Shown piece after piece: positions 1-64,000 of a stretch of DNA of 64,000 nucleotides. Position numbers and translations under genes: made by a program. This stretch comes from Nostocoides sp. Soil756. GTDB lineage: Bacteria; Actinomycetota; Actinomycetes; Actinomycetales; Dermatophilaceae. The stretch covers positions 437-64,436 of the forward strand of contig NZ_LMSE01000006.1 of assembly GCF_001428065.1 (NCBI RefSeq), read 5' to 3'. The notes below the pieces were generated by a model, which did not search any database, had not been told where the DNA came from, and worked only from the letters and a program-made list of their open reading frames with translations. Each line of letters opens with the position of its first letter. The first letter of the stretch is position 1.

Positions 1-111
1 GCACCAATTCAAAATTGTGGCAACCCTTTTCCCGCCATAGGTGGGACTGGAGGTGCCAGTGTGACGACCAGGCGAGAAGGCGCCGGGCCGCGTACACAGG
101 AGCACGGCGCT

Positions 112-418
112 GCTCGCATCAAGGCCGCCGGTGAAGGCGCGATGCACCCGACCACAGACCAGCCGTCACGAACTGCCGGCGACGGTCCCTGCCAACGGAA
201 AGCCCCCTGAGCTCGCCATCACGGCAGTCTGTGACGGCGCGACGAACCCGACCAAAGTCATCCGCGGGAGCCAGCCGAGGTCATCCGGGGAGCGGACGAT
301 GGCGGCCTCCGGGCTCACCCGCGGACGGTGACAGCCCCTGCCGACGGAAGGGCTGCCAAACTCGCCATCAAGGCCGCCGGTATAGGTGCGCCGAACGAGC
401 CCGAGGTCATCCCCGAGA
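112..418. repeat. Three degenerate ~55-bp dispersed repeat copies
   Basis: Copies begin near 112, 211 and 360. They share the series CTCGC-ATCA-GGC, then GGCGCGA/GGTGCGC, then AACCCGACC/AACGAGCCC, then GTCATCC. Copies 2 and 3 extend upstream into a shared CCCTGCC-ACGGAA stretch. The copies are diverged and irregularly spaced, so this resembles a decaying intergenic repeat rather than a CRISPR array. Function unknown. Confidence 0.5.
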
Positions 419-441
419 CGCGGCAGCGGTAAACCGCGGGA

Positions 442-533
442 CCCGCCAGAACCCCTCGGAAGAACCCGGCTGCGGTCACCCACTGGCCCCGCCAGGGCCC
501 CTCCGAAGAACCCGGCTGCGGTCACCCGCTGGA
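442..533. repeat. 46-bp tandem repeat, two copies
   Basis: Units 442-487 and 488-533 match at nearly every base. Both contain GAAGAACCCGGCTGCGGTCA. A partial third unit (CCCGGCAGCGGTC) may follow at 534. The period of 46 is not a multiple of three, so it is not a coding repeat. Confidence 0.75.
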
Positions 534-652
534 CCCGGCAGCGGTCGTGCGCGAGACCGGGCCGAGGCCCTCCTGCCGCCCGGCAGCAGCCCCGCCTCGA
601 CACCCGTCGGAACCCACCGGCCGTGCCCGCGCACCCCTCTCGACACTGCTCG

Positions 653-658
653 TAGGCT
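653..658 (+). promoter_or_regulatory. -10 box, leaderless crotonase promoter
   Basis: TAGGCT ends 6 nt before the ATG at 665. No Shine-Dalgarno lies between, so transcription should begin at or next to the start codon. Confidence 0.45.
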
Positions 659-664
659 GGCGGC

Positions 665-1462
665 ATGTCAGCCCCCGTCACCTGCAGCGTCGAGGGCGGC
701 ATCGCCCAGGTCCGACTCGACCGGCCCGAGAAGCTCAACGCCCTGACCCTCGACACCCTCGAGGAGCTGGTCGAGGCCGCCGGCCGGCTGCGCCGCGACC
801 GCACCCTGCGGGGAGTCGTGCTGGGGGGCAGCGGCGACTCGTTCTGCGCGGGCCTCGACTTCGCGACCGTGATGGCGGAACCCCGCCGCGTCACGCGCGC
901 CTTCGTCCCGCGGCCCTGGCGCGGCACCAACCTCTTCCAGGAGGCGTGCTGGGCCTGGCGCCGTCTGCCGGTCCCGGTCGTCGCCGCGGTGCACGGCCAC
1001 TGCTATGGCGGCGGGCTGCAGATCGCGCTGGCGGCCGACCTGCGGATGACCACCCCCGACGCGCGCTGGTCGGTGCTCGAGGCCAAGTGGGGCCTGGTCC
1101 CCGACATGAGCGGGATGCAGGCGCTGAGCCAGCAGGTGCGAATGGATGTCGCCAAGCGACTGACCATGACCGGCGAGGTCGTCAGCGGCGAGCGGGCCGT
1201 CGAGCTCGGGTTGGCCAGCGAGGTGCACGAGGAGCCGTTCGTCGCCGCCACCCGCTTCCTCGAGGAGGTCGCCACCCGCTCGCCCGACGCGGTGGCCGCG
1301 ACCAAGCGGCTGTTCGAGCGCACCTGGGCCTCCGGTCCGCGCCGCACCTTCGCCGGCGAGCGGCGCGAGCAGGCCTTCCTGCTGCGGCGCGGAAACACCA
1401 AGGCCGCCCGCGAAGCCGCCCTGCGCCGCGAGGTGCCGTCGTTCGGGCCGAGGGCCCGATGA
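665..1462 (+). CDS. Enoyl-CoA hydratase/isomerase family protein (crotonase fold)
   Basis: 265 aa, full length for a crotonase. These enzymes bind acyl-CoA and stabilise an enolate with an oxyanion hole. The first oxyanion segment (FCAGLD, residues 60-65) and the second (HGHCYGGGLQIALAAD, 110-125) are visible. Compared with rat enoyl-CoA hydratase, the second catalytic glutamate is kept (Glu139) but the first is replaced by Gln119. The reaction may therefore be an isomerisation or another crotonase chemistry rather than simple hydration. The start is the ATG at 665, 6 nt after a TAGGCT -10 box. The stop overlaps the next start (ATGA), so it is translationally coupled to a molybdopterin oxidoreductase. 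The substrate cannot be told from sequence. Confidence 0.85.
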   Translation: MSAPVTCSVEGGIAQVRLDRPEKLNALTLDTLEELVEAAGRLRRDRTLRGVVLGGSGDSFCAGLDFATVMAEPRRVTRAFVPRPWRGTNLFQEACWAWRRLPVPVVAAVHGHCYGGGLQIALAADLRMTTPDARWSVLEAKWGLVPDMSGMQALSQQVRMDVAKRLTMTGEVVSGERAVELGLASEVHEEPFVAATRFLEEVATRSPDAVAATKRLFERTWASGPRRTFAGERREQAFLLRRGNTKAAREAALRREVPSFGPRAR

Positions 1463-3666
1463 GCACCACGGCCGGCCGGGTCCGCTACACCTCCTGCACC
1501 CTGTGCGAGGCGATGTGCGGGCTCGAGGTGACCCTGGCCGCCGACGGCGCCGTGGGCAGCATCCGCGGCCACGACGGCGACCCGCTCTCGCGAGGGCACC
1601 TGTGCCCCAAGGCGTTCGCCCTCCCCGAGCTCCAGGACGACCCCGACCGGCTCCGCCGCCCCCTCGTACGCGGCGTCGACGGCGAGCTGCACGAGACCAC
1701 GTGGGACGCCGCCATCACCAAGGCGGCCGAGCTCCTCGGCGACGTGCAGATCGAGCACGGCGACGACGCCCTGGCGATCTACCTCGGCAACCCCAACGTG
1801 CACAGCCTCGGCGCCCTGACCCACCATCCGACGCTGGTGCGGCTGCTGCGCACGCGCAACCGCTTCTCCGCCACCTCCGTCGACCAGCTGCCCCACCACG
1901 TCGTGGCGTGGGCGCTCTACGGCCACCAGTTCCTCCTGCCGGTGCCCGACATCGACCGCACCGACCTGCTCGTGCTCGTCGGCCACAACCCGATGGCCTC
2001 CAACGGCTCGCTCTGGACCGTCCCGGACTTCCCCCAGCGCCGCCGCGAGCTCGCCTCCCGCGGAGGCCGTCTCGTGGTCCTCGACCCGCGCCGCACCGAG
2101 ACCGCTCGCAGCGCCGACGAGCACCACTTCGTGCGCCCCGGCACGGACGCGTTCGTCCTGCTGGCCCTGGTGCGTGAGGTGCTGGGCTCCGGCCGCGCCC
2201 GGCCCGCCACCTGGGTCGACGGGGTCGAGACCGTCCGAGCCGCCGTCGAGCCCTTCACCCCCGAGCTCGCCGACACCGCCAGCGGGATGCCGGCCGACGC
2301 GGTGCGCGGGCTGGCCGCGGCTCTCCTCGACGCGCCGTCGGCGGCGGTGCACGGCCGGATGGGGGTGTCGACGCAGGGCGCCGGCGTCGTGTGCCAGTGG
2401 GCCGTGCACGTGCTGAACATCCTCACCGGCAACCTCGACCGCCCGGGCGGGACCATGTTCGCGACACCGGCCGTCGACCTCGTCGGCCGCGGGCTGCTCG
2501 GCCCGGGTGGGTTCTCGCGCCGGAAGACCCGGGTGCGCGGGCTGCCCGGCTTCGGCGGCGAGCTGCCGGTGTCGGCGCTGGCCGAGGAGATGACGACGCC
2601 CGGCAAGGGCCAGGTACGCGCCCTGCTGACGATCGCCGGCAACCCGGTGTCGTCGACGCCCGGCGGCCAGCACCTGGATGCCGCCATCGCGGGCCTCGAC
2701 GCGGTCGTGTGCATCGACTTCTACCTCAACGAGACCACGCGGCACGCCGACGTCGTCCTGCCCCCCAGCGGGCCGCTGGAGCGGGACCACTACGACCTCG
2801 TGTTCCACCTGCTGGCGGTGCGCGACACCGCCCGCTTCTCGCCGGCGCTGCTGCCCAAGGACCCTGGCGGGCGGCACGACTGGGAGATCGCACGCGACCT
2901 CGGGGCCGCCTACCTCGCGGTCCGCAGCCGCAGCCTGTTCGGCCGCTGGTCGCGCTCGGCCCTCGAGGCGATGGCCCGGCTGCGCACCTCGCCGACCCGC
3001 CAGCTCGACCTGCTCCTGCGCACCGGCGGTGCGGGTCTGTCGGTCCGGAAGCTGAGGCAGGCCGGCCCGGGCGGGCTCGACCTCGGGCCGCTGCGCCCGC
3101 GACTCCCGGAGCGGCTCGCGACGCGTGACCGTCGGGTCGACCTCGCCGTGCCGCTGGTGCTCGACGACCTGCCGCGCGTCCTGGCCTCGGCCGAGCTCCA
3201 GCGCGACGCCGACACGCTCCTGCTGGTCGGCCGACGCCACCAGCGCGACAACAACTCCTGGCTGCACAACTCGGCGCTGCTCACGAAGGGCCGCGCCCGG
3301 CACGCCCTGCTGGCGCATCCCGACGACCTGGCCGTGCGCGGCATCACCGACGGCTCCACCGTGCGGGTGCGCTCGGCCGTCGGTGTGGTCGAGGTCGAGG
3401 TGGCCGCGTCCGAGGACCTGATGCGCGGGGTCGTCTCGCTGCCGCACGGCTACGGGCACCGGCGCGACGAGGTGCGGCTGCGCCGGGCCACCGCGGTCCC
3501 CGGGGTGTCGATGAACGACCTCACCGATCCGTCCGTCACCGAGCCACTCTCGGGCAACGCGGTCCTCAACGGCGTGCCGGTGACCCTGGAGCCAGTGCTC
3601 GAGCCAGTGCTCGAGCCGGTGCTCGAGCCAGTGCACGAGGCCACTCCGACAGCGCCGCCGGCCTGA
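1459..3666 (+). CDS. Molybdopterin-dependent oxidoreductase (DMSO reductase superfamily)
   Basis: 735 aa. The N-terminus has the 4Fe-4S motif with Cys13, Cys16, Cys20 and Cys49 (CTLCEAMC...HLCPK), then the long molybdopterin-binding domains and a C-terminal cofactor-cap domain (NSWLHN near 530; LPHGYGH). This is the layout of catalytic subunits related to formate dehydrogenase H, BisC and assimilatory nitrate reductase. No Tat signal is seen, so it is probably cytoplasmic. The Mo ligand cannot be assigned; the region reads NRFSATSVDQLP, without an obvious Cys or Sec. The C-terminus ends in a LEPV repeat of about five units, encoded by a 12-bp tandem repeat, before an Ala/Pro tail. The gene starts in the ATGA overlap with the crotonase; the frame stays open upstream to 547, but that part lies over the crotonase and repeats. 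No electron-transfer partner subunit is adjacent. Confidence 0.85.
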   Translation: MSTTAGRVRYTSCTLCEAMCGLEVTLAADGAVGSIRGHDGDPLSRGHLCPKAFALPELQDDPDRLRRPLVRGVDGELHETTWDAAITKAAELLGDVQIEHGDDALAIYLGNPNVHSLGALTHHPTLVRLLRTRNRFSATSVDQLPHHVVAWALYGHQFLLPVPDIDRTDLLVLVGHNPMASNGSLWTVPDFPQRRRELASRGGRLVVLDPRRTETARSADEHHFVRPGTDAFVLLALVREVLGSGRARPATWVDGVETVRAAVEPFTPELADTASGMPADAVRGLAAALLDAPSAAVHGRMGVSTQGAGVVCQWAVHVLNILTGNLDRPGGTMFATPAVDLVGRGLLGPGGFSRRKTRVRGLPGFGGELPVSALAEEMTTPGKGQVRALLTIAGNPVSSTPGGQHLDAAIAGLDAVVCIDFYLNETTRHADVVLPPSGPLERDHYDLVFHLLAVRDTARFSPALLPKDPGGRHDWEIARDLGAAYLAVRSRSLFGRWSRSALEAMARLRTSPTRQLDLLLRTGGAGLSVRKLRQAGPGGLDLGPLRPRLPERLATRDRRVDLAVPLVLDDLPRVLASAELQRDADTLLLVGRRHQRDNNSWLHNSALLTKGRARHALLAHPDDLAVRGITDGSTVRVRSAVGVVEVEVAASEDLMRGVVSLPHGYGHRRDEVRLRRATAVPGVSMNDLTDPSVTEPLSGNAVLNGVPVTLEPVLEPVLEPVLEPVHEATPTAPPA
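3587..3646 (+). repeat. 12-bp tandem repeat encoding LEPV units
   Basis: GTGCTCGAGCCA-type units repeat in phase about five times, giving (LEPV)n followed by HEA at the oxidoreductase C-terminus. A 12-bp unit keeps the frame when copy number changes, so length variation between strains would be tolerated. Confidence 0.8.
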
Positions 3667-3680
3667 CGCGTCCCCGCGGC

Positions 3681-3686
3681 TAGGGT
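3681..3686 (+). promoter_or_regulatory. -10 box, leaderless SDR promoter
   Basis: TAGGGT ends 6 nt before the ATG at 3693, with no ribosome-binding site between. Confidence 0.5.
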
Positions 3687-3692
3687 CGGTCC

Positions 3693-4517
3693 ATGGACCA
3701 CCCCTCCCGCTCCCGTCGGGCACTCGTCACCGGCGGCGCCTCCGGCCTCGGGCGCGCGCTCGTGGCGCTCCTCGTCGCCCGCGGTGACCGCGTCATCGCC
3801 GCCGACCTCGCCCCCGAGCGGCCCGACAGCATCCCGGCCGGTGCCGACTACCTCACCCTCGACGTGCGCCGCCAGCAGGACTGGGACGCCGCTCTCGCCC
3901 ACGTGCGCGACACCTGGGGCGGCCTCGACCTGCTCGTGAACAACGCGGGCGTCGCCACCGGCGGCAGAATCGAGGTCGAGGCGATGGCCGACTGGGAGCG
4001 CGTGGTCGACATCAACCTGCTCGGCCCGGCCCGCGGCTGCCACACCTTCACGCCCCTGCTCAAGGAGCAGCGCCACGGCCACATCGTCAACGTCGCCTCG
4101 CTGGCCGGGCTCGTCCACGGCCCCGGCATGTCGAGCTACAACGCCACCAAGGCCGGCGTGGTCGCGCTCAGCGAGACCCTCGGCTTCGAGCTGGCGCCGT
4201 GGGGCATCGACGTCTCGGTCGTCTGCCCCGCGTTCTTCCGCACCAACCTGCACCAGTCGTTCGCCGGCAAGGACACCGCCATGCAGGAGGCCGGGGTCCG
4301 GCTCATCACCCAGGCCACGGTCGGCGCCGACGACGTCGCCCGCATCGTCCTCGACGGCATCGAGAAGAGGAAGCCGATCATCCTGACCGACCGGATGGGG
4401 CGCCAGGCGTACTTCGGCAAGCGCTTCGCCCGCCCCCTCTACGACCGGATGATGAACGGCCAGGCCGCCAAGCTCGCCCGCCGGGCCGGCGCCGACCCCA
4501 GCGAGCTCACCCGATGA
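3693..4517 (+). CDS. SDR family NAD(P)-dependent oxidoreductase
   Basis: 274 aa, classical short-chain dehydrogenase/reductase. The cofactor motif TGGASGLG is at residues 13-20, NNAG at 83-86, structural Asn108, and the catalytic Ser136-Tyr149-Lys153 triad (SSYNATK). The C-terminal extension after about 240 is longer than the minimal fold, as in SDRs acting on acyl or lipid alcohols. Oxidation or reduction of a hydroxyl/ketone is secure; the substrate is not. It starts after a close -10 box, so it has its own promoter, and its stop overlaps the next start (ATGA at 4514-4517). Confidence 0.88.
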   Translation: MDHPSRSRRALVTGGASGLGRALVALLVARGDRVIAADLAPERPDSIPAGADYLTLDVRRQQDWDAALAHVRDTWGGLDLLVNNAGVATGGRIEVEAMADWERVVDINLLGPARGCHTFTPLLKEQRHGHIVNVASLAGLVHGPGMSSYNATKAGVVALSETLGFELAPWGIDVSVVCPAFFRTNLHQSFAGKDTAMQEAGVRLITQATVGADDVARIVLDGIEKRKPIILTDRMGRQAYFGKRFARPLYDRMMNGQAAKLARRAGADPSELTR

Positions 4518-5494
4518 GCCCCGCCGCCGGCCGGGCCGGGGTCGTGGTGCTCAGCACCCTGCCCGGGGACGCCGTCGAGCGGCTGCGGGCCGAGCACGAC
4601 GTGCGGTACCGCGACGAGGACTCGCAGGTTCCGCCGGGCGAGCTGCCGATGTTGCTCGCCGGGGCCGACGCCGTCGTCGTCACCCTGAGCCAGCGGGTCG
4701 ACGAGGCCTTCCTCGACGCCACCGGCCCCCAGCTGAAGGTCGCGGCCAACGTCGCCGTCGGCTACGACAACGTCGACGTCGCCGCCTGCCGCGAGCGGGG
4801 CGTGGTGGTCACGAACACCCCCGGCGTGCTCACCGACGCCACTGCCGACATCGCCTTCGCCCTGGTGCTGATGACCACGCGGCGCCTGGGCGAGGCCGAG
4901 CGCGAGGTCCGTACCGGGCGCCCGTGGACGTGGGGGATCTTCCACCTCATCGGCGTCTCGGTCCAGGGCAGGACGATCGGCATCATCGGCCCCGGCGCCA
5001 TCGGGCTCGCCACCGCGCGCAGGGCCCGGGCCTTCGGGATGGACGTCCTGCTCTCGGGGCGCTCGGCCCCCGACCCGGACGCCGTCGCCGAGCTGGGGGC
5101 GCGCGTCGTCGACCTCGACACCCTCCTGGCCGAGTCCGACGTCGTCTCGGTGCACGCACCGCTCGGCCCGCAGACCCGCCACCTGGTCGACGCCGACGCG
5201 CTCGCCCGGATGAAGCCCACGGCCTACCTGGTCAACACGGCCCGCGGGCCCGTGGTCGACGAGGCCGCCCTGGTGGCCGCGCTCGATGCCGGCACCATCG
5301 CCGGGGCCGGCCTCGACGTCTACGAGGACGAGCCCCACGTCCACCCCGGGCTGCTGGCGCGCGACGACGTGGTGCTGCTGCCGCACGTCGGCTCGGCCAC
5401 CATCGAGACGCGCACCGCGATGGCCGACCTCGCCACCGACAACGTGCTGGCGGTGCTGGCGGGCCGCGACCCCCTCACCCCGGTGCGGGGCTGA
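4514..5494 (+). CDS. 2-hydroxyacid dehydrogenase (glyoxylate/hydroxypyruvate reductase type)
   Basis: 326 aa D-isomer-specific 2-hydroxyacid dehydrogenase. The Rossmann motif GPGAIG is at 159-164, followed by SGRS after strand 2; this Arg often goes with NADPH preference. The catalytic Arg244 (NTARGP), Glu273 (EDEP) and His291 (LLPHVGSAT) are all present. The pattern fits GyaR/GhrB-like enzymes that reduce glyoxylate and hydroxypyruvate. A glycerate kinase lies immediately convergent, and the product of this enzyme (D-glycerate) would be its substrate. The start is set by the ATGA overlap with the SDR. Its last 20 bp overlap the 3' end of the kinase gene. Confidence 0.85.
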   Translation: MSPAAGRAGVVVLSTLPGDAVERLRAEHDVRYRDEDSQVPPGELPMLLAGADAVVVTLSQRVDEAFLDATGPQLKVAANVAVGYDNVDVAACRERGVVVTNTPGVLTDATADIAFALVLMTTRRLGEAEREVRTGRPWTWGIFHLIGVSVQGRTIGIIGPGAIGLATARRARAFGMDVLLSGRSAPDPDAVAELGARVVDLDTLLAESDVVSVHAPLGPQTRHLVDADALARMKPTAYLVNTARGPVVDEAALVAALDAGTIAGAGLDVYEDEPHVHPGLLARDDVVLLPHVGSATIETRTAMADLATDNVLAVLAGRDPLTPVRG

Positions 5495-6629
5495 GCCGCT
5501 CGCGGCCGATGCGGGCACCGACGCGCCGCAGCAGGGCGGCAGCGTCGGCCATCGAACGAGCCGGGTCGGGCTCGAGCTCGCTCAACGCGTAGGCGCCGTC
5601 GAGCCCGAGAGTGCGCGTCTCACTGTCGGACAGCCGGTTCCGCCCGCAGACGGCCACGACCGGCACGTCCGCCGCGCGGGCCCGTCCTGCGACCCCGGCC
5701 ACCGCCTTGCCGGATGCCGTCTGCTCGTCGAGCGACCCCTCCCCGGTCACCACCAGGTCCGCCCTCGCGAGCAGCGCGTCGAAACCGGCGAGGTCGAGGA
5801 CCACCTCGACCCCCGGGCGCCGCTGTGCCCCGAGCACGGCCATCAGGGCGAACCCCACGCCGCCCGCGGCCCCCGCCCCGGGCTGCTCGGCCCAGCCGCC
5901 GCCGACGACCTCGGCCCACGTCGCCAGCCCGGTCTCGAGCCGGCGCACGTCCCTGGCTGAAGCGCCCTTCTGCGGGCCGAACACGGCGGCCGCGCCCCGG
6001 GGCCCCAGTAGGGGGCTGGTGACGTCGGTCGCCACCACGAGGTCGACCTCGCGCAGCCGTGGGTCGAGCCCCGCCAGGTCGAGTCCGGCCACCCGCTCGA
6101 GCGCCCCACCGCCGTCGGGTACCTCCGTCCCGGCGTCGTCGAGCACCCGGGCCCCGAGGGCGCGGAGCATCCCGGTCCCGCCGTCGGTGCTCGCCGAGCC
6201 GCCGACGCCGACCACCAGGACGCGCGGCGCCAGGCCGAGGGCCGCCCGCATCGCGTCGCCCAGCCCCCGGCTCGACGCCGCGAGGGGGGCCGGAACGCCG
6301 CCGGGCAGCCGCCCGAGCCCGCAGGCGTCGGCCAGCTCGACCACCACCGTGCCCGCGCTCCGGTGCCACGCGAGCGTCGTGGTGCCGGGCTCCCCGGTCG
6401 GGCCGTGGACGGCGGCCGGCACCGCCTCGTACCCGGCGGCCAGCGCGGCCGCGACCGTGCCCTCACCCCCGTCGGCCACCGGCACGACCGTGACCGCGGC
6501 GTCGGGAGCCACGTCGAGGATGCCGGCCCGCACCGCCGCCCCGACCTGGGCCGACGTCAGCGAGCCCTTGAAGGCGTCGCTCGCGAGGACCACCCGGCCG
6601 GCGCGCGGCATCCGGTCGGGCGCGGTCAC
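5475..6629 (-). CDS. Glycerate kinase
   Basis: 384 aa, type of GlxK/GarK (class II glycerate kinase). Family motifs seen are ASDAFKGSL near the N-terminus, PVADGGEGT, GVGGSASTDGG (nucleotide/glycerate loop), FGPQKGA and VTGEGSLDEQT. It phosphorylates D-glycerate, usually to 2-phosphoglycerate in this class, feeding glycolysis. The start is taken as GTG at 6629 because it overlaps the upstream gene's stop as GTGA; an ATG 18 nt further in is possible. It converges on, and overlaps by 20 bp, the hydroxyacid dehydrogenase that would supply its substrate. Confidence 0.88.
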   Translation of the reverse strand: MTAPDRMPRAGRVVLASDAFKGSLTSAQVGAAVRAGILDVAPDAAVTVVPVADGGEGTVAAALAAGYEAVPAAVHGPTGEPGTTTLAWHRSAGTVVVELADACGLGRLPGGVPAPLAASSRGLGDAMRAALGLAPRVLVVGVGGSASTDGGTGMLRALGARVLDDAGTEVPDGGGALERVAGLDLAGLDPRLREVDLVVATDVTSPLLGPRGAAAVFGPQKGASARDVRRLETGLATWAEVVGGGWAEQPGAGAAGGVGFALMAVLGAQRRPGVEVVLDLAGFDALLARADLVVTGEGSLDEQTASGKAVAGVAGRARAADVPVVAVCGRNRLSDSETRTLGLDGAYALSELEPDPARSMADAAALLRRVGARIGRERLSPAPG

Positions 6630-7072
6630 TCCCTCAGCGTAGGAGAGCGCAGGACGAACTCCCGTCCGCTCAGCTCGTCGACCGTGATGGCGACGACCTC
6701 CTCGCGCATCCCGGGGACCCACGGCCGGCGCGGCAGCCGGTCGGCGGCCTCGGACTCCTCGCCCCTGAGCACCCGGGCCCGCCCGCGCACCACCACGCTG
6801 CGGGCGCGGAAGCCGTCGAGCTCGTCGATCTCGAAGGCGACGTCTGCGTCGAACCGGACGCCGAGCAGCTTGTCGCCCTCGGCGGTGCGGAACACCACCC
6901 GGTTCTGGTCGTCGACGCCGTAGTTGACCGGCACGAGGTGGACCTCGTCGCCCAGGTGGAAGGCCAGGCGGCCCAGCTCGTGGCGGTGCAGCATCTCCCA
7001 GGTCTCGTCGTCGGGCAGGACGCGGACCGCCGGGTCGGTGGCCGACGGCGGGGGGACGGACGGCGCGGGCAT
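6626..7072 (-). CDS. Pyridoxamine 5'-phosphate oxidase family protein
   Basis: 148 aa split-barrel flavin-binding protein of the actinobacterial PPOX family. Typical segments are LGRLAFHLGDEVHLVPVNY, VVFRTAEGDKL and VAFEIDELD. Members bind FMN, F420 or haem; which cofactor is used here cannot be read from sequence, and a role in B6 synthesis is unlikely. The ATG has a good AAGGAG Shine-Dalgarno. The stop overlaps the glycerate kinase start, giving a two-gene operon. An ACTAC-N5-GTAGT inverted repeat lies about 40 bp upstream. Confidence 0.8.
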   Translation of the reverse strand: MPAPSVPPPSATDPAVRVLPDDETWEMLHRHELGRLAFHLGDEVHLVPVNYGVDDQNRVVFRTAEGDKLLGVRFDADVAFEIDELDGFRARSVVVRGRARVLRGEESEAADRLPRRPWVPGMREEVVAITVDELSGREFVLRSPTLRE

Positions 7073-7111
7073 GGCGGGCTCCTTCGGCTCGTGGCGTCGG
7101 AACGGCGCTGT

Positions 7112-7126
7112 ACTACCTAATGTAGT
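7112..7126. promoter_or_regulatory. Inverted repeat ACTAC-N5-GTAGT, putative operator
   Basis: A perfect 5-bp inverted repeat, AT-rich for this genome, in the divergent region between the PPOX and monooxygenase genes. It overlaps where the PPOX promoter should lie. No regulator gene is adjacent. Confidence 0.4.
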
Positions 7127-7189
7127 TTGGCCGTGCCGGCGTCCAAGGGACCAACGTCCCGGGGTCCGGGGTCGGCGCCGGGCCCGGAG

Positions 7190-7195
7190 TAGCGT
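7190..7195 (+). promoter_or_regulatory. -10 box, leaderless monooxygenase promoter
   Basis: TAGCGT ends 6 nt before the ATG at 7202, with no Shine-Dalgarno between. Confidence 0.45.
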
Positions 7196-7201
7196 GCCGC
7201 C

Positions 7202-8374
7202 ATGGTCGACGGGCGTGGGGTCGAGGACGTGGTCGTCGTGGGGGCGGGTCCTGGGGGCCTGGCCGTGGCCGGCGCCCTGCGGATGCGCGGCGCCGACCCG
7301 TTGGTGCTCGACGCCGGCGCCGGTGTGGGTGAGCGCTGGCGCACCCACTACGAGCGGCTCCACCTGCACACCCCCCGTGGCTGGTCGCACCTCCCCGGGT
7401 ACCGCATCCCCCGGCGGTTCGGCCGGTGGGTGGCCCGTGACGACGTGGTCCGCTACCTCGAGGAGTACACCGCCCATCACCGGCTGCGGCTGCGCACCCA
7501 CACCGCCGTCGACCGCATCGACCCCGGCTCCGGCTCGGGCGACGCTCGATGGCACGTGCACCTGGCCGACGGCACGACGGTCGCCGCGCGTGACGTGGTG
7601 GTCGCCACCGGCTACAACCACACCCCGGTGACGCCCGCCTGGCCCGGTCGCGACGGCTTCACCGGCGAGATGCTGCACGCCCGCGGCTACCGCAACGGCC
7701 GGCCCTGGGCCGGGCGCGACGTCCTCGTCGTCGGCACCGGCAACACCGGCACCGAGATCGCCACCGACCTCGCCGAGCACGGGGCGACCCGGGTCTGGCT
7801 CTCGGTGCGCACCCCACCGCACATCCTGGCCCGCGACCGGATGGGGCTGCCGGCCCAGGCGACCGGCATCGCGGTGCGCCGCCTGCCGCCCCGGCTCGTC
7901 GACCGGGTCTCGGGGGTGCTGGCCCGGGTCCAGGAACCCGACCTGACGGAGTTCGGGATGCCGCGGGCCGCGCCCGACCTCTACAGCCGCACCCTCGAGG
8001 GCCGGGTCCCCGTGCAGGACGTCGGCATCGTCGGGGCCATCCGGGCGCGGCGGGTCGAGCCGGTGGCCGCGCTCGAGGCCTTCGACGGCGACGAGGTCGT
8101 CCTGGCCGACGGCACCCGGCTGCGCCCGGCCCTGGTGGTCACGGCCACCGGCTACCGGGCCGGCCTCGAGCCGCTGGTGGGCCACCTCGGCGTCCTGGGC
8201 GAGCGGGGGCTGCCGACCGTGCGCGGCTCGGCCCCCCCCGAAGCCCGCCCCGGCCTGTGGTTCACCGGGTTCACGAACCCGATCTCGGGGATGCTGCGCG
8301 AGCTGCGGATCGACGCCGGGCGCATCGCCGCCGGGATCAGCCCGTCGCGGGGAGGCGCTCGACCTCGAGGGTGA
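7202..8374 (+). CDS. FAD/NAD(P)-dependent flavin monooxygenase-like protein
   Basis: 390 aa. The FAD-binding motif GAGPGG is at 14-19 and the NAD(P) motif GTGNTG at 178-183. The paired ATGY motifs (near 136 and again near 315) are typical of flavin-containing monooxygenases and plant YUCCA-like enzymes. These use NADPH and O2 to hydroxylate or oxygenate small nucleophiles or carbonyls. The Baeyer-Villiger fingerprint FxGxxxHxxxW is not seen. The substrate is unknown. Its last 38 bp overlap the convergent reductase gene. Confidence 0.82.
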   Translation: MVDGRGVEDVVVVGAGPGGLAVAGALRMRGADPLVLDAGAGVGERWRTHYERLHLHTPRGWSHLPGYRIPRRFGRWVARDDVVRYLEEYTAHHRLRLRTHTAVDRIDPGSGSGDARWHVHLADGTTVAARDVVVATGYNHTPVTPAWPGRDGFTGEMLHARGYRNGRPWAGRDVLVVGTGNTGTEIATDLAEHGATRVWLSVRTPPHILARDRMGLPAQATGIAVRRLPPRLVDRVSGVLARVQEPDLTEFGMPRAAPDLYSRTLEGRVPVQDVGIVGAIRARRVEPVAALEAFDGDEVVLADGTRLRPALVVTATGYRAGLEPLVGHLGVLGERGLPTVRGSAPPEARPGLWFTGFTNPISGMLRELRIDAGRIAAGISPSRGGARPRG

Positions 8375-9617
8375 AGCCGTGGGCGCGCAGCCGGTGCACC
8401 AGCGGCATCCCGAGGGCCGTGGCCGGCGTCAGGACGCCGGCGACGTCGGGCAGGCCGGCGTCGCCCTGGGCCAGGGCCAGCGCCGACTGGCCGAGCATGA
8501 TCGCCGTACCCGAGTACCCGGGGTCGTAGGGAGCGGCGACGGTGGCGCGGTACCGAGCGCCGTTGGTGGCGGACGCCGTGACGACCATCCGGAAGCGCCC
8601 GGCGCGCATGGCGTCCTCGCTCGGGCCCTCGCCCGGCGCGGGCAGGATGCGGTCGAGCACGGCGCGGGTCGGGCGCAGGCCCATCCCGGCGACGCCCGCG
8701 ATCAGGCCCGCGGACACCACCCCGGCGGTCAGCGCGCCCTTGGGCCCGGAGCCGTAGTCGGAGTACTCGGTGTAGCGGAAGCCGCTGCCGTAGCCCAGCA
8801 GTGAGGCCGAGCGCGCGACGATGCGGGTGTTGAAGGCGGCCATCACGAAGGGCCCGGTGAAGTGGCCGTTGTCGGGGTCACGGCGCACCGGGGAGACCGT
8901 GGTGACCCGGCGGACCAGGGCAGCGACGCCACCGCGCCGGGGAGCGGCCACCCGGGCCGGGCGCTGCGGGCGGCCGCCCTCGGCCAGCGCCCACGGGTCA
9001 GCCACGATGCGGCGCGTGGTGGGGTCGGCGCGCATCTCGAGGGCCTGGGTGCGGGCCGAGTCGATGGTGCCCCCGCTGAAGCCGCCCTTCATCGAGCGCA
9101 CCGCGAGGCGCGTCGGCCCCAGCTCGGCGCCGTCGGCGCGAGCGGCGTCGGCGCACAGCAGCACGCCGAGGTCGCTGGGCACCGAGTCGAAGCCGCAGGC
9201 GTGCACCACCGTGGCGCCGCTGAGCAGCGCGCGCTCGTGGTGGGCCGCGACGCTGCGGTGCACGAAGAGCACCTCACCGGTGAGGTCGCAGTAGTGGGTG
9301 CCGGCGGCCGCGCAGGCGGCGACCAGCGCGCGGCCGAGCTTCGCGTACGGGCCGACCGTGGTCACCACGACCCGGGCCCGGGCGGCGAGGTCGGCCGCCG
9401 CGCCGTCGTCGAGGGCGTCGAGGACGATGACCGGCCAGTCGGCGGCGGCCCAGCCCAGCTCGGTGCGCACGGCTTCGAGTCGCTCGCGGGAGCGCCCGGC
9501 CAGGCCGATGCGCATCCCGGCCGGTGCGTGCTCGGCCAGGTGGGCCGCGGTGAGGCGACCCACGAAGCCGGTGGCTCCGAAGAGGACGATGTCGAGCTCG
9601 CGGGGCGCGTCGGTCAT
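8337..9617 (-). CDS. Saccharopine dehydrogenase NADP-binding domain protein (trans-acting enoyl reductase-like)
   Basis: 426 aa. The N-terminus has the Rossmann motif FGATGFVG followed by LAGRS. The middle (HYCDLTGE; HACGFDSVPSDLG) is characteristic of the family containing mycobacterial trans-acting enoyl reductases and saccharopine-dehydrogenase-like oxidoreductases. In mycobacteria, relatives reduce polyketide or lipid intermediates. No polyketide synthase is nearby, so the substrate is open. The start follows a TAGGTT -10 box by 6 nt. The 3' end overlaps the convergent monooxygenase. Confidence 0.8.
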   Translation of the reverse strand: MTDAPRELDIVLFGATGFVGRLTAAHLAEHAPAGMRIGLAGRSRERLEAVRTELGWAAADWPVIVLDALDDGAAADLAARARVVVTTVGPYAKLGRALVAACAAAGTHYCDLTGEVLFVHRSVAAHHERALLSGATVVHACGFDSVPSDLGVLLCADAARADGAELGPTRLAVRSMKGGFSGGTIDSARTQALEMRADPTTRRIVADPWALAEGGRPQRPARVAAPRRGGVAALVRRVTTVSPVRRDPDNGHFTGPFVMAAFNTRIVARSASLLGYGSGFRYTEYSDYGSGPKGALTAGVVSAGLIAGVAGMGLRPTRAVLDRILPAPGEGPSEDAMRAGRFRMVVTASATNGARYRATVAAPYDPGYSGTAIMLGQSALALAQGDAGLPDVAGVLTPATALGMPLVHRLRAHGFTLEVERLPATG

Positions 9618-9623
9618 CGGGCC

Positions 9624-9629
9624 AACCTA
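9624..9629 (-). promoter_or_regulatory. -10 box, leaderless reductase promoter
   Basis: On the minus strand TAGGTT ends 6 nt before the ATG at 9617. It lies in the 34-bp gap after xylB, so the reductase probably has its own promoter. Confidence 0.45.
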
Positions 9630-9651
9630 CTGGCGTCGCGGCTGTCGCGGG

Positions 9652-11064
9652 TCAGGGATGTGCGGCGCGCAGGACCTCGGCGTAGCGGGCCCGTACCTCG
9701 GCGCCGCGCTCGGGCGCGCGCGGGTCGACGGTGGCCTCGACCGCGACGGGCCACATGGGGGGTGCGTCGCCCCCGGCGAGGGCCCAGGCGGCCTGCCGCG
9801 CGGCCCCGACCGCCACGTACTCGCCCGGCTCCGGCACTGCCACCGGCGCCCCGAGGACGTCGGGCGCGACGGCCCGCACGGCCCGCGAGGCGGCCGCGCC
9901 CCCGATGAGCAGCACCCGGTCGACCGGGCAGCCGGCTCGCTCGCGCACGGCGTCGACGGCGCTCGCCAGCCCCAGCAGCATCCCCTCGACCACGGCCCGG
10001 GCCAGGTTCTCGGGGGTGGCGTTGGTGCGGGTCAGACCGTGCAGCGAGGCGGTGGCGTCGGGCAGGTTGGGGGTGCGCTCGCCGTCGAGGAAGGGCAGCA
10101 GGGTCAGACCGCCGGCGCCCGGCTCGGCCGCGAGAGCCAGCTCGTCGAGCCCGGCGAGGTCGACCCCGAGCATGGCCGCGCCGGCGGTGAGCACCCGGGC
10201 GGCGTTGAGGGTGCAGACCAGCGGGAGGAAGCCGCCCTCGGCATCGGCGAAGGACTGCACGAAGCCGCTGGGGTCGGCGGTCGGCCGGTCGTGGCGGGCG
10301 AAGGCGGTCCCGCTGGTGCCGAGGGAGACCACGACGTCGCCGCGGCCCAGCCCGAGCCCGAGGGCGGCGCCCATGTTGTCGCCGGTGCCGGGCGCGAGGG
10401 CCATCCCGTCGCGGGTGCGGCCCACCACCTCGGCCGGGCCGGCGACCCGGGGGAGTGCCAGGTCGCGCCCGGCGGCCAGGCGCAGCAGGTCGGGGCGGTA
10501 CTCGCGGGTGGCGGCGTCGAACCAGCCGGTGCCCGAGGCGTCGCCGGCGTCGGTGGTCCAGCCCTCGAAACCGCCTCGGTCGGCCAGGATGCGGCCGGTC
10601 AGCCAGTCGTGGGGGAGGACGACGCGAGTGGCCCGCTCCATCGAGGCGGGCTCGGCGTCGCGCACCCAGCGCACCTTGGCGGCGGTGATGGCGGCCAGGG
10701 GCACGATGCCCACGGCGTCGGCCCAGGCCTGCGGACCGCCGAGCTCGTCGACCAGGTCGCGGGCGGTGCCGGCCGAGCGGGTGTCGTTCCACAGCAGCGC
10801 CGGGCGCACCACCTCGTCGGCGTCGTCGAGCAGCACCATCCCGTGCTGCTGCCCGCCGACGGCCAGGGCCTGCACGTCATCGAGCAGCCCTCCGGCCGTG
10901 GCCGACTGCCACGCGTCCCACCAGCGGGCGGGGTCGACCTCGGTGGCGTCGGGATGGGTGCCGCGGCCGGTGCGCACGACCTCTCCGGTGGCGGCGTCGC
11001 ACACCACGACCTTGCAGGACTGCGTCGAGGTGTCGACGCCGGCGACGAGGGGGCGGTCGGTCAT
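9652..11064 (-). CDS. xylB: Xylulokinase (FGGY carbohydrate kinase)
   Basis: 470 aa FGGY-family kinase phosphorylating D-xylulose to xylulose 5-phosphate. Seen are the N-terminal phosphate loop GVDTSTQSCK, GQQHGM (xylulose-binding region), DWLTGR, GTGDNMGAALG, SLGTSGT and the C-terminal GGAAAS nucleotide site. Length and motif order match xylulokinases. The start is ATG 11064 with GGAGG ahead; longer upstream frames lack support. It is divergent from a ROK repressor gene and next to a sugar ABC importer, supporting a pentose role. Xylose isomerase is not in the window. Confidence 0.88.
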   Translation of the reverse strand: MTDRPLVAGVDTSTQSCKVVVCDAATGEVVRTGRGTHPDATEVDPARWWDAWQSATAGGLLDDVQALAVGGQQHGMVLLDDADEVVRPALLWNDTRSAGTARDLVDELGGPQAWADAVGIVPLAAITAAKVRWVRDAEPASMERATRVVLPHDWLTGRILADRGGFEGWTTDAGDASGTGWFDAATREYRPDLLRLAAGRDLALPRVAGPAEVVGRTRDGMALAPGTGDNMGAALGLGLGRGDVVVSLGTSGTAFARHDRPTADPSGFVQSFADAEGGFLPLVCTLNAARVLTAGAAMLGVDLAGLDELALAAEPGAGGLTLLPFLDGERTPNLPDATASLHGLTRTNATPENLARAVVEGMLLGLASAVDAVRERAGCPVDRVLLIGGAAASRAVRAVAPDVLGAPVAVPEPGEYVAVGAARQAAWALAGGDAPPMWPVAVEATVDPRAPERGAEVRARYAEVLRAAHP

Positions 11065-11165
11065 CGGTGGTCCTCCGGGCTCAGGGGCGGCACTGCCACC
11101 GCTCATCCTGTCAGGCCGGTCGGACGACGTGGCCGGGGATGCTTCCGCCCCGGCCTCCGCTCCCT

Positions 11166-11171
11166 TATCTT
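11166..11171 (+). promoter_or_regulatory. -10 box, leaderless ROK regulator promoter
   Basis: TATCTT ends 6 nt before GTG 11178. This supports the GTG start over longer upstream reading. Confidence 0.45.
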
Positions 11172-11177
11172 TGGCCC

Positions 11178-12368
11178 GTGAACCCAACGAGCGCGGCGCC
11201 GGGCTCGCAGGCGTCCCTCCGGGAGATGAACCGCCTGCGGGTGCTCGACGCGGTACGCGAGCACGGCGCCCTCACCCAGGTCGAGATCGCGGGTGTCACC
11301 GGGCTGTCGGCCGCCACCGTCTCGAACCTCGTCAAGGAGCTCGACGTCGCCGGGATGGTCGACCTGCGCCCGAGCATCCGCAACGGCCGCCGCGCCACCC
11401 AGGTGTCGGCGGCGACGTCCGAGGGGCTGCTCGGCGCTGCGGTGTTCGGTGACCGCGACGTCCGGGTGGCGGTGGCCACCGGCCCCGGCGACATCGTGAG
11501 CCAGCGCCGGATGCCGCTGCCGGCCGACCACGCCGCCGACGAGGGCCTGTCCCGCGCCGCCCGGCTGGTGCAGGAGCTCGTCGAGGCGACCGGCCACGGG
11601 ATGGCGGGCCTGCGGTCGCTGGTGGTGGGGCTGCCGGCCCCCATCGACACCGTCTCGGGCGAGGTGGGCTCCCAGGGCATCCTTCCCGGGTGGCAGGGCG
11701 TCGCGGTGGCCGCCGCCATGGAGGAGGCCGTGCAGGTGCCGGTCCGCCTCGACAACACCGCCAACCTGGCCGCGTTGGGGGAGGCGAGATACGGTGCGCT
11801 GCAGGGGGTCTCGACGGGCGTCTTTCTCAAAGTGTCCTACGGCGTAGGCGCGGGGCTGATCATCGGGGGCGAGCTGTTCCGGGGGAGCGCGGGCACCGCC
11901 GGTGAGATCGGGCACGTCACGATCGACGAGAACGGGCCCGTCTGCCGCTGCGGCAACCGCGGCTGCCTCGACACCTTCGTGGGTGCGCGCGCCGTGCTGT
12001 CGGCGCTGCGGCCCACCCACGGCACGCTCACCTTCCGCGACGTCATCTCGCGTGCCCTCGAGGGCGACCCGGGATGCCGCCGGGTCCTCGAGGACAGCGG
12101 TCGCCACCTCGGTGTCGCGCTGGCCGGAGTGGTCAACCTGCTGAACCCGGAGGTCATCGCGCTGGGTGGCCAGGTGGGGCGGGTCGGTGAGCTCGTGCTC
12201 GCCCCCATGCGCGAGGCGATCGAGCGCTGCGCCATCCCGAGCGCCGCCGCGTCGGTCGAGGTGCGCGTCGGCGCGCTGGGGCCCGAGGACTCCGACGTCC
12301 TGGGCGCCCTGGCCCTGGCCGACCAGCTGCGCGAGGACGCCGACCGGGCGGCGCTGGCGCTGCAGTGA
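11178..12368 (+). CDS. ROK family transcriptional regulator, XylR-like
   Basis: 396 aa. An N-terminal winged helix-turn-helix (LTQVEIAGVTGLSAATVSN, about residues 34-52) precedes a ROK sugar-kinase-like domain with the zinc motif CRCGNRGCLD. Such proteins are sugar-responsive repressors of neighbouring catabolic genes. GTG 11178 is chosen because an unbroken TATCTT -10 box ends 6 nt upstream and the HTH begins shortly after. It is divergent from xylB and followed by the pentose importer, where a perfect 16-bp palindrome could be its operator. The name xylR is inferred from context only. Confidence 0.82.
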   Translation: MNPTSAAPGSQASLREMNRLRVLDAVREHGALTQVEIAGVTGLSAATVSNLVKELDVAGMVDLRPSIRNGRRATQVSAATSEGLLGAAVFGDRDVRVAVATGPGDIVSQRRMPLPADHAADEGLSRAARLVQELVEATGHGMAGLRSLVVGLPAPIDTVSGEVGSQGILPGWQGVAVAAAMEEAVQVPVRLDNTANLAALGEARYGALQGVSTGVFLKVSYGVGAGLIIGGELFRGSAGTAGEIGHVTIDENGPVCRCGNRGCLDTFVGARAVLSALRPTHGTLTFRDVISRALEGDPGCRRVLEDSGRHLGVALAGVVNLLNPEVIALGGQVGRVGELVLAPMREAIERCAIPSAAASVEVRVGALGPEDSDVLGALALADQLREDADRAALALQ

Positions 12369-12396
12369 CCGTCGTGACCGAATCGTTGCCTCAATT

Positions 12397-12424
12397 CCTT
12401 GTATTCAAGGCTTGACGTCAAGCC
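12397..12424. promoter_or_regulatory. Overlapping palindromes upstream of the sugar importer
   Basis: CCTTG-tatt-CAAGG (12397-12410) runs into the perfect 16-bp palindrome GGCTTGACGTCAAGCC (12409-12424). The latter contains a -35-like TTGACG. The position, between the ROK regulator and the binding-protein gene, is right for a repressor site. Confidence 0.6.
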
Positions 12425-12495
12425 GTGAAGCGAGTTGACTTCCACCCAGCCCGCACCAGAGTGGCTGCGGACGTCATGGCACCCAGGAGAGACAC

Positions 12496-13590
12496 ATGAC
12501 CACTCGGTTCACCCGGATCGCCGGCGCCGTCCTCGCGCTCGGCCTGACCGCGACGGGCCTGGCGGCCTGCGGCAGCGACACCTCCGGCGGAGGGTCGAGC
12601 TCCGGCGCGGCCTCCGGCTCCGGCGGCGGCGCGCAGAAGATCGCCCTGCTCCTGCCCGAGAACAAGACCGCGCGCTACGAGGCGTTCGACAAGCCGATGT
12701 TCGAGGCGGCCGTCAAGGCCGCCTGCGCCGACTGCGAGGTGCTCTACAGCAACGCCGAGCAGGACGCGGCCAAGCAGCAGCAGCAGGCCGAGGCCGCCAT
12801 CACCCAGGGCGCGGACGTGCTCGTCCTCGACGCCGTCGACGGCAAGTCGGCCGCCACCATCGTCAACAACGCCAAGTCGCAGGGCATCCCCGTCGTCGCG
12901 TACGACCGCTTCGTGGCCGGCTCCGACTACTACGTCTCCTTCGACAACGAGAAGGTCGGCCAGCTGCAGGGCAAGGGCCTGGTCGACGCGATGAAGGCCA
13001 ACGGCGACACCAGCGGCGACATCGTGATGATCAACGGCTCGCCCACCGACGCCAACGCCGCCGACTTCAAGAAGGGTGCGCACAGCGTCCTGGACTCCAG
13101 CGGCTACACCATCAAGGCCGAGTACGACACCCCCGACTGGAGCCCCGACAAGGCCCAGGCGTGGATGGAGGGTCAGATCGGCACCCTCAAGGGCAACCTC
13201 GTGGGCGTGTACGCGGCCAACGACGGCACCGCCGGGGGCGCCATCGCGGCGCTCAAGGGTGGCGGCGTCGACCCGCTCCCGCCGGTCACCGGCCAGGACG
13301 CCGAGCTCGCCGCCATCCAGCGGATCATCAAGGGTGACCAGGCCCTGACCATCTACAAGGCCATCAAGCCCGAGGCCGAGGACGCCGCGAAGAACGCGCT
13401 CGCCCTGGCCAAGAAGGAGAAGCCGACCGCGGCGACCGAGAAGGAGGGCGTGCCCGCCACCCTGCTGGAGCCCGTGGTCGTGACCAAGGACAACATCAAG
13501 GACACCATCATCGCCGACGGCTTCTACAAGGCCTCGGACATCTGCACCGCCGAGTACGCCAAGGCGTGCGCCACCCTCGGCATCGGCTGA
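12496..13590 (+). CDS. xylF: Sugar ABC transporter substrate-binding lipoprotein (xylose type)
   Basis: 364 aa. A lipoprotein signal peptide ends at the lipobox LAAC (about residue 25), followed by a Gly/Ser linker, then a periplasmic-binding-protein type 1 fold (Peripla_BP_4: ALLLPENKTARYEAFDKPMF; DVLVLDAVDG; AANDGTAGGAI). Such proteins capture monosaccharides outside the membrane and deliver them to the permease. Xylose is favoured from the adjacent xylulokinase, but a related sugar cannot be excluded. An AGGAGAG ribosome-binding site precedes ATG 12496. A strong hairpin follows the gene, probably raising its expression relative to the ATPase. Confidence 0.85.
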   Translation: MTTRFTRIAGAVLALGLTATGLAACGSDTSGGGSSSGAASGSGGGAQKIALLLPENKTARYEAFDKPMFEAAVKAACADCEVLYSNAEQDAAKQQQQAEAAITQGADVLVLDAVDGKSAATIVNNAKSQGIPVVAYDRFVAGSDYYVSFDNEKVGQLQGKGLVDAMKANGDTSGDIVMINGSPTDANAADFKKGAHSVLDSSGYTIKAEYDTPDWSPDKAQAWMEGQIGTLKGNLVGVYAANDGTAGGAIAALKGGGVDPLPPVTGQDAELAAIQRIIKGDQALTIYKAIKPEAEDAAKNALALAKKEKPTAATEKEGVPATLLEPVVVTKDNIKDTIIADGFYKASDICTAEYAKACATLGIG

Positions 13591-13610
13591 GCCACCGAGC
13601 TCCACCACCC

Positions 13611-13646
13611 CGTCCCCGGGTCGGCCGCGAGGTCGGCCCGGGGACG
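13611..13646 (+). terminator. Intercistronic hairpin between binding protein and ATPase
   Basis: A 10-bp perfect stem (CGTCCCCGGG/CCCGGGGACG) continues inward with mostly paired bases to a GCGA loop, giving about 16 bp. There is no T-tract. In sugar ABC operons such hairpins protect or partly terminate the mRNA so the binding protein is made in excess. Confidence 0.65.
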
Positions 13647-13677
13647 CCCCACCCCCTCACGAAGGAGTGAGCCACCC

Positions 13678-14475
13678 GTGAGCACCACCACGACCCTGGC
13701 GCCCGTGCTGTCGATGACCGGGGTGTCCAAGCGCTTCGGCGCCGTGCAGGCCCTCAAGGACATCGACTTCGACGTGGCCGCGGGGGAGGTGGTGGCCCTG
13801 GTCGGCGACAACGGCGCGGGCAAGTCGACGCTGGTCAAGACGATCGCGGGCGTCTACTCACCGGACGGCGGGACGGTCGTCTTCGACGGTTCCCCGGTCA
13901 CCATCCACTCGCCCTCGGAGGCTCAGGCCCTCGGTATCGCCACCGTCTTCCAGGACCTCGCCCTGTGCGACAACCTCGACGTCGTCGGCAACCTCTTCCT
14001 CGGCAACGAGGTACTGCGCGGACGCGCCCTCGACGAGGTCACCATGGAGCAGGAGTCCTGGCGCCTGCTGCGCGAGCTGAGTGCCAAGATCCCCAGCGTC
14101 CGCATCCCCGTCGCCAGCCTGTCGGGCGGCCAGCGCCAGACGGTGGCCATCGCGCGCTCCCTGCTGGGCGCCCCCAAGGTCGTGATGCTCGACGAGCCGA
14201 CCGCCGCCCTCGGCGTCGCCCAGACCGCCGAGGTGCTCAACCTCGTCGAGCGGCTGCGCGAGAAGGGCCTGGGCGTCATCCTCATCAGCCACAACATGTC
14301 CGACGTGATGGCCGTCGCCGACCGCGTGGCGGTCCTGCGCCTCGGCCGCAACAACGGCGTCTTCCGGGTCGCCGACACCACCAGCCAGGAGATCATCGCG
14401 GCCATCACCGGCGCGACGACCAACGCCGTCACCGCCCGCGCCGCCCGCCGGGCCCCGCAGGAGGAGCAGTCGTGA
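13678..14475 (+). CDS. xylG: Sugar ABC transporter ATP-binding protein
   Basis: 265 aa with a single nucleotide-binding domain: Walker A GDNGAGKST, signature LSGGQRQ, Walker B VVMLDEPTAAL and switch His (ILISHN). Classical XylG/RbsA proteins are about 500 aa with two fused domains. This is the half-size form seen in many actinobacteria and in FrcA, so two copies would pair in the transporter. It is not a truncation: both ends are well formed. GTG 13678 has GAAGGAG upstream. The stop overlaps the permease start as GTGA. Confidence 0.85.
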   Translation: MSTTTTLAPVLSMTGVSKRFGAVQALKDIDFDVAAGEVVALVGDNGAGKSTLVKTIAGVYSPDGGTVVFDGSPVTIHSPSEAQALGIATVFQDLALCDNLDVVGNLFLGNEVLRGRALDEVTMEQESWRLLRELSAKIPSVRIPVASLSGGQRQTVAIARSLLGAPKVVMLDEPTAALGVAQTAEVLNLVERLREKGLGVILISHNMSDVMAVADRVAVLRLGRNNGVFRVADTTSQEIIAAITGATTNAVTARAARRAPQEEQS

Positions 14476-15743
14476 CCACCGCGCACACCCCACCGCCGGC
14501 CGACCCGAACGCGACCGCCGTCCCCGCCGACCTCCAGGACGAGCGCCTCATCGCCAGCCCGGGTGTCGGCGGCTGGGCCGGGGCCACCTGGCAGCGGGTG
14601 AAGTCCGGCGACCTCGGCTCGCTGCCGGTCGTCGTGGGCCTGGTCCTCATCTGGGGCGTCTTCTACGCCCTCAACCCGCTCTTCCTCTCGAGCCGCAACC
14701 TCGTGAACCTCACGGTGCAGATGGTGCCGATCGGCACCATCGCCATCGGGGTCGTCCTGGTGCTCCTGCTGGGCGAGATCGACCTCTCCGTGGGGTCGAT
14801 GTCGGGCCTGGCGGGCGCGATCCTGGCGGTGCTCTTCGTCCACCAGGGCCTCAACGTGTGGGTCGCCATCGTGGCCGCCCTGGCCGCCGGCGTCGTCACC
14901 GGGCTGGTCTACGGGTTGCTGTTCAACCGCTTCGGCGTGCCGAGCTTCGTCATCACCCTGGCGGGGCTGCTGGTGCTGCTCGGGCTGCAGATCCGCACCC
15001 TGGGCAAGGACGGCACCATCAACCTGCCGTTCGAGTCGGGCCTGGTGCAGTTCGCCTCCCAGCAGTTCCTCCCCGACGTGCTCGCCTACGTCCTGGCCGT
15101 CGCGGTGCCGGCCGTCTACCTGCTCTCGCGGCTGCGCACCAACCAGCGCCGTTCGGGTGCCGGCCTGTCGGCGGCGCCGCTGCCGGCGCTCGCCCTGCGG
15201 GCCGGCCTCCTGGCCCTGCTGCTGCTCGTCGCGGCCTACGTGCTGAACCGCGACCGCGGCGTGTCCTACATGGTCGTGCTGTTCATCGCGCTCGTGGTGG
15301 TGATGGACCTGTTCATCCGCCGCACCGCGTGGGGTCGCTCGGTCCTGGCCATCGGCGGCAACGTCGAGGCTGCGCGCCGGGCCGGCATCAACGTCAAGAG
15401 GGTGTACCTGACCGTCTTCATGCTGTGCTCGACCTTCGCGGCCCTCGGCGGCATCCTGGCGGCCGCGCGGCTGGCCTCGGCCAACCAGAGCAGCGGCGGC
15501 GCCGACACCAACCTCAACGCCATCGCGGCGGCGGTCATCGGCGGCACTTCCCTCTTCGGCGGCCGCGGCTCGGCCTACTCGGCGCTGCTCGGCATCGTCG
15601 TCATCTTCTCCATCAGCAACGGGCTGGCGCTGCTCTCGGTGTCGTCCGACGTGCGCTTCGTGGTCACCGGCGCCGTCCTCCTGCTGGCCGTCGTCATCGA
15701 CAGCCTCAGCCGTCGCAGCCGGGCCGCCCACGGGCGCGCCTGA
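14472..15743 (+). CDS. xylH: Sugar ABC transporter permease
   Basis: 423 aa, about ten hydrophobic segments, BPD_transp_2 family (RbsC/XylH). Typical segments are GEIDLSVGSM, RFGVPSFVITLAGLLVLLG, AIGGNVEAARRAGINV and IGGTSLFGGRGS. It has about 50 extra cytoplasmic residues at the N-terminus and an inserted loop near 215-250. It forms the membrane channel for the importer. GTG 14472 overlaps the ATPase stop (GTGA). A long hairpin terminator follows. Confidence 0.85.
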   Translation: MTTAHTPPPADPNATAVPADLQDERLIASPGVGGWAGATWQRVKSGDLGSLPVVVGLVLIWGVFYALNPLFLSSRNLVNLTVQMVPIGTIAIGVVLVLLLGEIDLSVGSMSGLAGAILAVLFVHQGLNVWVAIVAALAAGVVTGLVYGLLFNRFGVPSFVITLAGLLVLLGLQIRTLGKDGTINLPFESGLVQFASQQFLPDVLAYVLAVAVPAVYLLSRLRTNQRRSGAGLSAAPLPALALRAGLLALLLLVAAYVLNRDRGVSYMVVLFIALVVVMDLFIRRTAWGRSVLAIGGNVEAARRAGINVKRVYLTVFMLCSTFAALGGILAAARLASANQSSGGADTNLNAIAAAVIGGTSLFGGRGSAYSALLGIVVIFSISNGLALLSVSSDVRFVVTGAVLLLAVVIDSLSRRSRAAHGRA

Positions 15744-15758
15744 GCCACACCCGGCCTC

Positions 15759-15795
15759 GACGCGGCCCGGCCTCCCTCGGGGGCCGGGCCGCGTC
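15759..15795 (+). terminator. Strong hairpin terminator after xylH
   Basis: A perfect 14-bp GC stem (GACGCGGCCCGGCC/GGCCGGGCCGCGTC) with a 9-nt loop begins 15 bp after the xylH stop. There is no U-tract, as usual for high-GC actinobacteria. Confidence 0.75.
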
Positions 15796-15813
15796 GGCCG
15801 TCCGCGGCCCGCG

Positions 15814-15819
15814 TAGCAT
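15814..15819 (+). promoter_or_regulatory. -10 box, leaderless sucrase/ferredoxin-like promoter
   Basis: TAGCAT ends 7 nt before ATG 15827; no Shine-Dalgarno between. Confidence 0.45.
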
Positions 15820-15826
15820 CGCGCCA

Positions 15827-16729
15827 ATGGCGCTGACCGACCTCTCCCGCTGCTCGGCCGCGAGCCGGCACCGCGGCGACCCGCTCGCGGGCTCCGCGCC
15901 CGTGGCGGCCCGCTGGCTGCTCGTCGAGCACCACGGCCCGTGGGCCAAGGCCCCGCTCGACACCGCGCCGATGACCGGTCGGGTGGGTCAGGAGATGGAG
16001 GCCGTCACGGCCTCCTACGGCGGCCGGGTGCTGCTCATCCGCCGCCAGGGGCGTCGGCTCGGCGATACCGGCGACCCCGCCTGGTACGCCGTCGACACCG
16101 TGCGCGGCACCTGGGTCCGTGGCACGTGGCGCACGGCCGAGGACCTCCTCGCGGCTGCCCACGCGCTCGGCCCCGCCCTGAGCAGCAGCGACGAGGACGC
16201 CGAACCGATGGTGCTGGTCTGCACCCACGGCACCCGCGACGCCTGCTGCGCGGTGCGGGGCCGCCCCATCGCGGCGCGGCTGGTCCGCGAGCGGCCCGGC
16301 GACGTGTGGGAGTGCACCCACCTGGGCGGCCACCGCTTCTCCGGCACGCTCTTGGTGCTGCCCGACGGTGCCTGCTACGGCCGGCTCGACACCGACGACG
16401 CCGCCGAGGTCGTCACCGAGCACCTGGCCGGGCGCATCTCGGCCCGCCACCTGCGCGGCATCACGCGCTACGACCCCGAGGTCCAGGCGGCCGTGGCCGC
16501 GGTGCTCGGCGAGTACGGCCCCACCGACAGCACCGACGCCGAGGCGGGGCTCGTCACGCCGGGCCGGGACGGTGCTCCGACCCGGGTCGAGGTGCTCGGC
16601 CACGGGCCGGTGCCCGAGCTGGTCCTGGTCGACGTCGTGCGCGAGGACCTGCCCGAGGCCCCGCTCAGCTGCGGCGCGGGCCCCAAGGCGCACGTGGCCT
16701 ACCGCACCACCCTCTCGCTGCCCGACTGA
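15827..16729 (+). CDS. Sucrase/ferredoxin-like family protein
   Basis: 300 aa. The conserved C-terminal half carries CTHGTRDACCAVRGRP and WECTHLGGHRFSGTLLVLPDG, the cysteine/histidine fingerprints of the thioredoxin-fold 2Fe-2S family named sucrase/ferredoxin-like. Yeast Apd1 and Aim32 are relatives with Cys/His-ligated clusters. The role in bacteria is not defined; an electron-carrier or redox-homeostasis function is a reasonable guess. The start follows a close -10 box. Its last 31 bp overlap the convergent phosphoesterase gene. Confidence 0.78.
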   Translation: MALTDLSRCSAASRHRGDPLAGSAPVAARWLLVEHHGPWAKAPLDTAPMTGRVGQEMEAVTASYGGRVLLIRRQGRRLGDTGDPAWYAVDTVRGTWVRGTWRTAEDLLAAAHALGPALSSSDEDAEPMVLVCTHGTRDACCAVRGRPIAARLVRERPGDVWECTHLGGHRFSGTLLVLPDGACYGRLDTDDAAEVVTEHLAGRISARHLRGITRYDPEVQAAVAAVLGEYGPTDSTDAEAGLVTPGRDGAPTRVEVLGHGPVPELVLVDVVREDLPEAPLSCGAGPKAHVAYRTTLSLPD

Positions 16730-18867
16730 CCGTCGGCGGCCGCGGCCGGCACGGCGGGGACGGTCGTGCGGGTGAGCGGCTCGTCGGCCGTGCAGGTGCG
16801 CCCGGGGTCGTTCGGGCGGGTGTCGATCCGGTCGCCGTTGATGATCGAGACGTCGTCGTAGGCGGGCCGGCCCTCGATGATGTCGTGGAAGCGGTAGCGC
16901 GTGAGCGACGACAGGCGGCACTTGGGGCCGAAGGTCAGGATGTCGAACGCCGACGGCTGGCCCTCGAGCTCCTCGCCGCCGTCGGGCGACTCCTGCGCGA
17001 CGAAGTGCACGAACGGGCCGCCGCCGGTGAACGTGCCCACCTGGATGCGGTTGCCCTCGAGGTCGCTCGAGTGCATGTGGCCGTTGAGCAGGACCCCGCC
17101 CTTCACCCCGTCGAGGGCCCAGGGTTCGTGCGAGACGACGACGTCGGGGGCGGGTCGGTCGGCGAACGCGCGCTGGAAGGCCTCGCGGGCCGGGCGTTGC
17201 TTCGCGGGCGAGCCGGTGCCCGAGTCGCCGAACCAGCGGGGGTCGTTGAAGCCGGCGATGCGGATGCCGCCCACGGTGACCTCGTCGTAGTCGCCGTTCG
17301 GGCCCTGGAGGAGGACCACGTTGGGGACGTCCTGGAGCCGGGTGAGCAGCGCGGTGTCGGTGGCGCTCATGGCGTCGTGGTTGCCGCGGACGAACAGGTA
17401 CGGGACGCCCAGCGAGGCGATGCCCTCGAACATGCCGGACGCGCTCGCCTCGGTGACGGTGCCGAAGTTCACGAGGTCTCCGGCGTCGATGACGATGTCG
17501 ATGCTCTCCTGCTCGACGATGGTGCGCATCAAGGGGTACTGGAGGCCGCCGTGGATGTCGCTGACGAGGAGCACGCGTAGCGCGGGGTCGAACTCGAGCG
17601 ACCCGGCGGCGTACTTCTGCTGGAGGGCGGTCGAGAGGGCCAGGAGGTTGCGCAGGTAGGGGACGGCCTGGGTGGCGCGGGTCTCGACGTCGCCGAGCAG
17701 GCCCTGGTTGCGCTGGAGGGTGCCCAGGATCTCGGTGGCGGTGAAGGTGCCCTGCCGGCTCGGCTGGTAGGTGGTGTAGACGCTGCCGGCGGTCCCGACG
17801 GTGGCGACGGTCCAGGCCACCACCGAGGCGGTGACCAGCCAGGGTGGCGGCCGGCGACGACGGCCCAGGGCCCACGCGCCGACGACGACCAGCACCAGGA
17901 GGGCGGCCCCGAGGGCGAAGCGCAGGAGCACGGCCACGCCCGCGTCGCGGATGGCGGTGTCGAGCTCCTGAGGGCCGGGGCGCAGGGACGCCAGGCTGAC
18001 CCGGGGTCGCGAGAGGACGTCGGCGATGCTGGCCTTGACCTGCGGGACGGTGCGGATGCCGGGGGCGAGGCCCGTGAAGGTGACCCGGACGTCGCCGAAG
18101 GTGGTCTCGGCCCGCAGCTCACCCGCCCGTCGAGGGTCGCCGTCGAGACTGACCGTCGCCTGGTAGGTGCGGGTCTGTGCGGTCACCGGGGCCAGCGACG
18201 TCGCCCCGACGCCCGCGACCACGCAGCCGGCGGTGAGCCCGACCGCGGCCAGCACGTGCGCCACTCGGCGTGAGCCCACGCGGTGCCCGGCCGACCACCA
18301 GACCCCCACGGCGGTCACCAGCGGCCACAGCACCGTGAGGGCGGCCACGACCCGCTCGTGCGCACCGAAGGAGTCGCCGCTCAGCCCGAACAGGAGCGAG
18401 GCGACGGCCAGGAGCAGGACGGCCCCGGCCGGCCACGCGACCCGGCGGCGCAGGACCACGGGCCCGTCCCGCCGCGCGCCCACCACGGGCCAGAGCGCGA
18501 GCAGGACGAACGACGCCGTCGCGACGGCCGTGTGCAGTGACGAGGACTCGGTGCGCGAGGGGAGGGGGGCCAACGCGACGGCGACGGTCGCGAGGCCACC
18601 GAGCGCCAGCGCGACGCGGCCCGCACGGCGGGCGGCCCCGAGGGCGGCGGCCGTGACGCAGTGGGCGAGGCCCGTCACCACCAGCGCGGTCGTCATCACC
18701 CAGCGGTGCGGGGTGGCGAGGGAGGCGAGGGCGCTGATGGACTCGCTGCGGGGGTCGAAGCCGGCCCCCACCAGGTCGGCAGCCCAGGTCCAGCCCCCGA
18801 CGAGGGCCACCACCGCGACGGTCGCGCTGGCGACTGCGGTGCGCGCCGCGCCGGGAGGTCGGGACAT
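16699..18867 (-). CDS. DUF998 membrane domain fused to a metallophosphoesterase
   Basis: 722 aa. Residues 1-225 form about six membrane segments resembling DUF998 (DPRSESISALAS; HRWVMTTALVVTG). A beta-rich extracytoplasmic stretch follows (about 232-305), then two more membrane helices (about 312-335 and 343-365), then a calcineurin-like phosphoesterase. The metal motifs are DIHG (437-440), GDLV (463-466), GNHD (495-498), SHEP and GHMH. From residue about 203 onward it resembles ordinary actinobacterial membrane-anchored metallophosphoesterases, so the DUF998 part looks like an added module. The predicted helix order places the phosphoesterase outside the membrane, but topology is uncertain. 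ATG 18867 follows TAGGGT by 7 nt. The substrate is unknown. Confidence 0.8.
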   Translation of the reverse strand: MSRPPGAARTAVASATVAVVALVGGWTWAADLVGAGFDPRSESISALASLATPHRWVMTTALVVTGLAHCVTAAALGAARRAGRVALALGGLATVAVALAPLPSRTESSSLHTAVATASFVLLALWPVVGARRDGPVVLRRRVAWPAGAVLLLAVASLLFGLSGDSFGAHERVVAALTVLWPLVTAVGVWWSAGHRVGSRRVAHVLAAVGLTAGCVVAGVGATSLAPVTAQTRTYQATVSLDGDPRRAGELRAETTFGDVRVTFTGLAPGIRTVPQVKASIADVLSRPRVSLASLRPGPQELDTAIRDAGVAVLLRFALGAALLVLVVVGAWALGRRRRPPPWLVTASVVAWTVATVGTAGSVYTTYQPSRQGTFTATEILGTLQRNQGLLGDVETRATQAVPYLRNLLALSTALQQKYAAGSLEFDPALRVLLVSDIHGGLQYPLMRTIVEQESIDIVIDAGDLVNFGTVTEASASGMFEGIASLGVPYLFVRGNHDAMSATDTALLTRLQDVPNVVLLQGPNGDYDEVTVGGIRIAGFNDPRWFGDSGTGSPAKQRPAREAFQRAFADRPAPDVVVSHEPWALDGVKGGVLLNGHMHSSDLEGNRIQVGTFTGGGPFVHFVAQESPDGGEELEGQPSAFDILTFGPKCRLSSLTRYRFHDIIEGRPAYDDVSIINGDRIDTRPNDPGRTCTADEPLTRTTVPAVPAAAADGQSGSERVVR

Positions 18868-18874
18868 GCGCCAC

Positions 18875-18880
18875 ACCCTA
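18875..18880 (-). promoter_or_regulatory. -10 box, leaderless phosphoesterase promoter
   Basis: Minus-strand TAGGGT ends 7 nt before ATG 18867. It is mirrored by the same hexamer driving the divergent HAD gene at 18939. Confidence 0.5.
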
Positions 18881-18938
18881 GGTCGACACCCTGGACGTCG
18901 GGCGCGGATGGCGGAGACGGTGCCGCCGGGCCCGGACC

Positions 18939-18944
18939 TAGGGT
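18939..18944 (+). promoter_or_regulatory. -10 box, leaderless HAD phosphatase promoter
   Basis: TAGGGT ends 7 nt before ATG 18952. Confidence 0.5.
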
Positions 18945-18951
18945 GATCCCC

Positions 18952-19638
18952 ATGCCCTCGACCCGCGTCCCAGCCGCCCTGACCCGGACCTTCGCGGGGG
19001 TGCTGCTCGACATGGACGGCACCCTCATCGACTCCATCGGGGCGGTCGAGCGGTCGTGGCTGCGGTGGTGCCAGGAGCACGACGTCGACCCCCGACGGCT
19101 TGCGGGCTTCCACGGCGTCACCGCGCGCAACCTCATCGCCGAGCTGCTGCCCGAGGCGCAGCGCGACGCCGCCCACGACCGCATCGTCGAGCTCGAGGTG
19201 GCCGACGTCGACGGCATCGCGGTGCTGCCCGGTGCGGCCGAGCTGCTGGGGCTGCTGCGCGCCGCCGGGGTGCCGACGGCCATCGTCACGTCCTCGAGCG
19301 ACCCGTTGGCCGAGGCACGGCTGCGCGCCACCGGGCTGGCGCGCCCCGACGTCGTCGTCACCGCCGACCACGTCGAGCGCGGCAAGCCCTGGCCCGACCC
19401 CTGGCTGCTGGGCGCCGAGCGGCTCGGGCTCGACCCCGCCGACTGCCTGGTGGTCGAGGACGCCGTGGCGGGGCTGCGCGCGGCGCGGGCGGCCGGCTGT
19501 GGGGGGCTGGTCGCGGTGGAGAACACGATGGAGCGCGCCGAGCTGGAGCCGGAGTCCGACCTCGTGGTGCGCGACCTCGCGGCGCTGGTCGTCGAGGCCG
19601 TGGGGCGTGGGGTCCGTGTGGTGGGTGTCGAGGCATAG
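18952..19638 (+). CDS. HAD family hydrolase (beta-phosphoglucomutase/sugar phosphatase type)
   Basis: 228 aa HAD subfamily IA. Motif I DMDGTLIDS (nucleophile and acid Asp) is at about 20-28, motif II TSSS near 110, the motif III Lys is in GKPWPDPWL, and motif IV is VVEDAVAGLRAARAAG. The helical cap sits between motifs I and II. This arrangement is shared by small sugar-phosphate phosphatases (GPP/YniC-like) and beta-phosphoglucomutase. Phosphatase activity is more likely, because the usual mutase partner genes are missing. Divergent from the phosphoesterase, with a mirrored leaderless promoter. Confidence 0.82.
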   Translation: MPSTRVPAALTRTFAGVLLDMDGTLIDSIGAVERSWLRWCQEHDVDPRRLAGFHGVTARNLIAELLPEAQRDAAHDRIVELEVADVDGIAVLPGAAELLGLLRAAGVPTAIVTSSSDPLAEARLRATGLARPDVVVTADHVERGKPWPDPWLLGAERLGLDPADCLVVEDAVAGLRAARAAGCGGLVAVENTMERAELEPESDLVVRDLAALVVEAVGRGVRVVGVEA

Positions 19639-19641
19639 GGT
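19636..19641 (+). promoter_or_regulatory. -10 box, leaderless flavoprotein promoter
   Basis: TAGGGT overlaps the HAD stop codon and ends 7 nt before GTG 19649, suggesting an internal start for the flavoprotein gene. Confidence 0.4.
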
Positions 19642-19648
19642 CTGAGCC

Positions 19649-21322
19649 GTGGATGCCGACGCCGTCGTCGTGGGAGCCGGGCTCGCCGGCCTCGTCGCCG
19701 CGTGCGAGCTCGCCGACGCCCAGCGCTCGGTCGTGCTGCTCGACCAGGAGTCCGAGGCCAACCTGGGGGGCCAGGCGTGGTGGAGCTTCGGCGGCCTGTT
19801 CCTCGTCGACAGCCCCGAGCAGCGCCGGATGGGCGTCCACGACTCCCTCGAGCTGGCGTGGCAGGACTGGCAGGGCAGCGCGGGGTGGGACCGCCTCGTC
19901 GCACCCGACGGCGGGCCGGGCCCGGACCACTGGGGCCGCGAGTGGGCGCGCTCGTACGTCGAGTGGGCCGCCGGCGAGAAGCGCGCCTGGCTGCGCGAGC
20001 GCGGGGTGTCGTTCTTCCCGGTCGTCGGCTGGGCCGAACGGGGCGACGGCACCAGCGGCGGCCACGGCAACTCGGTGCCGCGCTTCCACATCCCGTGGGG
20101 GACGGGCACCGGCCTAGTCGCGCCGTTCGAGAAGCGGGTCCGGGAGCACATGGCCGGCGGCCGGATCGTCTACCGGCCGCGGCACCGGGTCGACGAGCTG
20201 GTGACCAGCGTCGGTGCCGTCACGGGGGTGCGCGGCGCGGTGCTGGCGCCCGACGCCTCACCGCGCGGGGTGGCCAGCAACCGCGAGGTCACCGGCGGCT
20301 TCGAGTACGGCGCCGAGGTCGTGCTGGTCGCCGCGGGCGGCATCGGCGGCGACCACTCGCTGGTGCGCGCCCACTGGCCCTCCCGTCTGGGGGAGGCGCC
20401 TCGCGACCTGCTCACCGGGGTCCCGGCCCACGTCGACGGCCGGATGCTCGCCATCACCGAGGCGGCCGGCGGCGCGGTGGTCAACCGCGACCGGATGTGG
20501 CACTACACCGAGGGCGTGCGCAACTGGGACCCGGTCTGGCCGGGGCACGGCATCCGCATCCTGCCGGGCCCGAGCTCGCTCTGGTTCGACGCGCACGGCG
20601 ACCGGTTGCCGAGCCCCTTCCTGCCCGGGTTCGACACCCTCGGCACGCTCGGGCACCTGCGGCGCACCGGGGCCGAGCACTCCTGGTTCGTCCTCAACCG
20701 CTCGATCGTCGGCAAGGAGTTCGCGCTCTCGGGCTCGGAGCAGAACCTCGACCTCACCGAGCGCCGCTACCGCGACGTGCTGCGGCGGCCGGTCACGAAG
20801 GTGCAGCCGTCGGTACAGGCCTTCCTCGACCACGGCGAGGACTGGCTCACCGCCGACACCCTCGACCAGCTGGTGGCGCGGATGAACGCCCTCGAGCCCG
20901 ACCATCCGATCGACGCCGCGCACCTGACGCGCCAGGTCGTCGAGCGCGACCGGCAGGTCGACAACGAGTTCACCAAGGACGCGCAGGTCGCGGCCATCCG
21001 GGTGGCTCGGCGCTACCGCGGCGACCGGCTCACCAAGCGCGCGTTCCCGCTGCACCGCATCCTCGACCCCAAGCACGGGCCGCTGGTGGCGGTGCGGCTG
21101 CGGGTGCTGTCGCGCAAGACCCTCGGTGGTCTGCACACCGACCTCTCGGGGCAAGTGCTCGACACGGCCGGTTCACCGGTGCCCGGGCTGTACGCCGCCG
21201 GTGAGGTGGCCGGGTTCGGCGGCGGCGGCGTGCACGGGTACCGCGCCCTCGAGGGCACGTTCGTGGGCGGATGCCTGTTCAGCGGGCGCGAGGCCGGGCG
21301 GGCGGCGGCGGCCGCGCTCTGA
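19649..21322 (+). CDS. FAD-binding dehydrogenase (KstD/fumarate-reductase flavoprotein family)
   Basis: 557 aa. The N-terminal dinucleotide motif is VVGAGLAGLVAACELA, followed by the acidic strand end LLDQESEANLGGQAWWS. The long FAD_binding_2 domain ends in the family signature GLYAAGEVAGFGGGGVHGYRALEGTFVGGCLFSG (given by its key Gly and Glu residues near 508-541). This subfamily is usually annotated as FAD-binding dehydrogenase and is related to 3-ketosteroid-delta1-dehydrogenase. No steroid genes are nearby, so the substrate is open. It lies 10 nt after the HAD gene. Confidence 0.8.
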   Translation: MDADAVVVGAGLAGLVAACELADAQRSVVLLDQESEANLGGQAWWSFGGLFLVDSPEQRRMGVHDSLELAWQDWQGSAGWDRLVAPDGGPGPDHWGREWARSYVEWAAGEKRAWLRERGVSFFPVVGWAERGDGTSGGHGNSVPRFHIPWGTGTGLVAPFEKRVREHMAGGRIVYRPRHRVDELVTSVGAVTGVRGAVLAPDASPRGVASNREVTGGFEYGAEVVLVAAGGIGGDHSLVRAHWPSRLGEAPRDLLTGVPAHVDGRMLAITEAAGGAVVNRDRMWHYTEGVRNWDPVWPGHGIRILPGPSSLWFDAHGDRLPSPFLPGFDTLGTLGHLRRTGAEHSWFVLNRSIVGKEFALSGSEQNLDLTERRYRDVLRRPVTKVQPSVQAFLDHGEDWLTADTLDQLVARMNALEPDHPIDAAHLTRQVVERDRQVDNEFTKDAQVAAIRVARRYRGDRLTKRAFPLHRILDPKHGPLVAVRLRVLSRKTLGGLHTDLSGQVLDTAGSPVPGLYAAGEVAGFGGGGVHGYRALEGTFVGGCLFSGREAGRAAAAAL

Positions 21323-21560
21323 CGGGTGGCCGGCGCGCCAGAACCCCGCACCTGCGGAGTTGTTGCGGTGGGAGCAGCCCCTCGCGCGCAACAACCCGGC
21401 ACGTGGCTGAGTGTCGTGGCGGGACAGCCGCCTCATTCGTGGGGTTGACCTCCCGTGTCGCCGCAGCCCGCTACTGTTCCGCCCGGGGGTCCGGATGGCT
21501 CCACGCCGGGCGGCCCATCCCGAGGCAGGCTACGGCCGACACGTAGGGAGCTCTGGAACG
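21323..21560. promoter_or_regulatory. Intergenic region: hairpin, then likely promoter
   Basis: GTTGTTGCG (21359-21367) pairs with CGCAACAAC (21387-21395) and probably ends the flavoprotein transcript. Further on, TTGACC (21445-21450) and TACTGT (21472-21477) could be promoter elements of the next gene, although the 21-bp spacer is long. TAGGGAG just before ATG 21561 may act as its ribosome-binding site. Confidence 0.4.
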
Positions 21561-22166
21561 ATGATCACGTCGGTGGTGAAGGTGGTGGCGGGGGGCGTCG
21601 TCGTGGCGATCCTCCTGATCGGGGGACTCGTCGTGGCGACCACGCAGGGTTGGTCCCTCCCCTTCGGGAGTCGAAGCGAAAGCCGGGACTCCCAGGTCAT
21701 CCAGGCGATCGAGCGCACGCAGGAGGTCTCGTTGGTCAGCCTCAGCATCCAGGGCATCGCGTCGCAGAAGACGAACGCCACCCTGTTCGGGAAGGCCATC
21801 CCCGGGTCGACCAGCAGTGTGTTCCTGCAGTACACCTTCAAGGGGAAGCTCGGCATCGACGGGGCCGCGGCGAAGGTGGCGACGGTCGGGCAGAGCGCCT
21901 ACCGGGTCACCGTGCCGGAGTTCATCTTCATCGGTTACGACGAGCCGACGTTCGAGGTCGCCACGGAGGCCGGCGACTTCCTGAGCTGGACCGCGCCGGA
22001 GCCTGACAAGCTCAAGATGGTGAACGAGATCCTCGACCAGAAGGCCCAGCAGAAGTACCTCGACTCGAACCAGGGCGTCCTGAAGGACCAGGCGAAGACC
22101 TTCTACACGACGTTGATCACGACCATCGACCCGGCCGCGGTGGTCACGATGGAGTTCGCGTCCTGA
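21561..22166 (+). CDS. Membrane-anchored hypothetical protein, DUF4230-like
   Basis: 201 aa. One N-terminal membrane helix (about residues 4-27) is followed by an exported domain. The order of features, with a paired helix VIQAIERTQEVSLVS, then an LFG segment, then YTFKGKLGID and a later YRVTVPEF strand, resembles DUF4230 proteins, whose function is unknown. This is a pattern match by eye and could be wrong. The codon choice and overall composition are visibly less GC-extreme than the neighbours, and it is flanked by stem-loops, so it may be an acquired gene. Confidence 0.6.
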   Translation: MITSVVKVVAGGVVVAILLIGGLVVATTQGWSLPFGSRSESRDSQVIQAIERTQEVSLVSLSIQGIASQKTNATLFGKAIPGSTSSVFLQYTFKGKLGIDGAAAKVATVGQSAYRVTVPEFIFIGYDEPTFEVATEAGDFLSWTAPEPDKLKMVNEILDQKAQQKYLDSNQGVLKDQAKTFYTTLITTIDPAAVVTMEFAS

Positions 22167-22197
22167 CCCACCGAGGTGGGCCTCGGTCCTTCACGCC

Positions 22198-22227
22198 GGG
22201 AAACCGGTTCCGCAAGAACGGTTTCCC
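22198..22227. terminator. Hairpin terminator
   Basis: GGGAAACCG pairs perfectly with CGGTTTCCC, with an extra inner TTC/GAA pairing and a CGCAA loop. It lies between the convergent ends of the DUF4230-like gene and the dehydrogenase, so it can act in both directions. Confidence 0.75.
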
Positions 22228-22247
22228 AGGTTGAGGTCGGCCCGACG

Positions 22248-23270
22248 TCAGGCGGTGGGGTCGACCAGGACCTTGAGGCTCGTGGGGTCGCTGCGCAGCG
22301 TCTCGAGCGCGGCGCCGTACTCCGACAGCGGGAACCGGTGCGTGACCAGCCCGTCGGTGCGGACACGGCCCGAGCGCAGCCAGGCCAAGGACCGGTCCAT
22401 GCAGTCGACCTGGGCGAAGGAACCCTTCACGGTCAGCTGCCGCCGGAACACGTCGTACGGGCTGAGCGGGATGCGGGCGTCCTCGGCGCACATCCCGTAG
22501 ACGAACACGGTGCCGTTGGTCGCGGTCAGGCCCGGCAGGGTCGCGACCACGGCCGCCGCCCCGGTGACGTCGACCGTCACGTCGAACCCGCCGGGCTGCA
22601 GTGCGGCCAGGGTGCGCGCGGTGGCCTCGGCGTCGCGGGTCACCGGCACCACCCGGTCGACGCCGAAGGACTCGGCCAGCGCCAGCTTGAACGCCGTCGG
22701 CGCCGCCATCGTCACCCGGCCGGCCCCGCCGTGCAGCAGCAGCTGGGCCAGCAGCAGCCCGGTCGTGCCGGCCCCCACCACCAGCACGTCGGCCCCGGGG
22801 CGCAGGCCCAGCACGTCCATCCCGTGCACCGCGCACGCGAGCGGCTCGGCGAACACGGCGACCTCGGCGGGCAGGTCGTCGGCCTGGTAGACCTTGTGCG
22901 CCGGGCTGACGATCGACTCGGCGAACCCGCCGGGCGCGTTGACCCCGAGGGACAGGAAGTCCTCGCAGAACAGGTGGTGGCCGCGCGAGCACTCCGGGCA
23001 GTGTCCGCAGGCCGAGGCGTTGTCGACGGCCACCCGCTGGCCCACCCTCAGGTGCCCGACCCCGTCGCCCACCTCGCGCACGACGCCGGTCGACTCGTGC
23101 CCCGGTGTCAGGGGGAACGCCGCGAAGAACCCGCCCTCGTGCAGGTGCAGGTCGGTGCCGCAGACCCCGGCGCGGTCGACGTCGACCACCACCTGGCCCG
23201 GGCCGGCGCTGGGGCGCTGGACCTCCTGGACGGCGAAGGACCGGGGCCGGTCGTAGACCACTGCGCGCAT
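22248..23270 (-). CDS. Zinc-dependent alcohol dehydrogenase (polyol type)
   Basis: 340 aa MDR family. The catalytic zinc site is AGVCGTD (Cys about 37) with GHE downstream. The structural zinc site is intact (CGHCPECSRGHHLFC, four Cys near 89-103). The Rossmann motif is GAGTTG. The overall pattern is close to sorbitol/arabinitol and threonine-type dehydrogenases, oxidising a secondary alcohol with NAD(P). The pentose locus 7 kb away makes a polyol such as xylitol or arabinitol plausible but not shown. An AGGAGG site precedes the ATG. Confidence 0.83.
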   Translation of the reverse strand: MRAVVYDRPRSFAVQEVQRPSAGPGQVVVDVDRAGVCGTDLHLHEGGFFAAFPLTPGHESTGVVREVGDGVGHLRVGQRVAVDNASACGHCPECSRGHHLFCEDFLSLGVNAPGGFAESIVSPAHKVYQADDLPAEVAVFAEPLACAVHGMDVLGLRPGADVLVVGAGTTGLLLAQLLLHGGAGRVTMAAPTAFKLALAESFGVDRVVPVTRDAEATARTLAALQPGGFDVTVDVTGAAAVVATLPGLTATNGTVFVYGMCAEDARIPLSPYDVFRRQLTVKGSFAQVDCMDRSLAWLRSGRVRTDGLVTHRFPLSEYGAALETLRSDPTSLKVLVDPTA

Positions 23271-23413
23271 GGTGCCTCCTGGGTTCGGGGCCCGGAGCCG
23301 GCCTGCTGCGCACGGTAGTCGCCGCGGCGGCCTCGGCGTGCCCGTGCCCGTCGGTGGACGTCGGTACGCTCTGCTCGTACTGGGGGCCGACGCAGACAGG
23401 GGGAGGACAGCCG

Positions 23414-24118
23414 GTGAACGCGCTGCTCACCGGGCTGGGGCGGGTCCTCGGCCTGGAGCTCGTCGGTCGACTGTCGGCCGGGATGCCCGAGCTGTGGGCC
23501 CGCCGCCTGCTCGTCGCGGTCGTGCTGGTCGTCAACCTCGGCCCGCTCCTCGCGGTGCTCTCCGGCGTCATCGGCTACGGCGACGTCTGGCTCTGGCTCG
23601 CGCTCGAGGTCGTCACCATCTACGCCTGGACCCTGGTGCGCGGTCTGCTCGCGCCGGCCGGCGCCCGTCGCTGGGGCACCCTGTTCTTCGGCATCCACTA
23701 CGGGATGTTCGCGCTGGTGCCCTTCCTCGTCGGCCTCGGCACCGTGCTGCCCACGGCTCCGCTGCGCAGCCCGGTGCTCACCGTCGTGGTGCTCGGCGGG
23801 GTCGGGTTCCTGGCGGCCGGCTGGGGGATGGCCGACCGGCTGCGCGCCCGGACGCCCGTCTCGATCGGTGACTACGTGCGTGCCTACGCCCGGATGGCGC
23901 TCGCCTACGTCGCGCTCTTCCTCCCGTTCGTCGGGCAGCACGACGGGAAGGAGCTCGTCCCGCTCGGTCGGCCGCTCGAGCTCACCCTCGCAGTGGTGGT
24001 GCTGCTGGCCAAGCTGGCCCTCGAGCTGCTCCTGGGCGTCGGGCTGCGGCGGCACGCCGACGGGCGCGCCTACCTCCTGGGTCGCCCGGTCGTCATCACG
24101 TCGCGGCGCACGGCGTGA
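23414..24118 (+). CDS. DUF6498-like integral membrane protein
   Basis: 234 aa with about six hydrophobic segments. The FFGIHYGMFALV motif (near residue 92) matches my recollection of the DUF6498 signature. Function unknown. GTG 23414 has GGGGGAGG upstream. Its stop overlaps the MFS gene start (GTGA), so the two are co-translated. The 143-bp divergent region before it shows no clear operator. Confidence 0.6.
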   Translation: MNALLTGLGRVLGLELVGRLSAGMPELWARRLLVAVVLVVNLGPLLAVLSGVIGYGDVWLWLALEVVTIYAWTLVRGLLAPAGARRWGTLFFGIHYGMFALVPFLVGLGTVLPTAPLRSPVLTVVVLGGVGFLAAGWGMADRLRARTPVSIGDYVRAYARMALAYVALFLPFVGQHDGKELVPLGRPLELTLAVVVLLAKLALELLLGVGLRRHADGRAYLLGRPVVITSRRTA

Positions 24119-25410
24119 GCGGGCCGGAAGGGGCGGGGGGCGCCCCGCCCTCGTCGACCGGCCCGGTGCCGGTCGCTCCGCTGCGGGCCGACCGCGACTT
24201 CCGCGCGTTCTGGGGCGCCCGCGTCGTGTCCATCCTGGGCACCCTCGTCACGGCGGTCGCCCTCCCGGTGCTCGTCTACCGGCTCAGCGGCAGCCCGGCG
24301 CTCACCGCCCTGGTCACCCTGGTCGAGGGTCTGCCCTACCTGTTCTTCGGGCTGGTCTCGGGCGCCCTGTCCGACCGGCTCGACCGCCGCCGGGTCATGG
24401 TCGCGGCCGACCTGCTCAGCGCCTGCGCCATCGGGTCGGTCCCGGTCGCCTACGCCCTCGACGCGCTCACGGTCACCCACGCGCTGCTGGCGGGGTTCGT
24501 CACGCAGACCTGCTTCGTCTTCTTCGACGGCGCCGCGTTCGGGGCCCTGCCGGCGATCGTCGGGCGCGCGCGCCTGGGCGAGGCCAACGCCGCCGTCTGG
24601 GGGGTGGGCTCGCTGCTCGACCTGGGCGTGCCGATGCTCACCGGGGTGCTGCTGGCTCTGGCACATCCGGCCGTGCTGCTGGGGGTCGACGCCGTCAGCT
24701 TCGTGCTGTCGGCGCTGTTCGTGGCCCGCATCCGGGTGCGCCTCTCGGACCGGCGCGACCTGCCGCCGCTGCGACCACGGGTCCTGGGCGCCGAGGTGCT
24801 GGTCGGGCTGCGGTTCCTCTGGGCCCACAGCGGCGTGCGGGCCCAGACGGTCATCGGCTTCCTCATGTCGCTCTCGGGCGCGGGGTTCATGGCCCTGTCG
24901 GTGCCCTACGCCGACCGGCTGCTCGGGGTCGGCACCAGCGGCTGGCGCTTCGGCCTGGTCTTCGCGGCCTGGGGCGTGGGGGGTGTCACCGCCGCGGCGC
25001 TCACCCCGTGGCTGTTGCGCCGGATGCCGCCGGCCCGGGTCACGCTCGTGGCGCTCGGCCCGTCGGCCGTCGCCGGCATCGTGGTGGCCACCGCCTCGGC
25101 CTGGCCGGTCGCCGTGGTGGCCATGGTGGTGTGGGGCGTCTTCTACCAGAGCGTCGTGCTCAACTCGATGACCTACCGCCAGCAGGTCACCCCCGAGCCG
25201 CTGCTCGGGCGGGTCAACACCGCCGGCCGGATGCTCTCGTTCGGCGTCGGCTGGACCACCGGCGCCCTGGGGGCCAGCGCGGTCGCCGGGCTGCTGGGCG
25301 TGCGCGGCGCCATGGTGGCGGTGGTCTCGGTCGGGCTCGTCGCCGCGGTCTTCGGCTGGCTGTCGCCGCTGCGCTCGCTGGGCCGTGTCGACGTCGCGGT
25401 GCCGGTCTGA
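24115..25410 (+). CDS. MFS transporter (MFS_3/enterobactin-exporter-like)
   Basis: 431 aa, about 12 membrane segments. The N-terminus ADRDFRAFWGARVVSILGT and the loop SDRLDRRRVMVAADL are typical of the MFS_3/EntS-like group of small-molecule exporters found in actinomycetes. The substrate cannot be inferred. It is translationally coupled to the DUF6498-like protein. A 7-bp inverted repeat (GGCGCCG/CGGCGCC at 25419 and 25436) separates it from the convergent pafE. Confidence 0.78.
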   Translation: MSGPEGAGGAPPSSTGPVPVAPLRADRDFRAFWGARVVSILGTLVTAVALPVLVYRLSGSPALTALVTLVEGLPYLFFGLVSGALSDRLDRRRVMVAADLLSACAIGSVPVAYALDALTVTHALLAGFVTQTCFVFFDGAAFGALPAIVGRARLGEANAAVWGVGSLLDLGVPMLTGVLLALAHPAVLLGVDAVSFVLSALFVARIRVRLSDRRDLPPLRPRVLGAEVLVGLRFLWAHSGVRAQTVIGFLMSLSGAGFMALSVPYADRLLGVGTSGWRFGLVFAAWGVGGVTAAALTPWLLRRMPPARVTLVALGPSAVAGIVVATASAWPVAVVAMVVWGVFYQSVVLNSMTYRQQVTPEPLLGRVNTAGRMLSFGVGWTTGALGASAVAGLLGVRGAMVAVVSVGLVAAVFGWLSPLRSLGRVDVAVPV

Positions 25411-25441
25411 GGGGTGAGGGCGCCGCTCGGCCGCTCGGCGC

Positions 25442-26116
25442 CTAGAGGTACTGGCCGGTGCCCTCGGCGTGCCCCGGCTCGGACGGTGCCCCGGCCATGC
25501 CCGGCATCCCGGCGCCCGGGTGCGGCATCCCGGGGTGGGAGCCGGGCGGCAGCTGGCGCATCTGCTGCAGCTGCGCCTGGGCCGCCATCTGCTGAGCGAC
25601 CAGGGCGGTCTGGATGCCGTGGAACAGACCCTCGAGCCAGCCGACCAGCTGGGCCTGGGCGATACGCAGCTCGGCGTCGCTGGGCGCCTCGTCGCTGAAG
25701 GGCAGGGCGATGCGCTCGAGCTCCTGGACCAGCTCGGGGGCCAGGCCGTCCTTGAGCTCGGCGATGGACCGCTCGTGCACGTCGGCGAGGCGGGCCCGGC
25801 CCTGCTCGTCGAGCGGCGCGCTGCGCACCTCCTCGAGGAGCTGCTTGACCATGGCGCCGATGCGCATGACCTTGGCCGGCTGCTCGACGAGGTCGGCGGG
25901 GTTGGTGGGGCGCCGGCGGGCGGTGCTCGTGCCGTCGTCGTCGGGGTCGGCGGCCGGCGCCTCCCGCGGTGCCACGCCCATCCCGTCGGGCGTCACGACC
26001 ACGATGCGGTCCTCGTCGCCGACCACGGTCGCGGGCACCACGCGCTGCTCGTCGTCGCCGTGGTCCGGGCCCTGGCCCCGGCCCTGCTCGTCCTGCTGGC
26101 TCGCCTGGTCATTCAT
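25442..26116 (-). CDS. pafE: Bacterial proteasome activator PafE/Bpa
   Basis: 224 aa. The central helical domain (about residues 72-185, NPADLVEQPAKVMRIG through WLEGLFHGIQTALVAQQM) and the extreme C-terminus GQYL are the hallmarks of Bpa/PafE, the ATP-independent ring activator of the mycobacterial 20S proteasome. The GQYL tail docks into alpha-subunit pockets and opens the gate for unfolded proteins. The N-terminus is acidic and disordered; before the tail is a Pro/Gly/Met-rich linker. ATG 26116 starts the family-like N-terminus; the upstream frame runs into the promoter. It implies a proteasome elsewhere in the genome. Divergent from the DUF2975/XRE pair. Confidence 0.9.
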   Translation of the reverse strand: MNDQASQQDEQGRGQGPDHGDDEQRVVPATVVGDEDRIVVVTPDGMGVAPREAPAADPDDDGTSTARRRPTNPADLVEQPAKVMRIGAMVKQLLEEVRSAPLDEQGRARLADVHERSIAELKDGLAPELVQELERIALPFSDEAPSDAELRIAQAQLVGWLEGLFHGIQTALVAQQMAAQAQLQQMRQLPPGSHPGMPHPGAGMPGMAGAPSEPGHAEGTGQYL

Positions 26117-26151
26117 CCTCTCATCCTGCCCCACCTCGCGACCGCGACCCC

Positions 26152-26209
26152 TTGACATCGATTCTCGATATGCATATCGTCTCTCGATAGTACATCGACG
26201 GTCGATATG
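26152..26209. promoter_or_regulatory. Divergent promoter with TCGATA operator cluster
   Basis: A consensus -35 TTGACA (26152-26157) is followed by a perfect 14-bp palindrome CGATATGCATATCG (26166-26179) sitting on the -10 region. An imperfect inverted repeat TCGAT-agtac-ATCGA (26184-26198) and a half site TCGATATG (26202-26209) follow. The AT content is far above its surroundings. It should control the DUF2975/XRE genes and possibly pafE. Confidence 0.65.
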
Positions 26210-26222
26210 AAAGGACCGAACC

Positions 26223-26837
26223 ATGGCCTCGACCCCCACACCCCGTCGCGACCCCCTGGCGTTCGACCGCTCCGACCGCTGGGGCCTGATCGGCCTGCTG
26301 GTCGTCGTCGCCCTCGCCGCACTCTGGGCCTGGCTGGTCGGGCCGCTCCTCGCCTGGGTACGAGGCGACGCCATCCCGCTCGAGCTGACCAGCGAGGTGT
26401 CGGTGCCGGCCCTCGAGGCCTCCGGCCTGCGGCCCGGGCCTGCGACCTACGAGGTGCTGGTCCGCGACCCCGGCGTGGGGCAGCGGCTGCTGGGCCTGGC
26501 GCCCGGGGTGCTGTACCTGGCGATCGTGCTCGTCACGTGCTGGGCCGTGTGGCGGCTGATGCGGTCCGTCGCCGCCGGCGACCCCTTCCAGCCCGCCAAC
26601 GTCACGCGCCTACGGGCCGTCGCCGCGGCACTCGTCCTCGGGACGTCCGTGGCGTTCTTCCTCGAGATGGCCGCCCGCGGCGCCCTCACCACGACCATCG
26701 ACTCCGGGGACCTGTCACCCGGCGTCTGGATCTCCGTCCCGTGGCTCCCGCTGGTGACCGGCATGGTGGCGGCCCTCCTGGCGGAGGCGTTCAAGGCGGG
26801 CAGCCGGCTGCGCGAAGACGTCCAGGGCCTGGTCTGA
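26223..26837 (+). CDS. DUF2975 domain-containing membrane protein
   Basis: 204 aa with four predicted membrane helices (about 20-45, 92-113, 133-152 and 173-190). The segment GDPFQPANVTRLRAVA after helix 2 is typical of DUF2975. Function unknown. Members are regularly paired with a small YozG-like XRE regulator, and here the two overlap by one base (TGATG). AAAGGA precedes the ATG. The promoter carries repeated TCGATA motifs, probably bound by the partner. Confidence 0.78.
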   Translation: MASTPTPRRDPLAFDRSDRWGLIGLLVVVALAALWAWLVGPLLAWVRGDAIPLELTSEVSVPALEASGLRPGPATYEVLVRDPGVGQRLLGLAPGVLYLAIVLVTCWAVWRLMRSVAAGDPFQPANVTRLRAVAAALVLGTSVAFFLEMAARGALTTTIDSGDLSPGVWISVPWLPLVTGMVAALLAEAFKAGSRLREDVQGLV

Positions 26838-27064
26838 TGCCGGTCGACGAGCCGCACCGGGTGGTGTGCCACCTCGACCGGCTGCTGGAGGAGCGCGGGA
26901 TGACTCTGGCCGCGCTCGCCGAGGCGGTGGGGGTGACGGTGGTGAACCTGTCGGTGCTGAAGAACGACCGCGCCAAGGCCATCCGGTTCAGCACTCTCAC
27001 CGCCGTGTGCGACGTCCTGGGGTGCCAGCCCGGCGACGTGCTGTCGGTGACGTCGCCGGTCTGA
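26837..27064 (+). CDS. YozG-like XRE family HTH regulator
   Basis: 75 aa, a single Cro/C1-type helix-turn-helix (LDRLLEERGMTLAALAEAVGVTVVNLSVLKN, key helices about residues 13-43) ending with LGCQPGDVL. It is the usual partner of DUF2975 proteins. It probably autoregulates the pair through the palindromes upstream. It starts within the DUF2975 stop codon (TGATG). Confidence 0.8.
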   Translation: MPVDEPHRVVCHLDRLLEERGMTLAALAEAVGVTVVNLSVLKNDRAKAIRFSTLTAVCDVLGCQPGDVLSVTSPV

Positions 27065-27096
27065 TCGCGCCCCAGCACCCCGCCCCCTCACCTCGG

Positions 27097-27171
27097 CTTT
27101 TCGGGGTGACCCCGAAAAGGTCACGAGACAAGGGCTCGAAGCCGGGGTCTCGACGGCGAGGTCTTGTCTCG
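27097..27171. terminator. Bidirectional terminator: two consecutive inverted repeats
   Basis: CTTTTCGGGGT and its perfect complement flank a single G (27097-27119). Then CGAGACAAG (27124-27132) pairs with CTTGTCTCG (27163-27171). Both lie between the convergent XRE and MFS genes. The first has A/T-rich ends usable in either direction. Confidence 0.6.
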
Positions 27172-27178
27172 AGCCCGC

Positions 27179-28435
27179 TCAGGCCGGGGCGCCCTCGACG
27201 GCTCCGACGTCGTCGCCCGACATCCGGCCGGTCACCGGCACCCGGCGCAGCACCGGCTGCGCGGCCAGCGCCAGCAGCGCGGCCAGCGACCCGGCCGCGA
27301 CCGTCACGGCGAACGCCCCGGGATGGCCGTGCACGTCCGCCAGCCGACCCGCGACGGCCGACCCCAGGGCATAGCCGACGCCCGTCACGGCCGCGAGCAG
27401 CGTCATCGCCGTCCCGACCCGCGAGGCCGGCACCGCCCGCTCGCCGAGGACGAACACGCTGATCATGTAGGGCGCGATCACGAAGCCCAGCACGAGCACG
27501 ACCGCGAACAGCCGGGGCACCGAGTCGGTCACGAGCAGCGGCGTGGTGAGCAGAGCGAGCCCGAGCGCGGCCACCAGCACCCGTGACGGGAACCCGAAGC
27601 GCGCGGGTAGGCCGGCCACCGCGAGGCCGGCGAGCACCGAGCCCACCCCGAGCGAGGCGTGCACCAGCCCGGCGATCCCTGGCTGCCCGGCCGCGGTCGT
27701 GAGCACGGTCGTGCCCGTCTGGATGGAGCCGAACAGCACCCCGATGAGCAGCTGCGCGCCCAGGAGCACCCCGAAGGCCGCGGTGAGCAGCCGGCCGGTC
27801 GCCGCGGCCGTCGAGCGGTGCGCGTGCGCCAGGGCCGCGGTCGGATGCAGCGCGAAGGCCGTGCCGAAGGCGAGCAGCAGCACCGCCGCCACCGACACCG
27901 CCAGCGCCGGGCTGACCAGCACCACCAGCACCCCGATGAGGGCCGGCCCCAGGACGAACGAGGCCTCGTCGGCCGCCCCCTCGTAGGAGAACGCGGTCTC
28001 CATCAGGCGCGGCTGCGCGGCGCCCTGGCCCCGCGTCAGCGGACGCCAGCGCACCCGGGCCAGCGGCCCGATCTGCGGCATCGCGGCGCCGGCCACCGCG
28101 GCCGCGGCGATGACGACGGCCGGTGACCGCCCGGACACGGCGAGTGCCACGAGCGCCAGCAGGGCCACCCCACCGGCCAGGGACTGCACGAGAACGACTG
28201 GCCGCTGGCCGATGCGGTCGGCGAGCGACCCCGCGACCGGCGCGCCCACCGCGTTGGCGACGGCCAGGGCGCCGGCGGCGCCGCCGCCCAGCGCGTAGGA
28301 GCCGGTGGTGCCGGCGACGAGGAGGAGCGTGCCCATCTGGCTCATGGCGAGGGGCAGCCGCCCGACGAACGCGACGAGGACGTAGCGCGGGCCGGCGAGC
28401 GAGAACAGCCGCCGGTAGCTGGCGAGGGGTGACAT
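27179..28435 (-). CDS. MFS transporter
   Basis: 418 aa, about 12 hydrophobic segments, with an inner loop (LADRIGQRPVVLVQSLAGG) characteristic of MFS carriers. It contains the conserved Asp/Arg of motif A and resembles actinobacterial drug-export-like MFS proteins. The substrate is unknown. The ATG at 28435 has a weak AGGAAG upstream. The converging side is closed by a double inverted repeat. Confidence 0.72.
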   Translation of the reverse strand: MSPLASYRRLFSLAGPRYVLVAFVGRLPLAMSQMGTLLLVAGTTGSYALGGGAAGALAVANAVGAPVAGSLADRIGQRPVVLVQSLAGGVALLALVALAVSGRSPAVVIAAAAVAGAAMPQIGPLARVRWRPLTRGQGAAQPRLMETAFSYEGAADEASFVLGPALIGVLVVLVSPALAVSVAAVLLLAFGTAFALHPTAALAHAHRSTAAATGRLLTAAFGVLLGAQLLIGVLFGSIQTGTTVLTTAAGQPGIAGLVHASLGVGSVLAGLAVAGLPARFGFPSRVLVAALGLALLTTPLLVTDSVPRLFAVVLVLGFVIAPYMISVFVLGERAVPASRVGTAMTLLAAVTGVGYALGSAVAGRLADVHGHPGAFAVTVAAGSLAALLALAAQPVLRRVPVTGRMSGDDVGAVEGAPA

Positions 28436-28555
28436 CGGGTGTCGGCTTCCTGGGTCGTGCGCCCGGGGAGGGCGGAGCGAGCGTGCGCCGAACCCGCCTC
28501 CAACGACGCACCAGGACCCTGTGCGCTCCCGATGCTACCGGCTCGCGTCCCTCCC

Positions 28556-31426
28556 TCAGGTCGCGCGGCGGGTGACCTGAGGCGCCCTCCGGATGCCGGC
28601 CGCGGCCAGCCCGGCCGCCACCACCGGTACCAGCAGCCCGACGACCAGCAGCGACGGCCACGGGATGACGAGGATGCTCCCGCCGCCGGTCATCGCGCCG
28701 GTCAGGGGGTCGTACGACGACGACGTCAGCGGGCGCGCGATGGCGATGCCCGGGACCAGCCCCACGGCCACCCCCAGCACGCAGCCGACCACCGACAGCA
28801 CGAACGCCTGCGCGGCCGCCATCACCCGGCGGGTCCCCCTCGTCGCCCCCAGCGCGGCGAGGGTGGCCTGGTCGGACTGCTGCTCGGCCAGCGTCAGCGC
28901 GGTGGACGTGAGCGTGACGACCAGGATCAGCAGCCCGAAGACCGCCAGCAGGATGGCCACCACCACGCGGTCGCCGCGCTGGAAGCCGTCCTCGCGATGG
29001 ACCCCGACCTGGTCGCCGAGGCGCTGCTGCAGCTGCTCGACGGCGGCGTCGGACACCGGCGCACCGGAAGGGTCGCGCACGGTCCAGAGGTGGGTGAGCG
29101 TGGGCCATCCGGCCGTGGTGGCGGTGCCCGCGGGCAGGGCCATCGAGGCACCGAGCAGGGCGGCGGCCTCCGTGCGGTCGCGGGGCAGGCCCACCAGCGG
29201 GACCTGCCGGTCGGAGACGATCTCGACGGCCGGGTCGACGGGCTCGGTGGCCTGGGGATCCGCGGCGCGGGTGCCGCGCACCAGGCGGGCGCTCGCGTCG
29301 GTGGTCCCCATCACCACGGCCGCCCCGGCGCGGACCTTCGCGGCGTCGGCGGCGTCGAGCCCGAGGCGGCGCACCAGCTCGTCGGCCGGCAGGACCAGCA
29401 CGTCGCCGGAGCCGAAGCTCTCGGTGCCGGCGACCATGCAGCGCTCCACCGGGGTGGCCCCCGACGACAGGGTCTGCTCCACGGAGCAGCCCTGGGGGAC
29501 CAGGCTCACGAACGGGGCCCGGTAGGCCTGCTGCGGCGGGGTGGCGCTGTACCGGCCCGGGTCGCCCGCGGCCACGGGGTCGGGGATCACCGTGAGGCCG
29601 GGGGCCGCCTGCTGCACCGCCTCGTCGGTGAGGCCGTCGTCGCCGTACCCGCTGACGACCAGGACCTCGCCCGGCAGCGTGGTGGGCGTGTACTCGCGCC
29701 GGTTCTGCTCGGTGTCGGACGCCAGCCCGGTCAGCCCGAAGGTGAGACCGGCGACCACGGCCAGCACGGCGGCGACCGAGGGCGCGCTGCGGGCGCGGTG
29801 GCGGGCCAGGTCGCGCGCGGCCATCCGCAGCGACGTGGGCAGGCGGCCCCCCACCCGGCCGAGCCCGGCCAGTACCATCGGCACCAGGAGGATGGACCCG
29901 AGGATGAGGACGACGGCGCCCACGACCACCATGGTCTCGCCGCTGTCGCCGGCCAGCATCGACACCGCCGTGGTGTCGACGACGCCGGTGCCGCCGAGGG
30001 TCAGGACGGCGCCAACCGCGGTGAGCAGCGCGCCGACCGCGAGCACCAGCACGCTGGGGCGGGGCGAGACGCTCTGCCCGCGCATGACCCCGACGATGTC
30101 GAGCCGCCCGAGGCGCCGGGCGGGCACGAGGGCCGCGACCAGGGTCGAGAGGGTGGCGCAGGCGGCGACGGCCAGGAGCACGGGGACGCGCTCGTCGAAC
30201 GGCCCGGACAGGCTGGGGTAGTCGGTGGTGGAGTCCCAGAGGACGAGCAGGCGCGCCACGCCCACGCCGAGGACCACCCCGAGCAGGGCCGAGAGGGTGC
30301 CCAGCACCAGGGCCTGGGCCAGCACGGTGCGCCGCAGCGCGGCGGTGTCGGCGCCGTTGCTGGCGGCCAGCGCCAGGGTCCGGCGCTGCCGGGTGGCGCT
30401 GACCGCGAAGGCCGGGCCCACCAGCAGCGTCGTCGCGATGAGCAGCATGGCCGCGGCCAGGCCGACCATCATCCCGGTGCGCTGCGACTCGGCGCCGGCG
30501 TCGGCGCGGACCTCCGCCGGCAGCTGCGCCAGCGGCGGGGGGTCGCGCAGCACGGCGGCGGAGGTGACCCGGAGGCCGTACTCGTTGAGGCGCTGTACCT
30601 CGGGCCAGGTGACCGGGTCGGACCCCAGCACGATCCAGCCGCCGTCGGGCACCACGGTGGGGGCCAGCGGCGCGGCGCTGACCAGGCCGGGGGTGTTCCA
30701 GCCGTCCGCGCTCGCGGCCGTCCCGACGACCCGCACCGTGCGCTGGGTGCCGTCGACGGAGACGACGACGGTGCCGCTCGACGGCAGGCCCCGGCGCGTC
30801 CCGGCCGCGGTCACGAGCACCTCGGCCGGCGTGGCCGGGTCGGCGGAGGGGGTGGCGGGCCAGCGCCCGGAGAGCAGCTGCAGCTTCGGGCCGAGGCCGA
30901 GGCGGCCGTCGAGGGCCAGGCCGGAGACCGACACCCGGCGGTCGTCGACGGTCGTGCGGGCGGTGAACCGGCCCAGGGCCGCCACCGGCGCCCCGACCAG
31001 GCGCGAGATCGCCTCCGCGTTGGCGGTGGTCGAGGCGTCGCGGTAGTAGCCGGGGATGGTGCGGGCGTCCGTGCTGCCGCCCGAGAACCCCGCGTCGGGA
31101 TCGGCGCCCTGGGCGACGCGCATGGTGTCGGGCAGCTGGAGCAGGGCCTGCCCGCTGCCCATCGCGGCGGGGATCTTCTCGGCGCCGGTGACGTCGGAGG
31201 TGTAGGCGATGGTGACGACCGTCGACAGCAGCAGCGTCGGCAGCAGCACCATCACGACCACGAGGGCCGAGCGGCCGCGGTGCCGGCGCACGTCGCGGCG
31301 CGCCATCCGCAGCGCCACCGCCCACGACGCGCGCCAGCGGTCGAGGCGGCCCGGCTCGCCGGCGGTCGGGCCGGTGCCGTGGCGGCCGGCGTCGACCTCG
31401 GGTCGGGGCGGTGCCTGGGTGCTCAT
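28556..31426 (-). CDS. ABC transporter permease, FtsX/MacB type
   Basis: 956 aa. It has two FtsX-like permease halves, with an N-terminal helix (about 42-65), a large extracytoplasmic domain, a three-helix bundle, a second extracytoplasmic domain and a terminal three-helix bundle. LALAASNGADTAALRR and LAALGATRGTRRVMAAA are the cytoplasmic FtsX coupling segments. Such permeases export peptides, lipoproteins or antibiotics with a LolD/MacB-like ATPase. It overlaps the ATPase gene by ATGA, and its regulator is the PadR protein upstream, so drug or peptide stress defence is a plausible role. Confidence 0.83.
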   Translation of the reverse strand: MSTQAPPRPEVDAGRHGTGPTAGEPGRLDRWRASWAVALRMARRDVRRHRGRSALVVVMVLLPTLLLSTVVTIAYTSDVTGAEKIPAAMGSGQALLQLPDTMRVAQGADPDAGFSGGSTDARTIPGYYRDASTTANAEAISRLVGAPVAALGRFTARTTVDDRRVSVSGLALDGRLGLGPKLQLLSGRWPATPSADPATPAEVLVTAAGTRRGLPSSGTVVVSVDGTQRTVRVVGTAASADGWNTPGLVSAAPLAPTVVPDGGWIVLGSDPVTWPEVQRLNEYGLRVTSAAVLRDPPPLAQLPAEVRADAGAESQRTGMMVGLAAAMLLIATTLLVGPAFAVSATRQRRTLALAASNGADTAALRRTVLAQALVLGTLSALLGVVLGVGVARLLVLWDSTTDYPSLSGPFDERVPVLLAVAACATLSTLVAALVPARRLGRLDIVGVMRGQSVSPRPSVLVLAVGALLTAVGAVLTLGGTGVVDTTAVSMLAGDSGETMVVVGAVVLILGSILLVPMVLAGLGRVGGRLPTSLRMAARDLARHRARSAPSVAAVLAVVAGLTFGLTGLASDTEQNRREYTPTTLPGEVLVVSGYGDDGLTDEAVQQAAPGLTVIPDPVAAGDPGRYSATPPQQAYRAPFVSLVPQGCSVEQTLSSGATPVERCMVAGTESFGSGDVLVLPADELVRRLGLDAADAAKVRAGAAVVMGTTDASARLVRGTRAADPQATEPVDPAVEIVSDRQVPLVGLPRDRTEAAALLGASMALPAGTATTAGWPTLTHLWTVRDPSGAPVSDAAVEQLQQRLGDQVGVHREDGFQRGDRVVVAILLAVFGLLILVVTLTSTALTLAEQQSDQATLAALGATRGTRRVMAAAQAFVLSVVGCVLGVAVGLVPGIAIARPLTSSSYDPLTGAMTGGGSILVIPWPSLLVVGLLVPVVAAGLAAAGIRRAPQVTRRAT

Positions 31427-32151
31427 CGGGCGCCGTCGCCGGCGAGGAGGTCCTCGGCGCGCTCGGCGCCGGTGGTGTCGACGACCCGCCCGTCGCGCAG
31501 GAACACCACGCGGTCGGCCCAGGCGGCGTGCCGGGCCTCGTGGGTGACGAGCAGCCCGGCGACCCCGGCGTCGCAGCGCTCGCGCAGGACGCGCAGCACC
31601 TCCTCGCCGGTGTGGCTGTCGAGGGCTCCGGTGGGCTCGTCGGCCAGCACGAAGCGCCGCGTGCCGACCAGGGCCCGGGCGATGGCGACGCGCTGCTGCT
31701 GGCCGCCCGACATCTGGTCGGGGTAGCGGTCGGAGAGCTCCATGAGGTTCATCAGGTCGAGGGTGTGCCGGGCCTGGCGGCGCGCCAACCGGGCCCGGGT
31801 GCCGTCGAGCTCGAGCGGAAGGGCGACGTTCTCGGCGGCGGTCAGGCTGGGGATGAGGTTGTAGTCCTGGAAGACGAACCCCATCCGGCGGCGGCGCAGC
31901 TGGGCGAGGTCGCGCGGCCCGAGGTCGCCGAGGGTGTCGCCGCCGATCGAGACGGTGCCCGAGGTGGGGCGGTCGAGGCCCCCGGCGACGTTGAGCAGGG
32001 TGGACTTGCCCGAGCCGCTGGGGCCCATGACGGCGACGAGCTCGCCGGGGTGGATCTCGAGCGACACGTGGTCGAGCGCGGTGACCGCGGTCTCGCCGGT
32101 GCCGTGGACCCGGGTGACGTCGGAGATGACGACGTGCGGTGTGGTGCTCAT
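31423..32151 (-). CDS. ABC transporter ATP-binding protein, LolD/MacB type
   Basis: 242 aa. Walker A GPSGSGKST, Q-loop FVFQDYNLIPSLTAAENV, signature MSGGQQQRVAIARAL, Walker B FVLADEPTGALDS and H-loop VTHE. The PSLTAAENV and GALDSHTGEEVL patterns are typical of the MacB/LolD export group. It powers the FtsX permease encoded next, with a 4-bp ATGA overlap on each side. Confidence 0.87.
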   Translation of the reverse strand: MSTTPHVVISDVTRVHGTGETAVTALDHVSLEIHPGELVAVMGPSGSGKSTLLNVAGGLDRPTSGTVSIGGDTLGDLGPRDLAQLRRRRMGFVFQDYNLIPSLTAAENVALPLELDGTRARLARRQARHTLDLMNLMELSDRYPDQMSGGQQQRVAIARALVGTRRFVLADEPTGALDSHTGEEVLRVLRERCDAGVAGLLVTHEARHAAWADRVVFLRDGRVVDTTGAERAEDLLAGDGAR

Positions 32152-32819
32152 GACGGGTTCCCCTCCAGAAGTGCCGGCGTGGCGCCGGGTGACGTGACGG
32201 TGCTGCCGGTGTCGCTCGCGCTGCTCGTCGTGGCGCGCGCCGCGCGCGCGGCCCGCTCCACGGTGACGGCGTGGCGGGCGAGGGTGGACTCCACGTGGTC
32301 GAGCCACCGCACCTCGGCCTCGGCGGCGAACACGAGGTTCTCGAGGACCAGCAGCCAGGCCAGCCCGTGCTGGGCCGCAGCGACGCCCTCGGCCGTCCCC
32401 TCCGCACGGCCGAGGGCGTCGCGCTTGAGCCGGGTGAGGTCGCGCAGGTGGCGCAGCGTCGAGGTGCGCTGGCTCTGCACCACCCGCTCGACGTCGACCC
32501 CGGGCGCGGTGACCGCAAGGGCCAGCTTGATGGTGAGCTCGTCGCGCGGGGTGCTGGTGCGGTCGACCGGGGTCGCCCACCAGGCGTCGAGCTCGGCGCG
32601 GCCGGCGTCGGTGAGGCGGTAGCCGATGCGGCCCTCGGAGTCGGCCTCCCCGGTCTGCTCGACGAGGCCGTCGCGCACCAGGCGCTCGAGGGTGGTGTAC
32701 ACCTGACCGACGTTCAGCGGCCAGGTGCCGCCGGTGCGCTCCTCGAACTCCGAGCGCAGCCGGGCGCCGTAGGACTCGCCCTCCGCGAGGAGGGCCATCA
32801 GGCCCAGCCGTACCGACAT
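32148..32819 (-). CDS. PadR family transcriptional regulator
   Basis: 223 aa. N-terminal PadR winged helix (MALLAEGESYGARLRSEFE; LNVGQVYTTLERLVRDGLVE; GYRLTDAGRAEL) followed by a C-terminal helical dimerisation domain (Vir-like). It heads a three-gene operon with the exporter and likely represses it until an inducer arrives. ATG 32819 has GGGAGG upstream. Two ATAC-N3-GTAT repeats lie just ahead of the gene and are the probable operators. The C-terminal tail after 195 is Ala/Thr-rich and low complexity. Confidence 0.83.
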   Translation of the reverse strand: MSVRLGLMALLAEGESYGARLRSEFEERTGGTWPLNVGQVYTTLERLVRDGLVEQTGEADSEGRIGYRLTDAGRAELDAWWATPVDRTSTPRDELTIKLALAVTAPGVDVERVVQSQRTSTLRHLRDLTRLKRDALGRAEGTAEGVAAAQHGLAWLLVLENLVFAAEAEVRWLDHVESTLARHAVTVERAARAARATTSSASDTGSTVTSPGATPALLEGNPS

Positions 32820-32843
32820 CCCGACCTGCTCCCTCCCGGATGC

Positions 32844-32887
32844 ATACCGGGTATTCCGTGCTCGACGGAGCCATGTATACCGAGTAT
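32844..32887. promoter_or_regulatory. Two PadR-type operators, ATAC-N3-GTAT
   Basis: ATACCGGGTAT (32844-32854) and ATACCGAGTAT (32877-32887) are near-identical inverted repeats spaced 33 bp centre to centre, about three helical turns. They lie between padR and the divergent acyl-CoA synthetase gene and overlap a minus-strand TATGCA -10 candidate. Confidence 0.65.
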
Positions 32888-33031
32888 CACCGGGATCGGT
32901 CAAGCCGCTCCGGTCGGTCGAGCGGGCCGCTCGCCGCCGCGATCGTCCCTTCTGCCGAACGGGTGCTGGCGCCCGGGGCCGGGAGGACGCAGGATGTCGG
33001 GTGCAGGTCCCTTCGACGGAGAGGCAGACCG

Positions 33032-34564
33032 ATGCTGGTCCCGATGACCGTGTCCGACTTCATCGACCGTGCCCGTACGGTCTACGGCGACCGCGTGGGG
33101 GTCGTCGACGAGCCCAGCCAGGTGGCCGACCCGCTGCCCGACCTCACGTACGCCGAGGTCGCTGCGCTCGCGAAGCGGCAGGCTGCGCGGCTCGACGAGC
33201 TCGGCATCGGGGTGGGCGAGCGGGTCGCGATCGTGTCGCACAACGCGGCCCGGATGCTGGTCGCGTTCTTCGGGGTGTGCGGGTCCGGGCGGGTGCTGGT
33301 GCCGGTCAACTTCCGGCTGCGCCCCGACGAGATCCGCTACATCGTCGAGCACTCGGGGTCTCGCGTGCTGCTCGTCGACCCCGAGGTCGACGAGGCGCTG
33401 TCCTCGGTGGGGGCCGAGCATCGGTTCGTGCTGGGCGACGACGAGGCGATCTTCGCGGCCGAGGGCGTCGAACCGCGCGCTTGGGAGCCCGACGAGAACG
33501 CCACGGCCACCATCAACTACACCTCGGGCACCACGGCGCGGCCCAAGGGTGTGCAGATCACCCACCGCAACATCTGGACCAACGCGCTGACCTTCGCGCT
33601 GCACGCCGGGGTCACCGACCGCGACGTGTACCTGCACACCCTGCCGATGTTCCACGCCAACGGGTGGGGGATGCCGTTCGCCACCACCGGGCTCGGGGTG
33701 CCGCAGATCGTGCTGCGCAAGGTCGACGGTGCCGAGATCCTGCGCCGGGTCGAGCGCCACGGGGTGACGTTCATGTGCGCGGCGCCCGCCGTGGTCAACG
33801 CGGTGCTCGAGGCGGCCCAGTCCTGGGAGGGGGAGATCCCCGGACGTGACCGCGTGCGCATCATCGTGGCCGGGGCGCCGCCTCCCACGAAGACGGTGGC
33901 GCGGGTGGAGGCCGAGCTGGGCTGGGAGTTCATCCAGATCTACGGCCTCACCGAGACCTCGCCCCTGCTGACCATCAACCGCCACCGCGCCGAGTGGGAC
34001 GACCTGTCGCCCGAGGAGCGGGCCTCGCGCCTGGTGCGGGCCGGGGCGCCGGCGCTCGGGGTGTCGCTGTCGCTGTCGCCCGACAACGAGGTGCTGGCGC
34101 GTTCCAACGTGGTGCTCGAGGGGTACTGGCAGCAGCCCGAGGAGTCGGCCCGCGCGCTCGAGGACGGCTGGTTCCACACCGGTGACGGCGGCACCATCGG
34201 GGATGACGGGTACCTGACCATCTCCGACCGCAAGAAGGACGTCATCATCACCGGCGGCGAGAACGTCTCGTCGGTCGAGGTCGAGGACGTCATCTTCAGC
34301 CACCCGGCCGTCACGGAGGTGGCGGTGATCGGCGTGCCCGACGAGAAGTGGGGCGAGACGATCAAGGCGCTCGTCGTGGTCTCCTCCGACGCGCAGGTCA
34401 CCGAGGCCGAGATCATCGCGTGGTGCAAGGAGCGCGCGGCCGGCTACAAGGCGCCGACGTCGGTGGAGTTCCGCTCCGAGCTGGCCCGCACCGCCACCGG
34501 CAAGCTGCAGAAGTTCAAGCTGCGCGCGCCGTACTGGGAGGGCCGGGACCGCCAGGTCAACTGA
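33032..34564 (+). CDS. Acyl-CoA synthetase (AMP-dependent ligase)
   Basis: 510 aa ANL-superfamily enzyme activating a carboxylic acid to acyl-CoA via acyl-AMP. Phosphate loop TSGTTARPKG (164-173), YGLTETSP (304-311), the ribose-binding TGD in WFHTGDGG, the hinge SDRKKDVIITGGENV, and the C-terminal catalytic Lys in TATGKLQK are all intact. It resembles medium- or long-chain fatty-acid and aromatic-acid ligases of the FadD/AlkK type. ATG 33032 has GGAGAGG upstream; ATG 33044 is an alternative. It is divergent from padR. Confidence 0.87.
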   Translation: MLVPMTVSDFIDRARTVYGDRVGVVDEPSQVADPLPDLTYAEVAALAKRQAARLDELGIGVGERVAIVSHNAARMLVAFFGVCGSGRVLVPVNFRLRPDEIRYIVEHSGSRVLLVDPEVDEALSSVGAEHRFVLGDDEAIFAAEGVEPRAWEPDENATATINYTSGTTARPKGVQITHRNIWTNALTFALHAGVTDRDVYLHTLPMFHANGWGMPFATTGLGVPQIVLRKVDGAEILRRVERHGVTFMCAAPAVVNAVLEAAQSWEGEIPGRDRVRIIVAGAPPPTKTVARVEAELGWEFIQIYGLTETSPLLTINRHRAEWDDLSPEERASRLVRAGAPALGVSLSLSPDNEVLARSNVVLEGYWQQPEESARALEDGWFHTGDGGTIGDDGYLTISDRKKDVIITGGENVSSVEVEDVIFSHPAVTEVAVIGVPDEKWGETIKALVVVSSDAQVTEAEIIAWCKERAAGYKAPTSVEFRSELARTATGKLQKFKLRAPYWEGRDRQVN

Positions 34565-35030
34565 GCGCGATGCCGCTTCACGCGTCGACGCGGTGCCGCG
34601 GGCCCGGCGGGCCCCGGGGCGCGCCGGCATCCGGCCCAGTCCGGCCGCGGAAGGGGGTGTTCGATGAGGTCCGGATGCTCCCGATCCCGAGCCGGCGCCC
34701 CCCTCCTGGAGCACCCATCCATGTGCTCCGAGACGTGAGGCCGCGCCTCACCGTGCGGAGCACTCATCCATGTGCTCCGAAACGTGAGCGGAGGGGCGGC
34801 GGCCCCGGCCGGAGGGGCCTGGCTCATGGTTCGGAGGATCCGGACCTGCGCGGCCGCACACCTTTCCCGGCCAGCCTCGGTCGCGGGCGGCCGGCGTCAG
34901 CGGGCCGGTAGCTGCGCGACGAGCGCCAGGGCCGCCGGTAGTGCTTGGTTCGGGGCCAGCTCGGTCGTCCGGCCCGCCTGGCGGGGGATCACGGCCGCAT
35001 CGATCGGCCCGCAGCCGCCGCGGCGAGCCG
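34565..35030. other. Long intergenic region with duplicated hairpin
   Basis: No convincing gene: possible frames are short and Arg/Pro/Ala-rich. The region lies between converging acyl-CoA synthetase and quinone oxidoreductase genes. It contains the duplicated stem-loop at 34708-34786, listed separately, and little else I can interpret. Confidence 0.6.
34708..34786. repeat. Direct repeat of a 7-bp stem-loop with conserved flank
   Basis: GGAGCAC-N8-GTGCTCC occurs at 34708-34729 and 34757-34778, with the loop CATCCAT nearly identical. Each copy is followed by CGA-ACGTGAG. The two units are 49 bp apart and separated by GTGAGG-N5-CTCAC. It may be a tandem bidirectional terminator or a mobile REP-like unit. 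Confidence 0.65.
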
Positions 35031-36011
35031 TCAGCCCACGGTGAGCAGAATCTTGCCGATGTGGCCGCTCTCCTCCATCTCGCGGTGCGCGGCCGGCGCC
35101 TCGGCCAGCGGGTGGCGCGCGTGGATGATCGGGCGCACCACGCCGTCGGCCACCAGCGGCCACACGTGCTCGCGCACCGCGGCCACGATGGCGGCCTTCT
35201 CGGCGCGGGGACGCGCCCGCAGCGACGTGGCGATGACCGCCGCGCGCTTGGCCAGCAGCGCCCCGAGGTCGAGCTGCCCCACGCGCCCGCCCTGCAGGCC
35301 GATGACGACCAGCCGCCCGTTGGGGGCCAGCACGTCGACGTTGCGCCCCAAGTACTTCGCGCCCATGTTGTCGAGCACCACGTCGGCGCCGCGCCCGCCC
35401 GTGGCCTCGCGCACCCGCTCGACGAAGTCCTCGTCGCGGTAGTTGACCAGGATGTCGGCGCCCAGGGCCCGGCAGGCCTCGAGCTTCTCGGCGCTCCCCG
35501 CGGTGACCGCCACCGTGGCCCCCACGGCCTTCGCGAGCTGGATGGCCATGGTGCCGATCCCTGAGGACCCGCCGTGCACCAGCAGCGTCTCGCTCGGCTG
35601 CAGGTTGGCCGTCAGGAAGACGTTCGACCACACCGTGCACGCCACCTCGGGCAGCGCGGCGGCGTCGGCCAGCGCCACCCCGGCCGGCACCGGCAGCAGC
35701 TGCCCCGCGGGCACCCTCACCAGCTCGGCGTACCCGCCCCCGGCCAGCAGCGCGCACACCTCGTCGCCGACCGCCCAGCCGTCGACGCCGTCACCCAGCG
35801 CCTCGACGGTGCCGCTCACCTCGAGCCCCGGGACCTCGGACTCGCCCGGCGGCGGCGGGTAGTGGCCCTGGCGCTGCATGGTGTCGGCCCGGTTCACCCC
35901 GGCGGCGACCACACGCACCAGCACCTCGCCGGCCTGCGGCGCGGGGGTGTCGACGTCGGAGAGGACGAGGGCGTCGGGCCCGCCGGGCTCGGGGATCGTG
36001 ATCGCCTGCAT
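35031..36011 (-). CDS. NAD(P)H:quinone oxidoreductase (zeta-crystallin type)
   Basis: 326 aa zinc-free MDR enzyme. It lacks the zinc cysteines and has AGVNRADTMQRQGHYPPPPG, PEVACTVWSNVF and the nucleotide motif HGGSSGIGTMAIQLAKA, a typical quinone reductase/PIG3 pattern. It likely reduces quinones or enones with NADPH. The start follows a -10 box (TAGCCT) by 6 nt that overlaps the stop of the upstream mobA-like gene, only 9 bp away. Confidence 0.85.
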   Translation of the reverse strand: MQAITIPEPGGPDALVLSDVDTPAPQAGEVLVRVVAAGVNRADTMQRQGHYPPPPGESEVPGLEVSGTVEALGDGVDGWAVGDEVCALLAGGGYAELVRVPAGQLLPVPAGVALADAAALPEVACTVWSNVFLTANLQPSETLLVHGGSSGIGTMAIQLAKAVGATVAVTAGSAEKLEACRALGADILVNYRDEDFVERVREATGGRGADVVLDNMGAKYLGRNVDVLAPNGRLVVIGLQGGRVGQLDLGALLAKRAAVIATSLRARPRAEKAAIVAAVREHVWPLVADGVVRPIIHARHPLAEAPAAHREMEESGHIGKILLTVG

Positions 36012-36017
36012 CCCCCG

Positions 36018-36023
36018 AGGCTA
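36018..36023 (-). promoter_or_regulatory. -10 box, leaderless quinone oxidoreductase promoter
   Basis: Minus-strand TAGCCT ends 6 nt before ATG 36011 and overlaps the stop codon of the mobA-like gene. Confidence 0.4.
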
Positions 36024-36584
36024 TGCCCGCGGGCCGAAGGAATCGAGGTCGGCCCGGGTGTCGACGTCGTGCGCCTCCCGCCCGGGCACCGGCACCTCGA
36101 CGTGCGCCAGCGACAGCAGCGAGCGGGCCGGGACGCCCGCGGTCGGCAGCGCCGCCCGGGCCGCGAGCGCCGCGCGCCGGTAGGCCGCCAGCAGGGGGTT
36201 GGGGACCCCTTCGTCGTCGACCCCCACGGCCGCCTCCACCTCGGGGCCGGCCGCCGTGAGCACCGCCACCAACCGCTCCAGCGCCGGCGCCGCCTCCGGC
36301 ATGTCACCCGCCACGACGGCCACCAGGTCGGCCCGCGCGACGGCGACGCCCGCCAGCAGCGCGGCCAGCGGGCCTCCGCCGGGCGGGTCCTCGCGCGCCC
36401 ACGTCACCGCGCGCCGCGTCTCGCGCTCCTGCCCGACCACGACGACCGGCCAGGCGGCCGGCAGGGCATCGAGCAGGTGGTCGAGCACGGTGGTGCCGCG
36501 CAGCGGGGCGGCCAGCTTGTCGGCACCGAACCGGGTCGACCGGCCACCGGCCAGGACGACGACGCTCACGGGGGTGTCCGGCAT
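36021..36584 (-). CDS. Molybdenum cofactor guanylyltransferase-like NTP transferase
   Basis: 187 aa. The N-terminal nucleotidyltransferase motif LAGGRSTRFGADK (11-23) and the later GDMPEAAP metal-binding Asp are typical of MobA, MocA and related NTP transferases. MobA attaches GMP to molybdopterin, which the DMSO-reductase-type enzyme at 1459-3666 would need. No other Mo-cofactor gene is next to it, so MocA-like cytidylyl transfer remains possible. The ATG follows TAGGGT by 6 nt. Confidence 0.75.
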   Translation of the reverse strand: MPDTPVSVVVLAGGRSTRFGADKLAAPLRGTTVLDHLLDALPAAWPVVVVGQERETRRAVTWAREDPPGGGPLAALLAGVAVARADLVAVVAGDMPEAAPALERLVAVLTAAGPEVEAAVGVDDEGVPNPLLAAYRRAALAARAALPTAGVPARSLLSLAHVEVPVPGREAHDVDTRADLDSFGPRA

Positions 36585-36590
36585 CCCCCG

Positions 36591-36596
36591 ACCCTA
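36591..36596 (-). promoter_or_regulatory. -10 box, leaderless mobA-like promoter
   Basis: Minus-strand TAGGGT ends 6 nt before ATG 36584. Confidence 0.5.
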
Positions 36597-36633
36597 CGGT
36601 GGCCGGGACGGACCGACCGTCTCGGGCCGCGGC

Positions 36634-36655
36634 TTGACCTGGAGTGGGCTCCAGG
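36634..36655 (+). promoter_or_regulatory. MerR-type operator of the merR gene
   Basis: TTGACC (36634-36639) overlaps CCTGGAG-tggg-CTCCAGG, a dyad placed in the spacer as in MerR-activated promoters. The first 11 bases (TTGACCTGGAG) recur at 37091-37101 before the aldo/keto reductase gene. Confidence 0.7.
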
Positions 36656-36671
36656 CGCGAGGATGGCTGCC

Positions 36672-37094
36672 GTGAGCACCGCGACCGCCACCACCGCACC
36701 CCTCGCCGGCCTCTCGATCGCCGAGGCCGCCGAGCGCACCGGCCTGACGACCGACACCCTGCGCTACTACGAGAAGGACGGCCTCCTGCTGCGCGCCGTC
36801 GGCCGCTCCAGCAGTGGCCACCGGCGCTACACCGAGGCCGACCTGCGCTGGATCGGGCTGCTGAGCCGGCTGCGCGCCACCGGGATGCCGATCCGCGACG
36901 TCCGCCGCTACGCCGACCTGGTCCGCGCCGGCAGCGGCACCGAGGCCGACCGGCTCGAGCTCCTGCGCGCGCACCGGCGGGTCGTCCTCGACCAGCTGGC
37001 CGAGGTCACCGAGCACCTCGGGGCCATCGACCAGAAGATCGGCATCTACGAGGACGTCGTGGCCCGCCAGGAGGCGGAGGTCGCCCGGGCTTGA
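36672..37094 (+). CDS. MerR family transcriptional regulator
   Basis: 140 aa. The N-terminal MerR winged helix is [26 protein letters not shown], followed by [13 protein letters not shown] and a long dimerisation coiled coil. The C-terminus has no metal-binding cysteines, so it is of the organic-signal or AdhR/YhdM-like branch. GTG 36672 is preferred because GAGG lies 9 nt upstream; ATG 36663 is the alternative. It probably controls itself and the aldo/keto reductase through matching operators. Confidence 0.83.
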
Positions 37095-37121
37095 CCTGGA
37101 GCGCGCTCGAAGGAGTTGGCT
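37091..37121 (+). promoter_or_regulatory. MerR-type operator of the aldo/keto reductase gene
   Basis: TTGACCTGGAG (37091-37101) overlaps the palindrome GAGCGCGCTC (37099-37108). A -10-like TTGGCT lies at 37116-37121, giving the overlong 19-bp spacer typical of MerR targets. The TTGA overlaps the merR stop codon. Confidence 0.7.
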
Positions 37122-37128
37122 GGGGGAC

Positions 37129-38124
37129 ATGACGACACAGCACCGCACCCTCGGCACCACCTCCGCCCTCACTGTCTCGGCCCTCGGCCTCGGCTGCATG
37201 GGGATGTCGGAGTTCTACGGCACCGGCGACGAGCAGACCGGGATCGACACCGTCCACCGCGCGCTCGACCTGGGCGTCAGCTTCCTCGACACCGCCGACA
37301 TGTACGGCCCGTTCACCAACGAGCGCCTGGTCGGCAAGGCCATCGCCGGCCGCCGCGACGAGGTGCAGCTGGCGACCAAGTTCGGCAACAAGCGCGGCGA
37401 GGACGGCGCCCGCCTCGGCATCGACGGCAGCCCCGAGTACGTCCGCGCCGCCTGCGACGCCAGCCTCCAGCGCCTCGGTGTCGACCACATCGACCTCTAC
37501 TACCAGCACCGGGTCGACAAGGCCGTCCCCATCGAGGAGACCGTCGGGGCGATGAAGGAGCTCGTCGAGGCCGGCAAGGTCCGCCACCTCGGCCTGTCGG
37601 AGGCCTCGGCCGAGACCATCCGCCGCGCCCACGCCGTCCACCCGATCACCGCGCTGCAGACCGAGTACAGCCTCTTCACCCGCGACCTCGAGGACGAGAT
37701 CCTGCCGACGATCCGCGAGCTCGGCATCGGCCTGGTGCCCTACTCGCCGCTGGGTCGCGGCATCCTCACCGGCGCCATCACCTCCGAGGAGCAGCTCGAG
37801 GCGAACGACTCGCGCCGCACGGCGTACTTCCCGCGCTTCCAGGGGGAGGCCCTCGAGACCAACCTCCGCCTGGTCGCCAAGGTGCGCGCCATCGCCGAGG
37901 AGAAGGGCTGCACGCCGGGCCAGCTCGCGCTCGCCTGGGTGCTGGCGCAGGGTGACGACGTCGCCCCGATCCCCGGCACCAAGCGGGTGAAGTACCTCGA
38001 GGAGAACGTCGGGACGCTCGAGGTCCAGCTCACGGCCGACGACCTGGCGGCCCTCGACGCCGCCGTGCCGCGCGACGCCGTGGCCGGGCCCCGCTACGGC
38101 GACATGTCCTCGATCGACGCCTGA
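37129..38124 (+). CDS. Aldo/keto reductase
   Basis: 331 aa TIM-barrel NADPH oxidoreductase. The tetrad segments are LDTADMYGP (catalytic Asp and Tyr), LATKFG (Lys) and YYQHRVD (His). [13 protein letters not shown] and [11 protein letters not shown] are hallmarks of the AKR13/YakC-like group that reduces small aldehydes such as methylglyoxal. GGGGGA lies close before ATG 37129. Regulation by the adjacent MerR protein, through a shared operator, suggests an electrophile-induced aldehyde detoxification pair. Confidence 0.87.
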
Positions 38125-38149
38125 CCCCAGGGACACGCGCGGACCGCGC

Positions 38150-38917
38150 TCAGCGCCCCCGCCCGACCCGCGCCGCGAGCGCCCCGGCCGTCCGCCCCAC
38201 GGCGGCGACGAGGTGCTCGCGGCCGGCGTCGTCGACGTCGGCCTGGGGGTAGGTGACGGCCACCGCGGCCACCGGGTAGTCGTTCGCGTCGAGCACGGCG
38301 ACCGCGACCGAGCCCAGGCCCGGCGTCACCAGCCCGTCCTCGACCGCGTACCCGCGCTGGCGCACCGCCTGCAGCCAGGAGCGCAGTTGGGTCGTGGATG
38401 CCGGCCCGCGCCCGTCGCGCCGTACCAGGGCGGCCCGGTCGGGGTAGAGCGCCCTGACCTGGGCGGCCGGCAGGGCCGCCAGCATCGCCAGCCCGGTGGC
38501 GGTCAGGGGCGCCGGAAGTCGCACGCCCACGTCGGTGACCAGCAGCGGGCGACCCGGCGCCCGGTGCTCGACCACGTAGAGCACGTCGCCGCCGTGCAGC
38601 ACGGCCAGGTGCGCGTTGTGGCCGCAGCCGTCGACGAGCCGGTCCATCAGGCCGCGGGCCATCCGCTCCAGCGGTGCCTGGCGCTGGTAGGCCGACCCCA
38701 GCTCGTACGCGGCCAGCCCCAGCCCGTAGCGCCGTTCCTCGGGCAGGTGGCGCACGTAGCCGCGCTCCACGAGCACGGTCAGCAGGTGGTAGACGCTGGA
38801 GCGGGGCAGGCCCAGGTCGCGCGCGATGGCCGCGGCCGGCACCGGCTCACCGCGGCGGGCGATGAGGCCGAGGACGTCGAGGGCGTGCCCGGCCGCGGGG
38901 GCGTTGGCCATCGCCAC
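38150..38917 (-). CDS. IclR family transcriptional regulator
   Basis: 255 aa. N-terminal winged helix (ALDVLGLIARRGEPVPAAAIARDLGLPRSSVYHLLTVL, helices about residues 12-48) and a C-terminal effector domain of the IclR fold (VEHRAPGRPLLVTDVGVRLPAPLTATGLAMLA). The target is unknown. It is convergent with the aldo/keto reductase and divergent from a D,D-carboxypeptidase. GTG 38917 or ATG 38911 may be the start. Confidence 0.8.
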   Translation of the reverse strand: MAMANAPAAGHALDVLGLIARRGEPVPAAAIARDLGLPRSSVYHLLTVLVERGYVRHLPEERRYGLGLAAYELGSAYQRQAPLERMARGLMDRLVDGCGHNAHLAVLHGGDVLYVVEHRAPGRPLLVTDVGVRLPAPLTATGLAMLAALPAAQVRALYPDRAALVRRDGRGPASTTQLRSWLQAVRQRGYAVEDGLVTPGLGSVAVAVLDANDYPVAAVAVTYPQADVDDAGREHLVAAVGRTAGALAARVGRGR

Positions 38918-38964
38918 AGTCTGTCCGACCCGAGTCGACGTTTCGGCGGACGGATGCTTCGTCA

Positions 38965-40290
38965 GTGATCCACAATCGTCTCGTGCATCCCACCCGTCAC
39001 GCTGCCGCCGTGCTCGCCGCCCTCGTCGTCGGCGTCGTCGGCACCCCAGCCGTGGCCGCTCCCGTTCCTGTGCAGGCCCCGCCGAAGGCCGGCTCGGCGC
39101 TCGTGCCGGCCGTGCCGGTTCCGCAGCGCCTGGGCGCGAACGTGACCACCACCACCGACCAGACGCCCCGCATCGTGGCCAAGCTGAACGGCCGCATGGG
39201 TGCCGGTGGGCTCACCGCGGCGTTCTCGGGGCGCGTGAGTGACGACCACAACCGCACCATCTGGGAGCGTGGTGGGACCACGACACGGATGCCCGCCTCG
39301 ACCATGAAGCTCGTCACCGCCGTCACGGCTCTTCGCTCCATCGGGAAGGACACGCGCTTCACCACCCCGTTGCTGCAGGACCCCCGGTACCGGTCGTCGC
39401 TCTACCTGAAGGGCGTCGGCGACCCGCGGCTGACCTCGGGCAACATCGCCACGATGGCCGCCGCAGCCGCGACCTCCCTGAAGGCCCAGGGCATCCTGAC
39501 GGTCAACGTCAAGGTCGACGACTCGCTCTTCCCGGCCCCGACTCTCGCGACGGGGTGGAAGAGCTCCTACCTTCCGGGCGACGTGGCGCCGGTGCGCGCA
39601 CTGGTCGTGGACTCCCGCGACGTGGCCGATACCTCGCTCGACGCGGGAGCCATCCTCACCGCCGCGCTGCGAGCCCGCGGCATCGGAGTGCGCAGCCTCG
39701 CGCGGCTGACCGCTCCGAGCGGGTCCACCCAGCTGACGAGCATCACCTCCACGCCTCTTTCGAGCATCGTCGGCTCGATGCTCAACGTCAGCCAGAACGA
39801 CTACGCCGAGATCCTGCTGCGGGTCGCAGCCATCCGCCGCGGCCGGCCGGCGACCTGGTCGGGCGCGACGGCGAACGCCGTGACCGTGCTGAGGGAGAAC
39901 GGGGTCGGTACCTACGGTTTCGTCATGCGCGACGGGTCCGGTCTCTCCCGCAGCGACCGGATGCCGACAGCCACGCTCACGTCCCTGCTGTTCCGCGTCG
40001 CGTTGGACCCCGACCTCACGGCCGTGATGCTGCCGCGGACGGCACTCCCCGTGGCGGGGCAGACGGGAACGCTGGCGTCACGCTTCAAGGTCTCGCCGTA
40101 CTCGTGTGCCGCCGGCCGGGTCCACGCCAAGACGGGCAGCCTGGCGGACGTGGTGACCCTGGCCGGATACGCCGAGGGGACCGACGGCGTCATCCGCCCC
40201 TTCGCCTTCCTCATCAACGGAGTGACCAGCCCGAAATCGTCCCGGCTGGCTGTCGACCTGTTCGCGACCACGACCACCGGCTGCTACTGA
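38965..40290 (+). CDS. D-alanyl-D-alanine carboxypeptidase, PBP4/S13 type
   Basis: 441 aa with an N-terminal signal peptide cleaved after AVAA (about residue 32). The active-site motifs are STMK (Ser112, Lys115), SQN (Ser276-Asn278) and KTG (389-391), all intact. Spacing fits family S13 (DacB/PBP4), which trims or cleaves peptidoglycan stem peptides outside the membrane. It is slightly short because the domain inserted between SxxK and SxN is reduced. The start is uncertain: GTG 38965 or GTG 38983 (which gives a more normal signal peptide); neither has a good ribosome-binding site. Confidence 0.83.
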   Translation: MIHNRLVHPTRHAAAVLAALVVGVVGTPAVAAPVPVQAPPKAGSALVPAVPVPQRLGANVTTTTDQTPRIVAKLNGRMGAGGLTAAFSGRVSDDHNRTIWERGGTTTRMPASTMKLVTAVTALRSIGKDTRFTTPLLQDPRYRSSLYLKGVGDPRLTSGNIATMAAAAATSLKAQGILTVNVKVDDSLFPAPTLATGWKSSYLPGDVAPVRALVVDSRDVADTSLDAGAILTAALRARGIGVRSLARLTAPSGSTQLTSITSTPLSSIVGSMLNVSQNDYAEILLRVAAIRRGRPATWSGATANAVTVLRENGVGTYGFVMRDGSGLSRSDRMPTATLTSLLFRVALDPDLTAVMLPRTALPVAGQTGTLASRFKVSPYSCAAGRVHAKTGSLADVVTLAGYAEGTDGVIRPFAFLINGVTSPKSSRLAVDLFATTTTGCY

Positions 40291-40296
40291 CGGTCC

Positions 40297-40965
40297 TCAG
40301 CCGACCCAGCGATACTGCCGCTCGGGGCGCCCGGTGCTTCCGTAGCGCAGCCGCACGTCGGCCCGCCCCACCTGCGCGAAGTGCTCGAGGTAGCGGCGGG
40401 CGCTGACCCGCGACATCCCGACGGTCTCGGCGACCTCGGTGGCCGAGACCGGGGCGGTGGCGGCCCCCAGAGCATCCTCGACCAGCCGTGCCGTCTCGGG
40501 GCTGAGGCCCTTGGGCAGCGGCGGCGCCGTACCGCCGACCCGCAGGAACACCCGGTCGACGTCCTCCTGGCCGGTGACCTCGGCCCGGGCGAGCAGGGAT
40601 CGCTGCCCGGCGTAGCGCCGCAGCCGCTCCTCGAGGTCGGGGAACCCGAAGGGCTTGAGCAGGTAGTCGGCCACGCCCAGGCGCACGGCCGCCCGCACCG
40701 ACTCGCTCTCCTTGGCCGCCGTGATGACGATGGCGTCACACGGGTGCGGCCCCCGGCGCACCTCGGCCAGCAGGTCGAGCCCGAAGCGGTCGGGCAGGTA
40801 CAGGTCGAGCAGGAGCAGGTCGGGGCGCAGCGCCTCGACCGCCTCCACCGTCTCCGCCCCCGAGTGCGCGACGCCCACGACCTCGAAGCCGTCGACCTTC
40901 TCGACGAACCCCACGTGGATGCGCGCCACCATGAAGTCGTCGTCGACCACCAGCACCCGGATCAT
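40297..40965 (-). CDS. Response regulator, CitB/DctR type
   Basis: 222 aa. Receiver domain with acidic pocket DDD (8-10), phosphoacceptor Asp54 (LLLDLYLP) and switch Lys (LLKPFG). The C-terminal HTH (TEVAETVGMSRVSARRYLEHF) is of the CitB type rather than OmpR or NarL. Such regulators activate genes for di- and tricarboxylate uptake. The divergent gene set is tctCBA, the likely target. It starts in an ATGA overlap with its kinase. Confidence 0.87.
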   Translation of the reverse strand: MIRVLVVDDDFMVARIHVGFVEKVDGFEVVGVAHSGAETVEAVEALRPDLLLLDLYLPDRFGLDLLAEVRRGPHPCDAIVITAAKESESVRAAVRLGVADYLLKPFGFPDLEERLRRYAGQRSLLARAEVTGQEDVDRVFLRVGGTAPPLPKGLSPETARLVEDALGAATAPVSATEVAETVGMSRVSARRYLEHFAQVGRADVRLRYGSTGRPERQYRWVG

Positions 40966-42680
40966 CGCGCCAACCCCTCGGCGACGGCGACCCGCGGCGG
41001 CGCGTCGGGGTCGACGAACGTCGACACCCCGAGGCGGGCCACGAACCGGGTCGTCCCGTCGACCCGCTCGACCTCGATCTCGCCCCCACGCCGCCGGCAG
41101 ACCAAGCGGGTCAGGGCCAGCCCCACGCCGTGCTCCATCGGGTCGACGCGCTTGGTGGTGACACCGTGCTCGAACAGGCTGGCGCGCAACGCATCCGGCA
41201 CGCCCGGCCCCGAGTCGGTGACGACGATCTCGACGGTGCTCGCATCCTGGCGCACCCGGACCCTCACGAACGGCGGCGTCAGCGGCCCCCGCGGCGCGTG
41301 CTCGAAGGCGTTGTCGACGAGGTTGCCCAGCACCGTCGCGACGTCGGCGGCGTCGTGGGTCTCGAGCCGCTCGAGGCGCGACTCCTCGGTGATGGTGAGG
41401 TCGATGCGCCGCTCGTTGGCGGTGGCCGCCTTGGCCATGAGCAGGGCCGCGATGGTCGGGTCCTGGACGAGGGTGTTGACCACGAGGTCGAGCGCGTGCC
41501 GGCGTTCGCTGAGGGTGTCGACGTAGCGCACCACCTCGTCGAGCTCGCCGATCTGGATGAGGCCGCTGATGGTGTGCAGCTGGTTGGCGAACTCGTGGGC
41601 CTGGGCGCGCAGCACGTGGGCGGTCGAGCGGAACGAGCCGATCTCGCGCTCGAGGTCGGCCAGGGCAGTGCGGTCGCGCAGGGTGGTGACCGTGCCGAGC
41701 ACGCGACCGCCGCTGACGACGCGCATGGTGCTCATCACCAGCACCCGCCCGCGCCGGATGACCACCTCGTCGCGCGCGGCGGTGACGTGGTCGGCGGGGT
41801 CGGCGGCGCCACCGGGGTTCTCGCCCACCAGGACCTCGCGCAGCCGGCCCTCGATCCGCAGGTCCGAGACGGACGTGCCGATGGCGTGCTCGGGCAGGTC
41901 GAGCAGCTGGCGGGCGACCTCGTTGACCAGGGTGATGCGCTGCTGGGTGTCGAGCGCGATGACACCCTCGGCGATGCCGCGCAGCATCGCCTCGCGGTGC
42001 TCGGCCAGGCCCGCGATCTCGCGCGGCTCCATCCCGCGGGTCTGGCGCTTGATCCGCCGGGACAGCAGCCACGACCCGCCGAGCCCGACGGCCAGGGCGA
42101 TGCCGAGGTAGGTGAGCAGGTAGGACGACGTGCCCTGGAGGCGTTCCCACGTGGACGGGGTGGCCTCGGCGACCATCACGGTGCCGAGCAGCTGCCCGGC
42201 GCGCGTCGGGGTGGCGGGGTCCTTGTCGTCGTCGTCACCGCCGAGCACCGGGACCTGCGAGGCGAGGTAGTCCTGCCCGTCGAGGGTGATCATCCCCGAC
42301 CAGCTGCCGCCGGCCGCCACCCGTTGGTCGCCCAGCGGGAGCGGCTGCTCGTCGAGGGAGGGGTCGGTCGAGACGCGCACCTCGAGGTCGCGGTCGGCGA
42401 ACGACACCGAGGAGACGCCGGCCTGGGTCACGACGCTCTGTCCGAGGGTCGCCAGCCCGGTGCGCGTCTCGGGCATCGTCAGGCTCACCCGCACGAGGGG
42501 GTTGGCGGCCAGCTGCTCACCGAGGGCGGCGACCCGGCGCCCCTCGGTGCGCTCGAAGGTGGCCTCCGACTGCGCCAGCGACACCGCGGCCACGGCGACG
42601 AGCACCACCACGATGATCGCCAGCTGGAGCGCGAAGAGCTGCCCGGCGAGGGTCGCCCGACGGCGCCTGAGCGTGACCAC
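40962..42680 (-). CDS. Sensor histidine kinase, CitA/DcuS type
   Basis: About 572 aa. Membrane helix near 13-36, an extracytoplasmic PAS-like sensor domain to about 180, a second helix (about 186-206), a cytoplasmic PAS (GIAEGVIALD onward) and a kinase core of the CitA class: phosphoacceptor His in RAQAHEFANQLHTISGLIQ, N box GNLVDNAFEHA, and DSGPGVP. The sensor contains an unusual acidic insert, DDDDK, near 149-153. GTG 42680 is preferred because GGAGG lies 11 nt upstream; GTG 42698 is open but has no ribosome-binding site. It should sense a carboxylate outside the cell. Confidence 0.85.
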   Translation of the reverse strand: MVTLRRRRATLAGQLFALQLAIIVVVLVAVAAVSLAQSEATFERTEGRRVAALGEQLAANPLVRVSLTMPETRTGLATLGQSVVTQAGVSSVSFADRDLEVRVSTDPSLDEQPLPLGDQRVAAGGSWSGMITLDGQDYLASQVPVLGGDDDDKDPATPTRAGQLLGTVMVAEATPSTWERLQGTSSYLLTYLGIALAVGLGGSWLLSRRIKRQTRGMEPREIAGLAEHREAMLRGIAEGVIALDTQQRITLVNEVARQLLDLPEHAIGTSVSDLRIEGRLREVLVGENPGGAADPADHVTAARDEVVIRRGRVLVMSTMRVVSGGRVLGTVTTLRDRTALADLEREIGSFRSTAHVLRAQAHEFANQLHTISGLIQIGELDEVVRYVDTLSERRHALDLVVNTLVQDPTIAALLMAKAATANERRIDLTITEESRLERLETHDAADVATVLGNLVDNAFEHAPRGPLTPPFVRVRVRQDASTVEIVVTDSGPGVPDALRASLFEHGVTTKRVDPMEHGVGLALTRLVCRRRGGEIEVERVDGTTRFVARLGVSTFVDPDAPPRVAVAEGLAR

Positions 42681-42780
42681 TATGTACTCAACCTCCACTG
42701 CGGACAGAAGCGCGACAACCCTGGTCCGGCTCCACCACGATCATCGCGTTCCACTCCACCACAGGAAAGGGATCTCGACG

Positions 42781-43788
42781 ATGAGACTCCACCGCATCGC
42801 GCTCGGCGCCCTCGTCGCGGCCTCGCTGGCCCTCACCGGCTGCGGCGCCACGAAGGACCAGGGGACCGGCGGTGCCACGGCCTCCGCGGACGCTGCGCCC
42901 GCCACCGGCCTGCAGTACATGGTCCCCAACAGCCCCGGAGGCGGGTACGACACGACCGCCCGCACCGCGGCCCAGGTGATGGAGAAGGAGAAGATCACCG
43001 GCAGCGTCCAGGTCTTCAACCTGCCCGGCGCCGGCGGCACGGTGGGCCTCCAGCGGGTCGTCAACGAGAAGGGCAACGGCAAGCTCGCCATGCAGATGGG
43101 GCTCGGCGTCGTCGGCGCCGCCTACACCCAGAAGTCGAAGGCCAAGCTCAGCGAGACCACCCCCGTCGCCAAGCTCATCGAGGAGGCCGGGGCCATCGTC
43201 GTCCCGAAGGACTCCCCGTACCAGGACATCAACGCCCTCGTCGCGGCCTGGAAGGCGAACCCGAAGGGCCTCGCGGTCGGCGGCGGCTCCTCGCCGGGCG
43301 GCCCCGATCACCTGCTGCCGATGCAGCTGGCCCAGACCGTGGGCATCGACCCCCAGCAGGTCAGCTACGTCAGCTACGACGGTGGCGGCGAGCTCCTGCC
43401 GGCGATCCTCGGCAAGAAGATCGCGTTCGGCGCCAGCGGGTTCGGCGAGTTCCTCGACCAGGTCGAGGCCGGCGACGTGCGCATCCTGGCCGTCACCAGC
43501 GCCGAGCGGGTCAGCGCCCTCCCGGACGTGCCGACCCTCAAGGAGAGCGGTATCGACCTGGAGTTCACCAACTGGCGCGGCGTCGTGGCACCCCCCGGCA
43601 TCTCCGACGCCGACAAGGCCGTCTGGGTCGACGCCTTCACGAAGATGCACGACTCCCAGGCCTGGAAGGACGAGCTGGAGAAGCGCGGCTGGGTCGACGC
43701 CTTCGAGACCGGCGACGAGTTCGGGGCCTTCATCGAGGAGCAGGACAAGAAGGTCGCCGACATCCTGACCACGCTCGGCCTGGCCTGA
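42781..43788 (+). CDS. tctC: Tripartite tricarboxylate transporter substrate-binding lipoprotein
   Basis: 335 aa. Signal peptide and lipobox LTGC (Cys about 21), then the TctC/Bug fold: [32 protein letters not shown], and [15 protein letters not shown]. Bug proteins bind carboxylates such as citrate and pass them to TctA/TctB. It is the first gene of an operon divergent from the CitA/CitB-like system. AGGAAAGG lies 10-17 nt before the ATG. Confidence 0.88.
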
Positions 43789-43789
43789 C

Positions 43790-44338
43790 ATGACGACCGA
43801 GGCCACCACCGTCCCCGAGGGCAGCACGCGCTCGGGGGCGGGTCCCCTCGGCCGGGTCCGGGACCGCGCACAGCTCGGGCTGTGCGCGGCCCTGGCCGTG
43901 GCCGGGGTCGTCGTCATCGTCGACGCGAGCCGCCTGGGCCCGGTCACGAGCAGCAACGACCCGATCGGCCCGAAGGCGATGCCCTTCCTGGTCGGGGGCC
44001 TGCTCCTCCTGGTCTCGGTCCTCTACGCCGTCGACGTCCTGCGCGGCGGGGTCGGCGAGGCCGAGGAGGGCGAGGACGTCGAGCTCGGCCAGGGCGCCGA
44101 CTGGAAGACCGTGAGCATCCTCGCCGGCGCCTTCGTCCTCAACGCGCTGCTCATCGAGCCGCTCGGCTGGGTCATCAGCGGCGCCCTGCTCTTCGCGCTC
44201 TCGGCCTTCGCGCTCGGCAACCGCCACCACGTCCGCGGCCTGGCGGTCGGGATCGCGATGAGCCTCGCCACCTTCTACGCCTTCGCCATCGGGCTCGGGG
44301 TCAACCTGCCCGCCGGCATCCTCCAGGGGATCCTCTGA
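43790..44338 (+). CDS. tctB: Tripartite tricarboxylate transporter small membrane subunit
   Basis: 182 aa with four predicted membrane helices (about 30-46, 63-82, 108-127 and 134-176 as a helical pair). [18 protein letters not shown] is the TctB family pattern. It partners with TctA in the permease. It begins 1 nt after tctC stops and its stop overlaps the tctA start (TGATG). Confidence 0.85.
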
Positions 44339-45918
44339 TGGACAACCTCAACGCCCTGCTCGGCGGCTTCGCCGACGTCATCACCCCGACGAACCTGCTC
44401 ATCGCGCTGCTCGGGGTCACCGTCGGGACCGCCGTCGGCGTCCTGCCCGGCATCGGCCCGGCGATGACCGTCGCCCTGCTGCTGCCGGTCACCTACGGGC
44501 TGCCCGTCGAGCAGTCGCTCATCCTGTTCGGCGGCATCTTCTACGGCGGGATGTACGGCGGCTCGACGACCTCGATCCTGCTCAACACGCCCGGCGAGTC
44601 CTCGTCGGTCGTCACCGCCCTCGAGGGCAACAAGATGGCCAAGTCGGGCCGGGCCGCCCAGGCGCTCGCGACCTCGGCCATCGGCTCGTTCGTCGCCGGC
44701 ACCGTCGCCACCGCGCTCCTGGTGTTCGTGATGCCCGAGGTCGCGTCGTTCGCGGTCACCCTCGGGGCCCCGGAGTTCCTCGCGATCATCCTCGTCGCCT
44801 TCGTCGGGACGTCGATGATCCTCGGGTCCTCGCGGGTCCGGGGCTTCGCCGCCCTGCTCATCGGGCTGGCTCTCGGGCTGGTCGGCACCGACTTCGTCAC
44901 GGGCCAGCAGCGGCTCACCTTCGGGTCGCCGTTCCTGGCCGACAACATCGACGTCGTCGTCATCGCGGTCGGCATCTTCGCGGTCGGGGAGGCCCTGTGG
45001 GTCGCCGCGCACCTGCGCCGCAAGGCGGGCACGGTCATCCCCGTCGGCCGCCCGTGGATGTCGAAGGAGGACTGGGGCCGCTCGTGGAAGCCCTGGCTGC
45101 GGGGCACCGCGCTCGGCTTCCCGTTCGGGGCCATCCCGGCGGGCGGGGCCGAGATCCCGACCTTCCTCAGCTACCTCACCGAGCGCAAGCTGACCAAGCA
45201 CCCCGAGGAGTTCGGCCACGGCGCCATCGAGGGCGTGGCCGGCCCGGAGGCCGCCAACAACGCCTCGGCGGCCGGGACGATGGTGCCGCTGCTCGCGCTC
45301 GGCCTCCCGACCAACGCGACCGCGGCCATCATCATCGCCGCGATCACGTCCTACGGCATCGAGCCCGGCCCTCTGCTGCTCGTCAAGCAGCCGGACCTGG
45401 TGTGGATGCTCATCGCGAGCCTCTTCATCGGCAACGTCCTGCTCCTGGTGCTGAACCTGCCCCTCGCGCCGGCGTGGGCCAAGCTGCTGCGCATCCCTCG
45501 GCCCTACCTCTACGCGGGCATCCTCTTCTTCGCGTCGATGGGCGCCTACGCGGTCAACGCGCAGCCGTTCGACCTGTTCCTGCTGCTGGTGCTCGGCGGC
45601 ATCGGGTTCGCGATGCGGCGGTTCGGGGTCCCGGTCCTGCCGCTCATCGTGGGGGCGATCCTCGGGCCGCTGGTCGAACGCAAGGCCCGCCAGGCGTTGC
45701 AGCTCACCGGTGGCGACGCCTCCGGGCTGGTCGGGGGGCCGGTCGCGTGGGTCTGCTACGCGTTCATCGCCGTCGTCCTCCTGTGGCCGCTGGTCGCGCG
45801 GCTGCTGCGCCGGGGCTCGGGTGGCGACGACGACCACTCCGGTGACGGGGACGGCGACCGGCCCTCGCCCGCCGCCGAGCCCAGCCGACCCGTCGCCTCG
45901 GAAGGAGCCATCCGATGA
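44338..45918 (+). CDS. tctA: Tripartite tricarboxylate transporter large permease
   Basis: 526 aa, about 12 membrane segments. TctA signatures: [41 protein letters not shown] and [27 protein letters not shown]. It forms the cation-coupled channel for the tricarboxylate taken up by TctC. The C-terminal tail (after 490) is Asp/Gly/Pro-rich, cytoplasmic and not conserved. It starts in TGATG with tctB and ends in ATGA with the stress-protein gene. Confidence 0.9.
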
Positions 45919-46313
45919 CCGTGCTCGTGGGCTACGTGCCCAGCCCGCTCGGGGAAGCGGCCCTGGCCGCCGGCGTCGAGGAGGCCCGGCGCCGCGGCGA
46001 GCCGCTGGTGGTGCTCAACATGTCGCGCGACGACGTCCTCGTCGACGCCCGCCGCGCCCCGGCCGACGACCTGGCGCGGGTGCAGCGCGACGTCGCCGAG
46101 CTCGGGCTCGATGCCGTGGTGGTCCAGGTCGAGGAGGGCGGCGACCCCGCGGCCGCGATCGTGGCCGCGGCCACCGAGCGGTCGGCCTCGGTGCTGGTCA
46201 TCGGCCTGCGGCACCGCTCGGCGGTGGGCAAGCTCATCCTCGGGTCGGTCGCGCAGCGGGTGCTGCTCGACGCCCCGTGCCCGGTGCTCGCGGTCAAGGC
46301 GGCGGCGCGATGA
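45915..46313 (+). CDS. Universal stress protein family protein
   Basis: 132 aa single UspA domain. The ATP-binding loop [21 protein letters not shown] and the ending APCPVLAV are typical of ATP-binding UspA proteins. Being translationally coupled to tctA (ATGA) and to the next gene (ATGA) suggests a specific part in this transport operon, perhaps nucleotide-dependent control, rather than a general stress role. UspA domains are known companions of some secondary transporters such as TeaD with TeaABC. Confidence 0.85.
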
Positions 46314-46810
46314 GCGGGGCGACGGGCCCGGTCGCGCCGGTGGTGGTCTCGACCGCCGACCTCTACGACGAGCGCGGTGACGCGCTCCAGTCGGTGTCGC
46401 TGCTGCGCCACTACGGCGGCCGGACCCAGTTCACCGGGGTCGTGAGCACGGTGCGCTGCCACCGCGACAACGCCCTGGTCAAGGCGGCGCTGGCCGAGCC
46501 CGGGGAGGGGCGGGTGCTGGTCGTCGACGGCGGCGGCTCGCTGGAGTCGGCGCTGATGGGCGACCTCATCGCGGCCTCGGCCGTCGAGCACGGCTGGGCC
46601 GGGGTCGTCATCCACGGCGCGGTGCGCGACGTGCTGGCCCTCGGCGCGCTGCCGCTCGGGGTGCTGGCGCTCGGCTCGAACCCGCGGAAGTCCGCCAAGG
46701 AGGGCGTGGGGGAACGTGACGTGCCGGTGTCGTTCGGCGGGGTCGAGTTCGTGCCCGGCGCCACCCTCTGGGCCGACGAGGACGGCGTGCTGGTCACCCG
46801 CGTGCCCTGA
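46310..46810 (+). CDS. RraA-like / 4-hydroxy-4-methyl-2-oxoglutarate aldolase family protein
   Basis: 166 aa. The pattern STADLYDERGD, VVDGGGS, MGDLIAASAVEHGWAGVVIHGAVRD carries the conserved Gly, Asp and Arg-Asp pair of the RraA family. Members are either RNase E inhibitors or class II pyruvate aldolases that cleave 4-hydroxy-4-methyl-2-oxoglutarate or the tricarboxylate 4-carboxy-4-hydroxy-2-oxoadipate. The operon with tctCBA favours a catabolic aldolase acting on an imported tricarboxylate. This is inferred, not shown. Start set by the ATGA overlap with the Usp gene. Confidence 0.78.
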   Translation: MSGATGPVAPVVVSTADLYDERGDALQSVSLLRHYGGRTQFTGVVSTVRCHRDNALVKAALAEPGEGRVLVVDGGGSLESALMGDLIAASAVEHGWAGVVIHGAVRDVLALGALPLGVLALGSNPRKSAKEGVGERDVPVSFGGVEFVPGATLWADEDGVLVTRVP

Positions 46811-46895
46811 CCCCTCGCTCCGCCGTCTCGGGTGTGAGACAGGATGGGCCGCCGCGTGGTGGCCCGGACGGCGCACCGGCCCTCCAATGGGAGGC

Positions 46896-48461
46896 ATGAC
46901 CGAGACCTCAGCCGCCGTGCCCGAGCCCGTCATGGTCGGGGGCGGTGCGCTTACCGTCGACGACGTGGTGGCCGTCGCCCGCCACGGCGCCCGGGTGTCG
47001 CTCGACCCCGACGCGGTGGCCGAGGTGCGCCGCACCCGCGAGATCGTCCGCGGCCTGGCCGGCGACACCCGCCCGCACTACGGCGTCTCGACCGGGTTCG
47101 GGGCGCTGGCCACCCGGCACATCCCCGTCGACCTGCGGCATCGCCTGCAGCGCTCGCTCATCCGCTCGCACGCGGCCGGCTCGGGCCCCGAGGTCGAGCG
47201 TGAGGTGGTGCGGGCCCTGATGCTGCTCCGCGTCGCCACCCTTGCGACCGGCCGCACCGGCATCCGCGAGGAGACCCTGCGCGCCTACGCCGGGATGCTC
47301 GACGCCGGCATCACCCCGGTGGTGCACGAGTACGGCTCCCTCGGCTGCTCGGGCGACCTCGCGCCGCTGTCGCACTGCGCGCTGGCCCTGATGGGGGAGG
47401 GCGACGTGCACGACGCCGCCGGCGAGCGGATGCCGGCCGCCGCCGCGCTCGCTGCCGCCGGGCTGACCCCCGTCGAGCTCGAGGAGAAGGAGGGGCTGGC
47501 GCTGGTCAACGGCACCGACGGGATGCTGGGGATGCTGTGCCTCGCGCTGCACGACCTGCGCGGGCTGCTCGTGGTGGCCGACGTGGCGGCGGCGATGTCG
47601 GTCGAGGGGCTGCTCGGCACCGACGACGTGTTCGCCGCCGACCTGCAGGCCCTGCGGCCGCAGCCCGGGCAGGCGACCTCGGCCCACAACATCCGGACAG
47701 TGTTGGCCGACAGCCCGATCCGCGCGTCCCATCGCAGCGAGGAGTGCACCCGCGTGCAGGACGCGTACTCGCTGCGGTGCGCGCCCGTCGTCGCCGGCGC
47801 GGCCCGCGACACCGTCGACCACGCCGCCCGGGTCGCCGGCTGGGAGCTCGCCTCGGCCGTCGACAACCCGATCGTGACGCTGGACGGTCGGGTGGAGAGC
47901 AACGGCAACTTCCACGGGGCGCCGGTGGCCTACGTGCTCGACTTCCTGGCGATCGTGGCGGCCGACGTGGCGTCGATGAGCGAACGCCGCACCGACCGCT
48001 TCCTCGACGTCGCGCGCAGCAACGGGCTGCCGCCGTTCCTCGCCGACGACCCGGGCGTCGACAGCGGCCACATGATCGCGCAGTACACCCAGGCCGCGAT
48101 CGTCTCGGAGCTGAAGCGCCTCGCCGCGCCGGCCTCGGTCGACTCCATCCCCAGCAGCGCCATGCAGGAGGACCACGTCTCGATGGGCTGGTCGGCCGCC
48201 CGCAAGCTGCGCCGCTCGGTCGACGGGCTCTCGCGGGTGCTGGCCGTCGAGGTGCTGACCGCCGCCCGCGGCCTCCAGCTGCGCGCGCCCCTGGCTCCGG
48301 CGCCGGCCACCGCCGCGGTGGTCGCGGCCCTGGTCGAGGCAGGTGCCTCACAGCCAGGGCCGGACCGGTTCCTCGCGCCCGAGATCGAGGTTGCACACCG
48401 GCTGGTCACCGACGGCACGGTGCGGCGCGTCGTCGAGGCGGTCATCGGCCCCCTCGCCTGA
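46896..48461 (+). CDS. hutH: Histidine ammonia-lyase
   Basis: 521 aa. Removes ammonia from L-histidine to give urocanate. The motif GSLGCSGDLAPLSH (near 147-160) forms the MIO cofactor from Cys151-Ser152-Gly153; most lyases have Ala-Ser-Gly, and the Cys variant occurs in other actinobacterial enzymes as I recall. HYGVSTGFG with catalytic Tyr62 is present, as are SNGNFHGAP and QEDHVSMG. The start is uncertain: ATG 46896 follows GGGAGG too closely, ATG 46887 is 9 nt upstream, and ATG 46932 matches the Streptomyces N-terminus. First gene of a dispersed hut cluster; ends at a large hairpin. Confidence 0.9.
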   Translation: MTETSAAVPEPVMVGGGALTVDDVVAVARHGARVSLDPDAVAEVRRTREIVRGLAGDTRPHYGVSTGFGALATRHIPVDLRHRLQRSLIRSHAAGSGPEVEREVVRALMLLRVATLATGRTGIREETLRAYAGMLDAGITPVVHEYGSLGCSGDLAPLSHCALALMGEGDVHDAAGERMPAAAALAAAGLTPVELEEKEGLALVNGTDGMLGMLCLALHDLRGLLVVADVAAAMSVEGLLGTDDVFAADLQALRPQPGQATSAHNIRTVLADSPIRASHRSEECTRVQDAYSLRCAPVVAGAARDTVDHAARVAGWELASAVDNPIVTLDGRVESNGNFHGAPVAYVLDFLAIVAADVASMSERRTDRFLDVARSNGLPPFLADDPGVDSGHMIAQYTQAAIVSELKRLAAPASVDSIPSSAMQEDHVSMGWSAARKLRRSVDGLSRVLAVEVLTAARGLQLRAPLAPAPATAAVVAALVEAGASQPGPDRFLAPEIEVAHRLVTDGTVRRVVEAVIGPLA

Positions 48462-48468
48462 CGAGCTT

Positions 48469-48524
48469 CCCCGAACGTGTGTGAAGAACGTCGACATGCC
48501 GAGGTTCTTCACACACGTTCGGGG
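48469..48524. terminator. Perfect 21-bp stem-loop between convergent genes
   Basis: The arms 48469-48489 and 48504-48524 are exactly complementary over 21 bp (beginning CCCCGAACGTGTGTGAAG), with a 14-nt loop containing GTCGAC. It lies 8 bp after hutH and 16 bp before the methyltransferase stop. It can act as a bidirectional terminator; the length and perfection are unusual and also fit a dispersed palindromic repeat. Confidence 0.8.
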
Positions 48525-48539
48525 TGGGGAGGGGGAGGG

Positions 48540-49208
48540 TCAGCGCTTCCGGAGGGCCCGCACCACGAGGTCGTCGTGGTGGTGCGCCCCGGAGCCGCCG
48601 CGGACCGAACGGGGACGCGACTCCGGCCCGGTCACCGCCCAGCCCTCGCGCCCGCGCAGCGCCTGCGCCATCTGGGGCGGCGAGAGCAGCAGGTCGGGGT
48701 CGAAGCCGCGCTCGAGCGCCCGCTGCCGGTCGACCTCGGCGTGGTGGACGAAGACCAGCGTGCCCCCGGGCGCCACCAGCGACGCCAGCCGCTCGGCCGG
48801 GGCCTCCTCCAGGTCGAGCGCCGGGTAGAACACCGACACCAGGTCGAAGCCGCCCTCGGGTAGGTCGAGCCCGGCCAGGCCGCCGTGGCGCCAGTCGACC
48901 TCGACCCCGGCGGCCTCGGCGGCCGACCGGGCCCGGGCCAGCGCCACCCCCGACGGGTCGAGCGCCGTCACCCGCCAGCCCTGCTGCGCCAGCCACACGG
49001 CATCGGCCCCCTCGCCGCAGCCGACGTCGAGCGCGCGGCCCGGCGTCATCCCCTCGACCTCCACGGAGAGGGCGTGGTTCGGGTCGCCGCTCCACACCCG
49101 GTCGAGTTCCGAGTAGCGCGCGTCCCACACGCTCTCGTCGTCGCGCAGGGTCCGGCCGTGCTCGTGTCGGTGGGTGTCAGGGGTGTCGGGGGCGTCGTGC
49201 GTCGTCAT
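48540..49208 (-). CDS. Class I SAM-dependent methyltransferase
   Basis: 222 aa. SAM-binding motif [19 protein letters not shown] (near 60-80), acidic ribose residue in VTALDPS, and [12 protein letters not shown]. The N-terminus ([17 protein letters not shown]) is typical of small actinobacterial methyltransferases of the thiopurine/TehB-like group. The substrate is unknown. It runs opposite to the surrounding hut genes, sitting between hutH and hutU. ATG 49208 has a weak GGAG 12 nt upstream. Confidence 0.8.
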
Positions 49209-49364
49209 GCGAGAAGTCTGCTCCGCGGGGCCGGCGGCCGCGGCATCCCGTTGCTGTTCCGGCAAGGCCGCCACGTCTCGCATCCCAGACGCAGACGCCC
49301 GCCCGGCCCTTCACCCCGCCCCACGCCGCCACGACAGTGGAGGCACCAGACGAAGGAGACCGAC

Positions 49365-51020
49365 ATGGACGGCGCCCGCCCCGTGCGCAGCCCCCGCGGC
49401 ACCACCCTCACCGCCCGCCAGTGGTCGACCGAGGCCCCGCTGCGGATGCTCATGAACAACCTCGACCCCGAGGTGGCCGAGCGCCCCGACGACCTCGTCG
49501 TCTACGGCGGCACCGGTCGGGCGGCACGCGACTGGCGCTCGTTCGACGCCATGGTGCGCACCCTCACGACGCTGAAGGCCGACGAGACGATGCTCGTGCA
49601 GAGCGGACGGCCGGTCGGGGTCATGCAGACCCACGAGTGGGCCCCGCGCGTGCTCATCGCCAACTCCAACCTGGTCGGTGACTGGGCCACCTGGCCCGAG
49701 TTCCGCCGGCTCGAGCACCTCGGCCTGACGATGTACGGCCAGATGACGGCCGGCTCCTGGATCTACATCGGCACCCAGGGCATCGTCCAGGGCACCTACG
49801 AGACCTTCGCGGCCGTCGCAGAGAAGCGCTTCGGCGGCACCCTGGCCGGCACCCTCACCCTCACCGCCGGCTGCGGCGGGATGGGGGGCGCCCAGCCCCT
49901 CGCGGTCACCCTCAACGGCGGCGCCTGCCTCGTCGTCGACGTCGACCCGGCCCGCCTGCACCGGAGGGTCGAGCACCGCTACCTCGACGAGGTGGCCGAC
50001 AGCCTGGATGCCGCCGTCGAGATCGCGCTCAAGGCCAAGGCCGAGCGCCGGGCCTGGTCCATCGGCGTCGTCGGCAACGCGGCCGAGGTCTTCCCCGAGC
50101 TGCTGCGCCGGGGCGTGCCGATCGACGTCGTCACCGACCAGACCAGCGCCCACGACCCGCTCTCGTACCTGCCCGAGGGGATCGCGCTCGAGGACTGGGC
50201 CGAGTACGCCGAGAAGAAGCCGGAGGAGTTCACCGACCGGGCCCGGGCCTCGATGGCCAGGCACGTGCAGGCGATGGTCGAGTTCCAGGACGCCGGCGCC
50301 GAGGTCTTCGACTACGGCAACAGCATCCGCGACGAGGCCCGCCAGGGCGGTTACGAGCGGGCCTTCGAGTTCCCGGGCTTCGTGCCGGCCTACATCCGTC
50401 CGCTGTTCTGCGAGGGCAAGGGCCCCTTCCGCTGGGTGGCCCTGTCCGGTGACCCGAAGGACATCGCCACCACCGACCGCGCCGTGCTCGACCTCTTCCC
50501 CGACGACGCCAAGCTGCACCACTGGATCCGCGGGGCCCAGGACCGCATCGCGTTCCAGGGGCTGCCCGCCCGCATCTGCTGGCTGGGCCAGGGCGAGCGC
50601 GACCGGGCCGGCGCGGCCTTCAACGAGCTCGTCCGCACTGGCGAGGTCAGCGCCCCCATCGTGATCGGCCGCGACCACCTCGACACCGGGTCGGTCGCGA
50701 GCCCCTACCGCGAGACCGAGTCGATGCTCGACGGGTCCGACGCCATCGCCGACTGGCCCCTGCTCAACGCGCTCGTCAACACCGCCTCGGGCGCGAGCTG
50801 GGTCTCGATCCACCACGGCGGGGGCGTCGGCATCGGCCGCTCGCTGCACGCCGGCCAGGTCTCGCTCGCCGACGGCACCGACCTCGCCGCGCAGAAGCTG
50901 CACCGGGTGCTCACCAACGACCCGGCCATGGGGGTCATCCGGCACGTCGACGCGGGCTACGACCTCGCCGAGCGCACCGCCGCCGAGCAGGGCGTGCGCA
51001 TCCCGATGCGCGAGTCGTGA
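49365..51020 (+). CDS. hutU: Urocanate hydratase
   Basis: 551 aa, full length. Hydrates urocanate to 4-imidazolone-5-propionate using tightly bound NAD as an electrophile. Conserved blocks: [70 protein letters not shown], and [24 protein letters not shown] lies 6 nt before ATG 49365. It has its own promoter region (49209-49364), since a reverse-strand methyltransferase separates it from hutH. Confidence 0.92.
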
Positions 51021-51028
51021 CCCCGGGG

Positions 51029-51526
51029 TCAGCGCCGGTCGACAGGCTCGACCGGGTCGACCGGGTCGGTGACGTCGGCGACGTCGGCGTCGAGCACCGC
51101 CACCAGCGCGTCGGCCCCGACGGTGGCGGCCACCCCGTGGGCCCCCGCCCCGATCGAGACGGTGCGACCGGTGACGGTGACGTCGGCCACCACCGGCAGC
51201 CGCTGCAGCGACCCGAAGGGCGTGATGGTGCCGCGCTCGTACCCGGTGACCTCACGCGCGGTGGCGGCGTCGGGCATCGAGATGCGGTTGACCCCGAGAT
51301 GCGCCCGCAGCTTGGGCCACGAGATCTCGCGGTCACCGGGCACCAGGACGAAGAGGTGGTCGTCGGCGCCGCGTCGCACCACGAGGGTCTTGATGATGCC
51401 GCCCGGCTCGACGCCCCGCAGCCGCGCCGCCTCGGCCAGCGACCCGACCCGCCCGTGCTCGGTGATGTCGTAGGCCAGGCCCGCGGCCGCGAGGGCCCTA
51501 CGGGCGCGCTCGGCGCCGTCGTCCAT
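51029..51526 (-). CDS. YbaK/EbsC family aminoacyl-tRNA deacylase-like protein
   Basis: 165 aa. The fold is recognised by GGIIKTLVVRRGADDHLFVLVPGDREISW, followed by AREVTGYERGTITPFG and VSIGAGAHGVAA, the substrate-cavity residues of YbaK/ProX-type proteins. They hydrolyse mischarged tRNAs such as Cys- or Ala-tRNAPro. The C-terminus carries a (DPV/EPV) acidic repeat. It is on the opposite strand inside the hut cluster, probably unrelated to histidine use. ATG 51526 follows TACGCT by 6 nt. Confidence 0.82.
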   Translation of the reverse strand: MDDGAERARRALAAAGLAYDITEHGRVGSLAEAARLRGVEPGGIIKTLVVRRGADDHLFVLVPGDREISWPKLRAHLGVNRISMPDAATAREVTGYERGTITPFGSLQRLPVVADVTVTGRTVSIGAGAHGVAATVGADALVAVLDADVADVTDPVDPVEPVDRR

Positions 51527-51532
51527 CCGCCC

Positions 51533-51538
51533 AGCGTA
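51533..51538 (-). promoter_or_regulatory. -10 box, leaderless YbaK-family promoter
   Basis: Minus-strand TACGCT ends 6 nt before ATG 51526. Confidence 0.4.
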
Positions 51539-51625
51539 GGCGCGCGCTGCTCCGCTGCCCCAGGTCTGGGCAGCGGGACAATCGCCGCGTGCCTCCGGCC
51601 CCGCCAGGGCGCCCGAGTTGGTGCA

Positions 51626-52903
51626 ATGGTCCGCATGTCCAGCACGGTGGCGTCCGAGGGGTCGACCCTCGCCTTCCGGCGGATGTGGAGCGACCTCGAG
51701 CCACTGGGACTCGACCCCGGCACCGGGGGGTACCGCCGCTTCGCCTGGACCCGCACCGACCACGACCTGCGCGAGTGGTTCAGCGGCGCCTGCGGGGACC
51801 GTGGCCTCGACGTGACGACCGACCGGATGGGAAACCAGTGGGCCTGGTGGGGCGACCCCGATGCCGCCGTGGCTGCCGGCACCCCCGGGGTCGTCATGGG
51901 CTCGCACCTGGACTCGGTCCCCGACGGCGGGGCCTTCGACGGCCCGCTCGGCGTGGTCAGCGCGCTCGCCGCCCTCGACGCCCTGCGCGAGAGCGGCCTC
52001 ACCCCGAGCCGCCCCGTGGGGCTCGTGAGCTTCGCCGACGAGGAGGGCGCGCGCTTCGGGGTCGCGTGCACCGGCTCCCGCGTGATCACCGGGGCGATGT
52101 CGCCCGACCGGGCCCGCGACCTGCGTGACGCCGACGGGCTGAGCATGGCCGAGGCCATCACCCGGGCCGGCGGCGACCCCACCCACCTCGGCCGCGACGA
52201 CGAGACCCTGGCCCGCATCGGCACCTTCGTCGAGCTGCACGTCGAGCAGGGTCGCACCCTCGACCACGTCGGCCACGCGGTCGGCGTGGGCAGCGACATC
52301 TGGCCGCACGGGCGGTGGCGCGTCGACATCCCCGGGATGGCCAACCACGCCGGCACCACCGCCCTCGACGAGCGCGAGGACGCCGTGCTGGGCCTGGCCG
52401 CCACCATCATCGCCGCCCGCCGGGCCGCCGAGGAGCAGGGCTGCCTCGCCACCGTCGGCAAGCTCTCGGTCGTCCCGGGCGGGGTCAACGCCATCGCGAG
52501 CTGCGCCACCGGGTGGCTCGACGCGCGCGGGCGCGACGGCCAGGCCGTGCGGCGGGTCGTGGCCCAGGTGCGCGAGGTCGTCGACGAGTTCGAGGGCCTG
52601 GTCACCGAGGAGTCCTGGACCGACGCCACCCCGTTCGACGAGCGCCTGACCCGCCGGATCGCCGCCCTGCTCGGCGACGTGCCGGTCATCGGCACCGGCG
52701 CCGGCCACGACGCGGGCGTGCTGGCGACCTTCGGCGTACCGACCGCGATGTTGTTCGTGCGCAACCCCACGGGCGTCAGCCACAGCCCCGACGAGTGGGC
52801 CACCGGCGACGACTGTCTGGCCGGAGTCGCGGCCCTGACCGCCGTGGTCTCCGACCTCGTGAGCGAGCACCCCGGCGACCGGGTGGATCCGACGCCTGCA
52901 TGA
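51626..52903 (+). CDS. M20-family amidohydrolase (allantoate amidohydrolase/HyuC-like), candidate N-formylglutamate deformylase
   Basis: 425 aa metallo-hydrolase of the Zn-dependent amidase/carbamoylase group. Metal ligands: His and Asp in GSHLDSVPDGGAFDG, the EE pair in FADEEGARFG, ELHVEQG, and the C-terminal His in VSHSPDEW. The dimerisation lid lies between. Relatives split allantoate, ureidopropionate or N-carbamoyl amino acids. Here it is translationally coupled (ATGA) to hutF and hutI, while hutG is missing. Removing formate from N-formylglutamate is therefore the likely role, inferred from context. ATG 51626 or ATG 51635 may be used; neither has a good ribosome-binding site. Confidence 0.82.
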   Translation: MVRMSSTVASEGSTLAFRRMWSDLEPLGLDPGTGGYRRFAWTRTDHDLREWFSGACGDRGLDVTTDRMGNQWAWWGDPDAAVAAGTPGVVMGSHLDSVPDGGAFDGPLGVVSALAALDALRESGLTPSRPVGLVSFADEEGARFGVACTGSRVITGAMSPDRARDLRDADGLSMAEAITRAGGDPTHLGRDDETLARIGTFVELHVEQGRTLDHVGHAVGVGSDIWPHGRWRVDIPGMANHAGTTALDEREDAVLGLAATIIAARRAAEEQGCLATVGKLSVVPGGVNAIASCATGWLDARGRDGQAVRRVVAQVREVVDEFEGLVTEESWTDATPFDERLTRRIAALLGDVPVIGTGAGHDAGVLATFGVPTAMLFVRNPTGVSHSPDEWATGDDCLAGVAALTAVVSDLVSEHPGDRVDPTPA

Positions 52904-54225
52904 GCACGTACTGGTGCGAGCTCGCGATGCTCCCCGGTGGCGTCCGACGGCACGTGCGGCTCCGGACCGAGCGGGGGCGCATCGTCGAGGTCGTCGCCGA
53001 GGAGCCGATGGAGCCCGGCGACACGGTCCTGGCCGGGCTGGTCCTGCCGGGGTTCGCGAACGCGCACAGCCATGCCTTCCACCGGGCGCTGCGCGGCCGG
53101 ACCCACGCCGACGGCGGCAACTTCTGGACCTGGCGCGAGGCGATGTACCGCGTCACCGAGCACCTCGACCCCGACGCCTACCGGGCGCTCGCGACCGCGG
53201 TGTTCGCCGAGATGGTCCTGGCGGGCTACACCGTCGTGGGCGAGTTCCACTACCTGCACCACCGCGCCGGCGGCCGCCCCTACGACGACCCGAACGCGAT
53301 GGGCGAGGCGCTCGTGGCCGCCGCGGCCGACGCCGGCATCCGACTCACCCTCATCGACACCCTCTACATCGCCGGCGGCCTCACCGGCGGTGGCCACGTG
53401 CCGCTCGACGCCGTGCAGGAGCGCTTCTCCGACGGCTCGGCCGCGGCCTGGGCCGAGCGCGTCGGGGCCCTGCACCCGGCCGAGGGATGGCGGGTGGCCG
53501 CGGCCGTGCACTCGGTGCGGGCCGTGCCGCGCGCCGACCTGTCGGTGCTGGCCGGGGCGGCGGTCGAGCACGGGTGGCCGGTGCACGCCCACCTGTCGGA
53601 GCAGCCCGGCGAGAACCTCGCCTGCGAGTCCTTCTACGGCTGCAGCCCCACGCGGCTGCTGGCCGACGAGGGCCTGCTGACGCCCGCCGCCTCGCTGGTG
53701 CACGCCACCCACCTCGGCGACGACGACATCGCCCTGCTCGGCAGCGCCGGCGCCTGCGCGGTGCTGTGCCCGACCACCGAGCGCGACCTGGCCGACGGCA
53801 TCGGCCCGGCCCGCGCACTGGCCGACTCCGGGGCGCGCCTCGCCGTCGGCTCCGACCAGCAGGCCGTGGTGGACCCCTTCGAGGAGGTGCGAGGGGTCGA
53901 GATGCACGAGCGGCTCGAGAGCCTCGAGCGCGGGCGCTTCTCGCCGGTGGACCTGCTCGCCCTGGGGACCTACGAGGGGTACCGCTCGCTCGGCTGGGAC
54001 GACGGCGGCATCCTCGCCCCCCACCACGTGGCCGACCTGGTGGCCGTGCGCACCGACAGCGTCCGCACCGCCGGGTGCTCGGTCGACCAGATCCTCTACG
54101 CCGCGACCTCCGCCGACGTCACCGACGTGGTGGTCGCCGGTGAGCACGTGGTGGCGGGTGGCCGGCACCGGCTGGGCGACGTCGGCCGGCTGTTGGCCGG
54201 GGCGTTGGGGCAGGTGCGCGGATGA
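52900..54225 (+). CDS. hutF: Formimidoylglutamate deiminase
   Basis: 441 aa amidohydrolase-superfamily enzyme. The metal site begins with [13 protein letters not shown], with later His residues in HAHLSEQ and [10 protein letters not shown], and Asp in [15 protein letters not shown]. The sequence [11 protein letters not shown] is distinctive for HutF. It converts N-formimino-L-glutamate to N-formyl-L-glutamate and ammonia. It overlaps both neighbours by ATGA, so M20 hydrolase, HutF and HutI are made together. Confidence 0.9.
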
Positions 54226-55418
54226 GCGCCCGCCTGGTCACCGGCATCGGAACGCTCGTCACCTGCGCCGGCCCCGGCGGCGATGTGCCCGTGGGCGACC
54301 GGTCGCTCGATGCCGCGACCCGGCTCGGGGTGGTCGAGGACGCCGCGGTCGTGGTCGAGCACGGGCTGGTCGCCTGGGTGGGCCCAGCGGCGAACGCCCC
54401 CGCCGCCGACGACCGCATCGACCTCGGGGGCCGCGCGGTCGTCCCGGGCTTCGTCGACAGCCACGCGCACCTGGTCTCGGCCGGCGACCGGGCCGCGGAG
54501 TTCGCCGCCCGGATGGCGGGCACGCCCTACGACGGCGGCGGCATCGGGGTGTCGGTGGCGGCCACCCGCGCGGCCTCGGACGACGAGCTGCGCGCCCTGC
54601 TGGCCACCCGCGTGGCCGAGGCCCGGTCCCTCGGCACCACCACTCTCGAGGTCAAGAGCGGCTACGGGCTCACCGTCGACGACGAGGCCCGCGCGCTGCG
54701 GCTGGCGGCCGAGGTCACCGACGAGACCACCTTCCTCGGGGCGCACGTGGTGCCGGCCGAGTGGCGCCACGACCGCGCCGGCTACCTCGACCTGGTGATG
54801 GGCCCGATGCTGGCCGCCTGCGCCCCGTACGCCCGCTGGGTCGACGTTTTCTGCGAGCCGCACAGCCCGCACGCCTTCACCGCCGACGAGGCCCGGCGGG
54901 TGCTGCTGGCCGGGCGCGCGGCCGGGCTCGGCCTGCGGGTGCATGGCAACCAGCTGGGGCTCGGGCCGGGGGTGCGGCTGGCCGTCGAGCTCGGGGCGGC
55001 CTCGGTCGACCACTGCACCTTCCTCGACGACGCCGACGTCGACGCGCTGGCGGCGGCGTCCGACACCACGGTGGCGACGCTCCTGCCCGGGGTGGAGTTC
55101 TCGACCCGGATGCCCTACCCCGACGCGCGGGCCCTGCTGGCCGTGGGGGTGTCGGTGGCCCTGGCCTCCGACTGCAACCCCGGCACCTGCAACACCGCCT
55201 CGATGCCGTTCGTCATCGCCCTCGCGGTGCGCGAGCTGCGGATGACCGCGGCCGAGGCGCTCGTGGCCGCCACGGTGGGCGGGGCGCGGGCCCTGCGCCG
55301 CACCGACGTCGGGCGGGTGGCCGTGGGCGCGCGGGCCGACCTGGCCGTGCTCGACGCCCCGTCGTACGAGCACCTGGCCTACCGGCCGGGGATGCCGCTG
55401 GCGCGCGCCCTCAGCTGA
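54222..55418 (+). CDS. hutI: Imidazolonepropionase
   Basis: 398 aa. Metal-binding [22 protein letters not shown] opens the amidohydrolase barrel; KSGYGLT, HGNQLG, DHCTF and [15 protein letters not shown] complete the HutI fingerprint. It opens the imidazolone ring to give N-formimino-L-glutamate, the substrate of HutF. It begins in an ATGA overlap with hutF and its last 8 bp overlap the convergent DUF4235 gene. Confidence 0.92.
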
Positions 55419-55689
55419 CGGGCTGGTCCTTGATCTCCTTGGGCAGGTGCCCGGCGGAGTTGCGGTAGTACTCCGCGGCCTTGCGCTCGGTGAAGGTGCG
55501 GGCGGCGCCGACGGCGAGACCGGTGACGGCGGCATAGGCGAGGGCCTTGGCCAGGGGGGCGTCCGGGTTCTTGGGGTTGATCTCGTCGTGCCCGGTCTTG
55601 GCCCAGACCAGGTTGACCACCTTGGTGGCCAGGACGCCGGCGAGGATGGCGCCCCCCGTGCCGAGCAGCTTCCAGGCGGCGGTTCCCAT
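55411..55689 (-). CDS. DUF4235 small membrane protein
   Basis: 92 aa. Two hydrophobic stretches (about 10-29 and 47-63) flank [18 protein letters not shown], the DUF4235 pattern common in actinobacteria. Function unknown. AAGGA lies 7 nt before ATG 55689. It is convergent with hutI and divergent from the thiamine riboswitch. Confidence 0.8.
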
Positions 55690-55762
55690 GGGCGGTCCTT
55701 CCGACGAGCGCAGGTCAGGCGGGTCGCCGGACCGGTCCTGGCCACTCTAACCGCGGCGGGGT

Positions 55763-55768
55763 TATGCT
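55763..55768 (+). promoter_or_regulatory. -10 box of the TPP riboswitch transcript
   Basis: TATGCT (extended as GTTATGCT) lies about 8-10 bp before the first base of the aptamer. Confidence 0.5.
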
Positions 55769-55775
55769 CGGGGAG

Positions 55776-55868
55776 TCCAACGACAGGGGAGCGCCCTAGC
55801 GCTGAGAGTGCGGTTCGCCGCAGACCCTCGAACCTGATCCGGTTAGCACCGGCGAAGGGAGTCGGGAA
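55776..55868 (+). ncRNA. TPP riboswitch (THI element)
   Basis: The diagnostic CTGAGA core (55802-55807), the GCGGTTCGCCGC helix, ACCC, and the second signature CTGATCCGGTTAG ending in GGCGAAGGGA are all present and in order. It binds thiamine pyrophosphate and lowers expression of the downstream importer. It sits directly ahead of ykoE. Confidence 0.95.
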
Positions 55869-55897
55869 TCTCAGGTGTGCTCCACCGTCATGCGCTC

Positions 55898-55955
55898 CTC
55901 CCGGGGCGGATGGGGGTGGTGCGCACCTCCCCGAGGTCACCCACGACCACGGGAG
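55898..55955 (+). promoter_or_regulatory. Possible ribosome-binding-site sequestering helix of the riboswitch
   Basis: CTCCCG (55898-55903) can pair with CGGGAG (55950-55955), the ykoE Shine-Dalgarno. The pairing extends to nine positions with one mismatch. This suggests translational rather than transcriptional control; not tested by folding. Confidence 0.4.
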
Positions 55956-55964
55956 AAGCAGAGC

Positions 55965-56663
55965 ATGGCTACGAGCACCACCGAGGCGCCCACCCGGCAC
56001 AGCATCACCGCGACCCGCCCGCTCCTGGGCTGGCGCACCGTCGACATCCTCACGATCGCCTTCCTCGGCGCGGCCTTCGGCGTCGCGTTCTGGGGCTGGG
56101 GGATCTTCTACAACGGCCCGATCACCGCGCTGAAGATCGGCTACGCCCCGCTGATGGGCCTGTTCACCGGGCCCTGGCTGCTCGCCGGCGTGGTCGGCGG
56201 CCTCGTCGTCCGCCGCCCGGGCGCGGCCCTGTTCTGCGAGGTCGTCGCCGCCCTGGTCTCCATGCTCCCCGGCACCGAGTGGGGTGCGACCGTCCTGGTG
56301 TCGGGCATCGCCCAGGGCCTCGGCGCCGAGATCGCCTTCGCCCTCCTGGGCTACCGGTTCTTCGGGGTCGGCGCGGCCGCGCTGGCCGGCGTGCTCTCGA
56401 CGCCGTTGGAGTGGCTGTTCGAGACCGTGAAGTTCCCGGCGTCGTGGTCGGGCCCGCCGGTCCTCGGCATCCTCGCCGACGGCGGCGGCTGGTACGCCGA
56501 GTGGGGCATCGGCGACAAGCTCGCCTACCTCGCGACGATGGCGGTCAGCGGGGTGGTGCTGGCCGGCATCCTCGGCTGGCTGCTCACCCGCGCCCTGGCG
56601 CGTGCGGGCGCGCTGTCGGCCTTCCCTCCCGGCCAGGAGCTGCGGGAGAGTCACGCTGTCTGA
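55965..56663 (+). CDS. ykoE: ECF transporter S component for thiamine precursor, YkoE
   Basis: 232 aa, six hydrophobic segments. GWRTVDILTIAFLGAAFGVAFWGWG and PGAALFCEVVAALVSMLPG are YkoE family segments. It is the substrate-binding membrane subunit of the YkoEDC thiamine/hydroxymethylpyrimidine importer. The TPP riboswitch upstream supports this. GGGAGAAG lies before ATG 55965. The stop is followed at once by the fused energising subunit. Confidence 0.9.
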   Translation: MATSTTEAPTRHSITATRPLLGWRTVDILTIAFLGAAFGVAFWGWGIFYNGPITALKIGYAPLMGLFTGPWLLAGVVGGLVVRRPGAALFCEVVAALVSMLPGTEWGATVLVSGIAQGLGAEIAFALLGYRFFGVGAAALAGVLSTPLEWLFETVKFPASWSGPPVLGILADGGGWYAEWGIGDKLAYLATMAVSGVVLAGILGWLLTRALARAGALSAFPPGQELRESHAV

Positions 56664-56670
56664 CGACGTC

Positions 56671-58923
56671 GTGGTCGGCACCCGCGGGCGGGTCGAGGTC
56701 AGTGGCCTCACCTGGCGGCCGTTCGGCCGTCGCGAGCCGGTCCTGCGGGGCGTCGACCTCACCCTGGAGCCCGGCGAGCGCGTGCTGCTCGTCGGGCCCT
56801 CGGGGTCGGGCAAGTCCACCCTCCTGCGGGCCCTCACCGGGCTGCTCGGGTCGGTGGAGGCCGGCGAGCTGGGCGGCGCGGTCACCCTCGACGGCGCCGC
56901 CCCCGGCTCACGTCCCGGAGCAGTCGGTCTGGTGCTCCAGGAACCGGGCGCCGGGGTGGTGGCCGCCACGGTCGGGCGTGACGTCGCGTTCGGGCTCGAG
57001 AACACCGGCGTCGAGCGGTCCGCGATGCCGGGGCGGGTCGCCGCGGCCCTGCGGGCCGTGGAGCTCGGGGACCTGCCCCTCGACACCCCGACCTCGGCGC
57101 TCTCGGGCGGGCAGACGCAGCGGCTCGCGCTGGCCGGCACCCTGGCGCTCGACCCCGCGCTCATCCTGCTCGACGAGCCGACGGCCATGCTCGACCCCGG
57201 CTGCGCGGCCGAGGTGCGTGAGGCGGTCGCGGCCCTCACCGCCGACAAGGGGCCGGATGCCGCCCGCACCCTCGTCGTCGTCGAGCACGTGCTCGGCCCG
57301 TGGCTCGAGCTCGTCGACCGCCTCGTCGTGCTGTCGTCCGACGGCGAGGTCGTGGCCGACGGGCCGGTGCACGACGTGCTGGCCGAGCGCCGCGAGGAGC
57401 TCCTGGCGATGGGCCTCTGGGTGCCGGGCGCCCCGGCGCCCGAGCCGTTGGCGGTCGACGCCACGCTCCTGGACCCCGCGCACCTCGACCCCACCCGGTC
57501 AACGATGGCGGCCGCGCCGTTCTCCGTCGAGCGCACCACTCGGCGGCTCGACGGCACCACCCGCACCGAGCGCGCCGCCGCGCTCGACGACGCCCTCGAC
57601 GCGCGGCCCGGCACCCTCACCGCCCTCGTGGGCCCCAGCGGTGCGGGCAAGTCGACCCTGCTGTCGGCCCTGGCCGGCTTCCTCACCTCCACCCCCGCGG
57701 ATGCCGTGCGCGTGGGCGCCGACCCCGGCTCGGCGGACCCGGCCTCCCTGGATGCGCGCACCCTGGCCGGTGCCGTCGCCTGGGTGCCGCAGTGGGCGAG
57801 CTCGACCATGGTGGCCCGCACCGTCCTCGACGAGGTGCTGGTCACGGCGCGCGCCCTCGGCCGCGACGACACCGCGGAGGTGCCCCGCGCCCGCGCGCTG
57901 CTGGGCGCCCTGGGGCTGTCGCACCTCGAGCGGGCCGACCCCCGCGAGCTCTCCGGGGGAGAGCAGCGCCGCCTCGCGGTGGCCGCCGCCCTCCACCACG
58001 GCCCCCCGGTCCTCCTGGCCGACGAGCCGACCGTCGGCCAGGACCGCCACACCTGGGCCGCGGTCGTCGGGCTCGTCGCCGCCTACCGGCGGGCCGGGGG
58101 AGCGGTCGTCGCGGCCACCCACGACGCTGCCGTGGTCGCCCGGGCCGAGGTCGTGCACCAGGTGACGGCTCCCACGCGCCCCGCCGCGCTCCCGCCCGCG
58201 CGGTCCCCGCTGGTGGCGCGCTGCGGGCCGCTGGCGCTCCTCACCGGCGCGCTCCTCGGCATCCCGGCCGGGGTGCTCTCGCCGCACTGGAGCACCAGCC
58301 TGGCCGTCCTCACCGTGCAGGTGGTCCTGGCGGTCGTCGGCCTCAGCGCGCCGGGCGCCGGTGCCCCACCGGCCGGGCGGCTGCGGACCGTCGCGCTGCG
58401 CACCGCGCCCGGCCTGCTGGCGGCCCTGTCGGTCGGGTGGTCGACCTGGTGGCTCGCGGGGCACGACGTGGATGCCGCCCTCACCGTCTCGCTGCGCGTC
58501 CTGGTGATCGTCGTGCCGTCGGCCGTCCTGGTGCCCTGGGTCGACCCCGACCGCCTCGGGGACCATCTCGCCCAGCGGCTCGGGCTCCCCGACCGGCCGG
58601 TGGTGGCGGTCGCGGCCGCCCTCCAGCGGGTGCACACCTTCGGTGCCGTGTGGAGCGAGATCGGCCGCGCGCGCCGGGTCCGTGGCCTCGGGGTCTCGGC
58701 CCGGCATCCGGCCACGGTCCTCGCCCACGTCTCGGCCCTGACGATGGGGCTGCTGGTGCGCACCCTGCGCGCGGCCGCCGAGCTGGCGGTGGCCATGGAC
58801 GCCCGCGGTTTCGCCACCGCCCAGCGCCGCAGCTGGTGGGCTCCGGCGCCCTGGCGGGCGCGCGACACCCTGCTCGTGGCCCTGGCCGCCCTCCCCCTCG
58901 TCGCCGCGGTGACCGTGCGCTGA
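56671..58923 (+). CDS. Fused ECF transporter ATPase and transmembrane subunit, YkoD-YkoC
   Basis: About 750 aa. Two ABC ATPase domains (Walker A GPSGSGKST near 45 and GPSGAGKST near 325; signatures LSGGQTQR and LSGGEQRR; Walker B LILLDEPT and LLADEPT) form the YkoD part. The last about 245 residues are an EcfT/YkoC-type membrane domain with its coupling motifs (RARRVRGLG and AMDARGF). Elsewhere YkoC is usually a separate protein. The start is unclear: GTG 56671 has no close Shine-Dalgarno, while CTG 56656 has GGAGA 6 nt upstream and overlaps the ykoE end. It energises YkoE. Confidence 0.88.
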   Translation: MVGTRGRVEVSGLTWRPFGRREPVLRGVDLTLEPGERVLLVGPSGSGKSTLLRALTGLLGSVEAGELGGAVTLDGAAPGSRPGAVGLVLQEPGAGVVAATVGRDVAFGLENTGVERSAMPGRVAAALRAVELGDLPLDTPTSALSGGQTQRLALAGTLALDPALILLDEPTAMLDPGCAAEVREAVAALTADKGPDAARTLVVVEHVLGPWLELVDRLVVLSSDGEVVADGPVHDVLAERREELLAMGLWVPGAPAPEPLAVDATLLDPAHLDPTRSTMAAAPFSVERTTRRLDGTTRTERAAALDDALDARPGTLTALVGPSGAGKSTLLSALAGFLTSTPADAVRVGADPGSADPASLDARTLAGAVAWVPQWASSTMVARTVLDEVLVTARALGRDDTAEVPRARALLGALGLSHLERADPRELSGGEQRRLAVAAALHHGPPVLLADEPTVGQDRHTWAAVVGLVAAYRRAGGAVVAATHDAAVVARAEVVHQVTAPTRPAALPPARSPLVARCGPLALLTGALLGIPAGVLSPHWSTSLAVLTVQVVLAVVGLSAPGAGAPPAGRLRTVALRTAPGLLAALSVGWSTWWLAGHDVDAALTVSLRVLVIVVPSAVLVPWVDPDRLGDHLAQRLGLPDRPVVAVAAALQRVHTFGAVWSEIGRARRVRGLGVSARHPATVLAHVSALTMGLLVRTLRAAAELAVAMDARGFATAQRRSWWAPAPWRARDTLLVALAALPLVAAVTVR

Positions 58924-58932
58924 CCCGGCGGG

Positions 58933-58938
58933 CATACT
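58933..58938 (+). promoter_or_regulatory. -10 box, leaderless MFS promoter
   Basis: CATACT ends 8 nt before GTG 58947, within the 23-bp gap after the ykoDC gene. Confidence 0.35.
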
Positions 58939-58946
58939 GGTCGCTC

Positions 58947-60167
58947 GTGTCTGCCGCCCCCGTGACCACGCCCGACGCGCGGGTCCGCATCCCCCGTGAG
59001 ATCTGGGTCCTCATCGCCGCGGCCTTCGTGATCGCCCTCGGGTTCGGGCTCATCACGCCGGTCCTGCCGCAGTTCGCGCAGAGCTTCGGGGTGGGTGCCA
59101 CCGCCAGCAGCATCGTGGTCAGTGCCTTCGCGTTCTTCCGGCTCGTCTTCGCGCCCGCGGGCGGCCGGCTCATCGCCCGGGTCGGCGAGCGACCGATCTA
59201 CCTGGCGGGCCTGCTGATCGTCGCCGCCTCCAGCGCCGGTACCGCGTTCGCGCAGTCCTACTGGCAGCTGCTGCTCTACCGGGGCCTCGGCGGCATCGGG
59301 TCGGTGATGTTCACCGTCTCGGCCGTCGCGCTCATCGTGCGGCTGGCGCCCCCCGGCATCCGGGCACGGGTGTCGTCCGCGTACGCGTCGGCGTTCCTCC
59401 TCGGCGGCGTGGGAGGCCCGGTGGCCGGGGGACTGCTGGGCGGGCTCGGCCTCCGGGTGCCCTTCCTCGCCTACGCCGCGGCCCTGGTGCTCGCGGCCGC
59501 CATCGTCTTCTTCTTCCTGCAGAGCGCCTCGTTGCGGCCGAAGGAGGGGGCGCCGGTGCTGCCCGCCATGGGGGTGCGCGACGGCTGGGCCGACAGCGCC
59601 TACCGGGCCGCCGTGGCGTCGGGGTTCGCCAACGGCTGGGCCAACTTCGGGGTGCGCAACGCCATCCTGCCGCTGTTCGCGGTGGCCGTGATCGCCGACG
59701 ACCCCCGGGTGGCCGGCTTCGCGCTGGCCGTGTTCGCGGCCGGCAACGCGCTGGGCATCACCTTCACCGGCCGCACCTCCGACCGGGTGGGGCGTAAGCC
59801 CTACATCATCGGCGGACTGGTCGTCTCGGGCATCGCCACCGCGGCGACCGGACTCGCCACGAACCTGCCGATGCTGCTGGCGCTCTCCCTCGTCGCCGGC
59901 GTCGGGGCCGGCACCCTCAACCCCGCGCAGCAGGCCACCCTGGCCGACGTCGTCGGGCGCGAGCGCAACGGGGGGCCCGCCCTGGCGGCCTTCCAGATGT
60001 CCGCCGACACCGGCACCATCATCGGTCCGGTCGTGGCGGGTCTGCTCGTCGACCGGGGCAGCTTCGGCCTGGCGTTCGCGGCCACCGGGGTGATCACGCT
60101 GCTGGCGGTCCTGCCGTGGCTGCGCGGCCGTGAGACGCACCCGGTGCGGGTCCCCTCGCGGGCCTGA
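58947..60167 (+). CDS. MFS transporter (DHA1 type)
   Basis: 406 aa, about 12 membrane helices. The loop GGRLIARVGERPIYLAG and, in the second half, GRTSDRVGRKPYIIGG are MFS motif A sequences. The substrate is unknown; a role in vitamin export or drug efflux cannot be decided. GTG 58947 or GTG 58962 may be the start. It may be co-transcribed with the thiamine genes but has a -10-like sequence of its own. A strong hairpin follows. Confidence 0.78.
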   Translation: MSAAPVTTPDARVRIPREIWVLIAAAFVIALGFGLITPVLPQFAQSFGVGATASSIVVSAFAFFRLVFAPAGGRLIARVGERPIYLAGLLIVAASSAGTAFAQSYWQLLLYRGLGGIGSVMFTVSAVALIVRLAPPGIRARVSSAYASAFLLGGVGGPVAGGLLGGLGLRVPFLAYAAALVLAAAIVFFFLQSASLRPKEGAPVLPAMGVRDGWADSAYRAAVASGFANGWANFGVRNAILPLFAVAVIADDPRVAGFALAVFAAGNALGITFTGRTSDRVGRKPYIIGGLVVSGIATAATGLATNLPMLLALSLVAGVGAGTLNPAQQATLADVVGRERNGGPALAAFQMSADTGTIIGPVVAGLLVDRGSFGLAFAATGVITLLAVLPWLRGRETHPVRVPSRA

Positions 60168-60213
60168 CCGCCGCTTCCCCGAGCCCCGCGGCGCGCACGT
60201 CCAGCACGACGTC

Positions 60214-60241
60214 GGGCCGTCCACCACGCGGTGGACGGCCC
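60214..60241. terminator. Bidirectional hairpin terminator
   Basis: GGGCCGTCCACC and GGTGGACGGCCC form a perfect 12-bp stem with an ACGC loop, between the convergent MFS and PhoX-like genes. Confidence 0.8.
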
Positions 60242-60260
60242 GCGCCGACGGTGGGCCGCG

Positions 60261-61832
60261 TCAGTCGTCGTGCCCGGGGCGCAGGTCCCAGGTGATCTCC
60301 CACGTGACGTTGTCGCCGTGCTGCTGGGTCCAGAAGGTCCGCCAGGCCTGCGAGCGGACGTTCGGCACCTTGGCGCCGAGGATGCCGGCCGGGGTCGGGT
60401 CGCCGTCGGACACGTGGATGCCGGTGATCTCGTTGTCGCCGTCGTTGTACTTCGGGCCGCCCGCCGCGTCGAAGGTGGCCGACGCGTCGCGCCCCTCGGC
60501 GAGGAAGCGCACGACGGACGGGGCCGCGCCGCGCCGCTCGCCCCGGCCGAGGTCGAAGACGTATCCGGAGTCGAGGGCGTTGCGCTGCTGGTGCAGCCCG
60601 TCGCCGGCGTCCTCGACGACCAGCAGCGTGTCGCGGGCCGCGAAGGTGATGTTGTCGAAGTCGGTGTGCTCCCGGTCGCCACCGGTCACCAGCGAGATCG
60701 TGCCGGTCTCGGCGCCGGCGCTCTTCTGGGCGATGCGGAACACCCCGCCGTAGGCGCCGGGCAGCGTGCTCGAGGTGCTGGTGTCGCCCGTCTCGGTGAA
60801 GTAGAACTCGCGGAAGTCGGTGCCGGGGCGGAAGACGCCGTTCTCGGGGCGCTTCAGCGGGGTGGCTCCGGCGGCCGCGGCCCCCGCGGTGGCGGCCACC
60901 GGCGAGGTGCCGGAGGCCACGTCGACCCAGCGGGTGCGGAACGAGGTCCCCTGGGTGTGCAGCGACGCGATGAAGGCGTCCGACGGGTCGGCCTGCAGCT
61001 GCGACGCCAGCACCGGCGTGCCGTCGGCGCGCTGGATCTGCAGCGCCTGCAGGGTGCCGCCGGCGCTGAGGTCGGTGCGGTCGGTGGGACGGAAGCGGTA
61101 GACGTAGGAGTTCGGCACCTTGCCGCCGCCGGCCGCGGCGCCCCCGACGTCCTCGACCAGCCAGACGTTGCCGTCGCCGTCGTTCTGGATGCCCTCGTAC
61201 CCGCCGGAGCCGAGCGCCGGGAGCCGGGTCGCCGTGCCGTCGACGGCGTCACCGTGGGCGTCGAGCGAGACCCCGAAGACGCCCCCCTTGGGGGATCCCG
61301 CCTCGGCGGTCAGCAGCAGCTGGTGCGAGAAGGGGTCCCAGGTGATGCCGTCGATGGTGGGGAAGGGGGCTCCGGTGCTGTCGACGTCGCTGATCAGCGT
61401 GACGCGCTTGGCGGGGTCGGCCTGGTCGAGGTCGATGCGGGTGACGTACCCGCGCGGGCCGCCCTCGTGGCCCTGGTAGAGGTAGTGCCGGCCGTCGAAC
61501 ACGAGGTAGACGTTCTTGTCGGGCTCGGTCTTGTTGTCCTCGGTCGCCGCCTGGGTCAGCGGGCCCCCGAGCGTGGTGTTGTAGCCGTAGTGGGTGACCC
61601 CGTTGGCCGTGTCGGGGTTGGTCAGGGGCAGGCTGCCCCAGGCCACCGGGACCTGGCGGGCGCTGGGGCTGAGGACGTTGTTCTCGATGCCGATGCGCGG
61701 GTTGGCGTAGGGGACCGGGGCGAGCGAGAAGCCGGAGTGGGCCTGGGCGGGGGAGGAGACCAGAGCGGTACCGACGGCGACCGCGGCGAGGGCCGCACAC
61801 GTCGTGGCCTTCGCGAGGGGGGACTGCAGCAT
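60261..61832 (-). CDS. PhoX/DUF839-like secreted phosphatase
   Basis: 523 aa with an N-terminal signal peptide (cleavage near AQAH, residue 31); no twin arginine is seen. The body is repetitive beta-sheet typical of DUF839/PhoX: EGIQNDGDGNVWLVED, NGVFRPGTDFREFYFTETGD and DNITFAARDTLLVVEDAGDG. PhoX enzymes are calcium-dependent extracellular alkaline phosphatases. Here residues of the metal site are only partly recognisable, so the activity is less sure than the fold. A GTTCACC heptamer like half a PHO box lies about 100 bp upstream. Confidence 0.68.
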   Translation of the reverse strand: MLQSPLAKATTCAALAAVAVGTALVSSPAQAHSGFSLAPVPYANPRIGIENNVLSPSARQVPVAWGSLPLTNPDTANGVTHYGYNTTLGGPLTQAATEDNKTEPDKNVYLVFDGRHYLYQGHEGGPRGYVTRIDLDQADPAKRVTLISDVDSTGAPFPTIDGITWDPFSHQLLLTAEAGSPKGGVFGVSLDAHGDAVDGTATRLPALGSGGYEGIQNDGDGNVWLVEDVGGAAAGGGKVPNSYVYRFRPTDRTDLSAGGTLQALQIQRADGTPVLASQLQADPSDAFIASLHTQGTSFRTRWVDVASGTSPVAATAGAAAAGATPLKRPENGVFRPGTDFREFYFTETGDTSTSSTLPGAYGGVFRIAQKSAGAETGTISLVTGGDREHTDFDNITFAARDTLLVVEDAGDGLHQQRNALDSGYVFDLGRGERRGAAPSVVRFLAEGRDASATFDAAGGPKYNDGDNEITGIHVSDGDPTPAGILGAKVPNVRSQAWRTFWTQQHGDNVTWEITWDLRPGHDD

Positions 61833-61856
61833 GGGATGACCTTCCGATGACGACGT

Positions 61857-61947
61857 GGGTCCAGGGGCCCTGGACCCAGGGGTCAGCGTGCGTCCCGCTG
61901 CGTGACGGCCGCCCGGCCGTCAGGGGGCCGGCCGGTGAACACCGGCC
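61857..61947. terminator. Three consecutive hairpins between exporter and PhoX-like gene
   Basis: GGGTCCAGGG/CCCTGGACCC (61857-61877), TGACGGCC/GGCCGTCA with loop GCCC (61903-61922) and GGCCGGTG/CACCGGCC (61930-61947). They lie downstream of the DHA2 exporter and upstream of the PhoX-like gene on the same strand. They should separate the two transcripts. Confidence 0.6.
61934..61940 (-). promoter_or_regulatory. Possible PHO-box heptamer
   Basis: GTTCACC on the minus strand matches one unit of the actinobacterial PhoP box. The 11-bp-spaced neighbours match poorly, and the heptamer is part of a hairpin, so this is weak. Confidence 0.2.
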
Positions 61948-61977
61948 GTCCGGTGCCGGAGCGTCCTCATCGCCGTC

Positions 61978-63456
61978 TCAGGAACCGGCCGCGGCCCCAC
62001 CGGCGCCGACCTCGTGCACGGTGCGCGGCATCACGAACGAGGCGAGCAGCATCGTCACCGACACGACCGCGGCGACGAGGAAGACCGCCTGCAGGGCGGG
62101 CCCGAGCACGCCGGACGGCAGCGACTCCAGGTTGTCGGGGGTGCGGCCGAGGCGGTCGTGCACCACAGTGTTGGCCACCGCGCCGAAGGCCGCGACACCC
62201 ACGGCGCTGCCGACCGAGCGGGCGAAGATCGAGGCCCCGGTGGCCACCCCACGCTCGTTCCAGGCGACGGCGGACTGTGCCGCGACGAGGGACGGGCTGG
62301 CCACGAAGCCGAACCCGAGGCCGAGCACCAGGCAGGCGCCCGCCAGCAGCCAGACCGAGCTGGAGGGGCGGACCAGCAGCAGGATGCCCGAGCCGATCAC
62401 CGCGAGGACCGAGCCGATGAGCATGGTGCTGCGGAAGCCCAGCCGCAGGTAGAGGCGCCCCGAGGCCGAGGCCGAGATGGGCCAGCCGATGGTCATCGCG
62501 GCCAGCGCGAACCCGGCCACGATGGCGCCCGTGCCCAGCACCCCCTGGGCGTAGAGCGGCACGTAGGAGGTCAGGCCCAGCAGCATGACGCCGACCACGA
62601 GCGAGACCAGCATCGCGCCGCCCACGACCCGGTGCCGGAAGACCCACAGCGGCAGGACGGGCTCGGCCGCCCGCCGCTCCACGACGACGAAGGCCACGAG
62701 CAGGACGACGGAGCCCACGAACAGCCCGATGCTGACGGGGGAGGCCCAGCCCCAGAGGACCCCGCCCTCGAGGAGCGCCACCAGCAGCGCGACCGTGCCG
62801 AGCAGCAGCAGCACGGTGCCCGCGTAGTCGATCCGGGGCCGCGCGGCGGCGGGTCGTGGCGTCTCGCTGAAGCGGCGCCACAGCATCCAGGCCGCGGCCA
62901 GCCCGAGGGGCAGGTTGACGAAGAAGATCCAGCGCCAGGTCAGGGCTTCGGAGAAGACGCCGCCGAGGGTCGGGCCGACCAGCGACGCCACCGCCCACAC
63001 CGAGGCGATGTAGCCCTGCACCGTGGCGCGCTCGGCCACCGAGTAGATGTCGCCGACGATGGTCATCCCGATCGGCTGGATGGCACCGGCCCCCAGGCCC
63101 TGCAGGGCGCGGAACGCGATGAGCGAGCCCATCGACCACGCCGCGCCGCACAGCAGCGACCCCACGACGAACAGGCCGATGCCGACGAGCATCACCGTCT
63201 TGCGTCCGTAGAGGTCGGCGATCTTGCCGTAGACCGGTACCGAGACCGCCTGCGCCAGAACGTAGATCGAGAACAACCAGGGGAACTGGGTGAGCCCCCC
63301 GAGGTCACGGACCACGGCCGGCACGGCGGTGGCGAGGATGGTGGCGTCGATGGCCACGAGGCCGGTGCTCAGCATCACGGCGAGCAGCACGGGGCCGCGC
63401 GCGCTGCGCAGGCCGACGTCGGCTCGGGCCACGCGGGCCGCGGTGGAGGTCGTCAC
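61978..63456 (-). CDS. MFS transporter, DHA2/EmrB-QacA family
   Basis: 492 aa, about 14 membrane segments. MLSTGLVAIDATILATAVPAV is the DHA2 motif D1 in helix 1, then GKIADLYGRKTVMLVGI (motif A) and GPTLGGVFSEALTWRWIFFVNLPLG (motif C). These are proton-driven multidrug exporters, often under a TetR repressor; none is adjacent in the window. GTG 63456 starts the gene. Confidence 0.85.
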   Translation of the reverse strand: MTTSTAARVARADVGLRSARGPVLLAVMLSTGLVAIDATILATAVPAVVRDLGGLTQFPWLFSIYVLAQAVSVPVYGKIADLYGRKTVMLVGIGLFVVGSLLCGAAWSMGSLIAFRALQGLGAGAIQPIGMTIVGDIYSVAERATVQGYIASVWAVASLVGPTLGGVFSEALTWRWIFFVNLPLGLAAAWMLWRRFSETPRPAAARPRIDYAGTVLLLLGTVALLVALLEGGVLWGWASPVSIGLFVGSVVLLVAFVVVERRAAEPVLPLWVFRHRVVGGAMLVSLVVGVMLLGLTSYVPLYAQGVLGTGAIVAGFALAAMTIGWPISASASGRLYLRLGFRSTMLIGSVLAVIGSGILLLVRPSSSVWLLAGACLVLGLGFGFVASPSLVAAQSAVAWNERGVATGASIFARSVGSAVGVAAFGAVANTVVHDRLGRTPDNLESLPSGVLGPALQAVFLVAAVVSVTMLLASFVMPRTVHEVGAGGAAAGS

Positions 63457-63508
63457 CGCAGAGCCAACCGCGGCGCCCGGCGCCGCATTCCGAGCTTCTA
63501 CGCCGTCG

Positions 63509-64000
63509 TCACACCACCCGGCGCAGCAGGGGCAGGCGGACCAGGACCGCCGCGACCCCGAAGGAGGTCACGATCACCAGGAGGTTCTGTCCGAGCACCC
63601 CTGCGGTCGTCCTGGCACCGGTCAGACCCGGGTGGCCGAGCAGGCGCGAGAACGCGTAGGTGACCAGCAGGTGGCAGCAGAAGACCCCGAAGGTGAGGTT
63701 TCCGAGGGTCCGGGCGCGGGCCGCCCACGAGCGGCCGGCAGCTCGCGAGCCGGGAGCCACGAGGGAGTGGACCAGGAGGAACACCGACACGGCCGACAGG
63801 GCCAGCAGGGGGCCCTGGTAGGACAGCGGAGCGAAGGTGTTCAGGGTGCGCGACAGCGCGGGGCTCAGCTCGGCGGCGTACAGCACCTGGAAGGTCATCT
63901 CCAGCGCCAGGGCCACGGTGACCACGGTGAGGGCTGCGCGGGCCCACCCCTTCACCACGACGTCCTTGAGGGCGTAGCCGAGAAGGTAGAACCCCACGTA
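63509..64000 (-). CDS. Acyltransferase 3-like membrane protein, C-terminal part (cut by the window edge)
   Basis: At least 163 aa are visible, ending in a stop at 63509; the frame remains open to base 64000, so the true start is outside. Five or so hydrophobic segments, with YLLGYALKDVV and YQGPLLALSAVSVFLL, LTFGVFCCHLLVTYAFSRL resembling the last helices of acyltransferase_3/OafB proteins, which O-acylate surface sugars. The catalytic N-terminal His/Arg region is not in view, so the family call is tentative. Confidence 0.5.
   Translation of the reverse strand, partial: YVGFYLLGYALKDVVVKGWARAALTVVTVALALEMTFQVLYAAELSPALSRTLNTFAPLSYQGPLLALSAVSVFLLVHSLVAPGSRAAGRSWAARARTLGNLTFGVFCCHLLVTYAFSRLLGHPGLTGARTTAGVLGQNLLVIVTSFGVAAVLVRLPLLRRVV

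What the first reader, a model, noticed from the sequence alone, without database searches (positions are those of the whole stretch)
16699..18867. DUF998 membrane module fused to a membrane-anchored metallophosphoesterase
The protein adds about 225 residues of DUF998-like membrane helices in front of what looks like a complete actinobacterial membrane metallophosphoesterase with all metal motifs intact. A fusion of this kind suggests that the unknown DUF998 domain presents or recognises the phosphoester substrate, perhaps a lipid or polyprenyl phosphate. It offers a rare clue to DUF998 function.
Basis: partly seen in the sequence, partly recalled or inferred. Interest (0 to 1): 0.55.

Follow-up and report, generated by a model that had tools for sequence, protein, structure and literature searches.

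The report
Membrane esterase-like domain fused to phosphoesterase
An actinobacterium and its relatives carry one membrane protein that joins a poorly understood six-helix domain (DUF998), which has an unchanging serine and histidine of the kind seen in ester-cutting enzymes, to an enzyme that probably cuts phosphate bonds outside the cell, which gives a testable idea of what the unknown domain does.

Summary
The fusion is conserved but not standard: of 133 genomes of the family with this phosphoesterase, 36 have the fused and 97 the stand-alone form. The fused form is one clade with two nested exceptions. DUF998 genes also lie near stand-alone copies: directly upstream in two of three genomes of one genus, and 4 of 72 within 6 kb against 0.22 expected. 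Across 82 DUF998 sequences only two columns never vary, S45 and H112; both are predicted extracytoplasmic, the phosphoesterase's side. In fused proteins both are kept (32 of 35) or both lost (3 of 35, two lineages), never one alone. One DUF998 protein was reported to hydrolyse acyl esters (PMC6302743). So DUF998 is more likely a Ser/His acyl-ester hydrolase than a passive substrate presenter, and the fusion a bifunctional envelope-lipid enzyme. Catalysis, topology and substrate are inferred.

The parts
16699..18867 (-). whole gene, 722 aa, DUF998-metallophosphoesterase fusion
   Evidence: homologues
18307..18819 (-). DUF998 domain (residues 17-187); six predicted helices 7-33, 55-75, 81-99, 110-130, 141-160, 167-192
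   Evidence: Pfam; AlphaFold2 models (DUF998 alone: pLDDT 90.8, pTM 0.87)
18733..18735 (-). codon of S45, invariant in the DUF998 rows examined, in predicted outer loop 1-2
   Evidence: 82 of 82 rows
18532..18534 (-). codon of H112, invariant in the DUF998 rows examined, outer end of helix 4
   Evidence: 82 of 82 rows
17770..18270 (-). membrane anchor of the phosphoesterase part: helix 200-225, beta region 228-277, helices 299-336 and 342-366
17071..17580 (-). calcineurin-like phosphoesterase domain (Pfam residues 430-599), positions D437, H439, D464, N496, H580, H597, H599; structural matches run to about residue 687

Best explanation
The protein is a bifunctional envelope enzyme of the cytoplasmic membrane. 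The N-terminal six-helix DUF998 domain is probably an acyl-ester hydrolase (or acyl transferase) whose S45 and H112 lie at the extracytoplasmic membrane surface. The chain then crosses the membrane three more times, so that the C-terminal metal-dependent phosphoesterase also faces outwards. The two are joined because they act on the same outer-leaflet acylated phosphoester: DUF998 removes or exchanges an acyl chain, and the phosphoesterase cleaves the phosphate ester of that lipid or of its deacylated product. Shown here: the two domains, the fused versus stand-alone distribution, the adjacent-gene form, the invariant S/H pair and its paired loss. Inferred: topology (charge rule and model), catalysis by S45 and H112, a shared substrate and its chemical class.
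For: Domains: and 23 of 23 fused homologues. Conserved clade. Adjacent unfused form: in G035 the DUF998 stop (L120:8022-8024) is 4 nt before an in-frame GTG of a 542-aa phosphoesterase frame; in G365 of the same genus the order is the same, first ATG 49 nt after the stop. 4 of 72 DUF998 genes within 6 kb of a stand-alone copy, 0.22 expected. S45 and H112 are the only invariant columns in 82 DUF998 rows (36 clusters below 50% identity); the next column is 88%. Both kept in 32, both lost in 3, one lost in 0 of 35 fused genomes. In the lineage that lost the pair DUF998 branches are long (0.89 to the midpoint root, tips 0.80 and 1.33) next to those of the phosphoesterase in the same rows (stem 0.52, then 0.081, tips 0.30 and 0.37). 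Charges: loop 8-9 has 4.0 K/R and no D/E on average, loop 4-5 1.7 against 1.2, loop 6-7 0.96 against 0.04, outer loop 1-2 0.96 against 2.78. Literature: DUF998 clone 1315H hydrolysed p-nitrophenyl esters, valerate best, unpurified (PMC6302743, passages).
Against: No activity has been measured on this protein. D103, Asp in 64 of 82 DUF998 rows, is P or T in nearly all fused rows, so a Ser-His-Asp triad is not conserved in the fused subfamily. S45 and H112 could instead bind a head group or a metal ion, or be structural; their distance in the model was not measured. 1315H was assayed unpurified and its sequence was not seen here. 97 of 133 relatives have the phosphoesterase without DUF998 in the chain. 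Stand-alone DUF998 genes of the fused subfamily also occur away from any phosphoesterase: a profile of that subfamily finds 13 of 83 wider DUF998 loci at E 1e-5, and in the four I could compare (G148, G119, G112, G094) the phosphoesterase lies elsewhere. G364, of the same genus as G035 and G365, has no such DUF998. In L155 and L156 the alpha/beta hydrolase follows DUF998 without an extra helix that I could see, so it would be cytoplasmic if the N-terminus is inside, which fits poorly with a general same-side rule. Two exceptions nest in the fused clade.
Confidence: 0.43

Rival explanations
1. One reading: DUF998 is a non-catalytic membrane module that binds or presents a lipid or polyprenyl phosphate to the phosphoesterase.
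For: Fusion and adjacency imply a shared process; both parts are predicted on the same membrane face; G312, G021 and G376 lost S45 and H112 yet keep the fused DUF998 helices, which suggests a non-catalytic role there.
Against: The strict S/H pair (82 of 82) and its paired loss look catalytic; 97 of 133 relatives have no fused DUF998; a DUF998 protein showed esterase activity in print (PMC6302743, passages).
Confidence: 0.25
2. Co-expression fusion: two envelope enzymes of one operon were joined in an ancestor; they act on different substrates and the link has no mechanistic meaning.
For: A two-gene form with a 4-nt gap exists; L029, a stand-alone row, nests within the fused clade, and G377 holds only a remnant of DUF998, so the link can be lost.
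Against: The fused form persists in seven genera and 36 genomes, and the DUF998 part is well conserved where the pair is kept (A2, 21 rows, mean column identity 70%).
Confidence: 0.21
3. DUF998 of this subfamily is an acyl transferase that remodels a lipid (as proposed for PGAP2), and the phosphoesterase removes a phospho-substituent from the same glycolipid, in analogy to GPI-anchor remodelling.
For: DUF998 and Frag1 families are reported to be structurally alike six-helix bundles (PMC10584675, passage); the N-terminal part of yeast CWH43 corresponds to PGAP2 and its C-terminal part to an EEP-domain protein, and PGAP5 is a membrane metallophosphoesterase (PMC7125958 and PMC10704324, passages).
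Against: No sequence relation to Frag1 at its cut-off (best E 0.68 in 1 of 23 rows; 0 of 197 class genomes over the cut-off); the CWH43 C-terminal domain has another fold; bacteria make no GPI anchors (recalled).
Confidence: 0.11

Closest known systems
DUF998 (Pfam PF06197)
   Same: Six-helix domain matched at 69.5 bits; S45 and H112 present.
   Different: A subfamily without the common D103, fused to another enzyme. Of 20 DUF998 loci picked for long frames, only two proved fusions, both to alpha/beta hydrolases; the rest were judged spurious frames by eye.
Membrane-anchored calcineurin-like metallophosphoesterase of actinobacteria (Metallophos PF00149)
   Same: Same C-terminal part of about 520 residues and same metal positions; a profile of it finds matches in 91 of 246 class genomes.
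   Different: The usual form in the family has no DUF998 in the chain (97 of 133).
Purple acid phosphatases, GpdQ glycerophosphodiesterase, Rv0805, SbcD/Mre11 (solved folds)
   Same: Catalytic domain aligns: 2bq8 Z 17.2, rmsd 3.9 over 231; GpdQ 2dxl Z 16.4, rmsd 3.8 over 214.
   Different: Identities under 20%, no matching membrane part; near-tied scores do not single out a substrate.
Eukaryotic CWH43 (PGAP2/Frag1-like N-terminus plus EEP domain)
   Same: Plan: a six-helix membrane domain of a fold reported as alike to DUF998, joined to a phosphoester-hydrolase-type domain (PMC10584675, PMC7125958, PMC10704324; passages).
   Different: C-terminal fold is EEP, not calcineurin-like; no sequence relation at the Pfam cut-off.
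DUF998-alpha/beta-hydrolase fusions (L155, L156)
   Same: DUF998 N-terminal to another hydrolase in one chain.
   Different: Partner is an alpha/beta hydrolase, attached without extra transmembrane helices that I could see.

Membership tests
DUF998 (PF06197) | Pfam profile match above the gathering score | tested here: met
   69.5 bits against 30
DUF998 (PF06197) | S45 and H112, found here to be invariant in the rows examined | tested here: met
   Present in the window protein; 82 of 82 wider rows
Calcineurin-like metallophosphoesterase (PF00149) | Pfam profile match above the gathering score | tested here: met
   44.7 bits against 21.5
Calcineurin-like metallophosphoesterase (PF00149) | Metal motifs DxH, GDxxN, GNHD, H, GHxH (motifs recalled) | tested here: met
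   Seven positions present in the window protein and in all fused rows that cover them
Calcineurin-like metallophosphoesterase (PF00149) | Phosphoester hydrolysis | not testable with these tools
   needs an assay
Frag1/DRAM/Sfk1 (PF10277) | Pfam profile match above the gathering score | tested here: not met
   Not among the matches of the window protein; best E 0.68 in 1 of 23 homologues
Frag1/DRAM/Sfk1 (PF10277) | Same six-helix fold | not tested
   Reported for DUF998 in PMC10584675 (passage); no direct comparison was made here
CWH43-type enzyme | EEP-fold C-terminal domain | tested here: not met
   C-terminal domain matches Metallophos and aligns to calcineurin-like folds
Serine acyl-ester hydrolase | Nucleophilic Ser and catalytic His | tested here: inconclusive
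   Invariant Ser/His pair and paired loss; geometry and activity not tested
Serine acyl-ester hydrolase | Acidic third residue | tested here: inconclusive
   D103 in 64 of 82 wider rows, P or T in nearly all fused rows

The most novel reading that the evidence does not exclude
DUF998 is a large prokaryotic family of extracytoplasmic membrane acyl-ester hydrolases or acyl transferases with an S45/H112 catalytic pair, the prokaryotic counterpart of PGAP2/Frag1. This fusion would be a bacterial lipid-remodelling enzyme with the same plan as CWH43 (acyl-chain domain plus phosphoester hydrolase), reached independently with a different phosphoesterase fold.
Probability: 0.3. Interest if true: 0.8.

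Novelty: new variant of a known kind. Interest (0 to 1): 0.52.

Why it matters
DUF998 is widespread (121 of 246 class genomes) and named as of unknown function; only 5 papers of the library hold the word. The fusion and the adjacent-gene form tie it to a phosphoesterase predicted to face outwards, and the invariant Ser/His pair names two residues to mutate. That makes the function of a large domain family directly testable. It may also inform the Frag1/PGAP2 fold in eukaryotes, where it is unclear whether PGAP2 is itself the acyl transferase (PMC7125958, passage).

Tried and rejected
Frame lengths of 457-459 and 582 aa in the DUF998 survey looked like further fusions; read by eye they were spurious high-GC frames before or after DUF998. 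PDB searches with the DUF998 model gave nothing convincing: Foldseek best E 0.39; VIA-align best Z 10.1 to a designed helical barrel, followed by filaments, GPCRs and rhodopsins, which the tool notes as a common level for helical bundles. The Frag1 profile in 197 class genomes gave two hits, both under the cut-off; read by eye neither is a DUF998. Plasmid searches for DUF998 in other phyla returned 19 records, all actinobacterial, so the S45/H112 result rests on Actinomycetota alone. Promoter and terminator scans found nothing.

I had held that the profile of the fused subfamily finds hardly any DUF998 that is neither fused nor near the phosphoesterase. That was true only of the loci held; later loci include 13 of 83 that it finds, so I dropped the claim of an exclusive subfamily. 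I had also called the locus the same throughout; one search shows it for part of the loci only. Confidence in the best explanation was lowered from 0.45 to 0.43 for this.

Rows dropped. DUF998 alignment: 83 loci found, one short row left out, 82 used. Its rows are mostly the best-scoring matches, plus the 20 picked for long frames, so weak DUF998 matches are hardly sampled. S45/H112 count: 36 fused genomes, G377 left out because part of its frame reads N; what can be read there has I at both positions; the second fragment of G009 lacks the region. Tree: L131 (G377) is labelled alone though it holds a DUF998 remnant, and L058 and L067 are the same gene.

Full report
What is there. The minus strand of window 16699-18867 encodes a 722-residue protein. 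Pfam finds DUF998 at 17-187 (69.5 bits, cut-off 30) and Metallophos at 430-599 (44.7 bits, cut-off 21.5). No chain of the PDB is similar by sequence at E up to 1. It is the only match in its genome at E 0.001. AlphaFold2 gives six helices for DUF998 (alone: pLDDT 90.8, pTM 0.87), then a helix at 200-225, a beta region, two more helices and the catalytic domain (full length: pLDDT 79.3, pTM 0.53). The relative placement of the two halves is therefore uncertain. The catalytic domain aligns to purple acid phosphatase (Z 17.2), GpdQ (Z 16.4), SbcD and Rv0805.

Topology. In 23 fused homologues the loop after helix 8 has 4.0 K/R and no D/E on average; loop 4-5 has 1.70 K/R against 1.17 D/E, loop 6-7 0.96 against 0.04, and loop 1-2 0.96 against 2.78. 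This puts the N-terminus inside, loops 1-2 and 3-4 outside, and the phosphoesterase outside. It is an inference from charge and model; loops 3-4 and 5-6 are neutral on this test. Conserved polar residues of DUF998 on the outer side are D38, E42, S43, S45, R55, R105, H112, H170, E171 and R172; others (R9, H69, R84, H195, R196) are inside or within the membrane.

How standard is the fusion. Of 186 genomes of the family 134 match the query at E 1e-8. One, G424, matches by DUF998 only. Of the other 133, 36 match over both parts (genera g1, g147, g17, g20, g22, g7, g11) and 97 only in the phosphoesterase part, with matches that begin at about residue 163-216 or later. All 12 genomes of the window's genus have the fused form, one of them in two contig pieces. 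Gene neighbours were compared in 50 loci (on the gene calls). Of 23 fused loci, 13 have the FAD dehydrogenase or HAD gene upstream and the sucrase/ferredoxin-like gene downstream within three genes, 5 have one side and 5 neither. Of 27 stand-alone loci, 9 have both, 5 one and 13 neither. In the window itself both sides are present: HAD 18955-19638, FAD dehydrogenase 19649-21322, sucrase/ferredoxin-like 15827-16729 (Pfam), though my gene caller missed the first two. So fused and stand-alone genes occupy one ancestral locus in a good part of the family, not in all. In a tree of 62 phosphoesterase domains the fused label needs three changes against 20.8 in shuffled labels. One gain and two nested exceptions is the simplest reading: L029 (a stand-alone gene on a long branch) and L131 (G377, a DUF998 remnant that I had labelled alone).

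The unfused neighbour form. In G035 a DUF998 gene stands between the FAD dehydrogenase and the phosphoesterase gene. Its stop is L120:8022-8024, and an in-frame GTG at 8029 opens a 542-aa phosphoesterase frame. G365 of the same genus has the same order, with the first ATG 49 nt after the DUF998 stop. G364, the third genome of that genus, has no such DUF998. G410 and G438 have a DUF998 gene about 2.6 and 4.0 kb from the phosphoesterase. Among 97 stand-alone genomes with 72 DUF998 genes, 4 lie within 6 kb (start to start); 0.22 are expected, Poisson P 8e-5. Two of the four share a genus, so the true weight is lower. G035, G410 and G438 lie outside the fused clade of the phosphoesterase tree, so the association is either older than the fusion or arose more than once. 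Against a tight bond: a profile of the fused subfamily also finds 13 of 83 wider DUF998 loci at E 1e-5, and in the four of these that I could compare (G148, G119, G112, G094) the phosphoesterase lies elsewhere.

The Ser/His pair. An alignment of 82 DUF998 proteins from Actinomycetota (36 clusters below 50% identity) has exactly two invariant columns, S45 and H112; the next is L47 at 88%, and D103 is Asp in 64 of 82. A first alignment of 55 showed the same. The rows are mostly best-scoring matches. Among 35 fused genomes with both positions readable, 32 keep both residues, 3 lost both (G021 and G376 of one genus; G312, whose three genus mates keep both) and none lost one only; the metal positions are intact in all rows that cover them. 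Where the pair is lost in the G021/G376 lineage, DUF998 branches are long (0.89 to the midpoint root, tips 0.80 and 1.33) while those of the phosphoesterase are moderate. This is the pattern expected of two residues that work together and are useless alone. With two independent losses it is suggestive, not proof. The DUF998 clone 1315H was selected from a metagenome by ester hydrolysis and, unpurified, hydrolysed p-nitrophenyl esters with valerate preferred; [quoted passage not shown]). A search for papers with DUF998 and metallophosphoesterase found none; PF06197 occurs in one paper. The library holds open PubMed Central papers only.

Reading. I conclude that the DUF998 domain is more probably an enzyme acting on acyl esters than a passive presenter, and that the fusion couples it to a phosphoesterase on the outer face, most likely to act on one outer-leaflet phospholipid or glycophospholipid. 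The lipid is not identified. The resemblance to eukaryotic CWH43 is one of plan: DUF998 and Frag1 families are reported as structurally alike six-helix bundles (PMC10584675, passage), and CWH43 joins a PGAP2-like part to an EEP-type domain (PMC7125958, PMC10704324, passages). Membership fails on sequence and on the catalytic fold. Two other DUF998 proteins are fused to alpha/beta hydrolases (L155, L156), so DUF998 has been joined to hydrolases more than once; there the hydrolase would be cytoplasmic if the N-terminus is inside.

Limits. No coordinates were available to me, so the S45-H112 distance and any cavity could not be checked. DUF998 outside Actinomycetota was not reached. D103 is missing from nearly all fused rows. 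Activity, substrate and topology need experiments.

Noticed in passing
L155:627-2171 (-) and L156:1442-3295 (+): DUF998 fused to an alpha/beta hydrolase in two genomes of different families, one of them (G371) in the window's own family; L156 also has a match below the cut-off to the PGAP1-like domain.
   Followed up: partly
L147:1355-2686 (-): An alpha/beta hydrolase frame lies next to a DUF998 gene on the same strand, perhaps the unfused version of the same pairing.
   Followed up: no
window 9655-15743: FGGY sugar kinase, ROK regulator, periplasmic binding protein, ABC ATPase and permease: looks like an ordinary sugar uptake locus.
   Followed up: no
window 16699-16729: The fused gene and the convergent sucrase/ferredoxin-like gene (15827-16729) overlap by 31 bases at their 3' ends.
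   Followed up: no
window 18875-18880: TAGGGT lies 8-13 bases before the ATG, which could be a -10 box of a leaderless transcript; not tested, and the sigma-70 scan found no site.
   Followed up: no
window 21411-22166: 251-aa protein with a hydrophobic stretch and no Pfam match at 1e-4.
   Followed up: no
L060 and L064 (G028), and G403: The stand-alone phosphoesterase is read in two or three frames in these genomes, a possible decayed gene or sequencing error.
   Followed up: no
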